DNA of 64,000 nt from Natronocalculus amylovorans (lineage in GTDB: Archaea; Halobacteriota; Halobacteria; Halobacteriales; Haloferacaceae), in the NCBI RefSeq assembly GCF_023638035.1, contig NZ_JAKRVX010000003.1:248001-312000 (forward strand), given 5' to 3'. Made by a program: the position numbers and the translations under genes. Numbering within the stretch: the first letter of the stretch is position 1; each line of letters opens with the position of its first letter. Shown here in pieces: positions 1 through 64,000 of this stretch. The notes beneath the pieces are model-generated. The model did not search any database. It was not told the origin of the DNA and saw nothing but the letters and a program-made list of their open reading frames with translations.

Positions 1-1059
1 CGTCACGATCAGTTCTGTCTCCCCATCACCAGTCACATCCGCCGCCGCTGCTGGTGGAACCACTTGTACCGGGTTTTCAGTGAGCTGTTGTCTCCATTTT
101 GTCTCTTGTGTTTCGCTATCGATCGCAGCGATACCGCCACCACGCGTGGTAACAAATAGTTCAGAGACACCGTCACCAGTGCCATCAAATACAGGGCCAA
201 CATTTGCAGCGCTGCCAACAGAATGATTCCATACCGTGTCACCAGTCTGTGCCGACACTGCCGTCACAGAGCCATCTGATTGACCCAACACGATCGTCGC
301 TGCGCTATTTGCCGGTGTAGACATTGTTGTCATGCTATACACAGGAGTCTCATGTTGGCGTTCCCAAATACGTTCACCCGACGAATTGAGCAGGACCATT
401 GACCCACGGATTGTCGTTGCAAGAATGTTGGATTCGCCATCACCAGTGAGGTCAGACACGATCGGATCTGCCTGCATGTATCCGTCGATCGTATATTGCC
501 ACTGTCTCTCACCATCAATTGAGTAGAGATAGAGCGAGCCAGTGCCATCTGCAAGAAGCAGCTCCGGCTCATTGCCAGTAATGGTTGCTTTGATTGGTGC
601 TGCGTATCCGTAGCTATCGATCGGGTAGCGTTGCTTCGCCGCGCCTGTCTCTGGATCGTATGCGACGACTGCGTTCTCCGTTGAGCCGGCAAGCACACGC
701 GTGTCTCCATCTACGCGTTCAACACTGACATCGGAGATCCCGTGGATCGTACAGACTTGTGGATCAATGCCTGCTTCCCATTCCGTCGTCCCATCCGAAG
801 CAGAGACTGCAACTAACCGACACTCGGCACTGTCTTCGGCACCACTTACAGGGAGAAACACCCGTTCACCATCAGTTGCCGGTGTATGATGGTTTCCAGC
901 AAGCGACACTGCGGTATCTGAGTGCCACTGTTCGGTGAGTTCGCCGTGTTGTCCATCTGGGACACCCGCCAGCGCTCCAACCGTACCAATCAGTAGGCAT
1001 GCGACGCTGACGCCAATGACAACTGCAATTGGCTGAACGGTCCGGTTCTGTCGTGTCAC
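1..1059 (-). CDS. Exported beta-propeller (FG-GAP/PQQ-like) protein, partial
   Basis: The gene runs off the left edge; 353 residues are visible from a GTG start to base 1. Residues about 10-32 form one hydrophobic segment, so the protein is probably secreted or membrane-anchored. The rest is repetitive: Trp-containing blades (GTTEWEAG, GERQWQY, GERIWERQ, GDTVWNHS) alternate with acidic calcium-type loops (DLTGDGES, DGTGDGVS, DVTGDGET), as in FG-GAP/VCBS and PQQ-like propellers. Its GTG directly follows the TAA of the DsbA-like lipoprotein gene, so the two are probably translated together and may share an extracytoplasmic role. No catalytic residue can be named. The C-terminus, possibly with a second membrane anchor, lies outside the window. 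Confidence 0.72.
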   Translation of the reverse strand, partial: MTRQNRTVQPIAVVIGVSVACLLIGTVGALAGVPDGQHGELTEQWHSDTAVSLAGNHHTPATDGERVFLPVSGAEDSAECRLVAVSASDGTTEWEAGIDPQVCTIHGISDVSVERVDGDTRVLAGSTENAVVAYDPETGAAKQRYPIDSYGYAAPIKATITGNEPELLLADGTGSLYLYSIDGERQWQYTIDGYMQADPIVSDLTGDGESNILATTIRGSMVLLNSSGERIWERQHETPVYSMTTMSTPANSAATIVLGQSDGSVTAVSAQTGDTVWNHSVGSAANVGPVFDGTGDGVSELFVTTRGGGIAAIDSETQETKWRQQLTENPVQVVPPAAAADVTGDGETELIVT

Positions 1060-1719
1060 TTACTCAAGCGCCGCCTCAATCGCATCAGACACCGGCCCGT
1101 ACGAGTCTCCTGGTGAATCATATGCGACGATCGACCCATCAACAACGATTCCTGGTGTTCCTTCAATACCGGTCGAAAGCCCATGCTCTTTTTCGGCATC
1201 TGAGACATCGCGATACGACTGGTGGCTGCCCGCAGCGAGTGCGGTACATGGATCTGCACCAACGCCATCTGCAAGGTCTCCAACGAGTTGCCAACTGTAG
1301 TCTCCAAAGTCTTCGTATACTGCTTTCGAGAATGAAAAGAAGGCTTCGTCGTCTACCGTATCTTGGACGCTTCTTGCGGCACTTGCAATCTGGTATGACC
1401 AATCATCGCTTACCGGGATTGGGAGATCGTAGTGCTCAATTCGAAGCTGCCCGGAATCAACATAGTCAGCTTCGATCTCCGAAAACACATTCGTTGCAAA
1501 CGCGGCACAGCCACCGCAGCCGTAATCTTCGAACAGTTGCAGCGTCACCGGTGCATCCTCGTCACCGATTGCTGGTGGATCGAGCGATGAAACCGAATCC
1601 GGCTCTTCAAGATCACAGTCATAACTTGTCTCCACCTCATCGCCACCGAGACAGCCTGCTAGCCCGATCGCCGCTCCTGCACCAACAGCTGTGAGGACCG
1701 ATCGGCGCGTTGGATTCAT
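1060..1719 (-). CDS. DsbA-like thioredoxin-fold lipoprotein
   Basis: 219 residues from ATG at 1719. An in-frame ATG 16 codons further upstream is rejected because it would put the signal peptide inside the protein. The N-terminus has a twin-arginine motif (TRRSVL), a hydrophobic stretch and a lipobox ending LAGC (Cys23), so it is probably a Tat-exported lipoprotein on the outer face of the membrane. The thioredoxin-like domain carries the redox pair CGGC at residues 68-71 after LQLFEDYG, and a cis-proline loop (EGTPGIVVDG) near the C-terminus, as in DsbA/DsbG-type thiol-disulfide oxidoreductases. It likely oxidises or isomerises disulfides in exported proteins; the propeller protein encoded immediately downstream is a candidate partner. 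Confidence 0.85.
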   Translation of the reverse strand: MNPTRRSVLTAVGAGAAIGLAGCLGGDEVETSYDCDLEEPDSVSSLDPPAIGDEDAPVTLQLFEDYGCGGCAAFATNVFSEIEADYVDSGQLRIEHYDLPIPVSDDWSYQIASAARSVQDTVDDEAFFSFSKAVYEDFGDYSWQLVGDLADGVGADPCTALAAGSHQSYRDVSDAEKEHGLSTGIEGTPGIVVDGSIVAYDSPGDSYGPVSDAIEAALE

Positions 1720-1813
1720 GTCGAAATATATGGGACGTGCGGTATTTATCAGCATTGCTGCAGACATATTCGTGAGCGACAGTTCTTTGATACGTCACAA
1801 CATACCAGTTATT

Positions 1814-2164
1814 ATGCCGACAGTAGAGTTTCGTGGCCAGTCGATCGAGTGTAAAGAAGGTGCTGTTCTCCGTGACGTGCTTAAAAAAGCAGGTCTTTCG
1901 GTTTATAATGGAAAAGCAAAGCGGCTCAACTGTCACGGGATGGGTAGTTGCGGAACCTGTGCGGTTCGTGTTGATGGAGAGGTAAGTGATAAAACCCGTC
2001 GCGAGAGTGTTCGGCTACTTGTGCCACCGCATCATCCAAACTACCGGCTCCGGCTGTCATGTCAGACAAAGGTGCTTGGGGATGTTCGTGTCGAAAAATA
2101 CGGCGGGACATGGGGTACAGATGTTGGAAACGATCCACATGGTCCGATCGAGGACGATGAGTAA
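1814..2164 (+). CDS. 2Fe-2S ferredoxin
   Basis: 116 residues; ATG at 1814 is preferred over longer in-frame starts that run back into the divergent lipoprotein gene. The plant-type 2Fe-2S signature is complete: Cys40, Cys46 and Cys49 in NCHGMGSCGTC, and the fourth ligand Cys83 in LRLSCQ. It is a one-electron carrier in the cytoplasm; its redox partner cannot be deduced. The C-terminal tail is acidic, as usual in halophiles. Its stop overlaps the ATG of the methyltransferase gene by one base (TAATG), so the two are probably cotranscribed. Confidence 0.88.
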   Translation: MPTVEFRGQSIECKEGAVLRDVLKKAGLSVYNGKAKRLNCHGMGSCGTCAVRVDGEVSDKTRRESVRLLVPPHHPNYRLRLSCQTKVLGDVRVEKYGGTWGTDVGNDPHGPIEDDE

Positions 2165-3120
2165 TGGAGTGTGAACCGGACGAATATACGGCAGAGAAAT
2201 ATCTCACCGCAAAGCGAACTGTCGACGACCGGGCACTACATCGGCCAACAATTGACCGACTTGTTGAAGAACTAGCTGCACGCGCTGGCGACCGATCGGA
2301 GCCACTGCGAATTCTTGAGGTTGGTGTCGGCGTTGGAACAATGCTTGAGCGACTTCTTGCGTGGGAGCTACTGCCACCGGGCCCTGTCGAATACGTTGGT
2401 GTCGATCAGAACCCGGCGGCGATCGAAGCCGCACGCAATCGGGCACGATCGCTGTCGGATCACGACCCCTCGGAGGCGACAGCGGTCACAATCGAGCGAA
2501 CTGATGGTCAAAGAATTACTGCGGAGTATCATATCGGGGACGCGCTTGCATTCGCAGAGAAAACCGATCCAGTCGATTTGCTCATTGGAATGGCATTTGT
2601 CGACCTTATCGATCTCCCCCACGATCTCTCAACGCTTTGTACTGCACTGAGACGTGACGGCCTTGCGTACTTTCCGATCACGTTTGACGGAGAAACGATC
2701 TTTACTCCTGTTTCGGATCCACAGTTTGAGTCACAGCTACTCGATACCTACCATGCAACGATGGATGCATCCGATCGACCGGGGACAAGTACGACTGGCC
2801 GATCGTTGCTACACGAGGCAGTGCCACCGGAGCTGTCGCTCCGTTCTGCCGGTGGGTCTGATTGGGTCGTTCATCCAGTACGTACCGAACCACCGCACTA
2901 CGCCGCTGATGAAGCGTACTTCCTCCATCACATCGTGAACACTGTTCACACCGCAGTTGAGTCATTCGAACCACCATTGGGGATGCATTCGAATCCGATC
3001 GACACACCAACGCTTGAGCAGTGGGCTGAAACCAGACATACCCAAATTGGGGATGGAGAACTCACGTATGTCGCCCACCAGTACGATCTGTTATTCGCTG
3101 CGGACGCGAATCGTACATAG
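2164..3120 (+). CDS. Class I SAM-dependent methyltransferase
   Basis: 318 residues. Motif I is clear (LRILEVGVGVGTM, near residue 50), followed by an acidic motif II (YVGVDQNP) and a later DLLIGMAF strand, giving a Rossmann-type SAM-binding fold. The C-terminal half (residues about 180-318) matches nothing I can name and probably sets the substrate. The start overlaps the ferredoxin stop by one base, suggesting translational coupling. The substrate is unknown; nothing nearby points to a particular pathway. Confidence 0.7.
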   Translation: MECEPDEYTAEKYLTAKRTVDDRALHRPTIDRLVEELAARAGDRSEPLRILEVGVGVGTMLERLLAWELLPPGPVEYVGVDQNPAAIEAARNRARSLSDHDPSEATAVTIERTDGQRITAEYHIGDALAFAEKTDPVDLLIGMAFVDLIDLPHDLSTLCTALRRDGLAYFPITFDGETIFTPVSDPQFESQLLDTYHATMDASDRPGTSTTGRSLLHEAVPPELSLRSAGGSDWVVHPVRTEPPHYAADEAYFLHHIVNTVHTAVESFEPPLGMHSNPIDTPTLEQWAETRHTQIGDGELTYVAHQYDLLFAADANRT

Positions 3121-3155
3121 AAAACTGTTTACAATACGCGGCAACACTTGCGAGC

Positions 3156-4907
3156 ATGCACGTCTATGTTGGTGAGGGAACAAGCCATGAGGAGGCAGAG
3201 GCGATCGCGTCTGCGGTTGCGACGCACCTCGGGGTTGCTGTTGAGGTTTTTATTGGTGATGCAGGCGAACCGGCTGCAAACGGAGCGCCGCAGTATCCGC
3301 TTGCTGATGAGTTCGGGCCGACCGAAAGAGAACAGACGCTAAAAGACGAAATCGACGATATTCTCGCGGGTGGGCCTGAAAAGTACAAACAGCGGCTTCC
3401 AGAACAAGGAAAACGGTTCGTTCGCGATCGGTTATCATTGTGGTTTGGCGACGACGCTGAGGACTCCCAAATTAAATTTGAGGATGGAAAGTTTGCTGCG
3501 TTTGATAACTGGCATCCATCGAGTCCAGAGGTTGAAGAAGCAGACGAAAATACTCGACTTCCTGGAGATGGCTTGTTAACTGGTGCTGCGGAGTTTGATG
3601 GCCGTGACGTTCATTTCATGGCCAATGATTTTACCGTGAAAGCCGGATCAATGGCCCGCCTTGGTGTTGAAAAATTCCTCCGAATGCAACAGCGTGCACT
3701 CAAAACTGGCAAACCGGTTCTGTATCTGATGGACTCCTCTGGCGGCCGTATTGATCAACAAACTGGGTTCTTCGCAAACCGCGAGGGCATCGGTAAATAC
3801 TACTACAATCATTCGATGCTCTCCGGTCGTGTCCCACAGATCTGTGTCCTGTATGGTCCATGTATTGCTGGAGCAGCATACACGCCTGTATTCGCTGATT
3901 TCACTATTATGGTCGAGGGGATGAGCGCAATGGCGATCGCCTCACCACGGATGGTTAAGATGGTAACGGGTGAGGAGATCGACATGCAGGACCTCGGTGG
4001 ACCGGAGATTCACGCAAAATACTCCGGCTCGGCCGATCTCATTGCACGGGATGAAGAACACGCTCGTCAACTTGTCTCCCAACTTATCAGCTATCTCCCT
4101 GACAAAGCAGGAGAGAAGCCACCACGAAGCACGCCACGGCCGCCAAAGTACGACCCTGCAGGAATTGATGAACTCATCCCCGAGGAACCAAACCGACCGT
4201 ACGACGTTCACGATCTTATTGAGCGAATCGCAGATGCGAACTCTGTGTTTGAAATAAAAGCGGCATACGGACCGGAGATCGTCACTGCGTTCGCTCGGAT
4301 TGATGGTCGCCCAACCGGTGTCATCGCAAACCAGCCGATCGCCCGATCGGGTGCAATCTTCCCGGATGCGGCTGAAAAAGCAGCTCAATTCATCTGGACT
4401 TGCGATGCGTACGAAATCCCACTGCTCTATCTCTGTGATACACCGGGGTTCATGGCAGGATCACAGGTTGAAAAAGATGCGATCTTAGAGAAAGGAAAGA
4501 AGATGATCTACGCAACCTCTTCTGCAACCGTTCCAAAACAGACCGTGGTTGTTCGAAAGGCATACGGTGCGGGTATCTACGCAATGGGTGGTCCTGCCTA
4601 CGATCCGGAGAGCGTTATTGGCCTTCCATCGGGAGAGATTGGAATTATGGGGCCAGAAGCAGCGATCAACGCGGTATACGCCAGAAAGCTTGCATCGATC
4701 GACGACCCGGACGAACGCGCAGCGATGGAAGCACAGCTTCGCGCGGAGTATCGAGAGGATATCGACATTCACCGAATGGCAAGCGAGGTCGTTGTCGATG
4801 AGATTGTCCCACCAAGTGAACTCCGCAAAGAACTGGTGCAGCGATTTGATTTCTATCGATCGGTCGAGAAATCGCTGCCAAATAAAAAACACGGCACAGT
4901 CATTTAA
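3156..4907 (+). CDS. Acyl-CoA carboxylase, carboxyltransferase (beta) subunit
   Basis: 583 residues with both crotonase-fold halves of biotin-dependent carboxyltransferases. The N-terminal half has the CoA-site region LMDSSGGRIDQQ and the glycine motif GPCIAGAAY; the C-terminal half has CDTPGFMAGSQVEKD and AMGGPAYDPES. It transfers CO2 from carboxybiotin to acetyl- or propionyl-CoA. It is about 70 residues longer than usual PccB proteins: residues 1 to about 75 form an extra N-terminal segment that is not recognised. The biotin-carboxylase and biotin-carrier subunits are not in the window, so substrate and partner are open. The gene stands alone between the methyltransferase and the MscS channel. 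Confidence 0.85.
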   Translation: MHVYVGEGTSHEEAEAIASAVATHLGVAVEVFIGDAGEPAANGAPQYPLADEFGPTEREQTLKDEIDDILAGGPEKYKQRLPEQGKRFVRDRLSLWFGDDAEDSQIKFEDGKFAAFDNWHPSSPEVEEADENTRLPGDGLLTGAAEFDGRDVHFMANDFTVKAGSMARLGVEKFLRMQQRALKTGKPVLYLMDSSGGRIDQQTGFFANREGIGKYYYNHSMLSGRVPQICVLYGPCIAGAAYTPVFADFTIMVEGMSAMAIASPRMVKMVTGEEIDMQDLGGPEIHAKYSGSADLIARDEEHARQLVSQLISYLPDKAGEKPPRSTPRPPKYDPAGIDELIPEEPNRPYDVHDLIERIADANSVFEIKAAYGPEIVTAFARIDGRPTGVIANQPIARSGAIFPDAAEKAAQFIWTCDAYEIPLLYLCDTPGFMAGSQVEKDAILEKGKKMIYATSSATVPKQTVVVRKAYGAGIYAMGGPAYDPESVIGLPSGEIGIMGPEAAINAVYARKLASIDDPDERAAMEAQLRAEYREDIDIHRMASEVVVDEIVPPSELRKELVQRFDFYRSVEKSLPNKKHGTVI

Positions 4908-4973
4908 TATCGGATATCGTATCTGATAGTTGAAGCAGGCCACTTATCAGATGATATTAACAATAGAGAGACA

Positions 4974-6182
4974 ATGTGGTGGAGCGTCGTCTCGCAGTTG
5001 GAGTCGTTATTGAGTGATATTGCTTCAACGGAGATGCGTTTGGCGGCATCGGTTGTGATCATTCTATTCGCACTCGGGCTTGGATGGCTTCTCATTCCAC
5101 GGATTGTGACGACAACACAAAGACTGGTTGGAACATGGAGCGAGCGCCTCCTTCAGGGCCGAGCGGAAAAATCGCGTGATAAGCTTGCAGTATCAGTCCC
5201 AATTTCGGCCCTTCTTCGGTTATTTATTGGCCTCCTCCAACTGCTTCTCTTCGTGCTCACAATTGTTGCAATTCTCATTCTGTGGGGGCAGCTAGATGTT
5301 GTCTTGTTCCTTCTCCCGCTTGCTGAAGATGCATTTTCGATCGGAACACGCATTGTCATCACGGTTGGACTGCTTGGTGGAGCATACATCGGCAGCGACT
5401 TGCTTGATGAGCTCATCACCGAATTCAGCCAAGACACCGATCAGATCACCGCTCACCAGCAACAGTTGCTCACACGGCTTGTCCAGGTCTCGCTCCTCGT
5501 GCTTGCTGCAATTACCGCACTTGGTGTCTGGGGAATCGACCTGAGTGGATTCCTTGTAGGTGCTGGTTTCTTGGGAATTGTATTGGGTATGGCTGCCCGA
5601 CAGACGCTTGGCTCACTTATCGCCGGATTTGTACTGATGTTTTCTCGTCCGTTTGAGATCGGCGATTGGGTGCAAATCGGCGAAGAGGAGGGGTTCATTA
5701 CGGAGATTACGATCATGAACACACATATGCGGAACTTCGACGGAGAATACGTCGTCATTCCAAATGATAACGTCACAGACGATGCGATCACAAACCGAAC
5801 TCGAGAGGGGAAGATCCGTCTGCATATGGATGTTGGGATTGATTATGAAAGCGACCCAACGCATGCGTGTGAAATCGCACAGTCAGTGCTTGATGACATT
5901 GACTCGATCGCAAACAATCCACAGCCGCACGTCATTCCTGCAGAGTTTGGCGACTCTGCGATCATTTTGGATATGCGGTTCTGGATTGATCCACCGATGC
6001 CTCAACTCCGATGGCGGTCAAAAGCAGCGATCGTGACGCGGATTCAAAAGGAGTTTGCAGCCGAAGGAATCAGCATTCCATTCCCACAACGCGTTGTCTC
6101 CGATCGATCCCCGGGGCAAACAGTTCCTGGAACCGGAGATCCTTTCGAGAAACCAGTGTCACCGAAACACGATCAAAAATAG
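4974..6182 (+). CDS. MscS-family mechanosensitive ion channel
   Basis: 402 residues. Four or five hydrophobic segments lie in the first 215 residues. The pore-lining helix is rich in Gly/Ala (FLVGAGFLGIVLGMAARQTL) and is followed by the typical beta domain (FSRPFEIGDWVQIGEEEGFI; TIMNTHMRNFDGEYVVIPN). This is the pressure-gated pore that releases solutes on hypo-osmotic shock, relevant to a halophile. A TATA-like box (ACTTATCAG near 4942) lies about 30 bases before the ATG. It converges with aroA, with 11 bases between the two stops. A short unstructured C-terminal tail follows the beta domain. Confidence 0.9.
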   Translation: MWWSVVSQLESLLSDIASTEMRLAASVVIILFALGLGWLLIPRIVTTTQRLVGTWSERLLQGRAEKSRDKLAVSVPISALLRLFIGLLQLLLFVLTIVAILILWGQLDVVLFLLPLAEDAFSIGTRIVITVGLLGGAYIGSDLLDELITEFSQDTDQITAHQQQLLTRLVQVSLLVLAAITALGVWGIDLSGFLVGAGFLGIVLGMAARQTLGSLIAGFVLMFSRPFEIGDWVQIGEEEGFITEITIMNTHMRNFDGEYVVIPNDNVTDDAITNRTREGKIRLHMDVGIDYESDPTHACEIAQSVLDDIDSIANNPQPHVIPAEFGDSAIILDMRFWIDPPMPQLRWRSKAAIVTRIQKEFAAEGISIPFPQRVVSDRSPGQTVPGTGDPFEKPVSPKHDQK

Positions 6183-6193
6183 GGGGCGTTGGC

Positions 6194-7528
6194 TCAGTCC
6201 GAAAGCTCAACCGTCGCGCCGAGATCGCGCATCGCCTCAAAGAAGTTCGGGAATGAGACATCAACGTGTTCGGCTCCGGTGACTGTTGTTTTGCCGTCTG
6301 CACAGAAGCCAGCGATCGTCAGCGACATAATAATCCGATGATCGTGGTAGCCAGCAACAGTCGCGCCCGTAAGCGTTGTCTCCTCGCCGTGGATGGTGAG
6401 CGTATCTTCTTCCTCGGTCACTTTTGCACCCATCTTTTCGAGTTCGGTTGCCATTGCGCTCACTCGATCGGTCTCTTTCAGCCGGACGTGTGCGCAGTTT
6501 TCAATCACTGTCTCTCCATCTGCGATCGCTCCGAGCAGTGCAATTGTTGGGAGTAGATCCGGTGTATCACCAACGTCAACGGTCGTCCCTGTAAGCGTGG
6601 ATTTCTCGATGCGAATCTCGCCTGCGGTGGTATCCCATTCAATCGTAGCACCCATCGCTTCGAGAATTGAGACGATCGCACTGTCCCCTTGTGCACTTGG
6701 CTGTGCACCTTTCACGATGACTTCCGTTCCAGCCGCTGCAGCCACAGCCCCTGCTGCAAGCAGATACGACATCGAGGAGAAGTCACCCGGAACATGATAC
6801 GTTCCATCCTCGGCGCGGTACTGTTGGCCGCCCTCGACAACAAACCCATCCGCACCGGCCGATCGAATCTCGCTATCCGGATCTGCACCAACTGGCTCTG
6901 CGACCACACCAAATGCGTCTAAGACCTCAAGTGTAATATCGACATATGGTGCAGACTTCAGCTCTGTGGTCAGCTCAATCTCGATTCCATCGTCGGTCAC
7001 AGCACCGGCCATGAGCAGCGCTGAAATATACTGTGAGGAGACGTCTCCAGGGATCGAGACTGACCCACCGGTGAGTGGGCCTTTGATTGCCAGCGGTGCC
7101 TGTCCATTTGCTCTGGTGCTCTCGGCGCGCACACCCAATGCTGAGAGTGCATCGAGGAGTGGCCCTTGTGGACGCGATCGAAGCGAGTCATCGCCAGTCA
7201 GTACCGTGATTCCGTCTGCGAGCGCGGCAGCGGCCGTCACAAGTCGCATTGTCGTGCCACTATTCGCACAGTCGATCACATTGTCCGGGACGCCGGTCGT
7301 GCCGTCAAAGCCGGTTATCGAAAGCGGTCCATCGTCGCTTCGATCGACAGTTCCACCAAAGGCATCAACCGATCGCATTGTCGCCTTGGTATCTGCGCTA
7401 TCGAGGTAGTCGTACACTGTCGCACCGTCGCTGTATCCTGCAGCAAGGATCGCTCTGTGCGTGTAGCTCTTCGACGGCGGTGCCCGAACGGTTCCAGAAA
7501 CCGTCGATGGTGAAATATGTGCGTCCAT
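6194..7528 (-). CDS. aroA: 3-phosphoshikimate 1-carboxyvinyltransferase (EPSP synthase)
   Basis: 444 residues, the normal length for EPSP synthase. Both family signatures are present: the N-terminal [14 protein letters not shown] with the shikimate-3-phosphate and PEP contacts, the NSGTTMRL loop, and the C-terminal [20 protein letters not shown]. It condenses phosphoenolpyruvate with shikimate 3-phosphate, the sixth shikimate-pathway step. The enzymes before and after it that occur in this window (shikimate kinase, chorismate mutase) are 33 kb away, so the pathway is dispersed. The gene stands alone on the minus strand, convergent with the MscS gene. Confidence 0.96.
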
Positions 7529-7623
7529 ACAGAGTCGTTTATTTCGAGGGGTATCAGCGTACCGAAGGCGACAGACCGTGGACTGCCGATCGTAACCAGG
7601 AGCTATTCCGCGACAAAAATTGC

Positions 7624-7629
7624 TTTACT
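7624..7629 (+). promoter_or_regulatory. TATA-like box of the M24 peptidase gene
   Basis: TTTACT lies 27 bases before the ATG at 7651, the spacing expected for a leaderless haloarchaeal transcript. The match to the box is weak. Confidence 0.35.
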
Positions 7630-7650
7630 GATTGACTGTGCAGTTGTGGT

Positions 7651-8826
7651 ATGGAACCAGATCTATCCCTCCTTTCGGATCATGTACGCGAACTCGATGT
7701 CGATGGCTATCTTATCCACGCAGCAAGCACCGATTCAAATCAGCGCTATCTCGCTGGATTCGGCGCACCTGACCCGTTTGTGACACTGTATACCCCTTCT
7801 GGACTACATCTTCTTGTATCTGGCTTGGAGTATGGCCGAGCACAAAAAGAGAGCCATGCAGATACCGTTGAGCGACCGTCGGATTACGACCTGTCGGAGT
7901 ACCGTCAACAGTACCCAGAACATGAAGCAACGGCTCGTATGCATGCTGATTTCCTCAACACATACGATGTCGACTCCGTTGCTGTCCCCGAGACATTCCC
8001 ACTTGGCACCGCAGACGGCTTACGCAAACATGGGATTGAGGTCGAAGCTGACGCAGATGATGTATTAACGGTGATTCGATCGGTCAAGACGGCCGACGAA
8101 CTGGACCATATTCGTACCGTCCAAGCAGCAAACGAAGCTGCAATGGTCGCCGCAGAGGACCTCATCGCAACTGCAACCGTCTCAGACGGTGTACTCTACG
8201 ATGATGGTGAGCCGCTCACAAGCGAGCGAGTCAAAGAGGCGATCGAAATCGAACTGCTAAGGCATGGCTGTGCGCTTGATGAGACGATCGTTGCATGTGG
8301 GAAAGATGCAGCGGACCCGCATAATCGTGGGAGCGGGCCGCTCCACGCGAACGAGTCGATTATTATCGATATCTTCCCACGGGGGAAAGCGTCAAAATAT
8401 CACTCCGACATGACTCGGACGTTCTGTAAAGGCGAACCCTCGGACACACTTCGTGAGTGGTATGAACTGACTGCGGAGGCACTGTCGGCTGCATTGGATG
8501 CGGTTGAGCCAGGTGCGACGGGTGCTGATGTCCACGCAGCAGCGTGCGAAGTGTATGAGGATGCAGGATTGCCAACATTCAGAACCGAGCCAACCACCGA
8601 GGTTGGGTTCATTCACAGCACCGGACACGGTGTTGGGTTAGATGTACATGAGCTTCCGGGATTGAATCCACGCGCGGGGGAGCTTTCAGCCGGCCACGTG
8701 ATTACCGTTGAACCAGGGCTGTACGACCCTGCAGTCGGTGGTGTCAGAATCGAAGATATTGTTTTCGTCACTGAAGACGGCTACGAGAATATCACGGAGT
8801 ATCCGATCGATCTCGTTGTCGAATAG
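7651..8826 (+). CDS. M24-family metallopeptidase (Xaa-Pro peptidase-like)
   Basis: 391 residues. Residues 1 to about 130 form the creatinase-type N-terminal domain; the rest is the pita-bread catalytic domain. All five metal ligands can be seen in order: Asp in IIIDIFPRG, Asp in YHSDMTRTF, His in [12 protein letters not shown], Glu in [10 protein letters not shown], Glu in VRIEDIVF. It probably removes N-terminal residues preceding proline from peptides in the cytoplasm; no proline-specific determinant was checked. It starts its own transcription unit after aroA, from which it is divergent. Confidence 0.88.
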
Positions 8827-8883
8827 CCTGACTCGATCGCCGGAAGCAAAACGGGCTTTTGTCTCGCTCCAAATTCACCACCA

Positions 8884-10056
8884 GTGAACTGGCGATATCG
8901 GTACACGGTGTTGATTCTCTGTACGCTCGCGTTTTTCGCGACAATGGTCGCGCGCCTTGTGATCAGTCCGGTTGTCCCTGCGATCGGAGAGTCGTTTGAC
9001 GTTACCAATGCAACGGTAGGCGTTGCGCTCTCCGCAATGTGGGTTGCATACGCGCTTTCGCAGTTTCCAAGCGGTATCCTTGGCGATCGGTTCGGCGAAC
9101 GCACGATCATCCTCACCGCAGTTGGACTCACCGCAATCGCCAGTCTGTTGCTGGCGCTGTCGCCATCCTTTATTGTCTTTTTCTTGTTTGCGGTCGTTCT
9201 CGGCGCGGGTGCTGGCCTTCATTACAGCGTTGCGACCACATTTCTTTCACGGCAATACGACGATATTGGTCGGGCGATCGGGTTTCATGTCGCTGGCGGC
9301 CCGCTTGCAGGATTGCTTGCACCGGTAATTGCAGCAGTTGTTGCTGCACGCTATGGCTGGCGAGCCGCACTGCTACTCGGGACCATCTTTGCGGTTCCAG
9401 TGTTCGTCTTATTTTTGTGGCGGATCAAGCCAACCCCACCCCAACGACCGGATCAACAGCTCAAAGAGCGGTTCCAGATCGGGCCCGTTGTTGAGTTACT
9501 CTCCCGGAGAGACATCCTGTTCACCGTCTTTCTCTCAATGCTTGGTGCATTCTCTTGGCAGGCAACTGCATCATGGCTTCCAACGTTTCTTGCGGTTCAT
9601 CACGAACTCTCAACCGCTGCTGCAAGCGCCCTCTTTTCGTTGTATTTTGTTGTCCACGGCCTGACGCAACCGCTAACGGGGTGGCTCTCAGATCGGTTCT
9701 CTCGTGATGCTGCCGCTGCGGTGACGATGCTCACTGGCGTGTTTGGATATGGACTGATTGTGGTTGCTGATGGTTTTGTCTCGATCGTTTTTGCCGTGAT
9801 GCTTGTGGGGCTTGCAATGAGTTGGGGCGCACCGCTGCAGTCACGGTTCATTGATCGGCTTTCCGAACGTGAACGAAACGCCGGATTTGGCCTTGTGCGA
9901 ACTGTCTACATGGTGCTTGGCGCAAGCGGGAGTGTTGTGATTGGTGCGTTCTCCGAATGGTTTGGCTGGATCGTTGCGTTCGGATCGATCGCAGCAATAC
10001 TCGCGATTGCATTTGTTGGGATCATCTTGAACCGACTTTTCAAATTGAATCTCTGA
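8884..10056 (+). CDS. MFS transporter
   Basis: 390 residues, GTG start, twelve predicted membrane spans. The first intracellular loop has the MFS signature (GILGDRFGERT, residues about 62-72) and the equivalent loop of the second half reads TGWLSDRFSRD. A longer cytoplasmic loop rich in Pro and charged residues separates the halves near residue 180. The substrate is unknown. It lies 44 bases before the cohesin-like small gene, possibly in one unit with it. Confidence 0.85.
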   Translation: MNWRYRYTVLILCTLAFFATMVARLVISPVVPAIGESFDVTNATVGVALSAMWVAYALSQFPSGILGDRFGERTIILTAVGLTAIASLLLALSPSFIVFFLFAVVLGAGAGLHYSVATTFLSRQYDDIGRAIGFHVAGGPLAGLLAPVIAAVVAARYGWRAALLLGTIFAVPVFVLFLWRIKPTPPQRPDQQLKERFQIGPVVELLSRRDILFTVFLSMLGAFSWQATASWLPTFLAVHHELSTAAASALFSLYFVVHGLTQPLTGWLSDRFSRDAAAAVTMLTGVFGYGLIVVADGFVSIVFAVMLVGLAMSWGAPLQSRFIDRLSERERNAGFGLVRTVYMVLGASGSVVIGAFSEWFGWIVAFGSIAAILAIAFVGIILNRLFKLNL

Positions 10057-10100
10057 GAGACGTCGAAAGACACTCTTCGATCCCCGCAAAAACAGTAGTT

Positions 10101-10460
10101 ATGAGTACAGAGGATCGGACAGCAACCACTGTTGCTGTCGTTGTTACTGCGCCGGAGGGTGTACAAAAGTACACTGCCCGTGTTTCGTGTACTGATGGAA
10201 CGATCGAACAGGTTGAACCAAGCGTTCTGACACGGTTTTTTGAGATTGCAGAGGGCGGTGAGGGTGCTGCATTTGTTCGTGCACGAGCAGTTGATATGAC
10301 TGGTGAAGCCCGATCGGTTGATGGGAGCAAGCCCCTGTTTTCGCTGACGTTTGAGGAGGCTGTTCCTGTTGAATCGATCTCGTTGCACTTTGAGACGTTA
10401 CTTGGGCATGATGGAGAGACGATCCCAAACGAAAACGTCCGATTTGATGTTGTCGAATAA
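10101..10460 (+). CDS. Small conserved haloarchaeal protein, cohesin-like beta-sandwich
   Basis: 119 residues from ATG at 10101; the frame is open further upstream but lies inside the MFS gene. The strand pattern resembles cohesin-type domains: PEGVQKYTARVSC, then VLTRFFEIAEGG, an alanine-rich strand, LFSLTFEEA, and a final strand before the C-terminus. No signal peptide or membrane anchor is visible, which is odd for a cohesin fold, so it may act in the cytoplasm or need a partner for export. The fold is inferred from pattern only. Confidence 0.55.
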   Translation: MSTEDRTATTVAVVVTAPEGVQKYTARVSCTDGTIEQVEPSVLTRFFEIAEGGEGAAFVRARAVDMTGEARSVDGSKPLFSLTFEEAVPVESISLHFETLLGHDGETIPNENVRFDVVE

Positions 10461-10516
10461 ACAGCGGTAGGTGAGTCCATCGAACTACTTTTGAGCAGTC
10501 GCCCGTACGTCCGAGT

Positions 10517-11272
10517 ATGGAACTTCTTGTCGTTGGTGCCGGTGAGATGGGTCGGTGGCTTGCCGACACCGTCGACGCCTCAGTTGCGTTTGCTGATCTT
10601 GATTCTGCGGTTGCTGTGGACGCGGCTGCTGGCCGACCGACATGCCGTACGGTTGAGACTGACACCGACGAACAGTTTGACGCAGTCTGTCTTTCCGTTC
10701 CGATGTCGGCTGTTGTCCCCGCGATCGAACAGTACGCGGAGAATGCAACCGGAGCGATCTTTGATATTTCTGGCGTGATGGCTGCGCCACTTTCGGCGAT
10801 GGAAACACACGCCCCATCGATTGAACGGGCAAGCTACCACCCACTGTTTGCACCGCCTCGAATTCCCGGTAACATCGCGGCGGTCACAGCAGACAGCGGG
10901 CCGATTCTTGAGGCGATTGAGTCGGATCTTAAAACCGCTGGCAACACGGTTTTTTCGACGACAGCCGAGGAGCACGATCGAGCAATGGAAACCGTCCAGT
11001 CCGCGGCTCATACCGCAATTTTAGCGTATGCACTCGCAGCAGAGGATGTTCGACCGGAGTTTGCAACGCCGGTTTCAGCACGGCTCGATGATCTCGTCAG
11101 CACCGTAACTGAAGGCTCACCGGACGTGTATGCAGAGATTCAGGACGCCTTCGATGGCGCAGATCGTGTTGCAGCGACCGCCCAGGCAATTTCGGACGCC
11201 GATCGAGCGGCGTTCACGGAGCTATACCGAAAGGCAGGTACGGATACGGAGACTCGAACCCGACATGACTAA
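10517..11272 (+). CDS. tyrA: Prephenate dehydrogenase (tyrosine biosynthesis)
   Basis: 251 residues. The N-terminal Rossmann domain begins MELLVVGAGEMGRWLAD (dinucleotide motif GAGEMG), followed by CLSVPMS and SGVMAAPL strands, and SYHPLFAPP with the conserved His of TyrA enzymes. It oxidatively decarboxylates prephenate to 4-hydroxyphenylpyruvate. It is shorter than bacterial TyrA and has no fused chorismate mutase; that enzyme is encoded separately at 41120. The Rsm22-like methyltransferase gene follows 21 bases later and is probably cotranscribed. Confidence 0.86.
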   Translation: MELLVVGAGEMGRWLADTVDASVAFADLDSAVAVDAAAGRPTCRTVETDTDEQFDAVCLSVPMSAVVPAIEQYAENATGAIFDISGVMAAPLSAMETHAPSIERASYHPLFAPPRIPGNIAAVTADSGPILEAIESDLKTAGNTVFSTTAEEHDRAMETVQSAAHTAILAYALAAEDVRPEFATPVSARLDDLVSTVTEGSPDVYAEIQDAFDGADRVAATAQAISDADRAAFTELYRKAGTDTETRTRHD

Positions 11273-11293
11273 TGACGTAATGAGGCCATTGCA

Positions 11294-12739
11294 ATGATTG
11301 ACCGAGAGGCAGTCCGATCAAACGCAAAGTATCTCCGACAGGTGCGGCCGATCGATCCTGAAGAAATCGCAGAGTATATTGAAGACTACCCACATCCTGC
11401 GGTCGTCAAACAGACGCTTCGTGAGGAGGCGTTTGATTTGGGGCTGATCGAGAAGGAAGATGGCACGTTTGTCCCAGTTCCGGAGGAACCAGTGGACGCC
11501 CCAAACTGGAATCCTACGGCAGTCCCGGACTCGTACTGTTTTGCGCTTGAGGATCTGCTTGTTGGCGAGTACGGTGCCAACTGGCACGTTGGAGAGAGTG
11601 GTGACCGGCTCCGTGAAGCGATCCGACGGCTCAAAGCCGACTACTTCTACGGGAATGCTGTTGAGTACGATCAGGTTGCTGCGCTTGGCTATGCGATCTA
11701 TCATCTCCCGGACTACTATGCCGTTGTGGGCTATGTGCTTGAGACGCTTGCCGAACGTGGATTGCTCGATAGACAACTCCGAGTACTCGATGTTGGCGCA
11801 GGCTCCGGTGGGCCTGCGCTTGGGCTGTCCGACTTTCTCCCTGCTGATGCGCTCGTGGAGTATCATGCGATCGAGCCAAGCGCATCGACGGACATCCTCT
11901 CGCGGATGCTTGAGGAAACCGGTCCGAACTTCCACACGACGATCCACGAGACGACGATTGAGTCCTATACTCCTGCGGACGGGGAGACATTTGATCTGAT
12001 TCTCTTTGGAAATGTACTGAGCGAATTAGACGCCCCAGCGGATGTGGTGTCAGACGCAACGGCATGGCTCGAACCGGATGGCTCAATCGTTGCGATTGAG
12101 CCTGCGGATCAAAACACTGCAATTGGGCTTCGTGATGTTGAGCGAACGGTTGCCCCACCGGACGGCGCGTTGAACATCTACGCACCAACGCTCCGGTTGT
12201 GGGATGGGCACGCACCAAGCGATCGTGGTTGGTCGTTCGATGTTCGAGATGACCTTGAGGTTCCTCCATTCCAACAACGGCTTGCAGATGGCGCAAAAGA
12301 TGATGAAACACCGATCGAACTGCCGGACCCGGACGCATACATCAATGTTGATGTGCAGTTCGCTTACAGCATTATTCGGTTGGATGGGGAGCTTCGATTC
12401 CCCTTCAAATCAACGGCAAGCCGATATGCAAAGATGGCACAGATGGAGAATCACGTCACTGAACGAATCAATCTGCTTGCTGTGAAACTCAGTCATAATC
12501 TGAGTTCGGACGCAGACGCCAACCCACTATTTAAAATTGGAGACGGAAGTGAGACGATTGACCACTACGCGGTCCTTACACGACGAACCGCACTCAATGG
12601 CGAGTTGGCTGCTGCACCGTATGGATCGGTTCTTGAGTTTGAGAATGTACTCGTCCTGTGGAATGACGATGAAGAGTCGTACAATCTTGTTGTTGATGAC
12701 GAGACGGTCGTCGACGCGATTGCGGGCTACACCCACTAA
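11294..12739 (+). CDS. Rsm22-like ribosomal methyltransferase-family protein
   Basis: 481 residues. The central part (from about residue 160) is a class I SAM-binding domain: motif I VLDVGAGSGGPAL, then YHAIEPSAS and FDLILFGNVLSEL, the pattern of the mitochondrial/archaeal Rsm22 family. The N-terminal 150 residues are a helical domain (RLKADYFYGNAVEYDQVAALGYA). The C-terminal cysteine cluster of eukaryotic Rsm22 is not seen. Rsm22 proteins act on the small ribosomal subunit; the exact activity here is unproven. It follows tyrA by 21 bases. Confidence 0.62.
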   Translation: MIDREAVRSNAKYLRQVRPIDPEEIAEYIEDYPHPAVVKQTLREEAFDLGLIEKEDGTFVPVPEEPVDAPNWNPTAVPDSYCFALEDLLVGEYGANWHVGESGDRLREAIRRLKADYFYGNAVEYDQVAALGYAIYHLPDYYAVVGYVLETLAERGLLDRQLRVLDVGAGSGGPALGLSDFLPADALVEYHAIEPSASTDILSRMLEETGPNFHTTIHETTIESYTPADGETFDLILFGNVLSELDAPADVVSDATAWLEPDGSIVAIEPADQNTAIGLRDVERTVAPPDGALNIYAPTLRLWDGHAPSDRGWSFDVRDDLEVPPFQQRLADGAKDDETPIELPDPDAYINVDVQFAYSIIRLDGELRFPFKSTASRYAKMAQMENHVTERINLLAVKLSHNLSSDADANPLFKIGDGSETIDHYAVLTRRTALNGELAAAPYGSVLEFENVLVLWNDDEESYNLVVDDETVVDAIAGYTH

Positions 12740-12787
12740 TTTCGATCTCTCCGCAGGTTCTTATGAATCCACACCGTACAGCTATGT

Positions 12788-13336
12788 ATGTCGACAGAGA
12801 CCGCAACGTTCGGTGGCGGCTGCTTCTGGTGTATCGAAGCTCCATTTAAAGAGATCGACGGTGTAACCGAGGTTACGTCAGGATACGCCGGTGGGCATGT
12901 TGAAAACCCTACGTACAAACAGGTCTGTTCCGGGAATACGGGACACGCCGAAGTTATCCAGGTCACGTATGACCCAACCGTTCGTGACTACGTTGATCTC
13001 CTTGAAATCTTCTTTACTGTGCACGATCCAACACAGCTCAACCGGCAAGGGCCGGACGTTGGCTCACAGTACCGATCGGCGATTTACACACATACGGAGT
13101 CCCAATATGAGCAGGCAATCGCATTTATTGAAGAACTCAACAGCTCAGACGCATATACAGATGAGGTTGTCACAGAGGTTGAGCCGATTGAGACCTTCTA
13201 CGAGGCCGAAGCACATCACCAGGACTACTACGAAAAGAATCCCGATCAGGCATACTGCTCGTTCCACATCCCACCGAAACTTGATAAAGTCCGAGAAAAA
13301 TTTGCCGATCGGATGAAAACAGAGCAGATTCACTAA
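12788..13336 (+). CDS. msrA: Peptide-methionine (S)-S-oxide reductase
   Basis: 182 residues with the MsrA active site FGGGCFWC near the N-terminus and the following SGYAGG. The Cys in GCFW attacks the sulfoxide. Tyr and His residues in HHQDYY near residue 145 complete the signature. It repairs oxidised methionine in proteins. A TATA-like sequence (TCTTATGA) lies about 28 bases upstream. The small membrane protein gene follows 20 bases later. Confidence 0.95.
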   Translation: MSTETATFGGGCFWCIEAPFKEIDGVTEVTSGYAGGHVENPTYKQVCSGNTGHAEVIQVTYDPTVRDYVDLLEIFFTVHDPTQLNRQGPDVGSQYRSAIYTHTESQYEQAIAFIEELNSSDAYTDEVVTEVEPIETFYEAEAHHQDYYEKNPDQAYCSFHIPPKLDKVREKFADRMKTEQIH

Positions 13337-13356
13337 CGACCCACTCCATCCACCCC

Positions 13357-13917
13357 ATGGCGACTCCCTCTCGAAAACCGCGAAGACGATCTATTACGAA
13401 CACGCGAAGCATCATTGAGGCCTGCCTCGTTATTGTCACAACGACACTTCTTGTTGGCGCGGCGCTTCGAGTGTTCAGCGAGGTTGATCTCCAATCGCTT
13501 GCAATGGGCGGTGATGCGCTTGTTGTTGCGTTTGCGCTTCCAGTGCTTCTTGTTGGTGGACAAGTGGTGTTCGGGTTGCTTGCAGTCAGTGCATTTCGTC
13601 GCGGTCGCCGATCGCCATACCGTTCAACGCAGACCGGAATCACAACCAATGTTTCTGAGACCGCGCTACTCCCTGGTGAAGCCGCAGGATCGTGTGCTAT
13701 TTGTGATGGCCAAGTTGGGACAGGAGCAAAGCGAACATACAGGCGTGATGTCGTGATCTGTGGAGTTCCGCTCAACCTTCGGCACGGATACAACGAGTAC
13801 TGTCAGCAGTGTCTACCGGATGTGACTGTCGATCGTGAGCACGCGACAGAACCAACCGCAGCGGATGCGGGTCCAGCCACCTACGATCGGGAGTACGAGT
13901 TGGACATGAACCGATAG
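13357..13917 (+). CDS. Two-span membrane protein with C-terminal zinc-ribbon-like domain
   Basis: 186 residues, not recognised as a named family. Residues about 25-40 and 50-75 are hydrophobic and probably form two membrane spans. The cytoplasmic tail has two cysteine pairs, CAICDGQVG and YCQQC, about 35 residues apart, as in a zinc ribbon. It ends one base from the stop of the convergent MFS gene and may be cotranscribed with msrA. A membrane-tethered metal-binding or redox-sensing role is possible but not shown. Confidence 0.62.
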   Translation: MATPSRKPRRRSITNTRSIIEACLVIVTTTLLVGAALRVFSEVDLQSLAMGGDALVVAFALPVLLVGGQVVFGLLAVSAFRRGRRSPYRSTQTGITTNVSETALLPGEAAGSCAICDGQVGTGAKRTYRRDVVICGVPLNLRHGYNEYCQQCLPDVTVDREHATEPTAADAGPATYDREYELDMNR

Positions 13918-13918
13918 C

Positions 13919-15118
13919 TTAGTCTGCAGGTGTGTTCTTCGGCGTGGTATCCGCTACTGTGAGCTGTCTAACGGCTCGAAGCGCGCCGATCGCAATCAGG
14001 ATTTCGAGCCCGCCAACAACCAGAAACGCGGCGAGATAGCCGTATGTTTCTGCAACGAGACCGCCAATCAAGAAGCCAGAGAGAAAGCCAAGGCTGCCGA
14101 ACACATTGAATCCACCCATTGCGACACCGCGCTCTGCTGCGGGGACAATATCGGTTACAAGCGCCATTGTTGCCGGCGCAACAAGCGCCCCACAGACGCC
14201 GACAAGAATCATAAGGCCCATCGCCAACTCGACAACCGGAGCCACCCCGACTGCAATGATTGCTACTCCATAACAGACGGAGCCGATGATGACTGGCACA
14301 AACCGGCCAATCCGATCCGAGAGCGTTCCAAGCGGATACTGTAACAGTGCAAACGGGAGGAAGAACATCGCAAGCGCGATTCCGATTCCTGCAGCATCAA
14401 GCCCAAACACATCTCCGAAGTAGTACACCCCAACAAGCGAGAAGAAGCCCGCTGTGAGCCGATCAATAAAGCCAAACGCGTATGGAACCCGAAGTGCTGG
14501 CCGATCGCGAAGCGTTCCAATAACCGCACGTAGTGCGACGCCGCCACCGGCTGCTCGATCGGGTACTGTTGCAGCGACCAATCCAGCGCCAGCAAGCACG
14601 ACAGCACCTGCATACACCGGTGCAAATGGGTCAATCGCTGCAAGCTGACCGCCAGTGACCGAGCCAACGGCAGCGCCAAGGCCGATCGCAATTCCGGCAG
14701 CACCCATATTTCGGCCATGCCCGCCTGAAAGGTCCATTAACATTGTAATCCCAAGCGAGAACGCTCCGATTGTGAGTGCGCCACCGATCACACGGATAAC
14801 GAGAACGGCCTCAAAACCGAGTCCAAGAGTGGGCACCACTGCAAGCAAAAGATAGCTTGCAGCCCCGCCAAATGCGCCAAAGACGACAAGTGGAGTTCGG
14901 CGACCGAGTGAATCACTTGCCGCACCCCAGACGGCTGCAAACGAGACAAACGCTGCAAACTCCGCAACCAAAAACCACATTCCGGCGCTTATTCCACGTG
15001 GTGCACCCAACGCGACAACTAATGCATCCAATCCAGGATAAAACAGGACCTGTGACACAAGCACCGCCCACACGACAACTGCAAGTCGGCGTCGATCGGT
15101 GCGTGAGCCACTCTCCAT
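13919..15118 (-). CDS. MFS transporter (multidrug-type)
   Basis: 399 residues with about twelve hydrophobic segments. The loop between spans 2 and 3 has the MFS motif AASDSLGRRTPLV; the second-half counterpart is GTLSDRIGRFVPV. The order of the motifs fits drug:proton antiporter-type MFS proteins, but the substrate is unknown. The N-terminus is charged (SRTDRRR), consistent with a cytoplasmic start. It stands alone on the minus strand. Confidence 0.85.
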   Translation of the reverse strand: MESGSRTDRRRLAVVVWAVLVSQVLFYPGLDALVVALGAPRGISAGMWFLVAEFAAFVSFAAVWGAASDSLGRRTPLVVFGAFGGAASYLLLAVVPTLGLGFEAVLVIRVIGGALTIGAFSLGITMLMDLSGGHGRNMGAAGIAIGLGAAVGSVTGGQLAAIDPFAPVYAGAVVLAGAGLVAATVPDRAAGGGVALRAVIGTLRDRPALRVPYAFGFIDRLTAGFFSLVGVYYFGDVFGLDAAGIGIALAMFFLPFALLQYPLGTLSDRIGRFVPVIIGSVCYGVAIIAVGVAPVVELAMGLMILVGVCGALVAPATMALVTDIVPAAERGVAMGGFNVFGSLGFLSGFLIGGLVAETYGYLAAFLVVGGLEILIAIGALRAVRQLTVADTTPKNTPAD

Positions 15119-15164
15119 AGCTACTTATTGACGATACTGCCTGAAAGGCTATCCGCCTTGCTAG

Positions 15165-16229
15165 CTACGATAGTGACACTGTCGGTGTGTCAAAGAATGC
15201 AGTTTCATACCCCTCGTGGCGGGCAATCTGTGCTGGTGTCGTAACGGTCACTGCAACCTCCGAATCAGCCGTTAGCTCGGCGACTGGTGTTCCATAGTGA
15301 AAGCCAAGTTCGGGATCGATCGCCGGTGACAATGGAACTGTTTCGTCGTTCCCATCTGTTGTAACTGTTGCATCCAATCCTAACTGTGGAATGAGTAGTT
15401 CGTTGTATCGTGTCTCTGCAGTCACAGCGAGGTACGGATCGCTCCCAAAGCGATCGGCATCGACGACCGCAGCCTTGTACCGAATATCGTCCTCTCTTCC
15501 TTCTCCTAGTGACTCTCCAGGAAGCGACTCTGCGAACCCAAGCGGCATATGATCCATATGCATCGGCTCAACAGCGGCTTGTTCTCCCTGTCGATCAGGG
15601 TACTCTTCGAATGGGAGGTCGTTTCGTTCGGCCTCGTCGTATTCGAAATCGATCGAAACCGTCTGTGCTTGGTCAAATCGACCTTCGAAATCACCGTAGG
15701 CCTCGCCAACGATACCCTCAACTGTGACCTCCGCGGTGTACTCACCATCACCGTCAAGGTGGTAGTTATCCCCGTAGTGGAATCCCATCCGTTGAGAGAG
15801 CATTGGATAGACGGTTTCACGTTCGTTTACGTCATTGCCACCAGTGATCCCAATGTTTACACCTGAAACAGGGATTGGGAGTTCCGTCTCGTGGTCCCAC
15901 ACACCTACCATGAGATGGACAGCGTCATCTCGACCAACATCGAATTTTCGAGCCTCGTACCCACCGTCGTCTGCGGAGAAGATTCGCCAGAACCGGTGCG
16001 GAAACGTGTACATCAGATGCACATGGAGGCCGTTATCTGCCATGCCCATCCCAGACATGTTCATTCCTTCGGTATGCGTTGGGTAGTAGATGGCATCCGG
16101 CCGATCGGAAACGAGCGGTGGCTCTCGGCCGTAGGTAGTCTCACCGAGTACGGAGAGCGGATCAGTACACCCTGCAAGCGAGCCAACAGCACCCGCACCG
16201 AGTGTACTCAAAAACATCCGTCTGTTCAT
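15165..16229 (-). CDS. P19/Tp34-like iron-binding lipoprotein (Tat-exported)
   Basis: 354 residues. The N-terminus has a weak twin-arginine start (MNRRMFLSTL) and lipobox SLAGC, so it is probably lipid-anchored outside the cell. The mature part resembles the high-affinity Fe2+ protein P19/Tp34: GLHVHLMYTFPHRFW, VNIGITGGND and MGFHYGDNYHLDGDG. A second, weaker copy occurs near the C-terminus (ELGFHYGTPV). Two Met/His-rich stretches, EGMNMSGMGM and VEPMHMDHMP, could bind copper or iron. No permease gene is adjacent. Metal specificity is inferred from motif similarity only. Confidence 0.68.
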   Translation of the reverse strand: MNRRMFLSTLGAGAVGSLAGCTDPLSVLGETTYGREPPLVSDRPDAIYYPTHTEGMNMSGMGMADNGLHVHLMYTFPHRFWRIFSADDGGYEARKFDVGRDDAVHLMVGVWDHETELPIPVSGVNIGITGGNDVNERETVYPMLSQRMGFHYGDNYHLDGDGEYTAEVTVEGIVGEAYGDFEGRFDQAQTVSIDFEYDEAERNDLPFEEYPDRQGEQAAVEPMHMDHMPLGFAESLPGESLGEGREDDIRYKAAVVDADRFGSDPYLAVTAETRYNELLIPQLGLDATVTTDGNDETVPLSPAIDPELGFHYGTPVAELTADSEVAVTVTTPAQIARHEGYETAFFDTPTVSLS

Positions 16230-16371
16230 ATCTTATACTCAGTGATTGTCCCTTTTACCCATTCTGGTCTGCACGTCTAATCCCTAGTATTGACCTCGTA
16301 GACGTTGGTACACGCGTCGAAACAGCGTTCCGATCGAACGAGTTAGGTGTCCCAATCAACTATATGTGAAT

Positions 16372-16707
16372 ATGGTACTCGCCCCTGCACACATCCCTGC
16401 AGAGCCAAATACAACGCTACTTTTGGTTGTCGGGGTTGCGGGTGTGCTTTCGGCGATCGTTTTTTTGATTAGTGTTGCTGCGTTCTTCCGACGCCAGTCA
16501 GTCGCATATCTCCTCTTAGCAGTTGCATTTGGCTTACTCTTTGGTCGGGCATTGGTCGCATTCCTTGCGATCGGTGGCATCGTATCGATGGCAAACCATC
16601 ACCTGATTGAGCATGCAATTGATGCACTCATGGCAGCAGTTGTAATTGTTGCAATCTACTACGCACGACGGGTTGAAAAACAGGTTTCAGAGGCATCTTA
16701 TGAGTGA
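16372..16707 (+). CDS. Small membrane protein paired with a winged-helix regulator
   Basis: 111 residues from ATG at 16372; a GTG two codons upstream is equally possible. Three hydrophobic segments are visible (about residues 15-40, 45-67 and 82-100), and the tail is charged. The gene overlaps the next one by 8 bases (ATGAGTGA), so the two are translationally coupled. The combination of a three-span protein with a double winged-helix regulator suggests a sensing pair, but no ligand is known. Confidence 0.68.
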   Translation: MVLAPAHIPAEPNTTLLLVVGVAGVLSAIVFLISVAAFFRRQSVAYLLLAVAFGLLFGRALVAFLAIGGIVSMANHHLIEHAIDALMAAVVIVAIYYARRVEKQVSEASYE

Positions 16708-17212
16708 TACACGAACACAAATATACCAGCGAATAGAGAATGAACCGGGAATACATTTTAATGCGCTTGTCCGGGAGTTAGAGTTTGCTCCTGGACAGGT
16801 GCAACATCATATAAAAAGGCTGCTTCGATCGGAGAGAGTAATTAAAGAGCCACGAGATGGCAGAACCCATTATTTTGTGCCAACGTTTGAGCCATGGGAA
16901 CGGTGTCTCCTCACGCGATACCGGCGTGAAACAAGCCGTGATATTCTCTTATATCTGCTTTCTGAAGGCCCATCAACGCCAACTGCGGTTTCTGAGTCGG
17001 TTGGGATTGCGCGCAGTACGCTTTCGTGGCATACCGATCGACTCGTTGCTGATGAGATCGTTGAAAAAGAACGAGATATTCGGGGCCATGTGACGCTCTC
17101 GCTTTCTGATCCTGAACGGACCGCTGCGCTCCTCGAAGCGGTGACACCGCGACCAACGGAGCGTGCAACCGATCGGTTCACACGGCTCTTTGATGGCTTG
17201 TTAGACGGATAA
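16700..17212 (+). CDS. Double winged-helix transcriptional regulator
   Basis: 170 residues; ATG at 16700 is chosen because it overlaps the preceding stop. Two winged-helix domains follow each other: residues about 1-60 (IHFNALVRELEFAPGQVQHH, then RDGRTHYFVP) and about 75-145 (TPTAVSESVGIARSTLSWHT, then a basic wing). This two-domain architecture is common in haloarchaeal ArsR/MarR-like regulators. It probably controls its own operon or the neighbouring membrane protein. It converges with the alcohol dehydrogenase gene. Confidence 0.8.
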   Translation: MSDTRTQIYQRIENEPGIHFNALVRELEFAPGQVQHHIKRLLRSERVIKEPRDGRTHYFVPTFEPWERCLLTRYRRETSRDILLYLLSEGPSTPTAVSESVGIARSTLSWHTDRLVADEIVEKERDIRGHVTLSLSDPERTAALLEAVTPRPTERATDRFTRLFDGLLDG

Positions 17213-17235
17213 AAAATAGGACGTTGTGCTTGTGC

Positions 17236-18402
17236 TTACGGTTCGAGAAGCACTTTTGTAACGCCCTCTTCTCGGTTATCGAACGCTTCGTACATCTCTG
17301 GTGCCTCTTCAAGCCCAACACGGTGTGAGACAACCCAACTTGGGTCTGCCTCGCCGGAGATGATCATGTCACGGAGATAGCGGTTGTATCGTTTGACATT
17401 ACACTGGCCGGTGCCGATCTTCTGTCCTTTCTCAAACAGCTTTCCGAAGTCGATTCCAAGCCGCCCCTGTGCGGACATCTCATCCGGTGCGCCTGGGTCG
17501 GATGGAACATAGAGACCGGGGATTCCAAGCCGTCCAGTTGGTCGTACCGTCTGGATAAGCTGGTTAAGAACGACCGCAGGGTTCTCTCGGGCAGGATCGT
17601 ACGCGTCATCACCTGGATCAGTCTCAGGATCGATCGCTTGATATCCAACTGCATCAACACCTTTGTCAACCCCGCTGCCGTGTGCGTCTTTGATCTGCTC
17701 AACCGGGTCTCCCTCTTCAAAGTTGATCGTTTGTGCATTGCAGTGTTCTTCTGCAAGCTCAAGCCGACTTGGGACACGATCGACAATATAGATCTCGGAT
17801 GCGCCTTGGATGTGTGCACTGTATGCTGCCATTAGCCCGACTGGCCCTGCACCATAGATTGCGATCGACTCACCTGGCTGGAGATCTGCCAATCTGGTTC
17901 CGTGCCATCCGGTTGGGAAAATATCTGCCAAGAGGGCAAACGAATCCTCATGTGCCTGACCCTCCGGGAGTTTGAGGGCATTATGATCCGCATACGGGAC
18001 ACGGAGTTTCTCCGCCTGCCCGCCTTTATAAGGCCCCATTGCAACGTACCCATACGCACCACCTGCAAAGCCTGGGTTAACGTTCGTACAGAAGCCTGTG
18101 TAGCCTTCTTCACAGTTCTGACAGAAACCACACGAGACATTGAATGGGAGGACGATTCGATCGCCTTCCTCCAGTGTACTCACTGCGTCGCCAACATCGG
18201 TCACAACACCCATGTTTTCGTGACCAAAGACAATCCCCTCTTCTGCGGCCGTCCGCCCCTCGTACATATGGAGATCTGACCCACAGATACAACTGGTTGT
18301 GATGTCGATCAGTACGTCGTTTGGATGTTCAAGTTCCGGTTCCTCGACCTCTTCAACCGCAACCTCATGCGGTCCTTTGTATACCACTGCTTGCATTGAC
18401 AT
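17236..18402 (-). CDS. Zinc-dependent alcohol dehydrogenase, formaldehyde dehydrogenase-like
   Basis: 388 residues of the medium-chain dehydrogenase family. The catalytic zinc site shows Cys in CICGSDLHMYEGR and His-Glu in FGHENMG. The structural zinc site is CGFCQNCEEGYTGFC. The NAD-binding motif is IYGAGPVGLMAA. Overall order and the long insert before the C-terminus resemble glutathione-independent formaldehyde dehydrogenases, so formaldehyde or another small aldehyde/alcohol is the likely substrate. It is a single gene. Confidence 0.88.
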   Translation of the reverse strand: MSMQAVVYKGPHEVAVEEVEEPELEHPNDVLIDITTSCICGSDLHMYEGRTAAEEGIVFGHENMGVVTDVGDAVSTLEEGDRIVLPFNVSCGFCQNCEEGYTGFCTNVNPGFAGGAYGYVAMGPYKGGQAEKLRVPYADHNALKLPEGQAHEDSFALLADIFPTGWHGTRLADLQPGESIAIYGAGPVGLMAAYSAHIQGASEIYIVDRVPSRLELAEEHCNAQTINFEEGDPVEQIKDAHGSGVDKGVDAVGYQAIDPETDPGDDAYDPARENPAVVLNQLIQTVRPTGRLGIPGLYVPSDPGAPDEMSAQGRLGIDFGKLFEKGQKIGTGQCNVKRYNRYLRDMIISGEADPSWVVSHRVGLEEAPEMYEAFDNREEGVTKVLLEP

Positions 18403-18582
18403 TGTGTAACACCTATTCCGCGGATGAAACTGCCACGTCCGGGCCGTTATTACTTTCTTCAGCCCGTATGATAGTCGAAAAATACTGTAACAAGACTGTT
18501 TATCTCTTATGAAAAAACTGCTAGGCTGTCGTGTATTTTTGTGATTTGATCACTGACCAATTGGCGTCGATGAGAGTCGTTG

Positions 18583-19362
18583 TTACCAACCGGTTGCAAT
18601 GTCATCGGCGATCGCCTGTAGAATGCGATCGGTCGCACGCTCGACAACGGTTTCCATGTACGCAGAGTCTGACTCGGTTGGGTCGCCCAACCCGCCTTGT
18701 TTTGTAATGTCGTCAAAGTAGGTATACGGTCTGGTTTGTGGCATCTCACTCACCGTTTGTGGCTCTTTCTTTGCTTCAACAACCAAATCTGGTCGGTACA
18801 GTTCAACAAAACTGGTCTCATGCTCACCTGCGTGCCCCCACTGGTCACCAAACTGCTCTTCGAGGAGGTCAGTTGCATACGCAGTCCAGTGAATAAAATG
18901 GGTTGTGAGATCGTGATCGCGCTGGAGCCGATCGGCTGCAATTGAGAGGGAATCCTTGTTGCCACCGTGACAGTTCAACAACAGCAGCCGATCGACATCG
19001 TGTTCGCTGAGTGAGTGTCCGATATCAATAATCGTCTCGATATACGTTTGCTCCGAGAGAGTAACTGTGCCGGGGAACTGCATGTGGTGTTCGGAGAAGC
19101 CATACGAGAGTGTTGGCAGGCGATAGATTTCCAACTCATGATTTTCTGCGCTCGTTACCAGCTCTGCGGTAAGATGATCCGCTCGGAGCGAATCAACCGA
19201 TACTGGAAGGTGTGTCGAGTGTTGCTCGTGGCTCCCACACGGGAGAATCACCAGATCAGCCCGATCGTACGCGGCTTCCACTTCTTCCCACGTCATCGTT
19301 GCGAGGTCATACGCAGTTTCAGTACCAGTCCCAGTTCCAGTTCCAGCTGTAGTTTCGGACAT
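18583..19362 (-). CDS. Creatininase-family amidohydrolase, possible ArfB
   Basis: 259 residues from ATG at 19362; the frame is open further upstream but lacks family similarity. Metal-binding motifs of creatininase-type hydrolases are present: GSHEQHSTHLPVSVD, LLNCHGGN and HAGEHETSF. In archaea a member of this family (ArfB) deformylates the riboflavin/F420 precursor. The presence of the ArfC-type reductase gene at 25721 makes that role attractive, but the two genes are not in one operon. The N-terminus carries a TG/TE-rich stretch encoded by a short DNA repeat. The moaC gene lies 59 bases upstream. Confidence 0.72.
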   Translation of the reverse strand: MSETTAGTGTGTGTETAYDLATMTWEEVEAAYDRADLVILPCGSHEQHSTHLPVSVDSLRADHLTAELVTSAENHELEIYRLPTLSYGFSEHHMQFPGTVTLSEQTYIETIIDIGHSLSEHDVDRLLLLNCHGGNKDSLSIAADRLQRDHDLTTHFIHWTAYATDLLEEQFGDQWGHAGEHETSFVELYRPDLVVEAKKEPQTVSEMPQTRPYTYFDDITKQGGLGDPTESDSAYMETVVERATDRILQAIADDIATGW

Positions 19363-19421
19363 ACACTGCAACGGGACTGCTATCAGCAAAGAGGTGTGGG
19401 TGACAGCAACCGAGACACGCC

Positions 19422-19934
19422 CTATGAAATCTGGTGCTTCTCTTTGGAGACGACGTGGACGTTCTCGATCGCAGTTCCTGGGTACTGTCCCTTCGAATCC
19501 TTCTCTGCGGCTTTGACCATATCCCACACTACATTCAAACCGGTTGTGACACCCTCAAGCGCTTCCATCTCACATCCGGTTTTTCCGGTTGTCTCCACAG
19601 CAACCGACAGCACAACTCGATCGTCCAAAATCCTAAACTCCGTATCAATGTTGGTGATCGGAATCTGGTGGCACATCGGAATCGTCTCCCAAGTGTGTTT
19701 GACGGCTTGGACAGCGCCAACCCGTGCGGTCGCAAGCACGTCCCCTTTCTCAACGGTGTCTGTTTCGATCGCCTCCACTGTACTTTCTGAAAGGTGAATA
19801 TGACCTTCTGCAACAGCACGGCGCGCAGTGTCCGGTTTTGCTCCAACATCGACCATTTGGACGTTTCCTGCCTCATCTGTGTGTGTGAGCTGGTCTGTCG
19901 AACCAGCATCAGTCGGTGATGGCTCTTCACTCAT
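19422..19934 (-). CDS. moaC: Cyclic pyranopterin monophosphate synthase (molybdenum cofactor)
   Basis: 170 residues. MoaC features: NVQMVDVGAKPDTARRAVA near the N-terminus, the conserved PMCHQIPITN segment, and EMEALEGVTTGLNVVWDMVK. It converts the cyclised GTP derivative to cyclic pyranopterin monophosphate. The start overlaps the end of the nnrDE gene by 8 bases, so the two are translationally coupled; this links molybdenum-cofactor synthesis to NAD(P)H-hydrate repair only by operon position. Confidence 0.93.
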   Translation of the reverse strand: MSEEPSPTDAGSTDQLTHTDEAGNVQMVDVGAKPDTARRAVAEGHIHLSESTVEAIETDTVEKGDVLATARVGAVQAVKHTWETIPMCHQIPITNIDTEFRILDDRVVLSVAVETTGKTGCEMEALEGVTTGLNVVWDMVKAAEKDSKGQYPGTAIENVHVVSKEKHQIS

Positions 19935-21369
19935 GCGTGCGACGTGCCTCCGGGAGCAGGTCGATTAAATCCGTCGCCATGAGTCCATTTCCAGACTGTT
20001 CAAACGCAATATCGCCTGCGGTGCCGGTGAGATATGCACCGACAGAGGCCGCGGTAAGTGGGGGAGACGTGGCGAACAGCGACCCGGTAACGCCGGCGAG
20101 AACATCACCAGTTCCACCAACCGTCATCCCGGGGTTCCCTGTTCGGTTGACCCTCGTCTCTTTCCCATCTGTAACAATGTCGTAGGCTCCTTTCACCAGT
20201 ACTGTCTGCTCGATTTGCCCCGCAAACGACTCGACCAGCGCTTTCCGCTCTCGCCACGCAATGTCCGTCTTTCCACCCATCTTTTTCAGTTCGCCCTGAT
20301 GTGGGGTACAGATGAGCGTCGCATTGGTGTCTACATCTGGGACAACGGATAATGCGTCTGCATCAATCACTGCCTTGCCATCATACGACTGTAAAAACTG
20401 TCCAACTGCCTCGATCGTCTCCGGATGGTCACCGAGTCCTGGCCCAAGCACAACAACATCGTTGTCTGCTGCGATCGGCATGACAGACTCAAGCTGCTCC
20501 GGCGTAAGCCGATCGCCCGCATACGATCGAACAATAAGATTCTCGCTGAATCCTTGTACCTCCCGTGCAATCACCTCCGGAACAACGACGCGAACCAGAT
20601 CTGTCCCCGATCGCAACGCAGCGCGTGCAGTAAGGGTCGGTGCCCCAGTGTAGGGCCCGCCGCCGATCACTGCTACTGTCCCGTGGTCTCCCTTGTGGCT
20701 CTCGGAAGCCCGCTTTTCAGCGTCAAGATCGCCAGGACCAACAAATACTGACGCTGCGTCTGGAATCCCGATATCGTGAACCGTCACGGATGCTGACAGC
20801 GTTTCGAGGCCTGGTTTTGTATCGTGGAAGGTAACCACGTAATCTGCGTTGACTGCAATTCCCGCTGCCTTCCCGGTATCAGCATCAATACCTGATGGAA
20901 CATCGATGGCGACCGTCACTGCATCTGTATCGTTAATTACGTGCGCCGCTGTTGCTTCTGGCTCTCGAAGCGACCCGGAGACACCAGTCCCGATCATCGC
21001 ATCGACAACCACATCAGCGCTGTCAAGATCGATCGACGAGAGCTCGCTGCTGTCTCTTACAACCTGTGTCTTAGACTCGCTGTTGCGTAGTGCATCCCAG
21101 TTCTCTTTTGCAATTACGGTTGTGATCGTTTCCGGCTTGCCGAGTAGTATTGTCTCTGTCTGGTACTCCGAAAGGAATCGTGCAGCGACGAAGGCATCAC
21201 CACCGTTGTTACCCCGCCCACAAACGAACACCACCCTTTCACCAGGAGACACGTGCTCACGAACCACGCGGGCAATGGCGTTCCCGCTTGATTCCATCAG
21301 TTGCTTGCGGGGAATACCAAGGGCCTCCGCATTTCGATCGACAGCAGCCATTCGATCGCTTCGTATCAT
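19927..21369 (-). CDS. nnrDE: Bifunctional NAD(P)H-hydrate epimerase / ADP-dependent dehydratase
   Basis: 480 residues from ATG at 21369; the open frame runs 37 codons further upstream but without family similarity. The N-terminal YjeF-type epimerase domain has the GRGNNGGDAFVAARFL motif; the C-terminal ribokinase-like dehydratase has CTPHQGELKKMGG and the nucleotide/catalytic GTGDVLAG. Together they repair hydrated NADH and NADPH. The fusion is the normal archaeal arrangement. It is the first gene of the unit with moaC. Confidence 0.93.
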   Translation of the reverse strand: MIRSDRMAAVDRNAEALGIPRKQLMESSGNAIARVVREHVSPGERVVFVCGRGNNGGDAFVAARFLSEYQTETILLGKPETITTVIAKENWDALRNSESKTQVVRDSSELSSIDLDSADVVVDAMIGTGVSGSLREPEATAAHVINDTDAVTVAIDVPSGIDADTGKAAGIAVNADYVVTFHDTKPGLETLSASVTVHDIGIPDAASVFVGPGDLDAEKRASESHKGDHGTVAVIGGGPYTGAPTLTARAALRSGTDLVRVVVPEVIAREVQGFSENLIVRSYAGDRLTPEQLESVMPIAADNDVVVLGPGLGDHPETIEAVGQFLQSYDGKAVIDADALSVVPDVDTNATLICTPHQGELKKMGGKTDIAWRERKALVESFAGQIEQTVLVKGAYDIVTDGKETRVNRTGNPGMTVGGTGDVLAGVTGSLFATSPPLTAASVGAYLTGTAGDIAFEQSGNGLMATDLIDLLPEARRTHE

Positions 21370-21450
21370 TACGGTGAATATCGACGACAGTATGCAAAAA
21401 GGTGGTTGCCCCGGCGCAACATATTGATACCTAGACGTGGAATGAACGGT

Positions 21451-21861
21451 ATGGAACCGCCTGTATCGGGGTCGAATCAACGTCAGTCAACCATCTTGCG
21501 TGCCCGCCCCACCGAGTATTGGGGGTGGCTTGCGGTCGCATTGTTTTTATTGTTGACCGTTGATCTGCTTACTTCGATGTATGCCGCAGCAGCGGTTGGC
21601 CTCCACGCAGAGGCGAACCCGATTATGGCGTGGCTCCTTGTGCAACCGCTGTGGATACTTGTTGGCACCCACGTTGTCGCAGCCGTTGTGAGTGCGATCG
21701 CGTTTGAAGGAATCCTTCGACTGTTGAACCGATCGACCGGTACCGGACAAAGACTGTTTGCCGTAAGCCTGGAATGCTGGCTTGGCTGTCTCGTTGCCTT
21801 TGGGCTGTTTCTGTTTGCGAATAACGTCTCCGTAATTGTCCATGGAATGAGTCTACTCTAG
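21451..21861 (+). CDS. Small membrane protein, DUF5658-like
   Basis: 136 residues from ATG at 21451; ATG at 21442 is an alternative. A TATA-like sequence (AACATATT near 21418) about 30 bases upstream favours 21451 for a leaderless message. Three to four hydrophobic segments are seen. The first ends in LTVDLLTSMYAA and is followed by HAEANPIMAWL, the pattern of DUF5658-type proteins. No function is known. It is divergent from nnrDE. Confidence 0.6.
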   Translation: MEPPVSGSNQRQSTILRARPTEYWGWLAVALFLLLTVDLLTSMYAAAAVGLHAEANPIMAWLLVQPLWILVGTHVVAAVVSAIAFEGILRLLNRSTGTGQRLFAVSLECWLGCLVAFGLFLFANNVSVIVHGMSLL

Positions 21862-21931
21862 GCTGACTCTGAGGATTTATCAGTGATGGGGCGCCGAGTA
21901 ACTGGTAGATGCATACAACGGGTGTCCGTCC

Positions 21932-24259
21932 ATGACCGAACAGCCGTGGAGCGATATCTTCGGGCACTCACGCCCGTATTCGGAGCAAGCAGACGGGATT
22001 GAGACTGCGATTGAAACCGCAGATGCCGGCGGGTACACCGTGATCGAGGGCGCGTGCGGAACCGGAAAGACCATGCTCGCGCTCACTGCTGGGATCGATC
22101 GGGTTCGTGATCCAGACTCACAATATGAACGTGTTGTCGTGCTAACAAGCGTAAAACAACAGCTCAGACAGTTTGAAACCGATCTCAACACGATCAACGA
22201 AAATCTGCCTGCGAACTATGCGCCGATCTCCGGGTTGACGATCGTGGGGAAGGCGGATGTCTGTCCGTACAGCCGTGAAGGCTGTGGCAATATTGACGAA
22301 CAAAGCGTCTATGAACGCTGTGAAGGGCTCAGAGAACGGACACGAAATCTCGTCGGTGATGGGGGGTCAACGTCTGCCGGTGCGCTTGCCGAACAGGCAC
22401 GCCGGGCTCAAACTGGGCTTGGGAACTCAGGTACTGGCGGACCAACCTATCTCAAAACTGCTGACGAGCCGACACCGTATCTCCCATCGATGCCGGAGCA
22501 TGGAAGCGGCACTGCAAGCACCGAATACTGTCCGTTCTATGCGACATATCTCGATGATCTGCCGGAGGACGGGGATCCGATCGAAGCAGTGCCGTTCGAT
22601 ATTACGGATAAGGGATTGATGGATACAGAGCAACTGGTCGCACTGGCTGCAAGCCACGGGAGTTGTCCCCACTCAGTGATGGGTGCGGTGCTCCCGCACG
22701 TCGAAGTTGTTATTGGAAACTACTATCATGGATTCGACCCACTCACGTCAGGGACGTTTACGGGCCCGGTTATTAACGAGGAGACGTTTCTCGTCTGCGA
22801 TGAGGCGCATATGCTTGAACCGCGGGTTCGTGATCTGGTGAGCCAGCACGTTGGTGATCGAACGCTTCAAACTGCAGAGAGCGAACTGACACGAATCATT
22901 CAGCCGTTGACGGACGATCGCCAACAGTTCAATACTGATGTCCAAACAGTTCGCGCAGAGATCGAAGCCAGCGATGTCTCGATTCGTGAGTTGAAGTCGT
23001 TTCGATCGTTTATTCACGATCTCCGTGAGGAACTTGACCGGCGAGTCACCGCTCATCTTGACAGCGAACACCCCAACTGGCGATCGAGTCTGAAAGACCT
23101 GCCTGATGAAGAGATTCCGCTTCGTGATCCGAAAACACCACAGCCAGACGAACTGACCGACTGGGCTGACGAGCAAGGGTATACTGATGGTGTGTGGTCA
23201 CGAGCGGAGATTATCGGGAGCCTCGTTGGTCGGGTACTCAATGAGGTTGAAGACGAAGATACAAAACGAAGCATCCCTGCAGTTGGACGAACACTTAGCG
23301 CATGGTATCTCCATGACCACAGCGACTATTTCAGAGAGATCGAACTCTCACGAACGTGGGAACAGTCCGAACCGGCGACATCGTGGCGACGAGCGTACAA
23401 TGCGAGTCTAGTGTTATACAACTGTGTTCCTGGTGATGCAATCGGCGATCGACTCGCCGAGTTTGGTGGTGGTATTCTGATGAGCGCAACTCTGGCTCCG
23501 ATTGACGTCTTTGAGCAGGTGTCCGGATTAGACCACCTCAGAAGATCCGATCGGCCGGTTTCGCGGAAGACGTACGGACTCACATTCCCTGCGTCAAACC
23601 GGGCGAGCTTCGCTGTTGATGCACCAAAATTCACCTACGAAAACCGTGGTGACCCCGGAGAGAAGACACCAACTCGGCAAGCCCACGCTGATGCGGTGGT
23701 TGCGGTTGCAGCGTCGCCCGGAAACGTCCTTGTTGGCATGCCAAGCTATCGTGAGGCAACGTGGATTGCGGAGGTTCTCGAACAACGGATCGACAAACCG
23801 GTGCTTCTTGATGAATCAAGCGGCGATCGGGCGACAAACTCGCTTAAATCATCGTTCTTTGATGGGGAAGACAAAGTTCTCGTTACAAGCCTTCGTGGGA
23901 CGCTCACCGAAGGTGTCGATTACAGCGGCGATCGGCTCCATGCAGCAGTCATCTGTGGTGTTCCGCTGGTTAATACTGCAAGTCCACGAACACGCGCCGT
24001 AATGACCGCATACGATCGGCGATTCGGAAACGGATTCGAAACCGCGCTTACCGTCCCTGCCGTTCGAAAATCTCGTCAAGCGATCGGTCGTGTGATTCGT
24101 GGACAGGATGAGAAGGGTATTCGTGTACTTGTCGATGCGCGGTATGCGAGAGAGTCATGGAACAGCGTCCGTGGTTATTTTCCTGAACACGAGCGCGAGG
24201 AGTTCACGCCTGTGAGCCCTGATATGCTTACATTTGGGATTGAACAGTTCTGGAACTAA
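21932..24259 (+). CDS. XPD/Rad3-like DNA helicase
   Basis: 775 residues. Superfamily 2 iron-sulfur helicase: Walker A EGACGTGKTMLAL near residue 43, DEAH box VCDEAHMLEP, and C-terminal motif VI RQAIGRVIRGQDEKG. Cysteines lie between motifs I and II (VCPYSREGC, ERCEG, EYCPFY, SCPHSVMG), consistent with a 4Fe-4S domain. It unwinds DNA 5' to 3', probably in repair. A glycine/serine-rich insert (residues about 145-180) separates the cysteine groups. No repair partner gene adjoins it. Confidence 0.87.
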   Translation: MTEQPWSDIFGHSRPYSEQADGIETAIETADAGGYTVIEGACGTGKTMLALTAGIDRVRDPDSQYERVVVLTSVKQQLRQFETDLNTINENLPANYAPISGLTIVGKADVCPYSREGCGNIDEQSVYERCEGLRERTRNLVGDGGSTSAGALAEQARRAQTGLGNSGTGGPTYLKTADEPTPYLPSMPEHGSGTASTEYCPFYATYLDDLPEDGDPIEAVPFDITDKGLMDTEQLVALAASHGSCPHSVMGAVLPHVEVVIGNYYHGFDPLTSGTFTGPVINEETFLVCDEAHMLEPRVRDLVSQHVGDRTLQTAESELTRIIQPLTDDRQQFNTDVQTVRAEIEASDVSIRELKSFRSFIHDLREELDRRVTAHLDSEHPNWRSSLKDLPDEEIPLRDPKTPQPDELTDWADEQGYTDGVWSRAEIIGSLVGRVLNEVEDEDTKRSIPAVGRTLSAWYLHDHSDYFREIELSRTWEQSEPATSWRRAYNASLVLYNCVPGDAIGDRLAEFGGGILMSATLAPIDVFEQVSGLDHLRRSDRPVSRKTYGLTFPASNRASFAVDAPKFTYENRGDPGEKTPTRQAHADAVVAVAASPGNVLVGMPSYREATWIAEVLEQRIDKPVLLDESSGDRATNSLKSSFFDGEDKVLVTSLRGTLTEGVDYSGDRLHAAVICGVPLVNTASPRTRAVMTAYDRRFGNGFETALTVPAVRKSRQAIGRVIRGQDEKGIRVLVDARYARESWNSVRGYFPEHEREEFTPVSPDMLTFGIEQFWN

Positions 24260-24333
24260 TCGATCACCGTTCAACGAGATCACTCCCCGTAGGCTATGGA
24301 TAACTATGCGTTTCTCACACTAGCACTCTCTTT

Positions 24334-24480
24334 ATGGTTGCCATGCAGCAGCAGTATCATGTGGTTTGTCGACACTGTCGGTTTGAGAAGCTAGTGGACT
24401 CGGAAGCGGAGGCCGATGCAACCGTTCGAATGCACCACCGAATGACCGGCCACTCTACCGTGTTTGGTGAGGTTGTATAA
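24334..24480 (+). CDS. 48-residue zinc-finger-like mini-protein
   Basis: ATG at 24334 (or 24343) to TAA at 24480. The protein has one Cys pair (VCRHCRFEK) and a downstream His group (RMHHRMTGH), the spacing of a single C2H2-type finger of the small haloarchaeal kind. It is encoded between the helicase and the inositol-phosphatase family gene on the same strand. Function is unknown; it could bind DNA, RNA or a protein. Confidence 0.6.
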   Translation: MVAMQQQYHVVCRHCRFEKLVDSEAEADATVRMHHRMTGHSTVFGEVV

Positions 24481-24531
24481 CAACTCACCGCAGGCACAAC
24501 ACACTTGCAGTATTACCGTCACCATACAGAT

Positions 24532-25314
24532 ATGACTATTTCCGATCGACGTGCGGCCACCGCTCGCGCTGCCGAGTATGGTGCAGAGATCGCGCTTGAA
24601 CACTTTCGATCGACACTTACTGTCGACACAAAGCAAGGGATTCTGGACTCTGTCACCGAGATCGATCGGACCGTCCAGACGGAACTCACTGAACAATTGG
24701 AAGCGGCGTTCCCCGAAGAGCCAATCATTGGCGAAGAGAACAACGCACCGTCAGTCGTGCCTGCTGAGGGGCCAGCATGGATTATCGATCCGATCGATGG
24801 CACAAATAACTACATTGCGGGAAACCGAGTCTGGGGCGTTGCAGTTGCAGCAACAGTTGATGGTGAGCCCATCGCCGCGACGACCGCACTTCCAGCACTT
24901 GGTGAAACATATACCGCTGGAGCGGAGTGGACACATCGATCGGGCGACTCAGTAACGGTAAGTACACTGTCGAATCCTGCCGCGTTTACACTCACGCCAA
25001 TCTTTGGACTTGCAGATATCCACCGCACAGAACTTGTTGCGGCAACGGAGACGATCATCTCCACATTCGGTGATATGAGACGAGCAGGCTCCGCACACGC
25101 AACGCTCGCTGGTGTTGCAAGTGGAGAGTTACAGGGAGCGGTCTCAACAGTTGAGCTTCATCCATGGGATACCGTTGGTGGTGTTCACCTTGTTCGGCAA
25201 GCAGGTGGGACCGTGACTGATCTTGACGGCAATCACTGGCGACATGACTCAACGGGGTTAGTTGCGACGAACGGAACCGCACACGAGGCGGTTCTAGATG
25301 CATTTCAGGAGTAG
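24532..25314 (+). CDS. Inositol monophosphatase / fructose-1,6-bisphosphatase family protein
   Basis: 260 residues from ATG at 24532. Metal-site motifs: EEPIIGEEN, then WIIDPIDGTNNYIAG, and near the C-terminus LHPWDTVGGVHLVRQAGG. Such enzymes hydrolyse sugar or inositol phosphates with Mg2+ and are inhibited by lithium. In archaea members also act as fructose-1,6-bisphosphatase, so the substrate stays open. It ends 6 bases before the convergent thioredoxin gene. Confidence 0.88.
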   Translation: MTISDRRAATARAAEYGAEIALEHFRSTLTVDTKQGILDSVTEIDRTVQTELTEQLEAAFPEEPIIGEENNAPSVVPAEGPAWIIDPIDGTNNYIAGNRVWGVAVAATVDGEPIAATTALPALGETYTAGAEWTHRSGDSVTVSTLSNPAAFTLTPIFGLADIHRTELVAATETIISTFGDMRRAGSAHATLAGVASGELQGAVSTVELHPWDTVGGVHLVRQAGGTVTDLDGNHWRHDSTGLVATNGTAHEAVLDAFQE

Positions 25315-25320
25315 CGCAGA

Positions 25321-25653
25321 TTAAGCAAGTTTGGCGATTGCATCGAGGAGGTCGTCTTTGTCTTGCACGCCAATGACTGTGTCTTTGAGTTCACCATTGC
25401 TGTAGAACTCAAGCGTTGGTACACTACGGATGCCTCGTTTCTCTGCGATTGATCGAAGCTCATCAATATCTACTTTGAGTACCGCAGCGTCCGACTCTGC
25501 AGCAACGTCTTTGACCGTTGGCTCAAGCATCTTACATGGGCCGCACCACTCTGCGTGGTAATCAACAAGAACCACCGCATTCGACTCAAGCAGTTCGTCA
25601 AATTGGGATTCACTCTCGACGTGGATCGGCTCCGAGGCAGTTGTCGTGCTCAT
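25321..25653 (-). CDS. Thioredoxin
   Basis: 110 residues from ATG at 25653 (an ATG three codons upstream is possible). The active site is WCGPC and the cis-proline loop is RSVPTLEFY, so it is a classical thioredoxin in the cytoplasm. A few extra residues precede the fold. A thioredoxin reductase gene was not seen. A good TATA-like box lies 24-29 bases before the ATG. Confidence 0.94.
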   Translation of the reverse strand: MSTTTASEPIHVESESQFDELLESNAVVLVDYHAEWCGPCKMLEPTVKDVAAESDAAVLKVDIDELRSIAEKRGIRSVPTLEFYSNGELKDTVIGVQDKDDLLDAIAKLA

Positions 25654-25676
25654 AATGAACAATAGGTACGCCTATC

Positions 25677-25682
25677 ATAAAA
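25677..25682 (-). promoter_or_regulatory. TATA-like box of the thioredoxin gene
   Basis: Read on the minus strand, TTTTAT lies about 29 bases before the ATG at 25653, fitting a leaderless transcript. Confidence 0.5.
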
Positions 25683-25720
25683 TAGTTCCACGCGTGTGTT
25701 GGACGTACGCACTTCCATCG

Positions 25721-26383
25721 TTATTCCATCGTATAGCTCAGAAGGACTCCATCATCCATCCGATCGACCGACTCAAGAGCTACTGTAGGGAAGTCAGTAA
25801 CGAAGCCATCACCGTCGGCTAATGTTGGTGCATCTCGACCCCCGATGATTTTTGTTCCGACATACACGGTTAGCTCGTCTACAACCCCTAATTCGATCAA
25901 CGAGAAGATCAACTCGCCACCGCCTTCGACCATAAGCCGGTTGACACCCTCCGTTTCTAACGTATCGAATGCAGTTTTGAGGTCAACCTGATCGCTGCCA
26001 GCGGTAATGATCTCCGCACCAGCATCACCGAGCGCTTCAAGTCGATCGGTTGGCGCAGCCGACGAAACCAATACATACGTTGTTGCTTCGTCATCAAGTA
26101 TTCTTGCGTCAGGCGGTGTTCGAGCACGGGAGTCTGCAACTACACGAGCGGGGTTTCCAGAGCGGCCATTTTTGAGGCGATGTACTCGTCTATCTTCAAC
26201 ATCGAGCGTTAGATGTGGATCATCCGCAAGTACGGTCCCGACGCCAACCATTACACCATCTGCAGCCGCTCGGATTCGATCGACGCGATCGAAATCACTC
26301 GGGCCACTAATCGCGATCTGCTCGCGTTGTCGTGATGAGAGTTTCCCGTCGACGCTCATTGCCGCGTTGACGACTACATACAT
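25721..26383 (-). CDS. arfC: 2,5-diamino-6-ribosylaminopyrimidinone 5'-phosphate reductase
   Basis: 220 residues from ATG at 26383; a start nine codons further upstream is less likely. It is the RibD C-terminal reductase domain alone: NAAMSVDGKLSS at the start, VGVGTVLADDPHLT, and VEGGGELIFSLIELG with VGTKIIGG. Archaea use this stand-alone NAD(P)H reductase in riboflavin and F420 synthesis. The creatininase-family gene at 18583 could supply the preceding deformylase step. Confidence 0.87.
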   Translation of the reverse strand: MYVVVNAAMSVDGKLSSRQREQIAISGPSDFDRVDRIRAAADGVMVGVGTVLADDPHLTLDVEDRRVHRLKNGRSGNPARVVADSRARTPPDARILDDEATTYVLVSSAAPTDRLEALGDAGAEIITAGSDQVDLKTAFDTLETEGVNRLMVEGGGELIFSLIELGVVDELTVYVGTKIIGGRDAPTLADGDGFVTDFPTVALESVDRMDDGVLLSYTME

Positions 26384-26462
26384 GCCAGCGAGAACGAACG
26401 CAGCAGGCATGGTCGTTTCGATTGAGCCTAAAAGCTAAGAGGCTGTTCACACAAACACCAGT

Positions 26463-27518
26463 ATGTCACTTTCTGTCCGAATGCTTGGGTGGGGTATCCC
26501 ACCAAACGTCACCGGTGGACTCGATACACACGTTGGCTATCTTGTCTCGGAACTCGTTGATGCAGGTATTGATATCGAACTTATTTTTCCTGCAGAGTTT
26601 GCGCCGGCTGAGCCACGAGATGAGTTGGTGCCAGTGGAGACTGGCGATGGCGATGTTCGCGGACGAGTTGACAAGCTAACCGACACGTTTGTTGAACGCT
26701 CACGAGATGCAGATATTATTCACACCCACGATTGGTTTGGATATAACCCTGGGCGACAGGCAGCCGCGGAATCGGATGCTGTCTGGGTTTCCTCATTTCA
26801 TTCGCTTTCTTCCGATCGGAACATCGACCCACCACAGCTAGAGGTCGAGACCGAACACAAACTTGCTCAAGAGGCAGATCATCTCATCTCCGTCAGCCAG
26901 CTTGTGGCGGATGATGTAAAACAGCTCTACGATGCTGACTCTACGGTGATACACAATGGGTTTGCTTCAGTTGAGCCATCAGGCAAAGATGTCCGATTGG
27001 AACTGGGTATTGAGGGACCAATGGTACTGTTTGTTGGCCGACACACCGATCAGAAGGGAATTTCGCATCTGTTGTATGCAATGAAAAAGCTTCGACGCTC
27101 CGATGTTACCTTGGTCGTTGGTGGTACTGGTCACCAGACAGAGCAGTTGAAAGAGTTTGCATCTATTCTCGGGATCGAGGATCAAGTGATCTTTGCTGGC
27201 TACATCCCGAGTAAGACGTTGGGGGATTACTATGCTGCCTCTGATGTGTTTGTCTCGCCATCGCTTGCGGAGCCGTTTGGGCTGACAATCACTGAAGCAC
27301 TGGCAGCGGGCTCACACGTCGTTGCAACGAAATCGGGAGTCAGAGAGACGCTCCCTGATGGGCTTCTTATTGAAGTAACTCCAGACTCTGAGTCAATCGT
27401 TGCGGGGATTGAAGAAGCACTCGCTCGAACGGAGCCACCACAGTACGAAGAACGGACGTGGAAACAGATGACTGGCGAAATTATCGCAGTCTACGAAGAG
27501 CTTGCAGAGACTGCCTGA
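26463..27518 (+). CDS. GT4-family glycosyltransferase
   Basis: 351 residues with the GT-B fold of family 4 enzymes. The acceptor domain begins with the glycine-rich loop PPNVTGGLDTHVGYL; the donor domain has LFVGRHTDQKGISHLL and the EX7E region SLAEPFGLTITEALAAG. The nucleotide-sugar donor is unknown. No glycosylation cluster adjoins it. Its last 28 bases overlap the end of the convergent PYDRQT-repeat gene. Confidence 0.88.
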   Translation: MSLSVRMLGWGIPPNVTGGLDTHVGYLVSELVDAGIDIELIFPAEFAPAEPRDELVPVETGDGDVRGRVDKLTDTFVERSRDADIIHTHDWFGYNPGRQAAAESDAVWVSSFHSLSSDRNIDPPQLEVETEHKLAQEADHLISVSQLVADDVKQLYDADSTVIHNGFASVEPSGKDVRLELGIEGPMVLFVGRHTDQKGISHLLYAMKKLRRSDVTLVVGGTGHQTEQLKEFASILGIEDQVIFAGYIPSKTLGDYYAASDVFVSPSLAEPFGLTITEALAAGSHVVATKSGVRETLPDGLLIEVTPDSESIVAGIEEALARTEPPQYEERTWKQMTGEIIAVYEELAETA

Positions 27519-27880
27519 TCGCCACAAAGAACAGTTACGTCAGTTGCAGGCTCTGGATGAACAATACGGAATCCACGTCGGGTCCGAATGACGCCGCGTG
27601 TGCTTGTTGCGTCGCTACTTTGTCCTTGGTATGATGTCTGTCGGTCGTACGGCGTTTGGCGATCGTACGGCGTTTGACGGTCATACGGAGTCGCTTCACT
27701 TCGGTCATACGGGCTTGTTTGAGATTGTGATGACTGCTCTCCCACCTCCCATTCTGGTGGGAGATAGATTCGCTCGCCGCTTTTCGATCGGATAACAACT
27801 GCAATGTCGCCTTCGCCAGCAACTCGCACCTCAGTTCGTTCACCAGTGATTGTTGTGGTGTATTCAAGACGCTCTGCCAT
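27491..27880 (-). CDS. Haloarchaeal protein with PYDRQT tandem repeats
   Basis: 129 residues. The N-terminal 50 residues are beta-rich (TTTITGERTEVRVAGEG, ending IYLPPEWEVG). The middle holds three perfect or near-perfect TPYDRQ hexapeptides plus degenerate copies on both sides (SPYDRS, TSYQGQ), likely disordered. The C-terminal 35 residues are again ordered-looking (GVIRTRRGFRIVHPEPATDV). It is divergent from rpa1 and its 3' end overlaps the glycosyltransferase gene by 28 bases. Family and function are not recognised. Confidence 0.65.
   Translation of the reverse strand: MAERLEYTTTITGERTEVRVAGEGDIAVVIRSKSGERIYLPPEWEVGEQSSQSQTSPYDRSEATPYDRQTPYDRQTPYDRQTSYQGQSSDATSTRGVIRTRRGFRIVHPEPATDVTVLCGDQAVSASSS
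27638..27691. repeat. Tandem 18-base repeat within the PYDRQT gene
   Basis: Three consecutive 18-base units encode TPYDRQ on the minus strand. A degenerate unit follows near 27706-27717. Unit boundaries are approximate. Copy number could vary between strains by slippage. Confidence 0.7.
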
Positions 27881-27950
27881 ACACGCTGATTCGTCTACAG
27901 GTAGTTAGTAGTGCTGGCTGTCTGGAAATGTGTGATGCGGGCGCGAACAG

Positions 27951-27956
27951 TTTTAA
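27951..27956 (+). promoter_or_regulatory. TATA-like box of the rpa1 operon
   Basis: TTTTAA lies 30 bases before the ATG at 27981. It fits a leaderless start for the rpa1-rpap1-rpe unit. Confidence 0.5.
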
Positions 27957-27980
27957 CCTAAGGCGAACGAATCGAAAGTG

Positions 27981-29252
27981 ATGGATATCGACAGCCATGC
28001 CGAAGAGCTTGCCTCCGCTCTCGGTGTTGATAAAACGGAGGTCAAAGACGACCTAGAAAACCTTTTGCAGTATAGCGTGCCGATCGACGAAGCAAAACAG
28101 AGTGTCCGCCGGAAACACGGCGGCGGAACAACCGAGTCAGTGACACCCGAGTCTGTTTCGATTCGTGATATCTCAACCGAACACAATTCGGTGAATGTCA
28201 CCGTTCGCGTCCTCAATGTCGGCACACGAACGATCAGATACCAAGGTGAAGATAACACGATCCGCGAAGGAACGTTCGCTGATGAGACGGGGACGATCTC
28301 GTACACTTCGTGGCAGGACTTCGGATTTGAGGCCGGTGATTCGATTACAATCGGTAATGCGAACATCCGAGAGTGGGATGGTAACCCAGAGCTCAATCTT
28401 GGGGCGAACACCACGGTTGCATTTGCGGACGAAACTGTCACGGTCCCCTATGCTGTCGGTGGTGATGCGACGCTGCTTGAACTGGAGCCCGGCGATCGTG
28501 GTCAGAACGTTGAGGTTCGTGTTCTAGCGGTCGAAACACGAACAATCAATGGGCGTGATGGAGAGACAGAAATCCTCTCGGGCGTTCTTGCAGATGAGAC
28601 AACAAAACTGCCATTTACTGATTGGCAGCCACGATCGGAGATTGAACCTGGGGCAAGTATCCGTATCGAAGACACCTATATTCGGGAGTTTCGTGGTGTT
28701 CCCTCAGTGAACCTCTCGGAATTCTCGACAGTAACCTCGCTGGAGACTCCTGTTCAGGTCACTGAAAACGCTCCGCGGATGGCGATTGCAGATGCGCTTG
28801 ATGCTGGTGGAATGTACGACGTAGAGGTTGTTGGCACTGTCCTCGAAGTTCGTGACGGCTCAGGTCTCATTGAGCGATGTCCTGAATGTGGCCGTGTCAT
28901 TCAAAACGGGCAGTGTCGGAGCCATGGCGCTGTTGAAGGCAAGGATGACCTCAGGATCAAGGCAATTATTGATGACGGGACCGATGCACTCACCGCAATT
29001 TTAGGAACAGAATTAACGACAACTGTGTACGGTGGCGATATTTCGGATGCAAAAGATGCTGCGCGTGAGGCGATGGATAAAGAAGTGGTCTCATCGGCGA
29101 TCGCAGAACGTCTTGAAGGGCGTCTCTACAGAGTCCGAGGAAACCTTTCAGTTGACGAGTACGGTGCAAACCTTAATGCTGATGAGTTTGAGCGGTTTGC
29201 GGAGTCACCACATGATGCGGCTACTGCAGCGCTCTTGGAGGTGGAGCAATGA
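27981..29252 (+). CDS. rpa1: Replication protein A (single-strand DNA-binding), Rpa1 type
   Basis: 423 residues; ATG at 27981 gives the N-terminus MDIDSHAEELASALGVDKTE expected of haloarchaeal Rpa1, while the GTG one codon earlier is less likely. Three OB folds can be traced (residues about 65-150, 165-255, 275-385), each with a TWXDW-like strand (ISYTSWQDFG, LPFTDWQPR). A zinc finger CPECGRVIQNGQCRSHG sits in the third fold. It coats single-stranded DNA in replication and repair. Its stop overlaps the next ATG (ATGA), the known rpa1-rpap1 arrangement. Confidence 0.93.
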   Translation: MDIDSHAEELASALGVDKTEVKDDLENLLQYSVPIDEAKQSVRRKHGGGTTESVTPESVSIRDISTEHNSVNVTVRVLNVGTRTIRYQGEDNTIREGTFADETGTISYTSWQDFGFEAGDSITIGNANIREWDGNPELNLGANTTVAFADETVTVPYAVGGDATLLELEPGDRGQNVEVRVLAVETRTINGRDGETEILSGVLADETTKLPFTDWQPRSEIEPGASIRIEDTYIREFRGVPSVNLSEFSTVTSLETPVQVTENAPRMAIADALDAGGMYDVEVVGTVLEVRDGSGLIERCPECGRVIQNGQCRSHGAVEGKDDLRIKAIIDDGTDALTAILGTELTTTVYGGDISDAKDAAREAMDKEVVSSAIAERLEGRLYRVRGNLSVDEYGANLNADEFERFAESPHDAATAALLEVEQ

Positions 29253-31000
29253 GTACCACCGATGCACCAGGACGGCGTGAAGTTGCGCATCGGCTGTTTG
29301 CTGCGGAGTTTATGCATACGACACTCTCGTACTCCGAAAGTGATGAAGAACGAGCACCAAACTATGTTGTCACACCGACTGGAGCTCGAGTAAATCGACT
29401 CTTCGTTGCCGGTGTTCTGACCGAAGTTGAGCGGGTCAATGACGACACACTTCGTGGCCGCGTTGTCGATCCAACAGGCGCGTTTGTCACGTACGCTGGC
29501 CAGTACCAGCCCGAAGAACAGACATTCCTTGATACCACAACACCACCTGCATTCGTTGCATTGACTGGCAAAGCACGAACGTTTGAGCCGGAAGACTCCG
29601 ACATCGTCTACACGTCGGTTCGTCCAGAACGGTTGAGTACGATCGATGCAGATACTCGGGATCACTCGATTGTCACGACAGCACGTGCAACGCTCGACCG
29701 GATTGCCGTATTTAAACAAGCACTCGAATCCGACCTTCGAGGTGAGGAGCTAACCGCTGCACTCCACGCTGGTGGCGCGTCGCCATCACTTGCAGCGGGT
29801 ATTCCACGTGCAATTGACCATTACGGGACAACGGAAGCGTATCTCGAAGCAGTGCGGCAGCTTGCAGTGCAGGCGCTCAATGTTGTCGCAGCAAACCGTG
29901 AGGCAGTTGAGAGTCTTGAAGTCTCCCCGGACGAACAGACGCCAACAACAATTGGGTCGCTCCCAGAAACATCGGTAACGATCGAAGCGGCGACAGTGCA
30001 GCCCGATTCAGTAGCCGAGGCGGTTGACGACCCGGCTGTTACCGAACAGTCCGAATCGATCGACGACTCAGTCTCTGCTGTATCAATTGAAGAACCCTCG
30101 GCTGAATCAACACACGAGTCAGAGCCACGCTCTGGATCCGAATCTGAAGCGAGGGCCGAATTAGACGAAAAGGTAGACGCAGAACCGACTCAAGCACAGC
30201 CCGCTGAGACCGAGGAACACATAAAAGAAGAACCTACGGTGGAGTCCACTGCGATAGATGATGCCGAGCCAATCGGCGACTTCAAAGACATTTCAATGGA
30301 CTCTCCAGAAGACAGTCCTGAAACTGAGAGTGAGACTGATACTGAGACTGTTGACGACGAGGTGGATGCCGAACTCGACGGAATGTATGAACTCGATGCA
30401 GAGGAGCGAGAGGCGGTCGAAGAAGAGTTCGGAACAGAGTTCTCAACTGGTGGTGAGGTCGATGACCCTGGAGAAGCAGGAATCGACGTGCCTGATGTGG
30501 ATGAGCTCGCAGACGCAATGGAAGCAGCAGAGGCAGATGAAGTCGTGGAAGATGATGCTGAAACTGCCAAAACAGAAAATACAGGTGAACTAGGTAATTT
30601 CGAGGATATCGCGTCAAACGACGCTGATACAACAGCCGAAGAGACACCATCCGAATCAGTTGTGGAGCCGGAAACGGCGTCACAGCCCGAGGTCGAGACA
30701 GAGCCAAAACCGGAGCCTGAACTAGCAGAATCAGAACCGGAGACAGAACTAACAGAGCCAGACGACACGGACAGCTCTACAGCGGGAGAGCCAGAGCCGT
30801 CCGCAGTCAACCTCGAAGATGCCGCGATCGACGTAATGCAGGAACTGAACAACGGTGACGGTGCAGAACGATCGACAGTTGTAGAAACGGTTACCGATCG
30901 ATACAACGCAGATCCGGATGCTGTTGATTCAGCGATCCACGACGCCCTCCTGAGCGGCCGCTGCTATGAGCCAACAGATGGCGTGCTGAAAGCGATATAA
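29249..31000 (+). CDS. rpap1: RPA-associated protein Rpap1
   Basis: 583 residues. The N-terminal 200 residues form an OB-like domain (RVNRLFVAGVLTEVERVND; GAFVTYAGQYQPE) followed by helices. Residues about 230-520 are a very long acidic low-complexity linker of Glu, Asp, Ser, Thr and Pro. The last 60 residues form a winged-helix-like domain (AAIDVMQELNNGDGAERSTV). This layout and the ATGA overlap with rpa1 identify Rpap1, the partner that works with Rpa1. A calcineurin-like phosphoesterase gene follows, completing the operon. Confidence 0.88.
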   Translation: MSTTDAPGRREVAHRLFAAEFMHTTLSYSESDEERAPNYVVTPTGARVNRLFVAGVLTEVERVNDDTLRGRVVDPTGAFVTYAGQYQPEEQTFLDTTTPPAFVALTGKARTFEPEDSDIVYTSVRPERLSTIDADTRDHSIVTTARATLDRIAVFKQALESDLRGEELTAALHAGGASPSLAAGIPRAIDHYGTTEAYLEAVRQLAVQALNVVAANREAVESLEVSPDEQTPTTIGSLPETSVTIEAATVQPDSVAEAVDDPAVTEQSESIDDSVSAVSIEEPSAESTHESEPRSGSESEARAELDEKVDAEPTQAQPAETEEHIKEEPTVESTAIDDAEPIGDFKDISMDSPEDSPETESETDTETVDDEVDAELDGMYELDAEEREAVEEEFGTEFSTGGEVDDPGEAGIDVPDVDELADAMEAAEADEVVEDDAETAKTENTGELGNFEDIASNDADTTAEETPSESVVEPETASQPEVETEPKPEPELAESEPETELTEPDDTDSSTAGEPEPSAVNLEDAAIDVMQELNNGDGAERSTVVETVTDRYNADPDAVDSAIHDALLSGRCYEPTDGVLKAI

Positions 31001-31029
31001 TATATCGCTCTATCTACTACGACACACTG

Positions 31030-31830
31030 ATGGGCCGCTCACGGATACTCGTTGAACCAATCCCAAACGAACCTGCTGCTCGGATTTATTGTGGAGATGA
31101 ACTCGCAGTTGCGATCGCAGATTATCATGCAGGAATTGAGGCTGGGTTACGGTATGAACGTGGTGTCGAACTGGAAAGTAATGCTGATCGGCGGCTCGAT
31201 CGGGTCTGTTCATTGCTTGAGCGGACCGGTGCAGATCGACTCATTGTGCTCGGTGATCTTGGGCATCGAATCGGAGAACCAACTGGTGCTGAAAAGGAGG
31301 AGCTGGACACATTTTTTGACACCGTTCTTGAGCGTGTTAGCCTCACACTTGCAGTTGGCAATCACGATGGTGGATTAGTTGCGGAGTATGACTCGCGTCC
31401 GGGAGTGACAATTATAGACAGTGCTGGTGGCTTGGTTGGTGATCGTTCAGTAGGCGTCTTGCATGGTCACACATGGCCTGATCCATCATTGTCGAAGGCA
31501 GAGATCATCTGTATGGGTCATGAGCATCCAACCGTTCAGCTACAGGATACTGTTGGTGGAACACGGGTTGAAAAAGTATGGCTTAGAGGGACGTTCGATC
31601 GGACAACACTATTCGACAATCCAAAGGGTGCGTGCGGTGCTGATCAAGCCATAACAGCCTTCGGTTCTGTTGAGCTTGTTGTCTTCCCCGTGTTCAATGA
31701 GCGATCAGGTGGGACATGGATCAATGTCGAGGGACAAGCGTTTCTCTCTCCATTTCTCCCTGATGCGTTGTCTGAAGGTCACGCATACCTGCTCGACGGG
31801 ACACGATTAGGTGCATATCAACAGGTATGA
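31030..31830 (+). CDS. rpe: RPA-operon calcineurin-like phosphoesterase
   Basis: 266 residues. Metal-binding motifs of metallophosphoesterases: IADYHAGIE, VLGDLGHRIG, AVGNHDGG, LHGHTWP and CMGHEHPTV. The first motif reads DYHAG rather than the usual DXH-plus-Ser form but keeps the His. It follows rpap1 by 29 bases, as in other haloarchaea, so it probably acts with the single-strand DNA-binding complex. Its substrate, nucleic acid or nucleotide, is unknown. Confidence 0.86.
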   Translation: MGRSRILVEPIPNEPAARIYCGDELAVAIADYHAGIEAGLRYERGVELESNADRRLDRVCSLLERTGADRLIVLGDLGHRIGEPTGAEKEELDTFFDTVLERVSLTLAVGNHDGGLVAEYDSRPGVTIIDSAGGLVGDRSVGVLHGHTWPDPSLSKAEIICMGHEHPTVQLQDTVGGTRVEKVWLRGTFDRTTLFDNPKGACGADQAITAFGSVELVVFPVFNERSGGTWINVEGQAFLSPFLPDALSEGHAYLLDGTRLGAYQQV

Positions 31831-31969
31831 AATCTCAACATCTGAGTAGAGAAAACACATAAACATCCATTGTATCCCCTTAAAAAACAAATGTGGTGCT
31901 CTATGTGCCAGTATGTGTCGCTATTCACGAACTACGGTTAAGCGATTAGGCACGGTATCTCTGTCTGTC

Positions 31970-32572
31970 ATGAGTGTCGTAACTCCATCTGACGACAGTA
32001 CCGAATCGTACACCATGGGGTGGAATGTCCTGCTTATTGCAGGAGCGTTGTTTATCCTCTTTGGACTGTTTGCGGTCATCTTCCCATTTATTACGGGGAT
32101 TTCTATTTCACTGCTCTTTGGAGCGTTGATCATTGCTGGAGGAATCGTTCATCTGGTTAATGCTGTTCGTATCCCAGGGTGGAAAGCAACGAGTTGGAAT
32201 ATACTCCTCGGTGTCGTGTTCGTCCTCGGTGGCGTTGCACTTGTTACACAACCGATCATTGGCTTGGTAACCTTGACGCTCCTCCTCGCTGGATTCTTCA
32301 TTGCAGAAGGAGTGGTTAGCATCGCCATGGCACTCCGTTTTCGAGGTGAAAACGGGTGGACACCAATGCTGGTAAACGGTGTTTTCTCACTCCTTCTTGC
32401 AGGCATTATCCTCGCGGGGTTCCCGGGAAGTGCGGTTTGGGCGCTCGGCATTATTGTTGGGGTCGATCTCCTGATGACCGGTGTGAGCCTCCTTGCGCTT
32501 CGATCGCAGGCACGATCGACAGCGTCCACAGAAACACCACCTGACGATGGGGTGACACGACCAAGTGTCTGA
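31970..32572 (+). CDS. HdeD-family (DUF308) membrane protein
   Basis: 200 residues from ATG at 31970; an upstream ATG adds 19 residues of unlikely sequence. Six hydrophobic segments come in three similar pairs, each pair ending in a Gly-rich turn (LLFGALIIAGGIVHLVNAVR; LLLAGFFIAEGVVSIAMALR; GIIVGVDLLMTGVSLLALRS), the internal repeat of HdeD proteins. The family is linked to acid or membrane stress in bacteria; the archaeal role is unknown. The 139 bases upstream hold only weak A/T-rich signals. Confidence 0.85.
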   Translation: MSVVTPSDDSTESYTMGWNVLLIAGALFILFGLFAVIFPFITGISISLLFGALIIAGGIVHLVNAVRIPGWKATSWNILLGVVFVLGGVALVTQPIIGLVTLTLLLAGFFIAEGVVSIAMALRFRGENGWTPMLVNGVFSLLLAGIILAGFPGSAVWALGIIVGVDLLMTGVSLLALRSQARSTASTETPPDDGVTRPSV

Positions 32573-32636
32573 AAAACGCTAGTTGTATTCTTTTCGAGCG
32601 GTGCGCTTAATCCGCTGTGAGCAGTACCACTGATAG

Positions 32637-35510
32637 ATGAGTGGACAGCAGGAGGCTGCTGGTGCAGACGTCTTTACGCTCTTTGGTGATGCAGTCCGAT
32701 CGGCACTCTCTGAGCGTGGTTTTTCAACGCCGACTGCACCACAGCGACAAGCGATTCCACCGCTTGTTTCCGGACAGAACGCGCTTGTCATTGCACCCAC
32801 CGGGACCGGAAAGACCGAGACTGCGATGCTGCCAGTGTTTAATGCAATCGCAGAAGCCCCCGATCGGGACGGGATTTCAGCACTGTACATTACCCCCCTA
32901 CGCGCACTGAATCGAGATATGCAGGATCGACTTGCATGGTGGGGTTCATACCTTGATATTGAGATTGACGTTCGGCACGGAGACACAACACAGTATCAAC
33001 GCCAGAAACAGGCCAACGACCCCCCGGATGTACTTGTCACAACACCTGAAACGCTACAAGCGATGCTGACTGGCAAGAAACTTAGAACAGCACTCTCGGA
33101 TGTCGCGCATGTGATTATTGATGAAGTCCACGAGCTTGCAGCCTCAAAACGAGGTGCACAGCTAACGATCGGACTTGAGCGACTACGGATTGTGGCAGAT
33201 TCGTTTCAACGAATTGGGCTGTCTGCAACAGTTGGGTCGCCTGCTGAGGTTGCTCGGTTTCTCACCGGCTATCAGGGCGAGAGACGGCCAGACCCGGACG
33301 CGGATCGGGGGTATGCGATCGTCGAGGTTTCGGTTGGCAGTCGTGTTTCGTTTACCGTTACCCAGCCGGAAATTGAACCACGAGATGATCGGCTTGCTGG
33401 CAAACTTGCGACCACACCGGAGATGGCAAGCCATGTCCGAGCAATTCGAGATATTGTCACAGCCCACGAATCCACGCTTATTTTTGTGAATACTCGACAG
33501 ACAGCGGAAGCGCTTGGCTCACGATTCAAGAAACTCGGGCTCCCCATCGATGTTCACCACGGAAGTCTCGCAAAAGAAGCACGAATTGACGTCGAAGACC
33601 GATTCAAAACTGGCGAGATTGACGCATTGGTCTGTACCTCCTCGATGGAGCTTGGTATTGATGTCGGTCGTGTTGATCACGTCGTACAGTACGGCAGCCC
33701 GAGAGAAGTTGCGCGGCTCTTACAACGCGTTGGCAGAGCTGGGCACAGATACGACAAAGTATCGGATGGCACGATTATCACAAGCTCCGCAGATGATACA
33801 TTCGAGTCGATCGCAATTGCCCGGCGAGCAGTCTCCGGGTTGGTTGAGCCAGCCGGAATTCACCATGGGAGCCTGGACGTTGTGGCCAATCAGATCGTTG
33901 GTCTCCTTATGGATGTTGGCGAGGTTCGTATCGACGATGCATTCCGACTGGTTACAAACGCGTACCCGTTCCGAGACCTGACCGAATCACAGTTCCGATC
34001 GGTCATCAAAGAACTGCGTGGGAATCGACTCATTTGGGAGGATGAAGAGAACGACCGACTGGAAAAATCAGGCGGTACGTGGCAGTATTTTTATGCAAAC
34101 CTCTCGATGATCCCCGACGAAGAGAGCTATGAGGTCCATGATATGTCCTCAAGGACGCAGATTGGAACGCTGGATGAGCGCTTCGTTGTGAATTTCGCAT
34201 CGCCAGGAGAGGTATTTATTCAACGCGGGGAGATGTGGCGGATTAACGATATCGACGATGACGAAGCCAGGGTGAACGTCGCGCCGATCGAAGATCCCGG
34301 TGGGGAGGTGCCATCATGGGTCGGACAGGAAATTCCAGTCCCGAAAGCGGTTGCAAGCGAGGTCGGTAAAATCCGCGCTGCTGTTGAGCCACAGCTGCAC
34401 GATGGCGCATCTCGATCAGCCGTTGGACGTGAGCTACGACAGCGCTATCCGACCGATACATATACTATTGAACGAGCGCTTGAGCCGATGGAACGACATG
34501 TCGCAGAAGGCTATCCAGTTCCAACAAACGATCGAATTGTTGTCGAAAGCTATGGCCGAACCGTCCGTCTCAACGCCGCATTCGGCCACGAAATTAATGA
34601 GACACTTGGCCGGCTCTGTTCTGCACTAATCGGCCAACAGACAGGATCATCCGTCGGCATGGAGGTTGACCCGTACCGAATCAGTTTCGAAGTGCCAGCG
34701 GCGGTGGGGCCGGGCGCATTCATTGACGTGCTTGAAACAACAGCCCCAGACCATCTGTCCACATATCTTGAACTCGCACTGAAGCGATCGGACTCGCTCA
34801 AGTTCACATTAGCGCAGGTCGCAGCAAAGTTTGGCTCGTTAAAACGGTATCAAGGCCGGAACCGATTCGGTGGCGATCGGTTACTGGCCGCACTTGAAGG
34901 GACTGCCGTCTACGACGAGGCAGTGAGAGAGACGTTCCACCGCGATCTCGACGTTGAGGGGACCGAAACCATCCTCAGAGAGATACAGTCAGGCACTATA
35001 ACGATCGAAACAGCACGTGGTGAAACGCCGATCGGCATTGATGGGCGATCAGGTGGCAAAGAGCTGCTTGTGCCGGAGAATGCGGATGCAAGCGTGATTG
35101 CGGCCATCAAAAAACGAATCCAGAACGATCGAGTCATTCTGTTCTGTCTGCACTGTCACGAATATGAACGGCGAACCAAAGTACGGCGCGTTCAGGAACA
35201 CCCACACTGTCCACACTGTGAATCGACGAGAATTGCGGCGCTGAATCCATGGGCAGACGAAGTTGTGAGTGCAGTGAAAGCGAGTGATAAAGACAAGGAC
35301 CAACAGAAACAGACCGAGCGTGCGTATCGATCGGCAAGCCTTGTCCAAAGCCATGGCAAAAAAGCGGTGATTGCGCTTGCTGGACGGGGTGTCGGCCCAC
35401 ACAATGCGGCTCGAATTATCGCAAAGCTTCGAGAGAACGAGGCGGACTTCTACAGGGATATTCTTGCCCAAGAGCGACAGTATGCACGAACGCAGTCATT
35501 CTGGGACTAA
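32637..35510 (+). CDS. Lhr-type DEAD/DEAH helicase
   Basis: 957 residues, a large helicase-related (Lhr) protein. Motifs: Q-motif region FSTPTAPQRQAIPPL, Walker A APTGTGKTETAM, DEVH in VIIDEVHELAA, SAT in GLSATVGSP, and motif VI LLQRVGRAGHR. A long winged-helix/beta-barrel region follows. Near the C-terminus is a four-Cys zinc ribbon (FCLHCHEYERR and CPHCESTR). Lhr proteins unwind DNA and RNA:DNA hybrids in repair. Its last 15 bases overlap the convergent rhomboid gene. Confidence 0.92.
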   Translation: MSGQQEAAGADVFTLFGDAVRSALSERGFSTPTAPQRQAIPPLVSGQNALVIAPTGTGKTETAMLPVFNAIAEAPDRDGISALYITPLRALNRDMQDRLAWWGSYLDIEIDVRHGDTTQYQRQKQANDPPDVLVTTPETLQAMLTGKKLRTALSDVAHVIIDEVHELAASKRGAQLTIGLERLRIVADSFQRIGLSATVGSPAEVARFLTGYQGERRPDPDADRGYAIVEVSVGSRVSFTVTQPEIEPRDDRLAGKLATTPEMASHVRAIRDIVTAHESTLIFVNTRQTAEALGSRFKKLGLPIDVHHGSLAKEARIDVEDRFKTGEIDALVCTSSMELGIDVGRVDHVVQYGSPREVARLLQRVGRAGHRYDKVSDGTIITSSADDTFESIAIARRAVSGLVEPAGIHHGSLDVVANQIVGLLMDVGEVRIDDAFRLVTNAYPFRDLTESQFRSVIKELRGNRLIWEDEENDRLEKSGGTWQYFYANLSMIPDEESYEVHDMSSRTQIGTLDERFVVNFASPGEVFIQRGEMWRINDIDDDEARVNVAPIEDPGGEVPSWVGQEIPVPKAVASEVGKIRAAVEPQLHDGASRSAVGRELRQRYPTDTYTIERALEPMERHVAEGYPVPTNDRIVVESYGRTVRLNAAFGHEINETLGRLCSALIGQQTGSSVGMEVDPYRISFEVPAAVGPGAFIDVLETTAPDHLSTYLELALKRSDSLKFTLAQVAAKFGSLKRYQGRNRFGGDRLLAALEGTAVYDEAVRETFHRDLDVEGTETILREIQSGTITIETARGETPIGIDGRSGGKELLVPENADASVIAAIKKRIQNDRVILFCLHCHEYERRTKVRRVQEHPHCPHCESTRIAALNPWADEVVSAVKASDKDKDQQKQTERAYRSASLVQSHGKKAVIALAGRGVGPHNAARIIAKLRENEADFYRDILAQERQYARTQSFWD

Positions 35511-36377
35511 CAGGCGGGTTGCGGCTGGAACAACGACAAATGCGACATACGGCATTGTAAACCCGAACAAAAACCCACCGAGATGTCCCCATACGTTTGT
35601 TCGATCGCCAACCAACACAAGGGCACCGAATATGCCAAACGTCGCAACGGTCCCACCAATAAGCAGCGCAAGCTGTTCGTTCTGTGTGATTACTCCAAGT
35701 TTCGATCGGCTTCGAAATAAAAAGACAGCGCCAACGGTGCCGAGTGAGCCGACAGCAACAAGCGCAACCATGGGGACACCGATCGGAGTTCCAACTTGAG
35801 TCCCAAGCGAGACAGTTACCGCAAGTGCGAACGGAACAATCGCCCACAGTGGCGTGATTGTATCATCGCTCACGGCACCAACTGCAGCAAACAGCACAAC
35901 CAATAAAAATCCGATGAGCGTTGCGTTGAGCCCCGAAAAGCCGAGTGTTGCTTGATCGGTCATGGTGCCAAGGGTGGACAGCGTTAGCCATGCGATCGCA
36001 GGCGGTGCAATCGTTACATAACAGAGTACGGCCGTTCGAAACTGTGTCCGCCACTGTGCAACTCCAGCGAGCGGATAGATTGCTGCAACAGTAACCCAAT
36101 AGTTGAGTATATTATCAAACAGGTGTTGCCCATCGAGGTGGACGTAGCTCAGCGTATATGCAGACACAAATATATGTGGGCTCTCAAAAATAGACTCCGC
36201 ACTCAGATCGAATGCCCATTCGTAGCCGATCGGAGATATCCAGATAAGGGTTAAAACAAGCGGCACTGCAACGAAAACACCGAGCAACTCTCTGGTGTCC
36301 GGCTTGCCGCTTGTAACATACCACCAGTGTGCAGCATCTTGGAAAAACGATCCGATTGTAGCACCTCTCGATTGCAC
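35496..36377 (-). CDS. Rhomboid-family intramembrane serine protease
   Basis: 293 residues with about seven or more hydrophobic segments. Rhomboid hallmarks: HLDGQHLFDNILNYW in an early helix, catalytic serine in GFSGLNATLIGF, and catalytic histidine in NVWGHLGGFLFG, so the Ser-His dyad seems intact. The spacing between Ser and His is longer than in bacterial GlpG, with extra membrane segments between them. It would cleave membrane proteins within the bilayer; substrates are unknown. The 3' end overlaps the Lhr gene by 15 bases. Confidence 0.78.
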   Translation of the reverse strand: MQSRGATIGSFFQDAAHWWYVTSGKPDTRELLGVFVAVPLVLTLIWISPIGYEWAFDLSAESIFESPHIFVSAYTLSYVHLDGQHLFDNILNYWVTVAAIYPLAGVAQWRTQFRTAVLCYVTIAPPAIAWLTLSTLGTMTDQATLGFSGLNATLIGFLLVVLFAAVGAVSDDTITPLWAIVPFALAVTVSLGTQVGTPIGVPMVALVAVGSLGTVGAVFLFRSRSKLGVITQNEQLALLIGGTVATFGIFGALVLVGDRTNVWGHLGGFLFGFTMPYVAFVVVPAATRLLVPE

Positions 36378-36416
36378 AGCGTCTCTTCGGACTCAACAAG
36401 TATACATGTTGCAGTG

Positions 36417-36830
36417 TCAGTCAACACCCTCCCACTCTTTGAGTAGCTCAACAACCGCAGTTGAGAGAGCCTCAAAATCCTGCATAGTCAATCCGTCTGT
36501 CGTCACAAACACACCGGAGTCTTCAGTTCCTGCTCGAACGAGAAACCCATTTTCGAAGACGCGGATTGTGTAGCGATACTTGCCAAGTTCGGAGCCACGA
36601 TACGCATCGGTTGTTGTTTTAAAATCGTGCCACTCATGGCCAATGAAGGACATCTGATCTGCATCCCGTTCTAAGTCATCTCTGAGGTATACCTGCATAT
36701 AATTCGTCGGATCAAAATACGTCACCGATCGGCAGTTATCTCCAACTGCACTCCGACAGGTTCGAGTCAGTTGTTCAGCACGCGTTTCAGTTAGCGGTGG
36801 ATCACTCATCGGGATTTCTTCACCAGACAT
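36417..36830 (-). CDS. Conserved haloarchaeal hypothetical protein
   Basis: 137 residues from ATG at 36830; ATG at 36809 is an alternative, and the longer open frame overlaps the ATPase gene. Features: SVTYFDPTNYMQVYLRDD near the start, a central FIGHEWHDFKT segment, and a C-terminal helix. It looks like a soluble alpha/beta domain with no Cys cluster or membrane span. I recognise the pattern as widespread in haloarchaea but cannot assign a function. It follows the CDC48-like ATPase gene by 70 bases on the same strand. Confidence 0.6.
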   Translation of the reverse strand: MSGEEIPMSDPPLTETRAEQLTRTCRSAVGDNCRSVTYFDPTNYMQVYLRDDLERDADQMSFIGHEWHDFKTTTDAYRGSELGKYRYTIRVFENGFLVRAGTEDSGVFVTTDGLTMQDFEALSTAVVELLKEWEGVD

Positions 36831-36900
36831 TGTATACGTACGTTGTTCTCCGGTGAAATTAATCCACCCCTCGTGACAGTCTATAACACAGGTGTCGCTG

Positions 36901-39051
36901 TTAGCGTCGACGTTCGATTGCCTCGAGGGCGGATGCAAAGTGGTCTGCAGTGATGATGACCTCATCTGTATGTTGATTTGCCGTCTCTCCTTCATATGTC
37001 TCTGCAACATTCAAAATTGCGAGGAGTGCAGCCTCCCGACAGACAGACGTAATCTCTGCACCGGAGTAGCCCTCTGTCTGGTTGGCGAGTGAGTCGAGAT
37101 CAACATCATCAGCAAGCGGCTTCGATCGCGTATGCACGTCGAAAATTGCACGTCGAGCACCCTGATCCGGCTCTGGAACTTCGATATGCCGCTCAAGCCG
37201 CCCTGAACGAAGGAGCGCACGATCGAGCGAATCTCGCCGATTTGTCGCCGCGAGGACAACGAGGTTCGGATTGTCCGAGAGTCGATCGAGTTCAGTGAGT
37301 AGCTGTGAGACGACCCGATCGCCAACCCCGGAGTCACCACCGATTGCGTCTCGATCGCCCGCGATTGCATCGATTTCATCAAAGAACAAGATTGCAGGGG
37401 CAGATTGCCGTGCCCGTTCAAATACTTCTCGAACCGATTTTTCGGATTCACCGACGTATCGATCGAGCAGCTCAGGCCCTTCTACCTGAATAAAGTTCAC
37501 ACCGCTCTCACCGGCGATCGCACGGGCAAGCAACGTCTTTCCAGTCCCTGGTGGGCCATATAACAAGACGCCAGTTGGTGGCGTTGTATCTGCTGCATCA
37601 AACAGCGGCCCGTACTGTAACGGCCATGTTACCGCCTGCTCAAGGTTCTTTTTTGCCGTCTCCAACCCGCCAACATCTGCAAAGTTCGTTGTTGGCGTCT
37701 CTGCGACGTACTCACGCATCGCACTTGGCTCTATATTCGCCATCGCGTGTTCGAAGTCTGCGCGTGTGACTTCGACTGTCTCAAGCGGCTCACCGGCATG
37801 TCGCGCCCGTCGGAGTGCCGTCATTGCGGCTTCTTTCGAGAGCGAAGCCAGATCAGCCCCAACAAAACCGTGGGTTTGAGAAGCAATCTTATCTACTTTC
37901 ACATCCTCCGCGAGTGGCATCCGCCGGATGTGTACGTCAAGTATCTCGCGTCTACCTGCTTTTCCTGGGACCCCGATCTCGATTTCACGATCGAACCGAC
38001 CACCACGCCGAAGCGCCATATCAAGCGAATCAACGCGATTTGTTGCACCAATCACGATGATATCGCCACGCGCATCCAACCCATCCATCAGTGTTAGCAA
38101 CTGCCCGACAACACGATTTTCAACATCCCCGGAGTCATCTCGTTTTCCGGCGATCGAATCAATTTCGTCGAAGAAAATAATTGCAGGCGTGTTTTCCGCA
38201 GCGTCCTCAAACACCTCTCGAAGCCGCTCTTCGGATTCACCTTTGTACTTCGACATAATCTCCGGCCCTGAAACAGTGCGGAAACTTGCGTCAACCTCAT
38301 TGGCGACTGCTTTTGCAATCAGTGTTTTTCCGGTTCCCGGTGGACCGTGGAGGAGTACGCCTTTCGGCGGCTCAACGCCAAGCCGTGTAAATACCTCCGG
38401 ACGAGAGAGCGGCAGTTCGATCATCTCACGGACCATCTCAAGCTCGTCGTCTAATCCACCAATATCCTCATACGTGATACCATCTGTTGGGCGCTCACCA
38501 TCAGGCTCTGTGCCGGTAACACGATCGACCGTCTTTTTGAGACTCCCTTTTTCTGTCACGGCGACTCGGGTATCTGCTGTGACACGAACGGTTCCTGCGG
38601 GAGTGGTGTTCGTGACGACAAATCGACTGCCTGCAAGTCGTTCGATACGAACACCTTCGCCCTTTCGGACCGGCCGGTCGCGGAGATCGCGCTTCACAGC
38701 GGCCTCGATCGTCTCGTGTTTGATATCTACTTTCGCGAGTTCCGCAGGCGCAGATAGCGTTACTGACGTTGCCTCTTTGACGGACTCTTTGTGGACACGA
38801 ACGGATTCACCAACTTTCACGCTCGCATTCGATCGTGTATCCGCATCAATCTGGATCGTTCCATCCTGCGCACCGGGGCCACCGGGCCAGACCTTTGCAA
38901 CGGTTGCATTTGGGCCATTGATTACGACTGTATCGCCGCTAAGGACGCTGAGGGCTCGCATCGACGACGCGGGGAGGCGGGCAATTCCACGCCCGGCATC
39001 ACGCTTTTCAGCGCTTTTGACCGTGAGGGAAATACCATTGTCATCGCTCAT
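36901..39051 (-). CDS. CDC48-like AAA ATPase
   Basis: 716 residues from ATG at 39051 (39057 is an alternative). Order: N-terminal double-psi barrel domain (DAGRGIARLPASSM) to about residue 190, then two AAA domains. D1 has LLHGPPGTGKTLIAK and IIFFDEIDSIAGKR; D2 has LLYGPPGTGKTLLARAI and ILFFDEIDAIAGDR. Arginine-finger regions follow each. This is the VAT/p97 type unfoldase that feeds the proteasome or remodels complexes. Haloarchaea carry several paralogues; which one this is cannot be settled here. Confidence 0.92.
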   Translation of the reverse strand: MSDDNGISLTVKSAEKRDAGRGIARLPASSMRALSVLSGDTVVINGPNATVAKVWPGGPGAQDGTIQIDADTRSNASVKVGESVRVHKESVKEATSVTLSAPAELAKVDIKHETIEAAVKRDLRDRPVRKGEGVRIERLAGSRFVVTNTTPAGTVRVTADTRVAVTEKGSLKKTVDRVTGTEPDGERPTDGITYEDIGGLDDELEMVREMIELPLSRPEVFTRLGVEPPKGVLLHGPPGTGKTLIAKAVANEVDASFRTVSGPEIMSKYKGESEERLREVFEDAAENTPAIIFFDEIDSIAGKRDDSGDVENRVVGQLLTLMDGLDARGDIIVIGATNRVDSLDMALRRGGRFDREIEIGVPGKAGRREILDVHIRRMPLAEDVKVDKIASQTHGFVGADLASLSKEAAMTALRRARHAGEPLETVEVTRADFEHAMANIEPSAMREYVAETPTTNFADVGGLETAKKNLEQAVTWPLQYGPLFDAADTTPPTGVLLYGPPGTGKTLLARAIAGESGVNFIQVEGPELLDRYVGESEKSVREVFERARQSAPAILFFDEIDAIAGDRDAIGGDSGVGDRVVSQLLTELDRLSDNPNLVVLAATNRRDSLDRALLRSGRLERHIEVPEPDQGARRAIFDVHTRSKPLADDVDLDSLANQTEGYSGAEITSVCREAALLAILNVAETYEGETANQHTDEVIITADHFASALEAIERRR

Positions 39052-39122
39052 ATTCATTTGTTAGTGGCCGACTCTTTTAGCCTTCCCGACAGCCACACTG
39101 TCCCGTTTGCTGAGAATAACGG

Positions 39123-39130
39123 TTTTATGA
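39123..39130 (+). promoter_or_regulatory. TATA-like box of a small zinc-finger gene
   Basis: TTTTATGA lies 29 bases before the ATG at 39152, which supports that small gene being real and leaderless. Confidence 0.45.
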
Positions 39131-39151
39131 AGTGATACCGAACCACATGAT

Positions 39152-39286
39152 ATGGTCACACAGACAAAACGGGACGATGGTGTGTGGTTCCAATGTGAGA
39201 AATGTGGCCTTCTACTTGATGATCAGATCGATGCCAAAAGGCATGAGGAGGCTTGTGACGCGAAGGATCCAACCTACTTTCAGTGA
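39152..39286 (+). CDS. 44-residue zinc-finger mini-protein
   Basis: ATG at 39152, TGA at 39286. A single finger is visible: FQCEKCGLLLDDQ followed by KRHEEACD, giving Cys-X2-Cys and His-X4-Cys ligands. A TATA-like box has the right spacing. It is divergent from the CDC48-like gene and converges with the DUF7508-like gene with a 9-base gap. Function unknown. Confidence 0.68.
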   Translation: MVTQTKRDDGVWFQCEKCGLLLDDQIDAKRHEEACDAKDPTYFQ

Positions 39287-39295
39287 CGGTCGCAC

Positions 39296-39532
39296 TTATT
39301 GGTGTTCTGCCGCGAGTTGTTCGGCGTGCGATCGCGACTGCGCAACCGTCCAACGAATTTTTTTCGCGTTCGGGTCGTAGGAGAGAGCATCTTTCACGAC
39401 GTCTCGAAGCACTCCTGTGTCGAGTTTGAGTACCGTGCCATCCGCATCACCAAGCTCATACACGCCGTATCGATCGGGTGCTTTCGAGACAGTTGAGCGA
39501 TCGAGCGATCGCCACTGCTTTTGCAGACTCAT
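39296..39532 (-). CDS. Small conserved haloarchaeal protein (DUF7508-like)
   Basis: 78 residues from ATG at 39532, which overlaps the stop of the upstream gene (ATGA). The sequence starts MSLQKQWRSLDRSTV and continues APDRYGVYELGDADG, a pattern I know from other haloarchaea; the family name is from memory. The fold looks like a small alpha/beta domain. It is the second gene of a two-gene unit with the DUF5796-like protein. Confidence 0.7.
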   Translation of the reverse strand: MSLQKQWRSLDRSTVSKAPDRYGVYELGDADGTVLKLDTGVLRDVVKDALSYDPNAKKIRWTVAQSRSHAEQLAAEHQ

Positions 39533-39978
39533 TCTTCGGATTCGTCTGCTGGTTCGTTGACAAACTCGAAACTCTGTTCGCCCCAATCATCCTCGACAAA
39601 ACAGAAAACACGACCGCGTGCAACCTCGGGGTCCGCTTCGACTTCATTTCGCAAGCCGTCGATATGGCGAACCGTTACCCCGGGGAAAATCTCCTCTTCT
39701 TCACCTGAACCTAACATTATGCGTCCGACTCCAGTATCTTTGAGAATATCGTCGTGTGTCTTTCGATCGTTGACATACAGCATGACGCCCTCCGTTTCAG
39801 TTGGATCAGTAACGAGAACATGTGTCTCTTTTCCGGGGCCGGTCCGGAGCGTATCTGTAACCTTCTCTGGTACACCATGATATAGTGTTGTTCGGCCATC
39901 GGTGTATTCAACGACGACACCCTCCGGGCGAAGCTCCACGCCAAGTGTACTTGGTGCGATGTCGTTTCGTGCGCTCAT
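39529..39978 (-). CDS. Conserved haloarchaeal protein (DUF5796-like)
   Basis: 149 residues. The N-terminal half is beta-rich (STLGVELRPEGVVVEYTDG), then a conserved segment HVLVTDPTETEGVMLYVNDR and an acidic tail. The family name is from memory and the function is unknown. It is the first gene of a two-gene unit; its stop overlaps the next start by 4 bases. Confidence 0.75.
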   Translation of the reverse strand: MSARNDIAPSTLGVELRPEGVVVEYTDGRTTLYHGVPEKVTDTLRTGPGKETHVLVTDPTETEGVMLYVNDRKTHDDILKDTGVGRIMLGSGEEEEIFPGVTVRHIDGLRNEVEADPEVARGRVFCFVEDDWGEQSFEFVNEPADESEE

Positions 39979-40057
39979 ATAGGAACTCTTTGACAGTCAG
40001 AGGGAAAAACACGCTGACTCACCGAGCCTTTTTGTCTCCACTGGTAGTCCAACCAAT

Positions 40058-40198
40058 ATGGTACCAAATAACACGGTGTACACGGATGACTGTGAGTCTG
40101 TTCGATGTGTAGCGTGCGGTGAAAAAACACCACTGGTGCACACGGTTGGGAGTCCAACGTGTTATCATACACTGTGTCGCGACTGCAATAGCAAGTGA
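40058..40198 (+). CDS. 46-residue mini-protein with paired cysteines
   Basis: ATG at 40058, TGA at 40198. It has five cysteines plus His: RCVACGEKT, then PTCYHTLCRDC near the C-terminus, enough for one zinc-ribbon knuckle pair. It precedes the shikimate kinase gene on the same strand with a 58-base gap. It is the third such mini-protein in the window. No homologue can be named. Confidence 0.6.
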   Translation: MVPNNTVYTDDCESVRCVACGEKTPLVHTVGSPTCYHTLCRDCNSK

Positions 40199-40256
40199 AT
40201 ATGGGGTATTCGCCGTCATCGCTACACCTTTTTACTCCGCTCTCTGCGATATGCAC

Positions 40257-41123
40257 ATGGACGGACAGGCGGCCGCACCCGGTGCGGGTACTGTGTTGAA
40301 CGCGTTGGCAACCGGTGTCGGATCAGCGTTTGCGATCGATATCGAGACGCGAGCGACGGTCTCGCTCTCTTCTGATGTGGAGTCAATCGACGGCGAGATT
40401 GCAGAAGACCTAACCGCAGACACACGGCTCATCGAAGCGTGTGTTCGTGCGGTTGTCGATCGGTTTGGCGATGGGGAAGGCGGCACTGTTCGGACCGACA
40501 GCGACGTGCCGATGGCCGCAGGATTAAAAAGCTCAAGCGCCGCTGCAAATGCAACCATCCTTGCCACATGTGACGCACTCTCAGTCTCTGTTGGTTCAAC
40601 TGGTGAGCTAACCCACACAGAGGCCTGTCTGCTTGGTGTCAATGCCGCACGAGATGTTGGTGTCACAATTACCGGTGCGTTTGACGATGCAAGCGCAAGC
40701 ATGTTGGGCGGTGTCACCGTCACAGACAACACCGAAGACGAGTTGCGTGCCCGAGAGACAGTCGACTGGGATGTCTTAGTGTGGACGCCCCCAGAGCGGG
40801 CCTACAGTGCGGATGCGGATGTCGATCGGTGTCAGAATATCGCCCCAACGGCGCGGCTTGTCGAAGAGTTAGCACTCGATGGACGCTACAAAGATGCGAT
40901 GAATGTGAATGGCCTTGCATTCTCGGCCGCGCTTGGCTTCCCAACCGAGCCGACGGTCGATGCAATGGCACACGTCGATGGTGTCTCGCTGTCAGGTACT
41001 GGGCCAAGCATCGTTGCAGTTGGAGACGAATCCGAATTAGCACACCTCAAGTCCCAGTGGGACGAACAAGATGGAACAGTCATCGAGACGACAACGCGAA
41101 CAATGGGAGCACACATACTATGA
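40257..41123 (+). CDS. aroK: Archaeal shikimate kinase (GHMP family)
   Basis: 288 residues from ATG at 40257; ATG at 40251 is an alternative. GHMP-kinase features: the N-terminal AAPGAGTVLNALATG, the phosphate loop DSDVPMAAGLKSSSAAANA, and the C-terminal SLSGTGPSIVAVG. Archaea use this enzyme in place of the bacterial AroK fold, making shikimate 3-phosphate for AroA. Its stop overlaps the chorismate mutase ATG (ATGA), so the two pathway genes form one operon. Confidence 0.93.
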   Translation: MDGQAAAPGAGTVLNALATGVGSAFAIDIETRATVSLSSDVESIDGEIAEDLTADTRLIEACVRAVVDRFGDGEGGTVRTDSDVPMAAGLKSSSAAANATILATCDALSVSVGSTGELTHTEACLLGVNAARDVGVTITGAFDDASASMLGGVTVTDNTEDELRARETVDWDVLVWTPPERAYSADADVDRCQNIAPTARLVEELALDGRYKDAMNVNGLAFSAALGFPTEPTVDAMAHVDGVSLSGTGPSIVAVGDESELAHLKSQWDEQDGTVIETTTRTMGAHIL

Positions 41124-41407
41124 GTCAACAGTCAGCAGAAAAAGAACTTGCAGCGCTACGAGAAGAGATCGAAGAGATCGATCAAGATATTGTTGAACTG
41201 ATCGCCCGGCGGACCTATGTCGCAGATTCAGTTGCACAGGTGAAAGCAGAGCACGATCTGCCAACAACCGACGAATCACAAGAAGATGTCGTCATGGATC
41301 GAGCCGGACACAATGCAGAGCGATTTGAGGTAGATTCGAACCTTGTGAAGGCGATCTTCCGGTTATTGATCGAGCTGAACAAGGTAGAGCAGCGTGAGAA
41401 TCGATAG
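41120..41407 (+). CDS. aroQ: Chorismate mutase (AroQ class)
   Basis: 95 residues, an all-helical AroQ-type mutase: LREEIEEIDQDIVELIARRT, then VAQVKAEHDLP and a C-terminal helix ending in LIELNKVEQRENR. It converts chorismate to prephenate, feeding TyrA. The start overlaps the shikimate kinase stop. The last 11 codons are repeated twice downstream at 42605-42655 and 43776-43826, so the 3' end looks like an integration target. Confidence 0.94.
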   Translation: MSQQSAEKELAALREEIEEIDQDIVELIARRTYVADSVAQVKAEHDLPTTDESQEDVVMDRAGHNAERFEVDSNLVKAIFRLLIELNKVEQRENR

Positions 41408-41417
41408 TAAATAGCAC
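41371..41417 (+). repeat. Att-like repeat, copy A (3' end of chorismate mutase gene)
   Basis: The final codons of the gene plus the first ten bases after the stop. It shares the 10-base core TGAACAAGGT (41376-41385) with copies B and C, and TAGCAC after the stop with copy B. Confidence 0.65.
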
Positions 41418-41447
41418 GGCCCTTGAGGTCGGTATCTACCTATCCCT

Positions 41448-41849
41448 CTAAACGGATACGTCTACACGTCCCGCCACAAGAGCGTCGTCCAATTCTGAGG
41501 TACCCTCAAGTTCGCCGATGGAGGTCGGGGGTTCAGGGTCATTCGTGTATGGCTGTAAGGCAAGGTTCCACCACTTAACGTCGTGCCACTTCCCCTGCTC
41601 GTAACCGACGTTTCGATAGGTGCCCACCGGCTCGAATCCCATCGCTTGATGAAAGCCTACACTCGGTGGATTCGGTAATGTCGTGCCCGCATAGACGTTG
41701 TAGAACCCTTGCAGACGTAAGGTCTCGAACAACGAGTTGTAGAGACCTTTCGCGACACCGGCTCTGTGAAACTCCTCGCTTACATAGACGGATGACTCCA
41801 CGCACCACTGGTACGCGTCACGCCCACGATGCCCACCGGCATAATAAGC
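41448..41849 (-). pseudogene. N-terminally truncated GNAT acetyltransferase
   Basis: The open frame begins after a TGA at 41850-41852 and reads AGGHRGRDAYQWCVESSVYV from 41840 downward, which is the middle of a phosphinothricin-acetyltransferase-like protein. Acetyl-CoA site AGVAKGLYNSLF and the C-terminal GFHQAMGFEPVGTYRNVG are present. The first 70-80 residues of the family are missing, and the only late start (GTG at 41801) would omit more. It is probably a dead fragment. It is the first item after the chorismate mutase gene. Confidence 0.65.
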
Positions 41850-41938
41850 TCACTTGAAAACTGGTCAACGGCTCTCCCCTTCGGTACGCTATCAGCACCC
41901 CAGTATGTGTACCTCCTATACTGATCACAGCAGATACG

Positions 41939-42292
41939 TCAGTCCAGTCCGAGACTCAGTTTCAACGCTTCGTCCACTGCCTCCATCGACTCTCTATCGA
42001 GACTTCCAAGCACCGAGTGAATTCGTTTTTCGATGGAGACAACACGAATTTGATCGAGGCGAATTGAGGAATCTTTCTCAAACGGCGACTCTGCTGCTTC
42101 GACTAATACCTCAAAGGGATAGCCCCTATACGTTCCCGTCGCAGGGGCAACGATAGTCGTACTAGCATTGTTATTACCAACGTCGTTCTGGACGACTACC
42201 GCAGGGCGAGTTTTCTTCATTTCGTGCCCTTCCGCAGGATCAAGCCGTACGATAACGACGTCGCCGCGACGAATTTCCAAGTCCTCGCTCAT
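41939..42292 (-). CDS. MazF/PemK-family toxin (endoribonuclease)
   Basis: 117 residues. The PemK/MazF beta-barrel is clear: IRRGDVVIVRLDPAEGHEMK, KTRPAVVVQND with the conserved Arg-Pro, and STTIVAPATGTY; the C-terminal part is SIRLDQIRVVSIEKR. Members cut mRNA and are neutralised by a partner. The start overlaps the stop of the upstream antitoxin gene (ATGA), the usual antitoxin-then-toxin order. It lies inside the accessory island. Confidence 0.88.
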   Translation of the reverse strand: MSEDLEIRRGDVVIVRLDPAEGHEMKKTRPAVVVQNDVGNNNASTTIVAPATGTYRGYPFEVLVEAAESPFEKDSSIRLDQIRVVSIEKRIHSVLGSLDRESMEAVDEALKLSLGLD

Positions 42293-42528
42293 TTATCCAG
42301 CCCGCCCCACGCCTCGTCCGATGCTTCGTCCCACTCTTCTGCAAGCTCTTCCGCACTCTCAGATGCCTCGCGGTACGCAGCAGCCAGTTCATCTTCGTCG
42401 GGATGGTCAGATTCCACCTCGACGACGGCGACGGTCACACGTTTGTTCGCATATTCCGTTCCGAGATAGATTCGACCTCGGTCATCGGTCTCGTTCGTTC
42501 GGAGGTCTCGAGCATCTACTTTCGTCAT
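42289..42528 (-). CDS. AbrB-like antitoxin of the MazF pair
   Basis: 79 residues. The first half resembles a swapped-hairpin AbrB/MazE domain (DDRGRIYLGTEYANKRVTVA); the second half is a very acidic helical tail (EELAEEWDEASDEAWGGLDK) that probably wraps the toxin. It is encoded directly upstream of the toxin with a four-base overlap. It probably also represses its own promoter, as antitoxins of this class do. Confidence 0.75.
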   Translation of the reverse strand: MTKVDARDLRTNETDDRGRIYLGTEYANKRVTVAVVEVESDHPDEDELAAAYREASESAEELAEEWDEASDEAWGGLDK

Positions 42529-42825
42529 GTTACCGACTTGGACCTATTGCTGAATAAGTGTTGCCCACTATTACCCACGATAGATATTTTCTGTGATTCG
42601 TACCATGGATTTCATCTACTTGAACAAGGTCGAGCAAAGGAACAGTAGATAGCACTAATCGGGTTTCTAAGCGCGTGTAGCGCCAATAAGCAATTAGAAA
42701 TCTTCCGGTTGCTGTTCAGTTGGTTCGTGTTGAACGGATTGAGCAGTAGACCGATCACCAGATCCAGCGGATACTACACTTGCTTGTTGAACAGCAGTAT
42801 CCAATGTAGGATTCTGAAACCAAAG
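42529..42825. other. Gene-free stretch within the island
   Basis: It holds the promoter side of the antitoxin gene and repeat copy B (42605-42655). The remaining 170 bases before the hairpin-rich segment show no reading frame. A 9-base inverted repeat, TGCTGTTCA and TGAACAGCA, lies at 42710-42718 and 42788-42796; its meaning is unclear. Confidence 0.5.
42605..42655 (+). repeat. Att-like repeat, copy B
   Basis: It reads as a 15-residue mini frame ending LNKVEQRNSR, with the core TGAACAAGGT at 42621-42630. Like copy A, it is followed by TAGCAC. The last codons differ from copies A and C, consistent with one small deletion. Confidence 0.6.
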
Positions 42826-43460
42826 TCATGCATGACATCCTCCTCGCCGTAAACGACGAGGTTTCCCCATCCGCGCCCGGGGTCGCACCGGCCATCGCAC
42901 CCTGCAACACGGTGCGTGGGGCCCGGATTGTCCGACGGGGGCAAATTCACCCGGCAAAGCCGGGGTGTCTCGGTTCGTGCGCTGTACGTGAGTCCCGTGA
43001 GGGATATGGCGTATTCGGCGTCCGTGCGAACGCGGTATCTCCTTGCACCGTGCATCCCCGTTGCCCGCAAAGGGGTCGGAGGATGCCCCCGGACGCCGAT
43101 TTCTCCGCGTCTGAGCACGGGTCGTGCCATCGACCTGCGTCACCTTTCTACCACGGTGGTGACGCTCAAGCGCAGTAGGCTCGCGTTTTTGATACCCATC
43201 TTTCGGCGGGTGCGTCGGTGGACGTGAGTCCGGTCGAAGGTATGTTATCGACCACGCCGACGGGAGGAACGCCAAACCACCTCCAGTTTTCCGCGTTGAA
43301 TTACCGGAGAGACGGCCCCCGACTGCATAAAAACGCGGTTTGGGGCGCAAGTGGTCGGATTCACGCCCGTCCCCAGAACGCGCCGCGTTCTGGTGTACGA
43401 ACGAGAGCAGAGCTCTCGTCAACGCCGTAAACGGCGGGACTCTCTCCTTGATTTGGGTAG
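42826..43460. mobile_element. High-G+C hairpin-rich remnant, IS200/IS605-like
   Basis: About 630 bases clearly richer in G+C than the flanks and without a convincing protein in any frame. Perfect hairpins cluster at the two ends: CCTCG/CGAGG around CCGTAAACG at 42851-42870, AGAACGC/GCGTTCT at 43375-43391, ACGAGAG/CTCTCGT near 43401, and CGCCG/CGGCG at 43422-43435. Terminal hairpins sharing a CCGTAAACG core are typical of IS200/IS605-type elements, whose TnpB genes overlap a guide RNA at one end. No TnpB motif is left, so it may be a decayed or non-autonomous copy. Confidence 0.4.
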
Positions 43461-43504
43461 GTCAACCAGAATGTACTTACTTAGTCAGTCTTACTGAACC
43501 TACA

Positions 43505-43675
43505 ATGGCTGGTGCAGCATTACAACGATTTGGTATCCTTACTGTGCTGTTTGGGGGCTTCTCCGTGTTTATTGATCCATCTGGAATGGAGACAGCAGCG
43601 ACGATAATGATGATCGGATTTATTATTGGGATTTTTGGTTTCGGGATTGAGGTAATGTCCACTATGGATAAATAG
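43505..43675 (+). CDS. 56-residue two-span membrane protein
   Basis: ATG at 43505. Two hydrophobic segments (FGILTVLFGGFSVFI and IMMIGFIIGIFGFGIEV) are separated by an SGMETAAT turn, a hairpin membrane protein. It is the last gene of the island, immediately after the hairpin-rich remnant. No family is recognised; it may be cargo or part of the element. Confidence 0.55.
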   Translation: MAGAALQRFGILTVLFGGFSVFIDPSGMETAATIMMIGFIIGIFGFGIEVMSTMDK

Positions 43676-43984
43676 ACCTCCCAGATGAGTTCTGATACTG
43701 GCTACTGTATACCCTGTACTGATCGGTGAATGTCAAGCCAGCCTCTCGATTGGCAACTATCGTTCGTGCGAATGTATGGTGGATTTTGTTGAGTTGAACA
43801 AGGTCGAACAAAGAGAAAATAGGTAGATCTGCATTAAAAACGTGCCAATAGGATTTCATTAGACTCGTTTTCAGACTGCCTCATCCAGTAACAACGTATT
43901 ACCGTAGCTGTAGACCCACAGTACATTACTACAGGAAATCATATTGAAAACAGTTATAACTAGCATACTAGTTCGTTTAAACGA
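43676..43984. other. Gene-free stretch between island and FAD oxidase gene
   Basis: It holds repeat copy C (43776-43826) and the palindrome-rich promoter of the FAD oxidase gene (43953-43985). Nothing else is recognised. Confidence 0.5.
43776..43826 (+). repeat. Att-like repeat, copy C
   Basis: It reads ATG to TAG as a 16-residue frame ending ELNKVEQRENR, identical to the chorismate mutase C-terminus. Most codons differ synonymously from copy A. The core TGAACAAGGT is at 43795-43804. Confidence 0.65.
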
Positions 43985-43985
43985 A
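43953..43985 (+). promoter_or_regulatory. Palindrome stack in the FAD oxidase promoter
   Basis: Three symmetric elements follow each other: GTTATAAC (43953-43960, also a TATA candidate), AACTAG-CATA-CTAGTT (43958-43973) and the perfect 14-base TTCGTTTAAACGAA (43972-43985), whose last A is the A of the start codon. A dimeric regulator bound here would block initiation. Confidence 0.5.
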
Positions 43986-45403
43986 TGTCTACCGATTTGA
44001 CAGTTGGGGCCGCTATCAGCAAGGAGGATCTTACTACGCTCGAATCTGAACTCCGTGGGAGCGTTGTCCGTCCATCGGATTCCGATTTTGACGACCGCCG
44101 ATCGGTGTGGAACGGGGCGATTGACAACTACCCTCTGCTCATCGTGCAGTGTCAGGGTGCAGTTGATGTACTCAATGCACTTGCATTTGCAACCGAACAT
44201 GAGCTTCCATTTTCGATCCGCGGTGGTGCACACCACCAAACCGGTGTGGCGATCGCCGAGGACGGTATTGTCCTCGATCTTTCCTCGATGAATCACGTTC
44301 GCGTTGATCCTGATGAACAACTTGCACAGGTTGGTCCGGGCTGTCGTGCTCGTGATGTTCTCAAAGAAACACAGCACTACGGGTTAGCACCACCAACAGG
44401 CAGTGCAGGTGATGTTGGTGTCGCAGGATCGACGCTTGGCGGTGCAATCGGATGGATGCGCCGAAAGAACGGGCTCGGCATTGATGCACTCCGATCGGTC
44501 GATATCGTTACACCGGCTGGTGAACTCATAACTGCAAGCCCTGAAGAAAATGAAGAGCTATTCTGGGCAGTTCGTGGCGGTGGTGGAAACTTTGGCATTG
44601 TGACGAACTTTGAGTTTGAACTGTACGAGGTCGGGCCGATCGTCGCTGGACTTGGTGTCTTCTATCCTGCGGAAAACGCACCCGCGCTCTTAACAGAGTA
44701 TCGGGAAGCAGCAGCTGAGGCACCTGATGAAGTCACGACGATGGCACTGAAAACACACGTGCCAGACCTCCCTCCGATGCCGGATGCGTTGGTGGGTGAG
44801 GAAGCGGTTGCAATTCTTGGAAGCTACATTGGTGAGACAGAGGCTGGCATGGATGCGCTCCAACCGTTTCGGGAGTTTACCGACCCGCTCATCGATATGA
44901 GCGATCCGATGCCGTACCTCCTCTTACACCAACTCGGAACAATGATGTTCCCGTCCGGTCGAAAGTACAGCCACCGATCGTGTTTTGTTGATGAGCTTTC
45001 GGATGATACGATCTCTGCGGTTGTCGATCAGATGGAGACCGCACCATCTGCTCTCTCTGCGATCGGTATCTGGCAGCTGGGGGGCAAAATTGCAGCGGTA
45101 GGTAGCGACGAAACAGCCTACCCACACCGTCAGGCAGCGTATATGATTACTGTTGAGTCTAACTGGGAATCCGGCGACGATGATGCAAATATTCAGTGGG
45201 CGCGTGGAGGTGACGAACGATTCCGTGAGCTAGGTGGCTATGGTGCATACGCCGGTTTTACAGGGGTTTCCCCGCGCGACTCAGAACCGGTACGTGAACG
45301 AGTCTATGGAAGGAACTACGATCGTCTTCTCGAAATTAAAACTACCTATGATGAGCAAAACATCTTGAATAAAAACGTCAATCTCGACCCGTCATCTGAG
45401 TAG
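43985..45403 (+). CDS. FAD-linked oxidase, berberine-bridge-like
   Basis: 472 residues of the PCMH-type FAD family. The FAD domain shows FSIRGGAHHQTGVAI, where the first His matches the histidyl-FAD attachment site, then GPGCRARDV and TLGGAIGWM. The second cysteine of bicovalent members is absent from the PPTGSAGDVG region. The C-terminus has the BBE signature (YGRNYDRLLEIKTTYD, ending NILNKN). It oxidises an alcohol, sugar or amine with O2 or another acceptor; substrate unknown. It has the CGATCG-rich composition of the backbone, unlike the island just upstream. Confidence 0.86.
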   Translation: MSTDLTVGAAISKEDLTTLESELRGSVVRPSDSDFDDRRSVWNGAIDNYPLLIVQCQGAVDVLNALAFATEHELPFSIRGGAHHQTGVAIAEDGIVLDLSSMNHVRVDPDEQLAQVGPGCRARDVLKETQHYGLAPPTGSAGDVGVAGSTLGGAIGWMRRKNGLGIDALRSVDIVTPAGELITASPEENEELFWAVRGGGGNFGIVTNFEFELYEVGPIVAGLGVFYPAENAPALLTEYREAAAEAPDEVTTMALKTHVPDLPPMPDALVGEEAVAILGSYIGETEAGMDALQPFREFTDPLIDMSDPMPYLLLHQLGTMMFPSGRKYSHRSCFVDELSDDTISAVVDQMETAPSALSAIGIWQLGGKIAAVGSDETAYPHRQAAYMITVESNWESGDDDANIQWARGGDERFRELGGYGAYAGFTGVSPRDSEPVRERVYGRNYDRLLEIKTTYDEQNILNKNVNLDPSSE

Positions 45404-45405
45404 CC

Positions 45406-45424
45406 CGAACGTTCGCTCTTTTTA
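45406..45424 (+). terminator. Possible terminator after the FAD oxidase gene
   Basis: The 10-base palindrome CGAACGTTCG (45406-45415) is followed by a run of five T (45419-45423), starting three bases after the stop codon. T-runs alone terminate many archaeal transcripts. Confidence 0.45.
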
Positions 45425-45439
45425 TTGTTACAGTAATTC

Positions 45440-46396
45440 TTAAAAAGGAACAACGGCCCCTCTATCGGCCGATTCGGCAGCATCGTAGACAAATCTTGCC
45501 GCTGCGGCATCTAACACAGCAGTTCCAACTGACTTCACCACAACAATCCCCGATCGTGTACTGGGTTTGGATTCGAGTTCACGCCCAAGCGGTTGAATAT
45601 GTGCTGCGTATTCGCTCGGGATGTCTCCGGTTTCGATCGCTTCTTCTGGAACATCAGCATAGCGCGCTGTCGCTCGCTCGATTGTCTCACGATCAAGCTC
45701 CTGCATCGTAGACGTGTAGGCACCAACTGCAATCACGACCGCATCGTCACGAAGTAGCGAGCCGTCAAATGTTGGTGCAGTCGCAGTCGTTGCTGTGACA
45801 ATAACATCAACATCTGAGACGGCAGCGTCCGATGTCTCAACAGCAACTGCATCAATCCCTTCCGATCGGAGCTCATCTGCACACGTATGTTTTGAATCGC
45901 TTGGCGAGTAGATGTGGACCTGCTCGACCGGACATGCGGTGGCGATTGCACGTGTCTGCCACCTCGCCTGTGTTCCCGCCCCAAGTACACCGACCGTAAT
46001 CGGACCATCGGTGAACTGCCTTGCTGCAAGCCCACCGATACAGCCGGTTCGAGCGTTTGTAATCGTGCGTCCATCTAGGTACCCCAATGGTGTCCCAGTT
46101 TCTGCATCGGTTACGGCGATCGTCGCTTGCACTGTTGGTAATCCACGATTCGTATTTCCGTCGTGGACCGTTGCCAATTTTGTCACCGCATATGGCTCAC
46201 CGTGAATATACGCTGGCATCGCAAGCCCTGTTCCGAGCGGTTCATTGCCGTGAATACCCTGACCGATCGGGTAGTGCGGTCGCTCCGGCCGTGTTACCGT
46301 GCCCTGTGCTTGACTGATCAACGCATCCCGACAGAGTGGAAGAAGTTTCTCAAGCGAGAGCAGTTCGTCAACCGCTTCGGCTCTAATGATTCGCAT
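45440..46396 (-). CDS. Ornithine cyclodeaminase / mu-crystallin family protein
   Basis: 318 residues. The substrate domain has RPHYPIG-type and LATVHDG segments (AVTKLATVHDGNTNRGLPTV); the NAD domain has VGVLGAGTQARWQTRAI. Members include ornithine cyclodeaminase, alanine dehydrogenase and ketimine reductases. The neighbouring divergent amino-acid-oxidase-like flavoprotein suggests amino or imino acid metabolism. It is divergent from that gene with 98 bases between the starts. Confidence 0.85.
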   Translation of the reverse strand: MRIIRAEAVDELLSLEKLLPLCRDALISQAQGTVTRPERPHYPIGQGIHGNEPLGTGLAMPAYIHGEPYAVTKLATVHDGNTNRGLPTVQATIAVTDAETGTPLGYLDGRTITNARTGCIGGLAARQFTDGPITVGVLGAGTQARWQTRAIATACPVEQVHIYSPSDSKHTCADELRSEGIDAVAVETSDAAVSDVDVIVTATTATAPTFDGSLLRDDAVVIAVGAYTSTMQELDRETIERATARYADVPEEAIETGDIPSEYAAHIQPLGRELESKPSTRSGIVVVKSVGTAVLDAAAARFVYDAAESADRGAVVPF

Positions 46397-46463
46397 GCCA
46401 ACGCAAACAACACACGTCCTCGAATAGCCATCGGTCTGTGTGGAATGGTCACATGCCGATCAA

Positions 46464-46469
46464 TTTATA
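46464..46469 (+). promoter_or_regulatory. TATA box of the glycine-oxidase-like gene
   Basis: TTTATA lies 31 bases before the ATG at 46495, a good haloarchaeal match in both sequence and spacing. Confidence 0.55.
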
Positions 46470-46494
46470 CGGAAAATGTGTGAACTGTTGTAGC

Positions 46495-47664
46495 ATGACA
46501 AACCCCGTGGTTATTGTTGGTGGGGGAATAATCGGGTTAGCCAGCGCACACGCACTGTGTGAACGTGGTGTTGATGTTCTCGTGTGTGAAAAGGGGTCGA
46601 TCGGCAGCGGCAGTACCGCTCGATCAGCAGGTGGGATCCGAACACAGTTTTCCACCCGTGTGAATGTTGCACTCTCGCTTGCGAGTCTCCCCACATGGGA
46701 ATCGTTTGAAAAGCAGTTTGGGGTCGATATTGCGTTCAGACAGGTTGGGTATCTCTTCCTCGCACGCGAGTCGGATACCGCTGACGCGTTCGCAGCCAAT
46801 GTCGAAATGCAGCAATCGCTCGGAGCGGTCAGTGAACTGCTGTCGCCGGCGGAGGCAGCCGAACACTGCCCCGCGCTCAACACGGAGGCGTTTGTTGCTG
46901 CGACGTATGCTGCATCGGATGGGTTCGCAGATCCGTATCTTGCCCTCCAAGGCTACGCGAGCGCGGTCCGTGAGGCAGGTGGCGAAATACGGACAAAGAC
47001 AGCTGTGACAGATATTCACCACGAGGACGGCGGTCGAGTTACAGGTGTGACGATCGACACACCGGATGGACCCGAGCAGATTGAAACCGCGACAGTCGTG
47101 AACGCGTCAGGACCGTGGGCCAAGCAGGTGGCCGCGCTCGCAGACATCGACCTCGCGGTTTCTCCACGGCGGCGACAGGCGCTCGTGGTGGATCCTGAAT
47201 CACCGATCGAAGCGGACACTCCACTCACAATCGATCTTGATACAGGCTCATATTTCAGACCGGAGCGAGAGGGCGCGGCGATTGTCGGTGGAGAGTTCTC
47301 TACAGATGACCCGGAACAGAATCCGGATCACTACACTGAGTCGATCGATCTTGAGTGGGCAGCAACCGCAATCGAGCGTGCTGCCGATGCTGCAACATAC
47401 TTCGGACCGGAAACGCGGATTCGACGTGGGTGGGCCGGACTGTATGCAGTAACGCCCGACCACCATCCTATCATTGAGGAAACCGTTCCTGGCTTTGTGA
47501 ACGCGGTTGGATTCTCCGGACATGGGTTCCAGCATGCACCCGCAACGGGCAAACTTGTCGCAGAGATTATTGCAGAGGGAGCGGCAACAACAGTTGATAT
47601 CTCACAACTGACGAGCGATCGTTTCGACAAAGATGAGCTGCTTGTCGAACGGAACGTCGCCTAG
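46495..47664 (+). CDS. FAD-dependent amino acid oxidase (DAO/glycine oxidase-like)
   Basis: 389 residues from ATG at 46495; an earlier in-frame start would include the promoter. The N-terminus is the FAD motif VVIVGGGIIGLASAHALCER, then STARSAGGIRTQFST, and near the C-terminus RRGWAGLYAVTPDHHPIIEE and GFSGHGFQHAPATG, as in sarcosine/glycine oxidases and related dehydrogenases. Covalent flavin attachment was not seen. The product of such a reaction, an imino or keto acid, could be a substrate for the divergent ketimine-reductase-like gene. Confidence 0.86.
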   Translation: MTNPVVIVGGGIIGLASAHALCERGVDVLVCEKGSIGSGSTARSAGGIRTQFSTRVNVALSLASLPTWESFEKQFGVDIAFRQVGYLFLARESDTADAFAANVEMQQSLGAVSELLSPAEAAEHCPALNTEAFVAATYAASDGFADPYLALQGYASAVREAGGEIRTKTAVTDIHHEDGGRVTGVTIDTPDGPEQIETATVVNASGPWAKQVAALADIDLAVSPRRRQALVVDPESPIEADTPLTIDLDTGSYFRPEREGAAIVGGEFSTDDPEQNPDHYTESIDLEWAATAIERAADAATYFGPETRIRRGWAGLYAVTPDHHPIIEETVPGFVNAVGFSGHGFQHAPATGKLVAEIIAEGAATTVDISQLTSDRFDKDELLVERNVA

Positions 47665-47753
47665 GTCGGCGTTCTGCTGTGCGTCCACAGATCGGAATCG
47701 CTCCGAGCACAAGCGCGAATGTGAGAATTAGAATCCGACCGATTTGATGTCTG

Positions 47754-48908
47754 TTAGAACCCCTTCCCAAGCAGCTCTCGTGCGATGATATTCTTTTGAA
47801 TCTCCGTTGTCCCTTCATATATCTGGGTGATCTTGGCGTCGCGATAGAATCTCCCAACATCGAAATCATCTACGTAGCCTGCGCCGCCATGCACCTGCAC
47901 TGCTTCATCGGCAACGTCAGTTGCAACACGCGAGGCATACTCCTTCGCCATCGACGCAAGCATCGTTACATTCTCCGCATCCACATCGACACCCCAAGCA
48001 GACTTGTATGTCAGTCCTCGAGCCGCTTCCGTTTGCGTATACATCTCTGCAAGCTTATGTTGAATCGCTTGGAACTCGGAAATCGATCGGCCAAACTGCT
48101 CGCGCTCCTGTGCATACTCCAGCGCCCGCTCTGCAGCGCCTTTTGCGATTCCCACTCCCTGTGCTGCAACGGCGGTTCGCGTCTCATCAAAGAACTGCAT
48201 AATCTGCAAAAAGCCCATGCCACGGGTGCCAACAAGATTCTCTTCTGGGACGCGAACGTCATCAAACACTAACTCTGCGGTGTCGCTAGCACGGATCCCT
48301 AGCTTCCCTGTGATTTTTTCTGCGGAGAACCCGTCGCGATCGTTCTCGATGATAATCTGTGAGAAGCCAGTGTAACGATCGTCAACATCCGGATCGGTCT
48401 CACAGACCACCACAAAGTAATCGCCAACTGTGCCGTTCGTAATCCACATCTTGTTCCCGTTGATCACCCACTCATCACCATCCTTCTCTGCACGGGTCGA
48501 AACCGAACTAACGTCTGATCCTGCATGCGGTTCGCTTATTGCGGCACCCATGACGGCCTCACCCTCCACAAGTGGTGGGAGGTACGTCTCTTTTTGTTCC
48601 TCAGTTCCAAACGCAATAATTGCTTCTGCGCCGAAGCCCGCACTCGCAATACAGAGTCCAATACCGGGATCGGCAGCAAACAGTTCCTCAACAAGGATTG
48701 CCGTCTCAAGCGTTGAGTAGCCAATACCACCGTACTCGATCGGGACATGCGGTGCCAATAGTCCCATCTCGGCAGCCTTCTCCATCACCGCATCAGGATA
48801 CGCTTCGTTGCGATCGTACTCCGCAGCGACTGGTTTAATCTCGTTTGCAGCAAAGCGCGATACCTCTTCTCGAAGTGCAATCTGCTCGTCGGTGAGTCCA
48901 AAGTCCAT
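47754..48908 (-). CDS. Acyl-CoA dehydrogenase
   Basis: 384 residues, full length. FAD and substrate motifs: AISEPHAGSDVSS, WVINGNKMWITNG, and the C-terminal region AVQVHGGAGY with IYEGTTEIQKNIIAREL carrying the catalytic glutamate. It introduces the alpha-beta double bond into acyl-CoA, passing electrons to ETF. A TATA-like AATTAT lies about 28 bases upstream. A second, related gene is at 56098; the two are only moderately similar. Confidence 0.93.
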   Translation of the reverse strand: MDFGLTDEQIALREEVSRFAANEIKPVAAEYDRNEAYPDAVMEKAAEMGLLAPHVPIEYGGIGYSTLETAILVEELFAADPGIGLCIASAGFGAEAIIAFGTEEQKETYLPPLVEGEAVMGAAISEPHAGSDVSSVSTRAEKDGDEWVINGNKMWITNGTVGDYFVVVCETDPDVDDRYTGFSQIIIENDRDGFSAEKITGKLGIRASDTAELVFDDVRVPEENLVGTRGMGFLQIMQFFDETRTAVAAQGVGIAKGAAERALEYAQEREQFGRSISEFQAIQHKLAEMYTQTEAARGLTYKSAWGVDVDAENVTMLASMAKEYASRVATDVADEAVQVHGGAGYVDDFDVGRFYRDAKITQIYEGTTEIQKNIIARELLGKGF

Positions 48909-49032
48909 ACGGTGTGCTCACAACCCGCATAATTATTCCTTTGTGAACCCACGTTGCGTGGTAACAAGTTGTATGAGCAATCGGCACATAGCTGGAAATA
49001 ACGCTTTTTCAGTCTCTCGGTAAGCCATATCT

Positions 49033-49332
49033 ATGGACGCCAAAACGATGCTTGGCGAGATCGAATCTGCAATCGAGGAAACCTTCGATCCGCATAAACG
49101 GCATCAAGAGAAAACACGCGCGGAATCGCGACGAAACGTGTATAAGAAAGCGCTCAAAGAGGTCGAAACTGTTGGCGGGTCAGAGCAGATGCATGCACTT
49201 GGCGTTTGGATTCAAAACCAGATCAGATACCATCAGCGGCTTCCGTCAGGCCGTGAAGTAAGAAAACGTGGCGCAGAGATGTGCCGATCGAACGGTCACC
49301 GAGTTTCGACCGGCTCATGGCTTGGTGCTTGA
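49033..49332 (+). CDS. Conserved haloarchaeal hypothetical protein
   Basis: 99 residues, highly charged and helical in the first 60 (MDAKTMLGEIESAIEETFD, then KTRAESRRNVYKKAL), ending in a conserved-looking VSTGSWLGA. It contains basic residues unusual for a halophile, so it may contact nucleic acid or ribosomes. It ends one base from the stop of the convergent aminotransferase gene. Function not known. Confidence 0.62.
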   Translation: MDAKTMLGEIESAIEETFDPHKRHQEKTRAESRRNVYKKALKEVETVGGSEQMHALGVWIQNQIRYHQRLPSGREVRKRGAEMCRSNGHRVSTGSWLGA

Positions 49333-50469
49333 CTACCCATTAAGAAACGTATCGATCCGGTTCATCGCTTCTTTTAGCTCCCGCATGCTTGTCGCATAAG
49401 AGACACGAAGATGGCCTGCACCCCCTTCTCCAAAGACACTTCCGGGGACAACTGCAACTCCCTGTTCTTCCAACAGTGTTTCAGCAAATGCTTCATCATC
49501 ACCACCGGGTTCTGGGAATGCATAGAACGCACCACGAGCCTCAAAACAGTCCATCCCCATCTCATCAAACCGTGAGAGGACGAACCGGCGGCGACGGTTG
49601 TACGCCGATCGCATCTCTGCAACTGCATCACCACAGCTTCTGAGCGCTTCAATCGCAGCAAACTGTGCTGTTGTTGGGGCTGATAACATGGTGTATTGGT
49701 GCACCCGATTCATCGCGTCAATACCCTCCGCAGGTCCCATCGCATACCCAAGCCGGAGGCCGGTCATCGCATACGCTTTTGAAAAGCCGTTGATGACAAT
49801 CGTCCGCTCGCGCATACCAGGTTGTGTGGCGATCGAAGTATGGTTTCCACCATATGTCAGTGCAGCATAGATCTCATCCGCAATCACGGTAATATCGTGT
49901 TCAACACAGAACTCCGCAACACGAGCGACCTCACGTTCGTTCATAACCGCACCGGTTGGATTGTTCGGATAACAGAATACGAGAACGTCTGCATCCTCTG
50001 CACCTGCTGTTTCGAGTGACTCCGGCGTGAGTACAAACTCATCTTCCGGATACGTTGGGACGCGGATCGGTGTCCCACCTGCAAACTTCACCCCTGGAAC
50101 GTAAGAGATGTAGCTTGGCTCATGAATTGCAACGCCATCACCCGGGTTAACGAACGTTCGCATTGCAAGGTCAACCGCTTCGCTTGCGCCGGTTGTAACA
50201 AGAATCTCTTCATCCGGATCGTACTGCAGCCCCCACTGGCGGACATCTTCTGCAATGTACTGTCTAAGCTCACGCTTGCCTCGGTTTGAGGTATATGAGG
50301 TTTTGCCGCGTTCAAGCGAGTCGATCGCAGCCGATCGAGCCGCCCACGGTGCAGAGAAATCCGGCTCACCAACACCCAATGAAATGACATCATCGCGCTC
50401 TTCGGCCAACTCAAAGAACTTCCGAATACCGGACTCTGGAACCGACGACGCGCGGTCTGAGATTCGCAT
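49333..50469 (-). CDS. PLP-dependent aminotransferase, class I
   Basis: 378 residues. Fold-type I landmarks: VISLGVGEPDFSAP, YPNNPTGAVMNEREV with the Asn-Pro, and the PLP lysine in NGFSKAYAMTGLRLGY; the carboxylate Arg is in HLRVSYAT near the C-terminus. It is aspartate- or alanine-type by pattern, but the substrate is not settled. The Lrp-family regulator gene lies 11 bases upstream on the same strand, a frequent pairing that suggests amino-acid-responsive control. Confidence 0.92.
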   Translation of the reverse strand: MRISDRASSVPESGIRKFFELAEERDDVISLGVGEPDFSAPWAARSAAIDSLERGKTSYTSNRGKRELRQYIAEDVRQWGLQYDPDEEILVTTGASEAVDLAMRTFVNPGDGVAIHEPSYISYVPGVKFAGGTPIRVPTYPEDEFVLTPESLETAGAEDADVLVFCYPNNPTGAVMNEREVARVAEFCVEHDITVIADEIYAALTYGGNHTSIATQPGMRERTIVINGFSKAYAMTGLRLGYAMGPAEGIDAMNRVHQYTMLSAPTTAQFAAIEALRSCGDAVAEMRSAYNRRRRFVLSRFDEMGMDCFEARGAFYAFPEPGGDDEAFAETLLEEQGVAVVPGSVFGEGGAGHLRVSYATSMRELKEAMNRIDTFLNG

Positions 50470-50480
50470 CTATTGATCCC

Positions 50481-50975
50481 TCACGGAGACACCGACAGGC
50501 GATCATCGTCATCTCGGTCACCGAACTCAATGCCACCCTCTTTGTATGTGTCCATGATGAAATGCGTCACTGTCTGGGTGACTTCCGGAATTGGCGCAAT
50601 CTGCTCGGAGATGAACCGAGAAACCGACTGCATCGATTCGCCGTTGACTTCGATCGCAAAATCATAATCCCCGGAGACAAGTCGGAGCGATTCGACCTCC
50701 GGGAACTTCGCAATCCGATCTGCAATCTGCTCATAACCGGTTTCTCGATCGAGTTCAACATTGAGTTCAACGAATGCAGCGACATGGCGTTCATCAACTT
50801 TGTCCCAATCGATTACCGCTTGATAGCCGTGAACTATCTCTTCGGATTCAAGTTCGGCAATAAGTTGGACGATCGTTTCGACGTCCACTCCCAACTGACG
50901 CGCAATATCGTCGACGTCTTCTCTGGCATCCGTCGACAGTACGTCAAGCAGTTCGCGTTTCGTCTCCATATCCAC
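50481..50975 (-). CDS. Lrp/AsnC-family transcriptional regulator
   Basis: 164 residues from GTG at 50975; ATG at 50969 is an alternative. The N-terminal helix-turn-helix (residues about 1-55, DDIARQLGVDVETIVQLIAE) is followed by the ligand-binding RAM domain (VAAFVELNVELDRETGY, VSGDYDFAIEVNG). The tail is acidic. It forms a unit with the aminotransferase gene, which it probably controls together with itself. Confidence 0.9.
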   Translation of the reverse strand: MDMETKRELLDVLSTDAREDVDDIARQLGVDVETIVQLIAELESEEIVHGYQAVIDWDKVDERHVAAFVELNVELDRETGYEQIADRIAKFPEVESLRLVSGDYDFAIEVNGESMQSVSRFISEQIAPIPEVTQTVTHFIMDTYKEGGIEFGDRDDDDRLSVSP

Positions 50976-51067
50976 TCATCACAGGTCACACGTCAAAGGG
51001 TTTGCTACTGTGCGCGACGCGGTAGCATGGTGGTTGTCGACTGCACAGTTCTCCCCCTTCGGTACCA

Positions 51068-51075
51068 TTTATATT
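51068..51075 (+). promoter_or_regulatory. TATA box of the MFS gene at 51097
   Basis: TTTATATT lies 29 bases before GTG 51097. It decides the start: the longer open frame from 51010 would read through this box. Confidence 0.55.
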
Positions 51076-51096
51076 GCCGCCTCAAAATCGGTGGAT

Positions 51097-52332
51097 GTGT
51101 CCGAACAGCAATCCCGTCGTGTGATCGCACTTGTCTCTGGATCACATGTGATCAACCATGCATATCTCGTTATTTTAGCGCCGCTTGTGACTGTGCTTGC
51201 AACCGAATTTAATGTGTCAGTCGGTGCGATCGGTCTTGCGATCGGAACGCAAGGGGCTGTTGTTGCACTGTTGCAGATTCCATTTGGCGAACTCTCCGAT
51301 CGTCGTGGGCGATACTTCGTGCTTAAAATCTGTCTGATCGTCGGTGCGATCGGAGCGACACTGACTGCGCTTGCGCCAACATATTGGACGCTTGTTGCTG
51401 CGCAAGCTGTGCTCGGTGTTGGGGTGGCTGGTCATCATCCTGCGCACTATCCAATGCTCGCAGCAGCAAGTACAGAAGACAAACGTGGCCGCGCATACAG
51501 CTACCATGCGCTTGGCGGGGCACTTGGATTTGGCCTGCCATTTGGTGCGGTTGCGGTCGCACGCATCCTGGGCTACTCGTGGCGGGTTGCACTGCTTTCG
51601 GTTGCGATTATCGGTGCACTCTATGGAATTGGCTGTCTCCTCGCACTCCGTTCTGCGGATCCTCGAATAACTGGCCCCGCAAAAGACGTTGACGCAACAA
51701 CTGGCTCGCGGATGCAGGATGCAATTCGCAGCCTCAAAGCGTCGGTTAAATCTGCACCCATTCTCGGAATTGCGATCCTCTCGCTTGTCACCTCTGCTGC
51801 AGCATGGGTGATTCGAACGTATGCGCCGATCCTCTACGAGCAAACGTATGGATTGTCTCCCGAGGTTGTTGGCTTATTCATGTCTGCCATGTTCATCGTT
51901 GAGGCTGTGCTCATTCTGTTTGGCGGGGTTGTGACCGACCGCTTCGATCCGATCGGCGTGATGATTGGTGGCTACCTCGGATTAACTGTGCTTGCGGTGT
52001 CGCTTGCAACTGGATCAGTGCCGCTTGCACTGCTTGCGATCGGGTTGACATTCACCGGCACCATTACCGTGAGTCGTCCAGCTCGATCGACACTCACCGA
52101 TCGGCTCTCTGCACGTGCAGATCTTGGCAAAAATTTTGCGGTCGTGAGTGTCGGTATCTCTGCAGGTGGTGCAATCGCACCGCCGGTATTTGGGTGGCTT
52201 CTAGATGTTATTGGGGTACAACTTGTGTTTGGACTTGTTGCGGTGCTCGGCGGTGTCTGTCTGGGAATGACGTTGTGGCTTGATCGAATGACCCCGGATC
52301 GACATCCAACAGGAGCACTACAAGCGGAGTGA
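51097..52332 (+). CDS. MFS transporter
   Basis: 411 residues if GTG at 51097 is used, as the TATA box indicates; the frame itself is open from 51010. Twelve membrane spans are predicted. The MFS loop reads GELSDRRGRYFV, and a conserved HHPAHYPMLAA segment lies near residue 113. The middle loop is long and polar. Substrate unknown. Divergent from the Lrp regulator gene. Confidence 0.83.
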   Translation: MSEQQSRRVIALVSGSHVINHAYLVILAPLVTVLATEFNVSVGAIGLAIGTQGAVVALLQIPFGELSDRRGRYFVLKICLIVGAIGATLTALAPTYWTLVAAQAVLGVGVAGHHPAHYPMLAAASTEDKRGRAYSYHALGGALGFGLPFGAVAVARILGYSWRVALLSVAIIGALYGIGCLLALRSADPRITGPAKDVDATTGSRMQDAIRSLKASVKSAPILGIAILSLVTSAAAWVIRTYAPILYEQTYGLSPEVVGLFMSAMFIVEAVLILFGGVVTDRFDPIGVMIGGYLGLTVLAVSLATGSVPLALLAIGLTFTGTITVSRPARSTLTDRLSARADLGKNFAVVSVGISAGGAIAPPVFGWLLDVIGVQLVFGLVAVLGGVCLGMTLWLDRMTPDRHPTGALQAE

Positions 52333-52386
52333 GACGCGGCTGGCCGCCATCAGAACCGCTAACACGATTGAGCGGTCTCATTCTGT

Positions 52387-52812
52387 ATGAACTATCTTCC
52401 ATGGGCAGTTCTCGCGCTGGCGGCATACACCCTTGTTGCGCCGTTAATGCGGGTCGCAACAACCGGCGATGGGGCAATTCCATCCGATATTGCAACGATG
52501 ATCTCAAACACCGTTCTTGTCGTGGCCGCAGCTGGCATTGTTGTTGCAACGAGCCAAAACGTGAGTGCACATCTCACGAGCTCGAAAATTCCATATGCCC
52601 TTGCAGCAGGTGTTTGTCTTGCGATCGGTATTCTTGCGTACTATCGGGCGCTTTCGCTTGGACCGGTGAGTGTAGTCACACCTGTATTTGGGCTCTTTCT
52701 TGTGACAAGTTCCGTGTTAGGAATTCTTGTTCTCGGGGAGGATTTCACTGCGAGAAAGCTACTTGGAATCGTCTTTGCCGTGCTTGCGGTATACTTTGTC
52801 ACAGTCGAGTAA
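52387..52812 (+). CDS. EamA/DMT-type small transporter
   Basis: 141 residues with four hydrophobic segments, half the size of usual ten-span DMT permeases. The pattern ILAYYRALSLGPVSVVTPVF with a final LVLGEDFTARKLLGI is the EamA repeat. It likely works as a dimer, perhaps antiparallel, like small multidrug-resistance proteins. It follows the MFS gene by 54 bases. Confidence 0.78.
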   Translation: MNYLPWAVLALAAYTLVAPLMRVATTGDGAIPSDIATMISNTVLVVAAAGIVVATSQNVSAHLTSSKIPYALAAGVCLAIGILAYYRALSLGPVSVVTPVFGLFLVTSSVLGILVLGEDFTARKLLGIVFAVLAVYFVTVE

Positions 52813-52876
52813 CAGTCCGCACAGACGATCTTCTGCAAGCCGAACTATTTTGCGATCGGGCTATTAACAGTCAGCT

Positions 52877-53440
52877 ATGGTCCTAAAAGAATCCGAATCC
52901 GAGCTCGATCGTGGTGACGAAGCACCAGATTTTGAACTCAAAGGGACAGATGGGGAGCGTTACTCGCTTTCATCGTTCACCGACAACGCGGCGCTGTTAG
53001 TGGTGTTCACATGTAACCACTGTCCATACGCGAAGGCGAAATTCGAACTCCTCAACGAGTTGGCTGCAGACTACGATGATGCGGCGATCGTTGGGATCAA
53101 TCCAAACGCAAATGAGGAGTACCCAGACGACTCTTATGAGCGGATGGTTGAACTCACAGCTGATGGAACGATCGCATACGATGCATACCTCTATGACGAA
53201 ACACAGGCGGCTGCTGCAGCGTATGGGGCAGTCTGTACCCCTGATCCATTCCTCTTCGAGAATGATAACGGCACGTGGCGGCTTGCATACCACGGGCGGC
53301 TTGATGATGCACTAAACCCGGATGCAGAGCCAACGGCGTTTTACATCCGTGATGCGATCGACGAGGTTCTTGCTGGTGAGGCTGTTTCACATCCCGATCG
53401 GCCATCACAGGGTTGTTCGATCAAGTGGACTGACAACTGA
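52877..53440 (+). CDS. Thioredoxin-fold, peroxiredoxin-like protein
   Basis: 187 residues. The AhpC/TSA-type start DEAPDFELKGTDGERYSL is followed by FTCNHCPYAKA with a CNHC pair, and the cis-proline loop is VCTPDPFLF. A C-terminal SQGCSIKW adds another Cys. This is the ResA-like group often called thioredoxin family. It has no signal peptide, so it acts in the cytoplasm, probably as a thiol oxidoreductase or peroxidase. It ends two bases from the convergent RNA-binding gene. Confidence 0.85.
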   Translation: MVLKESESELDRGDEAPDFELKGTDGERYSLSSFTDNAALLVVFTCNHCPYAKAKFELLNELAADYDDAAIVGINPNANEEYPDDSYERMVELTADGTIAYDAYLYDETQAAAAAYGAVCTPDPFLFENDNGTWRLAYHGRLDDALNPDAEPTAFYIRDAIDEVLAGEAVSHPDRPSQGCSIKWTDN

Positions 53441-53442
53441 AG

Positions 53443-53898
53443 CTACGTCGATCTGGCTTTACCAGCCTGTTCTTTTGCCTGCTTCAGTGCAGTTTCCGCA
53501 TTTTCGACCGCAGCGGCGTGTTTTGCAGGATATGCCTCAACTTTTGCTCGAAGGGTGATGCCATTGCCGATCTCGATGCTGTTTTTGAACGCTTGTTGTT
53601 TGTCTAGTCGAAGGAAGAACGAGCAGTTATCATCAATTCGTTCATCAAGCTCTCCGATAATTGTGTCAATATCGTCGAGCTCGCTCAATCGCTCAAGCAC
53701 ATATCGCATATCATCGGCCAACTCAACGCGAGCCGAAAGGATGATGATTCGATCGCCGTGATGTCCCTTGTTTTCGACGCGATCGAGTTCAAACTCGTCC
53801 GGAAGCAGGTTTCTGATTGCGTCTTCAACCCGTTTTTCATCCTCAGTCGCATAACAAAACGTCCGCAGATCGATGTAATGAAACGGAACACTCGCCAT
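53443..53898 (-). CDS. RNA-binding protein, DUF54/exosome-associated
   Basis: 151 residues. Features of the archaeal PF01877 family: VPFHYIDLRTFCYATEDEKR, NKGHHGDRIIILSARV and CSFFLRLDKQQAF. It is believed to bind RNA with the archaeal exosome. The C-terminal 30 residues are Ala/Lys/Glu-rich. The gene is alone, convergent with the peroxiredoxin-like gene. Confidence 0.87.
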   Translation of the reverse strand: MASVPFHYIDLRTFCYATEDEKRVEDAIRNLLPDEFELDRVENKGHHGDRIIILSARVELADDMRYVLERLSELDDIDTIIGELDERIDDNCSFFLRLDKQQAFKNSIEIGNGITLRAKVEAYPAKHAAAVENAETALKQAKEQAGKARST

Positions 53899-53954
53899 TA
53901 GTTGATCTCTACGCGGGCGCAGTGAAAAAGGGCGTGGCTTAGGATAACCGGTGT

Positions 53955-54155
53955 TTACTCTTCGTCAGTTTCGCTGTCGTCTGCTGCTGAGAGGGCATCA
54001 GCAGGAACGCCTGCTTCCTGTCCTTCATCGAAACTAACGGTGTAGGTTGCTTCACCGAACATGTTTTCGATGACCTGCGTGACTGTCCCTGTCTCTCCAT
54101 CAAACTCGCTGTGTTTGTCTGCCAGGACAACTTTGTCGTCTTTCTCAAAGCTCAT
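53955..54155 (-). CDS. Small KOW-like protein (DUF1918-like)
   Basis: 66 residues. The body is a small beta-barrel: FEKDDKVVLADKHSEFDG, ETGTVTQVI and TYTVSFDEGQEAGVPADAL, with an acidic tail. The pattern of a KOW or SH3-like domain fits DUF1918. Function not known. The 147 bases up to the NUDIX gene at 54303 hold no gene. Confidence 0.7.
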   Translation of the reverse strand: MSFEKDDKVVLADKHSEFDGETGTVTQVIENMFGEATYTVSFDEGQEAGVPADALSAADDSETDEE

Positions 54156-54302
54156 AGTCTATATTCTGTTGAGATGCCTATAAGGTCGGTGATTCACCGT
54201 GCAGTATGGTCGAAGGATTATTGACTTGTGCGCGAGTAATAATTGGCATGATTATTTCGTTGCGTTGCCTTCCAACCACGCCATCATCTTCAGTTCCAAT
54301 AT

Positions 54303-54884
54303 ATGACGGCGGTTGATGAACTCTGGTTTCTCGCTGATCGTGCCGCCCAACAAGCTGAACAAACCTACCATACCCTCAGTAGTCGATACGACTCTTTTAT
54401 ACTCGCAGAGCGAACCGATCGTGTCTCTCGTCCGCGGTTTCGAACACTCGCTGACCGAATTGTCAACTGTGGCGCGCCTTACGGTGCACATACGATCGTT
54501 TATAACCGGATAGATGGTGGTTCTGTGTTGCTTGTGTACCACGATGGTGTTAATAAGTGGGTGCTTCCCGGTGGCGAGATCGACGGTGGGGAAACATACC
54601 GAGAAGCCGCAGTTCGTGAACTACACGAAGAAGCAGGGATTGACGCAACATATGAAGGTCTCACCATGCTCACTCGTGTCACAATAACAACGCGATCGTA
54701 TCAAACATGGGGCGTATTACCCGTCTTTGCTGCACAAACCGAGTGCGTTGAAACAACGGTCTCAGATCCCGATAATGAAATCACTGCTGCAAAGTGGTTC
54801 AGTTTCAGTTCGTTGCCCGAGGAGACACGCGATCGGTCGGCACTCAAAGAGTGGTGGGACGGACAGAAAGAAACCGCAGAGTGA
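54303..54884 (+). CDS. NUDIX hydrolase
   Basis: 193 residues. The NUDIX box is complete: GGEIDGGETY followed by REAAVRELHEEAGI. An N-terminal helical segment (residues 1-60) precedes it, and a C-terminal helix ends the protein. It hydrolyses nucleoside diphosphates linked to another group; the substrate is not defined. It ends two bases from the convergent squalene/phytoene synthase gene. Confidence 0.9.
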   Translation: MTAVDELWFLADRAAQQAEQTYHTLSSRYDSFILAERTDRVSRPRFRTLADRIVNCGAPYGAHTIVYNRIDGGSVLLVYHDGVNKWVLPGGEIDGGETYREAAVRELHEEAGIDATYEGLTMLTRVTITTRSYQTWGVLPVFAAQTECVETTVSDPDNEITAAKWFSFSSLPEETRDRSALKEWWDGQKETAE

Positions 54885-54886
54885 GC

Positions 54887-55972
54887 TTACCGCGTCTGTG
54901 CGTTTGAGATTGCACGGTGGAACGGCTGATCAGCGATCTGCCGTCGAAATTCGACGATCGAATCTTTTCCGGTTGTACTCATGGCTGCGACAACAGCATA
55001 TACTTCTTCGCGAGACACTTTGACACCCGTTTCGGTGAGTGCATCTTCCGGCCGAGCAGTAAGCTCACGAAGTGTTCCAACTGCAAGGAGGAATGGGACA
55101 CCCCATGCAGCCATCGTGTTTCCGTGTTTCAACGGCATTGCAGTCAGGTACTTTTCGGCGTCATCAAGGAATGAATGAGCGTGGTCTGCAGTTCGGTTCA
55201 CCACTGCAGCGGCCGCGTCTCGGTTCGATGGATCAACGACACTGTCTTGATCAATTCCTTCATCAGCAAGCCACTCTGCAGGCAAGTAGACATTGTTCTC
55301 TTCTGTGTAATCGTCATACACGTCTTTCGAGATGTTCACCAACTGCAAGAGCAATCCAAACTCTTCTGCGGTCTCATACAGTGTTTGGCGCTTCTCGGAT
55401 GCAAGGTCGCCTCGCGTAAGGAGATTTGTGATCAGATTCCCAACGGTTCCGGCTGCATAGTAGCAGTACTCTTCGAGTTCATCACGTGTGTTGATTCGGA
55501 GGCCACCGTTGTCCGCGTGGCGTTCGACAAACATCGCCATCCCACTGACAAGTTCAGAAACAGGCGGGACGATCGCTTCTTGAACGTCGGCTGGAAGGCT
55601 TTCAAATGCGGAGAGGACTCGTGGTGCAGCCGCGACAACCTCCCAATCAGCCGATCGCTCAGCAACTGGTGGCAGCCATGGATCGATCGCAACAAGGAAT
55701 GCATCAATCTCGGTCTCTGAATCCGGATCGATCGCCTCGTTGTAGATCTCTAAGGCCTCAGCCTGTTCTTTTGGTGGGATGTGACCTGCATCCTCGACAG
55801 TATCAGCAATTCGACAAAGGAGATAGCCCAGACAGATGTGCGTTGACATTGGCTCTTCGAGCACGTCAACAGTCAGCGCAAACGTCCGTGAAACGTCCTG
55901 AACGGCGTCGTGACACCATCGCAGGTCGTCTTCGACGTCAGTCCCGGGTGGGCGAGATTCGTGTCCGCTCAT
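54887..55972 (-). CDS. Squalene/phytoene synthase family protein
   Basis: 361 residues. The two aspartate-rich motifs are seen: LLCRIADTVEDA near residue 55 and LLQLVNISKDVYDDYTEEN near residue 210. The start VSRTFALTVDVLE and the helical pattern favour squalene synthase over phytoene synthase. It joins two farnesyl diphosphates head to head; squalene is a membrane lipid of haloarchaea. A TATA-like box (TTTTTAGG) lies about 30 bases upstream. Confidence 0.85.
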   Translation of the reverse strand: MSGHESRPPGTDVEDDLRWCHDAVQDVSRTFALTVDVLEEPMSTHICLGYLLCRIADTVEDAGHIPPKEQAEALEIYNEAIDPDSETEIDAFLVAIDPWLPPVAERSADWEVVAAAPRVLSAFESLPADVQEAIVPPVSELVSGMAMFVERHADNGGLRINTRDELEEYCYYAAGTVGNLITNLLTRGDLASEKRQTLYETAEEFGLLLQLVNISKDVYDDYTEENNVYLPAEWLADEGIDQDSVVDPSNRDAAAAVVNRTADHAHSFLDDAEKYLTAMPLKHGNTMAAWGVPFLLAVGTLRELTARPEDALTETGVKVSREEVYAVVAAMSTTGKDSIVEFRRQIADQPFHRAISNAQTR

Positions 55973-55999
55973 TCAAGTACTCTACTGTATGTAAGCAGG

Positions 56000-56008
56000 C
56001 CTAAAAAG
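56000..56008 (-). promoter_or_regulatory. TATA-like box of the squalene synthase gene
   Basis: Read on the minus strand, CTTTTTAGG lies about 30 bases before the ATG at 55972. Confidence 0.45.
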
Positions 56009-56097
56009 TCTCTTGGGCAAGAGATGGATTTCTGCCAGTAGTCTAGGATGAAAAACCGTGTGGAAACGCCTAAGGTAGCACACCGAAAACGTGGGAT

Positions 56098-57240
56098 ATG
56101 GATTTTAGCCTCTCCGCTGAACAACGCCAAATTCGGGATATGGTTTCGGAGTTTGTTGATGAAGAGATCAAACCTCGTGCTGAGGAGATCGATAAAACCG
56201 ACGAGTTTCCTGCAGACCTTGTTGCTGAGATGGGCAAGCTTGGACTTATGGGAATGCCGTTTCCGGAGGAGTATGGTGGTGCTGGACTGGATTACCACAG
56301 CTATGCGATCGGTCTTGCTGAAATCTCGCGCGGCTCAGGTGGGCTCGGAACGGTAGTCGCAGCACATACAAGTCTCGCTGGAAACATGCTGTATGCATTT
56401 GGCGATGACGAGCAAAAAGAACAGTACCTTACACCACTAAATGAGGGAACGGATATCGGTGCATTCGCACTTTCGGAAGCCAGTGCAGGAAGCGATGTTC
56501 CGGCTATGGAGACGACTGCTGAGAAAGATGGGGGCGAATACATACTCAACGGCGGAAAGCTCTGGATCTCAAACGGATCCGTGGCAGAGACGGTAACTGT
56601 CTTTGCAAAGACCGATCCGGATGCCGGAAATAAGGGGATCTCTTCGTTTATTGTCCGTCCCGAAGAGGATGATGGCTTCATTGTCGAAGGAACCGAACAC
56701 AAACTGGGTGATAAGGGCTGTCCGACTGCAGAGCTACGATTTGATGAGCTGCGAATCCCTGCCGATCGGCTCCTTGGAGACGAAGGTGACGGCTTCGTCC
56801 ACGCACTAAAAACGCTGAACGGTGGTCGCATTACGATCGCAGCCCGATCGGTCGGCATTGCGCAAGCAGCACTGGATGACGCAGTGAACTATAGCCAAGA
56901 GCGAGAGCAGTTCGATGGCCCAATTAGCCAGTTCCAAGCGATCCAGCACAAGCTTGCAGACATGGATACCAAACTACAGTGCGCACGCCTGCTTATGCAC
57001 CAGGCAGCCGATAAAAAGATTCGCGGTGAGAAGTTCATCAAGGAGGCAGCGCAGGCAAAACTGTATGCGAGTGAGATTTCCCGTGAGGTTGCAAACGAAG
57101 CGATTCAGATCCACGGTGGCTACGGCTACACAACGGATTTCGCAGTCGAGCGATACTACCGGGATGCGAAGCTCAACGAAATTTACGAAGGGACCAGTGA
57201 GATTCTTCGGAATACGATCGCCGCACAGCTGTTAGACTGA
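56098..57240 (+). CDS. Acyl-CoA dehydrogenase
   Basis: 380 residues, full length. Motifs: FALSEASAGSDVPAMET, YILNGGKLWISNG, and the C-terminal IQIHGGYGYTTDFAVERYYRD with IYEGTSEILRNTIA carrying the catalytic glutamate. It dehydrogenates an acyl-CoA with electrons to ETF. It resembles short-chain enzymes more than the first paralogue at 47754 does. It converges with the AI-2E family gene with 4 bases between them. Confidence 0.93.
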   Translation: MDFSLSAEQRQIRDMVSEFVDEEIKPRAEEIDKTDEFPADLVAEMGKLGLMGMPFPEEYGGAGLDYHSYAIGLAEISRGSGGLGTVVAAHTSLAGNMLYAFGDDEQKEQYLTPLNEGTDIGAFALSEASAGSDVPAMETTAEKDGGEYILNGGKLWISNGSVAETVTVFAKTDPDAGNKGISSFIVRPEEDDGFIVEGTEHKLGDKGCPTAELRFDELRIPADRLLGDEGDGFVHALKTLNGGRITIAARSVGIAQAALDDAVNYSQEREQFDGPISQFQAIQHKLADMDTKLQCARLLMHQAADKKIRGEKFIKEAAQAKLYASEISREVANEAIQIHGGYGYTTDFAVERYYRDAKLNEIYEGTSEILRNTIAAQLLD

Positions 57241-57244
57241 ACGA

Positions 57245-58336
57245 TTAGGATGCCTGTCGCGGTTGGGGTGGCCGATTGACGTTATCTGTTATTTCTCCGT
57301 CTTGACCGGTGTACGGGCTGTATGCCTCGGCAAATACCTCGGTGAATGCTTTTGTGACGCCGACAACAAGCGGTCCCAAAAAGATGCCAATAAATCCAAA
57401 CAGAAACACACCGCCAAAAATGCCGAGGAGAAACAGTCCGGGATTCATCTGTGCGGTTCGAGCCCCGATCATACCGCGTAACAAATTATCTGAGAGGCTG
57501 ATCACAATCAGCCCAAACAACCCCAAAAACAGTGCTGAAAGAAACTGTCCACCCGCAAGCAGATAGAGCGTTGCAGGAATCCAGATCGCAGATGCCCCAA
57601 TGACAGGCAAAATTGCAAAGAACACGGCAATGACGGTCCAGAATACGATACTAGAGAATCCGCTAATCGCCAAGGCAATTCCTGTGAGCACGCCCTGAAT
57701 CACCGACACAAGCACGCTCCCAACAATAATCGCCCACAAGAGGCGGTCTACCCGATCGTGTAACTCCATGCGCAGCGGTTCCGGTAATGGCGTAACCGAG
57801 TGAATCCACGCAACAAACCGATCGCCATCTTTCAAAAAATAATACAACAACAGACCAAAGACGGCGATTCCAACAAGGAACTCAGTTACACCACCAAGCA
57901 ACGAGACTACATTTGTCACGTACCCCGCAATGCCACCTGGTTCACCAGTCAGGAACTCGATGAGGAAGCCTTCGCCCCGACCGATCCATCCGGGTGTATC
58001 AACCGGTCTCCCGAGCAGATTCTCAACCCGCTGATCAATAAGAAACAAATCAATCTCACCCTCTTCAATGCGAGTGCCAATCTCTATGGCTTCAAGAATC
58101 GCAATTCTGAGGATCAACACAACGGGAATGACGAATAGCAGGGTTGTTGCAACTACTAACAGCGCAGCGGAAATACCTGCACTCAGCCGATCGGTGAGCC
58201 GATGTTGAAGCGGCAAGAGGAGATAGGCGACAAGTGCAGCACCCACAATTGGTGTCACAAATGGAAGGAACAAAAGTGCAGTCAGCAATCCGAGTATCGC
58301 CAAGACAGACAGCGCAAAGCCGTTTGTAAGCTCCAT
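57245..58336 (-). CDS. AI-2E family (PerM-like) membrane permease
   Basis: 363 residues with about seven hydrophobic segments; a polar domain of about 70 residues lies between segments near residues 85-150. Conserved family features are LFLPFVTPIVGAALVAYLLL at the start, LLYYFLKDGDRF, and the C-terminal IFLGPLVVGVTKAFTEVFAE. Members export small solutes or ions. The polar tail ends in Pro/Arg residues. No partner gene is adjacent. Confidence 0.88.
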   Translation of the reverse strand: MELTNGFALSVLAILGLLTALLFLPFVTPIVGAALVAYLLLPLQHRLTDRLSAGISAALLVVATTLLFVIPVVLILRIAILEAIEIGTRIEEGEIDLFLIDQRVENLLGRPVDTPGWIGRGEGFLIEFLTGEPGGIAGYVTNVVSLLGGVTEFLVGIAVFGLLLYYFLKDGDRFVAWIHSVTPLPEPLRMELHDRVDRLLWAIIVGSVLVSVIQGVLTGIALAISGFSSIVFWTVIAVFFAILPVIGASAIWIPATLYLLAGGQFLSALFLGLFGLIVISLSDNLLRGMIGARTAQMNPGLFLLGIFGGVFLFGFIGIFLGPLVVGVTKAFTEVFAEAYSPYTGQDGEITDNVNRPPQPRQAS

Positions 58337-58385
58337 GACCGAACACGGTCAGAGATACGGTTAGTAGCTGTTACCAGATACGTGA

Positions 58386-59360
58386 CTACTCGTGACCGGA
58401 AACACGAACCGATTCATACGGTTCTTCAAGATATTCGATATCGCTACTAGTCAGGTTGATTGACAGCGCTTCAACGGCATCTTCGAGATGTTCGATCGAC
58501 GTTGTCCCAACGATTGGTGCAGTGACAACGTCTTTTGAAAGGACCCATGCAAGCGCAATCTGGGCCATCTTCACGCCTTTCTCTTCAGCGAGCTCTACAA
58601 CGCGGGCGTTAATCTCTTTGCCACCGCCCTCGCGGTATGGATGTCTGTACAGATGCTCTTCAGTCTCCCCACGTGTTGTCGAGTCGATCTGGTCATCCGG
58701 ACGGGTCAGATAGCCGCGAGCAAGCGGTGACCACGGGATCACACCAACGTCTTCTTTTTTACAGAGTGGCAGCATCTCTCGTTCCTCCTCCCGATAGACA
58801 AGATTGTAGTGGTTCTGCATCGTCACAAACCGATCGAGACCGAGTGAGTCACTCGTATACAACATATCCGAGAACTGATGTGCCCACATGGATGATGCAC
58901 CAACGTATCTGGTTTTTCCACGTCGAACTGCATCGTCAAGCGCTCGTAGTGTCGTTTTCGGTGGTGTGTCGTAATCGTAGCGGTGGATCTGGAGGAGATC
59001 GAGCGTATCCATCCCTAATCGATCGAGACTGGCATCTAACTCCTGTTCGATCGCCTTTCGGGAGAGTCCGCCCGAGTTTGGGTCGTTCTCGTCCATCTGG
59101 AAGTAGACTTTACTGGCGACAACTGCCTCATCGCGGCGGCCTTCTAGCGCCTTCCCGAGTACTCGCTCGGACTCTCCGTTTGAGTACATATTAGCCGTAT
59201 CAAAGAAATTGATTCCAAGATCGATCGCCCGATCAACCAACTCAATCCCCTCTTTTTCATCAAGGACCCACCCACGCCAGTCGCTTGAGCCAAAACTCAT
59301 ACAGCCTAAACAGATTTTCGAGACTTCCATACCAGTCGTGCCAAGCGTCGTGTACTCCAT
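58386..59360 (-). CDS. Aldo/keto reductase
   Basis: 324 residues. The catalytic tetrad is visible: Asp and Tyr in FFDTANMYSNGESE, Lys in VVASKVYF, His in LLQIHRYDYD. The NADPH-binding C-terminal part is QIALAWVLSKDVVTAPIVGT. It reduces aldehydes or ketones with NADPH; substrate unknown. Divergent from the photolyase gene with 88 bases between the starts. Confidence 0.92.
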   Translation of the reverse strand: MEYTTLGTTGMEVSKICLGCMSFGSSDWRGWVLDEKEGIELVDRAIDLGINFFDTANMYSNGESERVLGKALEGRRDEAVVASKVYFQMDENDPNSGGLSRKAIEQELDASLDRLGMDTLDLLQIHRYDYDTPPKTTLRALDDAVRRGKTRYVGASSMWAHQFSDMLYTSDSLGLDRFVTMQNHYNLVYREEEREMLPLCKKEDVGVIPWSPLARGYLTRPDDQIDSTTRGETEEHLYRHPYREGGGKEINARVVELAEEKGVKMAQIALAWVLSKDVVTAPIVGTTSIEHLEDAVEALSINLTSSDIEYLEEPYESVRVSGHE

Positions 59361-59419
59361 GTGGGATACTCACACGCAACCGACAAAAAGCCGATCGAAG
59401 CGGCTAGGTGGGCGAGGCA

Positions 59420-59425
59420 ATTTAG
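59420..59425 (+). promoter_or_regulatory. TATA-like box of the photolyase gene
   Basis: ATTTAG lies 29 bases before the ATG at 59449, which supports that start over the longer open frame. Confidence 0.4.
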
Positions 59426-59448
59426 CCAACAGCGCACCAACTATCAGT

Positions 59449-60966
59449 ATGACTGTGTGGGTACTCGGTGACCAGTTGACAGCGGATGTAGGGCCAATTC
59501 AGCACACAGACCATGTGCTGATGATCGAAGCGCACGGGTTCGCCGATCGGCTCCGTTATCACCCACAAAAACTGTTGCTCTTATTTAGTTCGATGCGTCA
59601 CTTCCGCGATTCGCTTCGCGCAGATGGATACGAGGTCACATACATTACTGCTGAGACGTTTGGTGAGGGAGTACAAACGTATTTTACGGCAAACCCTGGC
59701 GACAGGCTGGTGTTGATGGAGCCGCCGAGTCACGGTGCTGGCGATCGACTACAGCACCTTGTCGAAAACTGCGGCGGGACACTGACTCGCGTTGAAAACG
59801 AACTCTTTGTGACCACACACGCGATGTTTGATTCGTGGGCCGGTGAGCACGAGGAGGGTCGGACATACAGACAGGAGAACTGGTATCGCCACGTTCGCCG
59901 AGAAACAGGTATTCTAATGGAAGACGGAGAGCCGATCGGCGGCGAGTGGAACTACGATGACAAAAACCGTGAGACGCCACCCAAAGAGTGGTCTCCCCCA
60001 CCAGTTCCAACATTTTCCCATGACGATATTACCCGATCAGTCCATGCGTTTGTCAGCGATCGCTATCCTGACAGTTGGGGACGGGTACCGTCAGTTGAGG
60101 AGCCGCTGCAGTGGCCAGTAACCCGCGAACAAGCGGTCTCGTTGCTCGATCACGTGATCGACGATCGGCTCGAAGCGTTTGGGCCATATCAGGACGCGAT
60201 GTTAACTGATGAGTGGGCGTTGTCGCATTCACTGCTTTCCGCTGCGCTAAACATTGGCCTTCTTACCGCACAGGAGGTTGTCGATCGCGCAGCGGCAGCC
60301 TATCAGACGGGAACCGCACCAATACATAGCGTTGAGGGATTCATTCGTCAGATCATCGGCTGGCGTGAGTTCATGCGGCATGTTTATCGGCGATCGATGC
60401 CGGAACTCGCACAGGCAAACCAGCTTTCCCAGACAGAACCGCTGCCGCCGCTCTATTGGGGCGGTGAGACGGAGATGCAGTGTCTTTCAGAAGCAGTGAA
60501 CCATGTGTACGATCGAGGCTATGCCCACCATATTGAGCGATTGATGGTCCTCTCGAACTTTGCCCTTATGTATGGCGTTACCCCACAAGCGTTGAACGAG
60601 TGGTTCCATCTGGGCTTTGTTGATGCTTATCATTGGGTGACGACACCGAACGTGATTGGAATGGGTTCATTTGGGAGCGACGTGCTCTCCTCGAAGCCGT
60701 ATGCCTCGTCGGGAAACTACATCAACAAAATGAGTGACCACTGCAAATCGTGTCCGTACGCGATCTCAAAAACAACCGGCGAAAACGCCTGTCCGTTCAA
60801 TGCACTCTACTGGGACTTCCTCAAAACAAATGAAGAGACGCTTCGTGGAACTGGTCGGATGGGGCTAATGTACGCTCACGTTGATAAGAAAGACGATACT
60901 GAGTGGGCGGCAATTCGATCGCGCGTGGATGAAATTCGATCGCTCGCCCAGGAGGGAGAGCTATAG
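59449..60966 (+). CDS. Iron-sulfur photolyase / cryptochrome (FeS-BCP class)
   Basis: 505 residues from ATG at 59449; the frame is open to 59209 but that part is antisense to the aldo/keto reductase gene. It starts VWVLGDQLTADVG, the mark of the deoxyribodipyrimidine-photolyase-related group. FAD-binding region: SVEGFIRQIIGWREFMRHVY and the following tryptophans. Four Fe-S cysteines are seen (CLSEAVNH, then DHCKSCPYAIS and NACPFNALY). It repairs UV damage, probably (6-4) photoproducts, with light; useful in bright brines. It is cut off from other repair genes. Confidence 0.9.
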   Translation: MTVWVLGDQLTADVGPIQHTDHVLMIEAHGFADRLRYHPQKLLLLFSSMRHFRDSLRADGYEVTYITAETFGEGVQTYFTANPGDRLVLMEPPSHGAGDRLQHLVENCGGTLTRVENELFVTTHAMFDSWAGEHEEGRTYRQENWYRHVRRETGILMEDGEPIGGEWNYDDKNRETPPKEWSPPPVPTFSHDDITRSVHAFVSDRYPDSWGRVPSVEEPLQWPVTREQAVSLLDHVIDDRLEAFGPYQDAMLTDEWALSHSLLSAALNIGLLTAQEVVDRAAAAYQTGTAPIHSVEGFIRQIIGWREFMRHVYRRSMPELAQANQLSQTEPLPPLYWGGETEMQCLSEAVNHVYDRGYAHHIERLMVLSNFALMYGVTPQALNEWFHLGFVDAYHWVTTPNVIGMGSFGSDVLSSKPYASSGNYINKMSDHCKSCPYAISKTTGENACPFNALYWDFLKTNEETLRGTGRMGLMYAHVDKKDDTEWAAIRSRVDEIRSLAQEGEL

Positions 60967-61087
60967 CTACCGCTGATAGCGTTATAAAAACCACGAACGA
61001 AAAGACAGCGATCGCTCGTGGCGTGTGGACGGTCACAGCAAAACTGAAACCGCAATTATAACTGATACTGCGTAGCTACGTGTGTAG

Positions 61088-61282
61088 CTACAGCCGTTCG
61101 AGGTTTTTTGCGCGAGGGCCTTTGTCGGCCTGTTCGACGTCAAATTCAACCTCTTGGCCTTCTTCGAGGTCAGGGCCACCGATATCTTCCATGTGGAAGA
61201 AAACGTCCTCGTCGAGGTCGTCGCTTTCGATGAAACCGTAACCGCCTGTATCGTTAAAGAAGGCTACCTTCCCTTTCGGCAT
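61088..61282 (-). CDS. Cold-shock domain protein
   Basis: 64 residues, a single cold-shock domain: MPKGKVAFFNDTGGYGFIES with RNP1 GYGFIES, and RNP2 DVFFHMEDI. It binds single-stranded nucleic acid as an RNA chaperone. A leader of about 20 bases contains GAGGTG, a Shine-Dalgarno candidate 4 bases before the ATG. Confidence 0.95.
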   Translation of the reverse strand: MPKGKVAFFNDTGGYGFIESDDLDEDVFFHMEDIGGPDLEEGQEVEFDVEQADKGPRAKNLERL

Positions 61283-61307
61283 GACACCTCAATGGAGGGT
61301 TAGAAAA

Positions 61308-61315
61308 CATAAAAA
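61308..61315 (-). promoter_or_regulatory. TATA-like box of the cold-shock gene
   Basis: Read on the minus strand, TTTTTATG lies about 30 bases before the ATG at 61282. Confidence 0.5.
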
Positions 61316-61334
61316 CGTTTGGACGAAAGGCGAT

Positions 61335-63914
61335 TTATCTATTTTTGTAGAACAGTCTCAACGGGAGGAAGTGATAATCCGTATGTGGATCCCACCGCCG
61401 GAATGCGAGACTGTTTGTCATCACAGAGACGCTTGATCCTGCCATTGCGAGTCCTGCAAGTGCAGGGTTGAGCATCCCAAGCGAGGCGATCGGAATAAGC
61501 GTCGTATTGTATGCGAACGCCCAAAACAGGTTCTGTCTGACTTTGGTGATCGTGGCCTCCGAAATACGAATCACCTTCAAGACATCCGCTGGGTCGTCCC
61601 GCATGAGGGTGACATCCGCGGCTTCGATCGCAACGTCGGTTCCCGAACCGATCGCAACGCCGATGTGAGCAGTCGTGAGTGCAGGCGCATCATTGACTCC
61701 ATCACCAACCATCATCACTCGATCGCCTGTCGATTGTAACTCGTCTACGGCATCGGCTTTATCCGCTGGAAGGACGCCCGCACGAACGTTGTCCGGGTCA
61801 ATGCCGACATCCGCTGCGACCGCACGCGCAGTTCGTTCATTATCTCCAGTCAGCATATAGACCGAAAGGCCACGTTTCTGTATGGCTTCGATCGTTGTTT
61901 TTGCGCTTTCTCTGACCGTATCTGCTGCGGCAACAACGCCGACGAGGCTCCCTTCGACTGCGACTAACATCGCTGTTTTCCCCTCATTCTCCAAGCGGAC
62001 CAACTCCTCTTCAGCGGGCTGAGGATCGACTCCGTTGTCCCGCATGAGCTTTCGGTTGCCGACTAATGTCTTACCAAACTCAGTCTGTGCACTAATTCCA
62101 TGCCCAGGAATGTTTTCAAACTGTGTTGGCTCCGCAAGCGCAAGATTCCGATCGGTTGCGCCGGCGACGATCGACTGTGCTAGTGGGTGTTCCGACCCAC
62201 GTTCCGCACTGGCTGCGGCAGCGAGGACGAACGCTTCTGCATCACGGTCTGGTTTTTCAATAGCGATTCCCGCACCGTCAGTACGAACGGGGTCTTCGAG
62301 CGACACCACATCTGTGAGTGCCAACTCGCCGTGTGTCAGCGTCCCTGTTTTATCGAAGACGATTGCATCAATCTCTTTTGCGCGTTCGAGAATGTCAGCC
62401 CCTTTGAACAGGACGCCGTTTGTTGCAGCGATCGTCGAACCAACCATCGTTGCTGCAGGCGTTGCCAGCCCGAGTGCACATGGACATGCAATAAGGATCG
62501 ACGACGCAAGCACAACCATCGAGAACTCAAGCAGTGGGACGCCGCCCGCAACTGGGCCGCCGCTTACAGGAGTTAGTGGGAGCAGTCCAACGACTGATGA
62601 CAGCTGTGCTGGGAATAGATACCACAGCACCGCCCACGTGAATGCGTTTATAATGACCAGTGGAACAAAGTAGGCACTCACTTTGTCAACAAGGCGTTGG
62701 ATATCCGGCTGTCGGGATTGCGCCTCTTTAACGCGTTTGACGATCTGCTGGATTGCCGTCTCTGCACCAACCTTCGTCGCTTCAATAGTGAGCACTCCGT
62801 TCTCGTTGATCGTCGATCCGATAACCTCATCACCAACCGATTTCTCTACGGGGACGCTTTCGCCCGTTAACATCGACTCATCAACTGCGCTCTCACCGGA
62901 AACAACGACGCTGTCAGTTGGAATCCGTTCGCCAGGTCTAACTTTCAGTCGATCGCCAACCTGTATCGAATCAACCGCAATTGTCTCTTCTGTCCCGTCT
63001 TCATGGACGAGCGTTGCATCATCTGCTTTCAGCTCAAGCAGTGCGCGAAGGGCATCGCTGGCTTGCGCTTTCGATCGCGCTTCAAGCCAGTTGCCAAGCG
63101 TAATAAACCAGAGGATGAACGCAACGGCCTCGAAGTAGAGTCCTTCGCCAGTGATGGCACCTCCAAGCACACCGACACTGTAGAGATAGCCAACACTGGT
63201 TCCCATTGCAACAAGCGTATCCATGTTGGCTTGTCGATTGTGGACTGCCGCGCGGTAGGCACCAACAAGGAACTCCTTTCCAAGCGTTGCCATCAATGCA
63301 GTGGCAAGAACGAACTCAATAATGCCAAGCTCGATTCCTGCGATCGTCTCCGGGAGTGAGACGAGCCCAAACATCGACGCCATGATTGGAAGGAATGGCA
63401 GGGTAAGGATGCCACCGATAATCACGAGCCGCCACTGCTTTTTCATCTCACGCTTGGCAACCGACTCGCGCTCAGTCTTGGGGTCGCCGTCTTCGGTTGG
63501 GCGGATCGGCTCATAGCCTGCCTGTTCGATCGCGTCAAACACCGCATCGAGTTCGATGTCCACCGGGTTGTATTCGACAGTCGCTTCATCTGCTGCGAAG
63601 TTAACCGACGCTTCAATAACTCCCGGCACTGCCTCGATCGCGCGTTTGTTCGCTGCAGAACAGTTTGCACAGGACATACCGCCAATCTCGATCGTTTTTC
63701 GCTCTCGGAGTGGCTCATAGCCTGCGTTTTCGATCGTTTCATAGATTGTTTTAAGCGAAACAGTATCCGGGTCGTATGTCACCGACCCGTCGTCTGTTGC
63801 GAAGTTTGCACTCGCGGACTCAACGCCAGGAAGATCATGTAAGGCATCTTGGACAGTTCCGGTACATGTTGCACAGGACATGCCGGAGATTTCAAGATGG
63901 GATGTGTGGCTCAT
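61335..63914 (-). CDS. copA: Copper-translocating P-type ATPase
   Basis: 859 residues. Two N-terminal heavy-metal domains with GMSCATC (residues about 11-17) and GMSCANC (about 78-84), then eight membrane spans. Motifs: TGE loop in MLTGESVPV, the copper channel CPC in [16 protein letters not shown], phosphorylation site [12 protein letters not shown], the HP motif GSEHPLAQS, and [11 protein letters not shown]. The CPC type and CXXC domains indicate Cu+ export. No copper chaperone gene lies within the window. The start follows an inverted repeat that may be an operator. Confidence 0.95.
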
Positions 63915-63952
63915 ACTAGTCTATACGGGCTCCACTTTCAACCGATTTTTCA

Positions 63953-63996
63953 TTTTGAATCGATAGTAAATCGTGTCCTGAACTTTGGATTCAAAA
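63953..63996. promoter_or_regulatory. Inverted repeat upstream of copA
   Basis: TTTTGAATC (63953-63961) and GATTCAAAA (63988-63996) form a perfect 9-base inverted repeat with 26 bases between the arms. It lies about 40-80 bases upstream of copA and could bind a copper-responsive regulator; the regulator is not in the window. Confidence 0.4.
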
Positions 63997-64000
63997 CTAC

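Follow-up and report, generated by a model that had tools for sequence, protein, structure and literature searches.

What does a short, hairpin-studded segment without a credible protein gene represent in a haloarchaeal genome: a non-autonomous IS200/IS605-like element, the relic of a guide RNA, or neither? The question was raised by a first-pass annotation of positions 42826-43460 of the window, that is, of the 64,000-nucleotide stretch G000:C14:248001-312000 that was analysed here. The genome consists of 20 contigs and is the one genome representing its genus in the collection used. As detailed below, the segment is a real jumping DNA element in which the ends and a guide-RNA gene have been kept, and the enzymes for cutting and moving it are probably borrowed from full-size relatives in the same genome.

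Boundaries and coding content

A search for relatives combined with an alignment of their ends yielded close copies with common break points. The aligned element copies all stopped at identical end points, and the boundaries deduced from this alignment for the window copy were at most 6 bp away from the coordinates of the first-pass annotation. The element and its ends comprise the following features:

42832-43456, minus strand: tnpB-less IS200/IS605-type element (palindrome-associated transposable element, PATE) of 625 bp, or 570 bp without a nested repeat; from end comparison with 31 other copies
43457-43460, minus strand: CTAC target tetranucleotide at the left junction (CL), which would double as the TAM; shared in this position by most group I copies and by L083 and L084
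43424-43456, minus strand: left end with terminal hairpin, the 3' arm of which is split by the nested repeat; from alignment A1 and from inverted and direct repeats
42832-42861, minus strand: right-end hairpin with the CR tetranucleotide TCAT, where the omega-RNA has its 3' end too; from the alignment, a match to model R3 and a weak HgcC match (both described below)

The two profile windows that fall on the segment had a G+C content of about 0.60, and the remaining profile ranged over 0.41-0.58, in line with the high value originally noted. By tblastn, no tnpB remnant was revealed in the window copy. The longest mechanical open reading frames in the segment were 198 aa (minus strand, TTG start), 118 aa and 116 aa. 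When six copies were compared with two TnpB proteins of the same genome by tblastn, the best similarity had an E value of 0.17; for the window copy the best E value was 0.32, around RSMARPV, within the shared RNA motif. With no room for a transposase, near-terminal palindromes and kinship to IS605 ends, the element has the traits of a PATE.

Two other features were seen in the surroundings. A near-identical 20-bp direct repeat flanks the element (42620-42639 and 43794-43813, about 1.2 kb apart), for which the chance expectation is none, and two overlapping small genes at 41939-42528 on the minus strand resemble, by eye, a MazF/PemK-type toxin with its antitoxin.

Target tetranucleotides

Two kinds of ends were distinguished among the copies. 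In group I, which includes the window element, CTAC precedes the left end and the last four bases are TCAT; group II has TTAC and TCAA, the CL and CR of IS608. In a scripted tally of 32 copies with hand-set boundaries, TTAC/TCAA occurred in 16 and CTAC/TCAT in 10, together 26/32, the other 6 rows being single variants or rows two bases off. The boundaries of L060 and L156 were two or three bases off in this tally, and by eye these copies read CTAC...TTAT and CTAC...TCAT, respectively. No target duplication of 2-8 bp was present in 31 of the 32 copies and one copy had a duplication of 2 bp. The window element thus has the fixed CL and matching CR tetranucleotide (CTAC/TCAT) that characterize IS200/IS605 elements.

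The same pair of tetranucleotides terminates TnpB elements of the same genome, which upholds the earlier proposal of an IS200/IS605-like non-autonomous element. The tnpB elements L083 and L084 both have left ends consisting of CTAC followed directly by CTGAATCAAGGAGAG, and the right ends read GATGTCAT in L084 and L088 and AGATGTCAT in L083. The genome also contains one other long copy of the element itself (G000:C16:12820-13348, 83% identity).

Y1 TnpA is encoded in this genome by four genes, three of them without an inner stop, and one fragment; TNB domain matches number 26, and the L083 and L084 proteins contain both OrfB_IS605 and TNB domains. Judged by these sequences, the genome itself encodes candidate TnpB and TnpA partners that could serve the element in trans. 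The sole left end found beside a tnpA gene, at L064, was of the TTAC kind, not CTAC, and the left-end pattern gave no match at the tnpA loci L061-L063. In this family the choice of target is set by the ends of the element rather than by TnpA, and the TTAC-kind end at L064 therefore need not exclude a TnpA acting in trans.

Hairpins in the single sequence

Perfect hairpins had been claimed at both ends. In window coordinates, the right one (43424-43435) is indeed perfect, and the left one (42842-42861) contains one C/A mismatch on the plus strand; reading the minus strand turns this mismatch into G-U, so that all 8 pairs hold in RNA. That the two end hairpins have a sequence in common was correct, CCGTAAACG being present in both (direct repeat D1). 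As is characteristic of IS200/IS605 ends, these subterminal hairpins lie in the same orientation and there are no terminal inverted repeats. The two longest perfect hairpins (43373-43393 and 43401-43419) are part of a nested 55-bp repeat and not the element's own ends.

The segment contains 2 perfect hairpins of at least 7 bp (loops 3-8), where the mean is 0.32, a count also reached in 13 of 293 other window stretches. The fold energy of the minus strand at 42832-43368 gave z = -1.89. Taken from the single sequence, the hairpin excess is weak; it was the comparison with relatives that made the observation solid.

Homology of the inner RNA to TnpB guide scaffolds

Fifteen divergent relatives, the window element included, were aligned, and RNAalifold on 13 of them gave a many-stemmed structure. 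Two covariance models were used: R1, for the best-conserved 166 nt, built from 13 PATE sequences, and R3, built from 16 tnpB-linked RNAs only and extending up to the right end. They led to the following features:

42832-43137, minus strand: predicted omega-RNA (reRNA/sotRNA) scaffold, homologous to the tnpB 3' end plus right end (RE); R3 match over model positions 1-175
42972-43137, minus strand: conserved multi-branched RNA domain of 166 nt (model R1), with 43/45 pairs intact in the window
43052-43114, minus strand: about 63 nt of extra helices, in PATE RNAs and missing from tnpB-linked RNAs; from cmsearch alignment with L083 and alignment A6
43137-43165, minus strand: 8-bp stem adjoining the scaffold; inverted repeat I13 and alignment by eye
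43326-43334, minus strand: candidate TATA-like AT-rich box (putative), with TTATG/TTAAG near there in many copies by eye
42814-42831, minus strand: predicted guide, the flank directly past TCAT; its guide role is deduced by analogy with TnpB biology

Searched against the 64-kb window, R3 produced one good match (43137-42832, minus strand, 41.6 bits, E = 4e-9; next E 0.037), and this match ended exactly at the right end (42832) deduced from the element boundaries. At E <= 1e-3, R3 also matched 45/47 other loci with an R1-type RNA, missing L147 and the PATE site of L160. A search of the whole genome with R3 gave 28 matches at E <= 0.1, and here the window element was split into two pieces and reached only 29.7 bits. 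The extra helices aside, RNAalifold placed the branches of R3 in the same order as those of R1. Among other strong R3 matches in the genome were two shorter PATE-like elements with a compact 84-nt domain (G000:C15:89429-89604 and G000:C18:33026-33201, 99.5 bits), as well as G000:C18:143149-143329 and G000:C15:2-165 (137.7 and 131.7 bits).

In the reverse direction, R1 was run on 17 of 25 tnpB loci from the genome and on three tnpA loci. Matches were obtained at the 3' ends of L083, L084, L085 and L088 (E 8e-5 to 3e-4). The 52-bit match at L075 was due to a short PATE beside its tnpB, the second match there having E 0.091, and L074 gave E 0.24. Strong R1 matches were full-length, and a second, weaker class measured 97-98 nt. 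Among 20 such short matches from other genomes, 18 lay in frame within the tnpB C-terminus; in the remaining two the longest open reading frame was in another frame, one of them at a contig end. L173 and L177, both among the 20, look like the same insertion in two genomes. These matches at tnpB 3' ends and C-termini indicate that the RNA is the omega-RNA scaffold of this TnpB clade.

Homology of the inner RNA to the TnpB guide scaffold is thus well supported by comparison of sequences in both directions (R3 on the window, R1 on tnpB loci). There is no overlap in cis with a tnpB gene, which makes this a solo RNA and not a standard omega-RNA locus. The 8-bp stem is swapped whole between subfamilies (GCGTCACC/GGTGACGC versus GCCTGCCC/GGGCAGGC, by eye). 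The predicted guide 18-mer had no second exact match in its own genome, and three more places in the genome matched it with 2-3 mismatches, compared with one for the reversed control.

Compensatory changes

In the alignment of 67 R1 matches (52 of them distinct, the 13 source sequences of R1 included), which was fitted to the model, 95.7% of cells formed standard pairs as compared with 30-48% after sliding by 1-3 columns. Changes on both sides had occurred in 27 of the 45 pairs, and cells changed on both sides numbered 290 compared with 107 ± 8 after shuffling, with none of 500 shuffles reaching as high. To control for this fitting, we used the window row to transfer the R1 pairs to a plain MAFFT alignment of 34 relatives outside R1. 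In this unfitted alignment of held-out relatives, 84.2% of cells paired (28-47% when slid), and for 15 rows of like length the value was 96.6% (38-47% when slid). The cells with G-U outnumbered those with A-C by 214 to 36 in the fitted and by 144 to 27 in the unfitted alignment, an excess which implies that the RNA strand is the minus strand of the window. The approximately 63 extra nt form helices 3-5 of R1, and helices 3 and 4 were the richest in pairs with compensatory changes.

It is therefore very probable, as far as aligned sequences can tell, that RNA structure is under selection in this family. The part of the first-pass annotation that pointed to a guide RNA stands, given that reciprocal covariance models link the inside of the element to TnpB guide RNAs, and relic is probably the wrong word, since the RNA structure has been kept by compensatory changes over many divergent copies.

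Distribution of relatives

When 148 genomes of the family were compared, close copies turned up in G041 (two long and one partial), G126, G047 and G019. At E <= 1e-3, R1 matched 218/391 genomes of the class, in 64/86 genera and under nine family labels; matches of at least 60 bits occurred in 34/391 genomes with seven family labels (hand count, among the matches listed). In the phylum sample 43/392 genomes were matched, and none of these carried a label more distant than the same order. When the element-sized stretch at 50 R1 loci was compared with eight TnpB proteins, 49/50 showed no tnpB similarity at E <= 1e-3, the sole exception being L041 with a weak inner tnpB match (E 5e-4). A decayed tnpB gene was rejected as an identity for the segment, on the basis of these 49 loci and the lack of a remnant in the window copy.

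When plasmids were searched with the window element by BLASTN, 28 records matched in part, none with a coverage of 80%, and the 25 matches listed covered 9-19% of the query, at its left end. In a search of phages, one element copy matched one record over 43 bases and one group II copy matched none. The sole viral contig of a pattern scan had no R1 confirmation at E <= 1e-6. Some matches of that scan were bacterial, e.g. in Actinomadura and Corynebacterium, by pattern only.

The joined flanks of 27 copies were searched for an open reading frame across the join, and by eye no clear uninterrupted gene was seen on both sides; in this joining the boundaries of L134, L150 and L039 were two or three bases off. 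The left flank of L144 reads like a tnpB-type protein, seemingly with no continuation in the right flank. Among 52 genomes of the genus of L111 that were searched for an empty site with the joined L111 flanks, 27 had some match, none across the join.

A nested 55-bp repeat

One further feature distinguishes the left hairpin of the window copy:

43369-43423, minus strand: double-hairpin repeat of 55 bp in the left hairpin; absent from six aligned sister copies (alignment A1)

The two most perfect hairpins of the first-pass annotation come from this repeat. The repeat belongs to a family of 55-57 bp (GTTGACGAG...GGGGAC, two side-by-side hairpins; 16 copies and many relatives), members of which sit, in several elements, at that very point of the left hairpin and, in others, in the right hairpin, and comparison of L084 with L083 showed one lying in frame in tnpB. 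A model of the repeat gave 30 matches at 25 places in the genome; 8 of the 25 lay either no more than 1 kb from a TNB domain or in or next to a PATE, while random placement on these contigs gave an expectation of 1.7 (0/10000 trials as high). By splitting the left hairpin, the repeat may impair TnpA binding in the window copy.

The SMR-A repeat of Haloquadratum is, like the nested repeat, short and palindromic and inserts into near-terminal palindromes of PATEs and IS605 elements. As described there, SMR-A is about 110 bp long with inverted ends, whereas the nested repeat has 55-57 bp, consists of two hairpins and also occurs in frame in tnpB (PMC3119063). The length of about 110 bp and the prominent inverted terminal repeats of SMR-A were not found in the nested repeat.

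Relation to known systems

Dyall-Smith et al. (2011) described PATEs in Haloquadratum walsbyi as elements that lack a transposase and have IS605-like palindromes; the same study reported small mobile repeats that target them (PMC3119063). The window element agrees with these PATEs in having no transposase gene, near-terminal palindromes and no target duplication, in its haloarchaeal host, in being multi-copy and in being a target of small repeats. It differs in that the Haloquadratum elements are presented in the relevant passages as transposase-free or end-only remnants, with no guide RNA named, while the window element contains a conserved omega-RNA (PMC3119063). The omega-RNAs of haloarchaeal tnpB genes have been termed sotRNAs, and those represented in Rfam (sot0042 and sot2652) are like the window RNA in having their scaffold at the tnpB 3' end plus RE, core helices and a 3' hairpin; as described in the passages concerned, they overlap tnpB, whereas the window RNA is solo and has about 63 nt of extra helices (PMC12558985). 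The sot0042 and sot2652 models gave no match to the segment at E <= 1.

Two other reported elements come close. The virus HRTV-DL1 carries a PATE of 489 bp with a strongly transcribed part, likened by its authors to a non-coding RNA of the sotRNA kind (PMC10544981). This element (OP630574.1, about 598-1090; L225) has CTAC- and GATGTCA-type ends and a weak R3 match at its right end (20.5 bits, E 0.0017), and it resembles the window element as a haloarchaeal PATE. It differs in belonging to another PATE family without an R1 match, and the section describing it gives no RNA family, structure or guide (PMC10544981). In the bacterium Halanaerobium hydrogeniformans a PATE-like copy of about 271 nt consists of a tnpB tail and RE (PMC7290912). 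It combines LE, tnpB end and RE without genes and would therefore, like the window element, retain the scaffold region; it differs in being one copy with 58 nt of tnpB left, and the passages concerned do not discuss an RNA or a family (PMC7290912).

Rfam searches of the window at 42300-44000 gave no family at E <= 1 except HgcC (RF00062) below threshold, and in six relatives only HgcC and the sot models matched. Another known RNA family was rejected on these grounds, and an IStron-like self-splicing role was considered as well, with the Rfam searches as its check. The HgcC scores were 24.1 bits for the window, 37.6 for L031 and 33 for L078, below the gathering threshold of 50 bits. Such sub-threshold matches recur at the right ends of PATEs and of some tnpB elements of the genome (L031, L078, L084 and others), and HgcC itself may, by this similarity, be a TnpB-type guide RNA.

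Among the literature matches listed, titles and abstract openings contained no statement of haloarchaeal PATEs with a conserved omega-RNA. Meers et al. (2023) reportedly mention PATE-like elements, and Altae-Tran et al. (2021) are said to have noted omega-RNAs located away from the genes of their nucleases; we therefore make no claim of a new kind of element. The window element is a PATE, a type known since 2011, with a free-standing and enlarged omega-RNA.

Possible mechanism and alternatives

In the IS200/IS605 family, TnpA cuts and joins the single-stranded ends after the CL and CR tetranucleotides. The RNA that directs TnpB has a scaffold reaching as far as the right end, and the flanking sequence serves as its guide. 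We propose, with a probability of about 0.8, that the segment is a non-autonomous PATE of this family whose cargo is a free-standing omega-RNA and that would use both enzymes of its full-size relatives in trans. Its identity as a tnpB-less element with an omega-RNA is nearly certain, the chances of a guide function in trans are about even, and expression, mobility and guiding in trans are what we infer from the comparisons. The RNA would start near the left end, where the AT-rich box lies, and as a minus-strand transcript would continue past the right end into the flank, where the sequence from 42831 downward would become the guide. It would then load a TnpB made elsewhere in the genome, such as that of L083 or L084. 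A TnpA made elsewhere would excise the element and join the flanks; the rejoined site would then be cut beside the CTAC target by TnpB carrying this guide, and repair templated by a sister copy would restore the element. With TnpB and TnpA both supplied in trans, the element would thus be served by both enzymes of its full-size relatives. Several points speak against this reading: neither search for an empty site found one, the sole left end beside a tnpA gene is of the TTAC kind, the transcript of the HRTV-DL1 PATE, a member of another family, was reported on the strand opposite to the prediction (PMC10544981), the left hairpin is split, the single-sequence fold energy is unremarkable and L041 has a weak tnpB match.

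Some of these points would suit a dead deletion product of a TnpB element, with a leftover omega-RNA in a copy that neither moves nor guides and conservation that merely reflects other, active copies. The repeat in the left hairpin, the 2/45 pairs broken in the window copy and the fact that the genome has just one more full-length copy, 83% identical, would fit such an origin, and yet a plain deletion explains neither the absence of a tnpB remnant nor the extra covarying helices, missing from the tnpB-linked copies examined, nor the spread of such elements over many genera; we regard it as unlikely. Less probable still is that the RNA is a decoy which binds TnpB and lowers cutting by autonomous elements, so that the element tames or competes with its relatives. 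Its scaffold core is the same as in tnpB-linked RNAs and the extra helices could alter binding or cutting, but the right end and the guide position, which a decoy does not need, are kept in nearly all copies, although TnpA would need them.

The structure could also have been kept as single-stranded DNA, for TnpA or for replication, and not as RNA. IS200/IS605 ends do act as single-stranded DNA hairpins; against this explanation, the excess of G-U over A-C on one strand points to RNA in both alignments, and the domain is distant from the ends and homologous to an RNA, and we consider it very improbable. That the hairpins arose by chance in a high-GC sequence would be compatible with the weak single-sequence tests (hairpin count and fold energy) and is refuted by the comparative data, i.e. 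the homologues, the matching ends and the covariation, which leave it a negligible probability.

On the most far-reaching reading, haloarchaea would carry widespread guide-RNA-only elements, in which an omega-RNA freed from tnpB grew new conserved helices and uses TnpB and TnpA in trans. This generalization is tentative, its odds being somewhat below even. Were it true, one nuclease would work with many guides at dispersed loci, every one directed to the site of its own insertion. The enlarged scaffold would show how an omega-RNA evolves once its letters are no longer shared with a gene, and a similar step has been proposed for CRISPR guide RNAs in the discussion of an earlier study (PMC10097598). 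PATEs have been described as transposase-less elements moved in trans; if what they contain is a selected guide RNA, the service of TnpB to non-autonomous elements would become testable in haloarchaea, since the full-size partners are present in the same cell.
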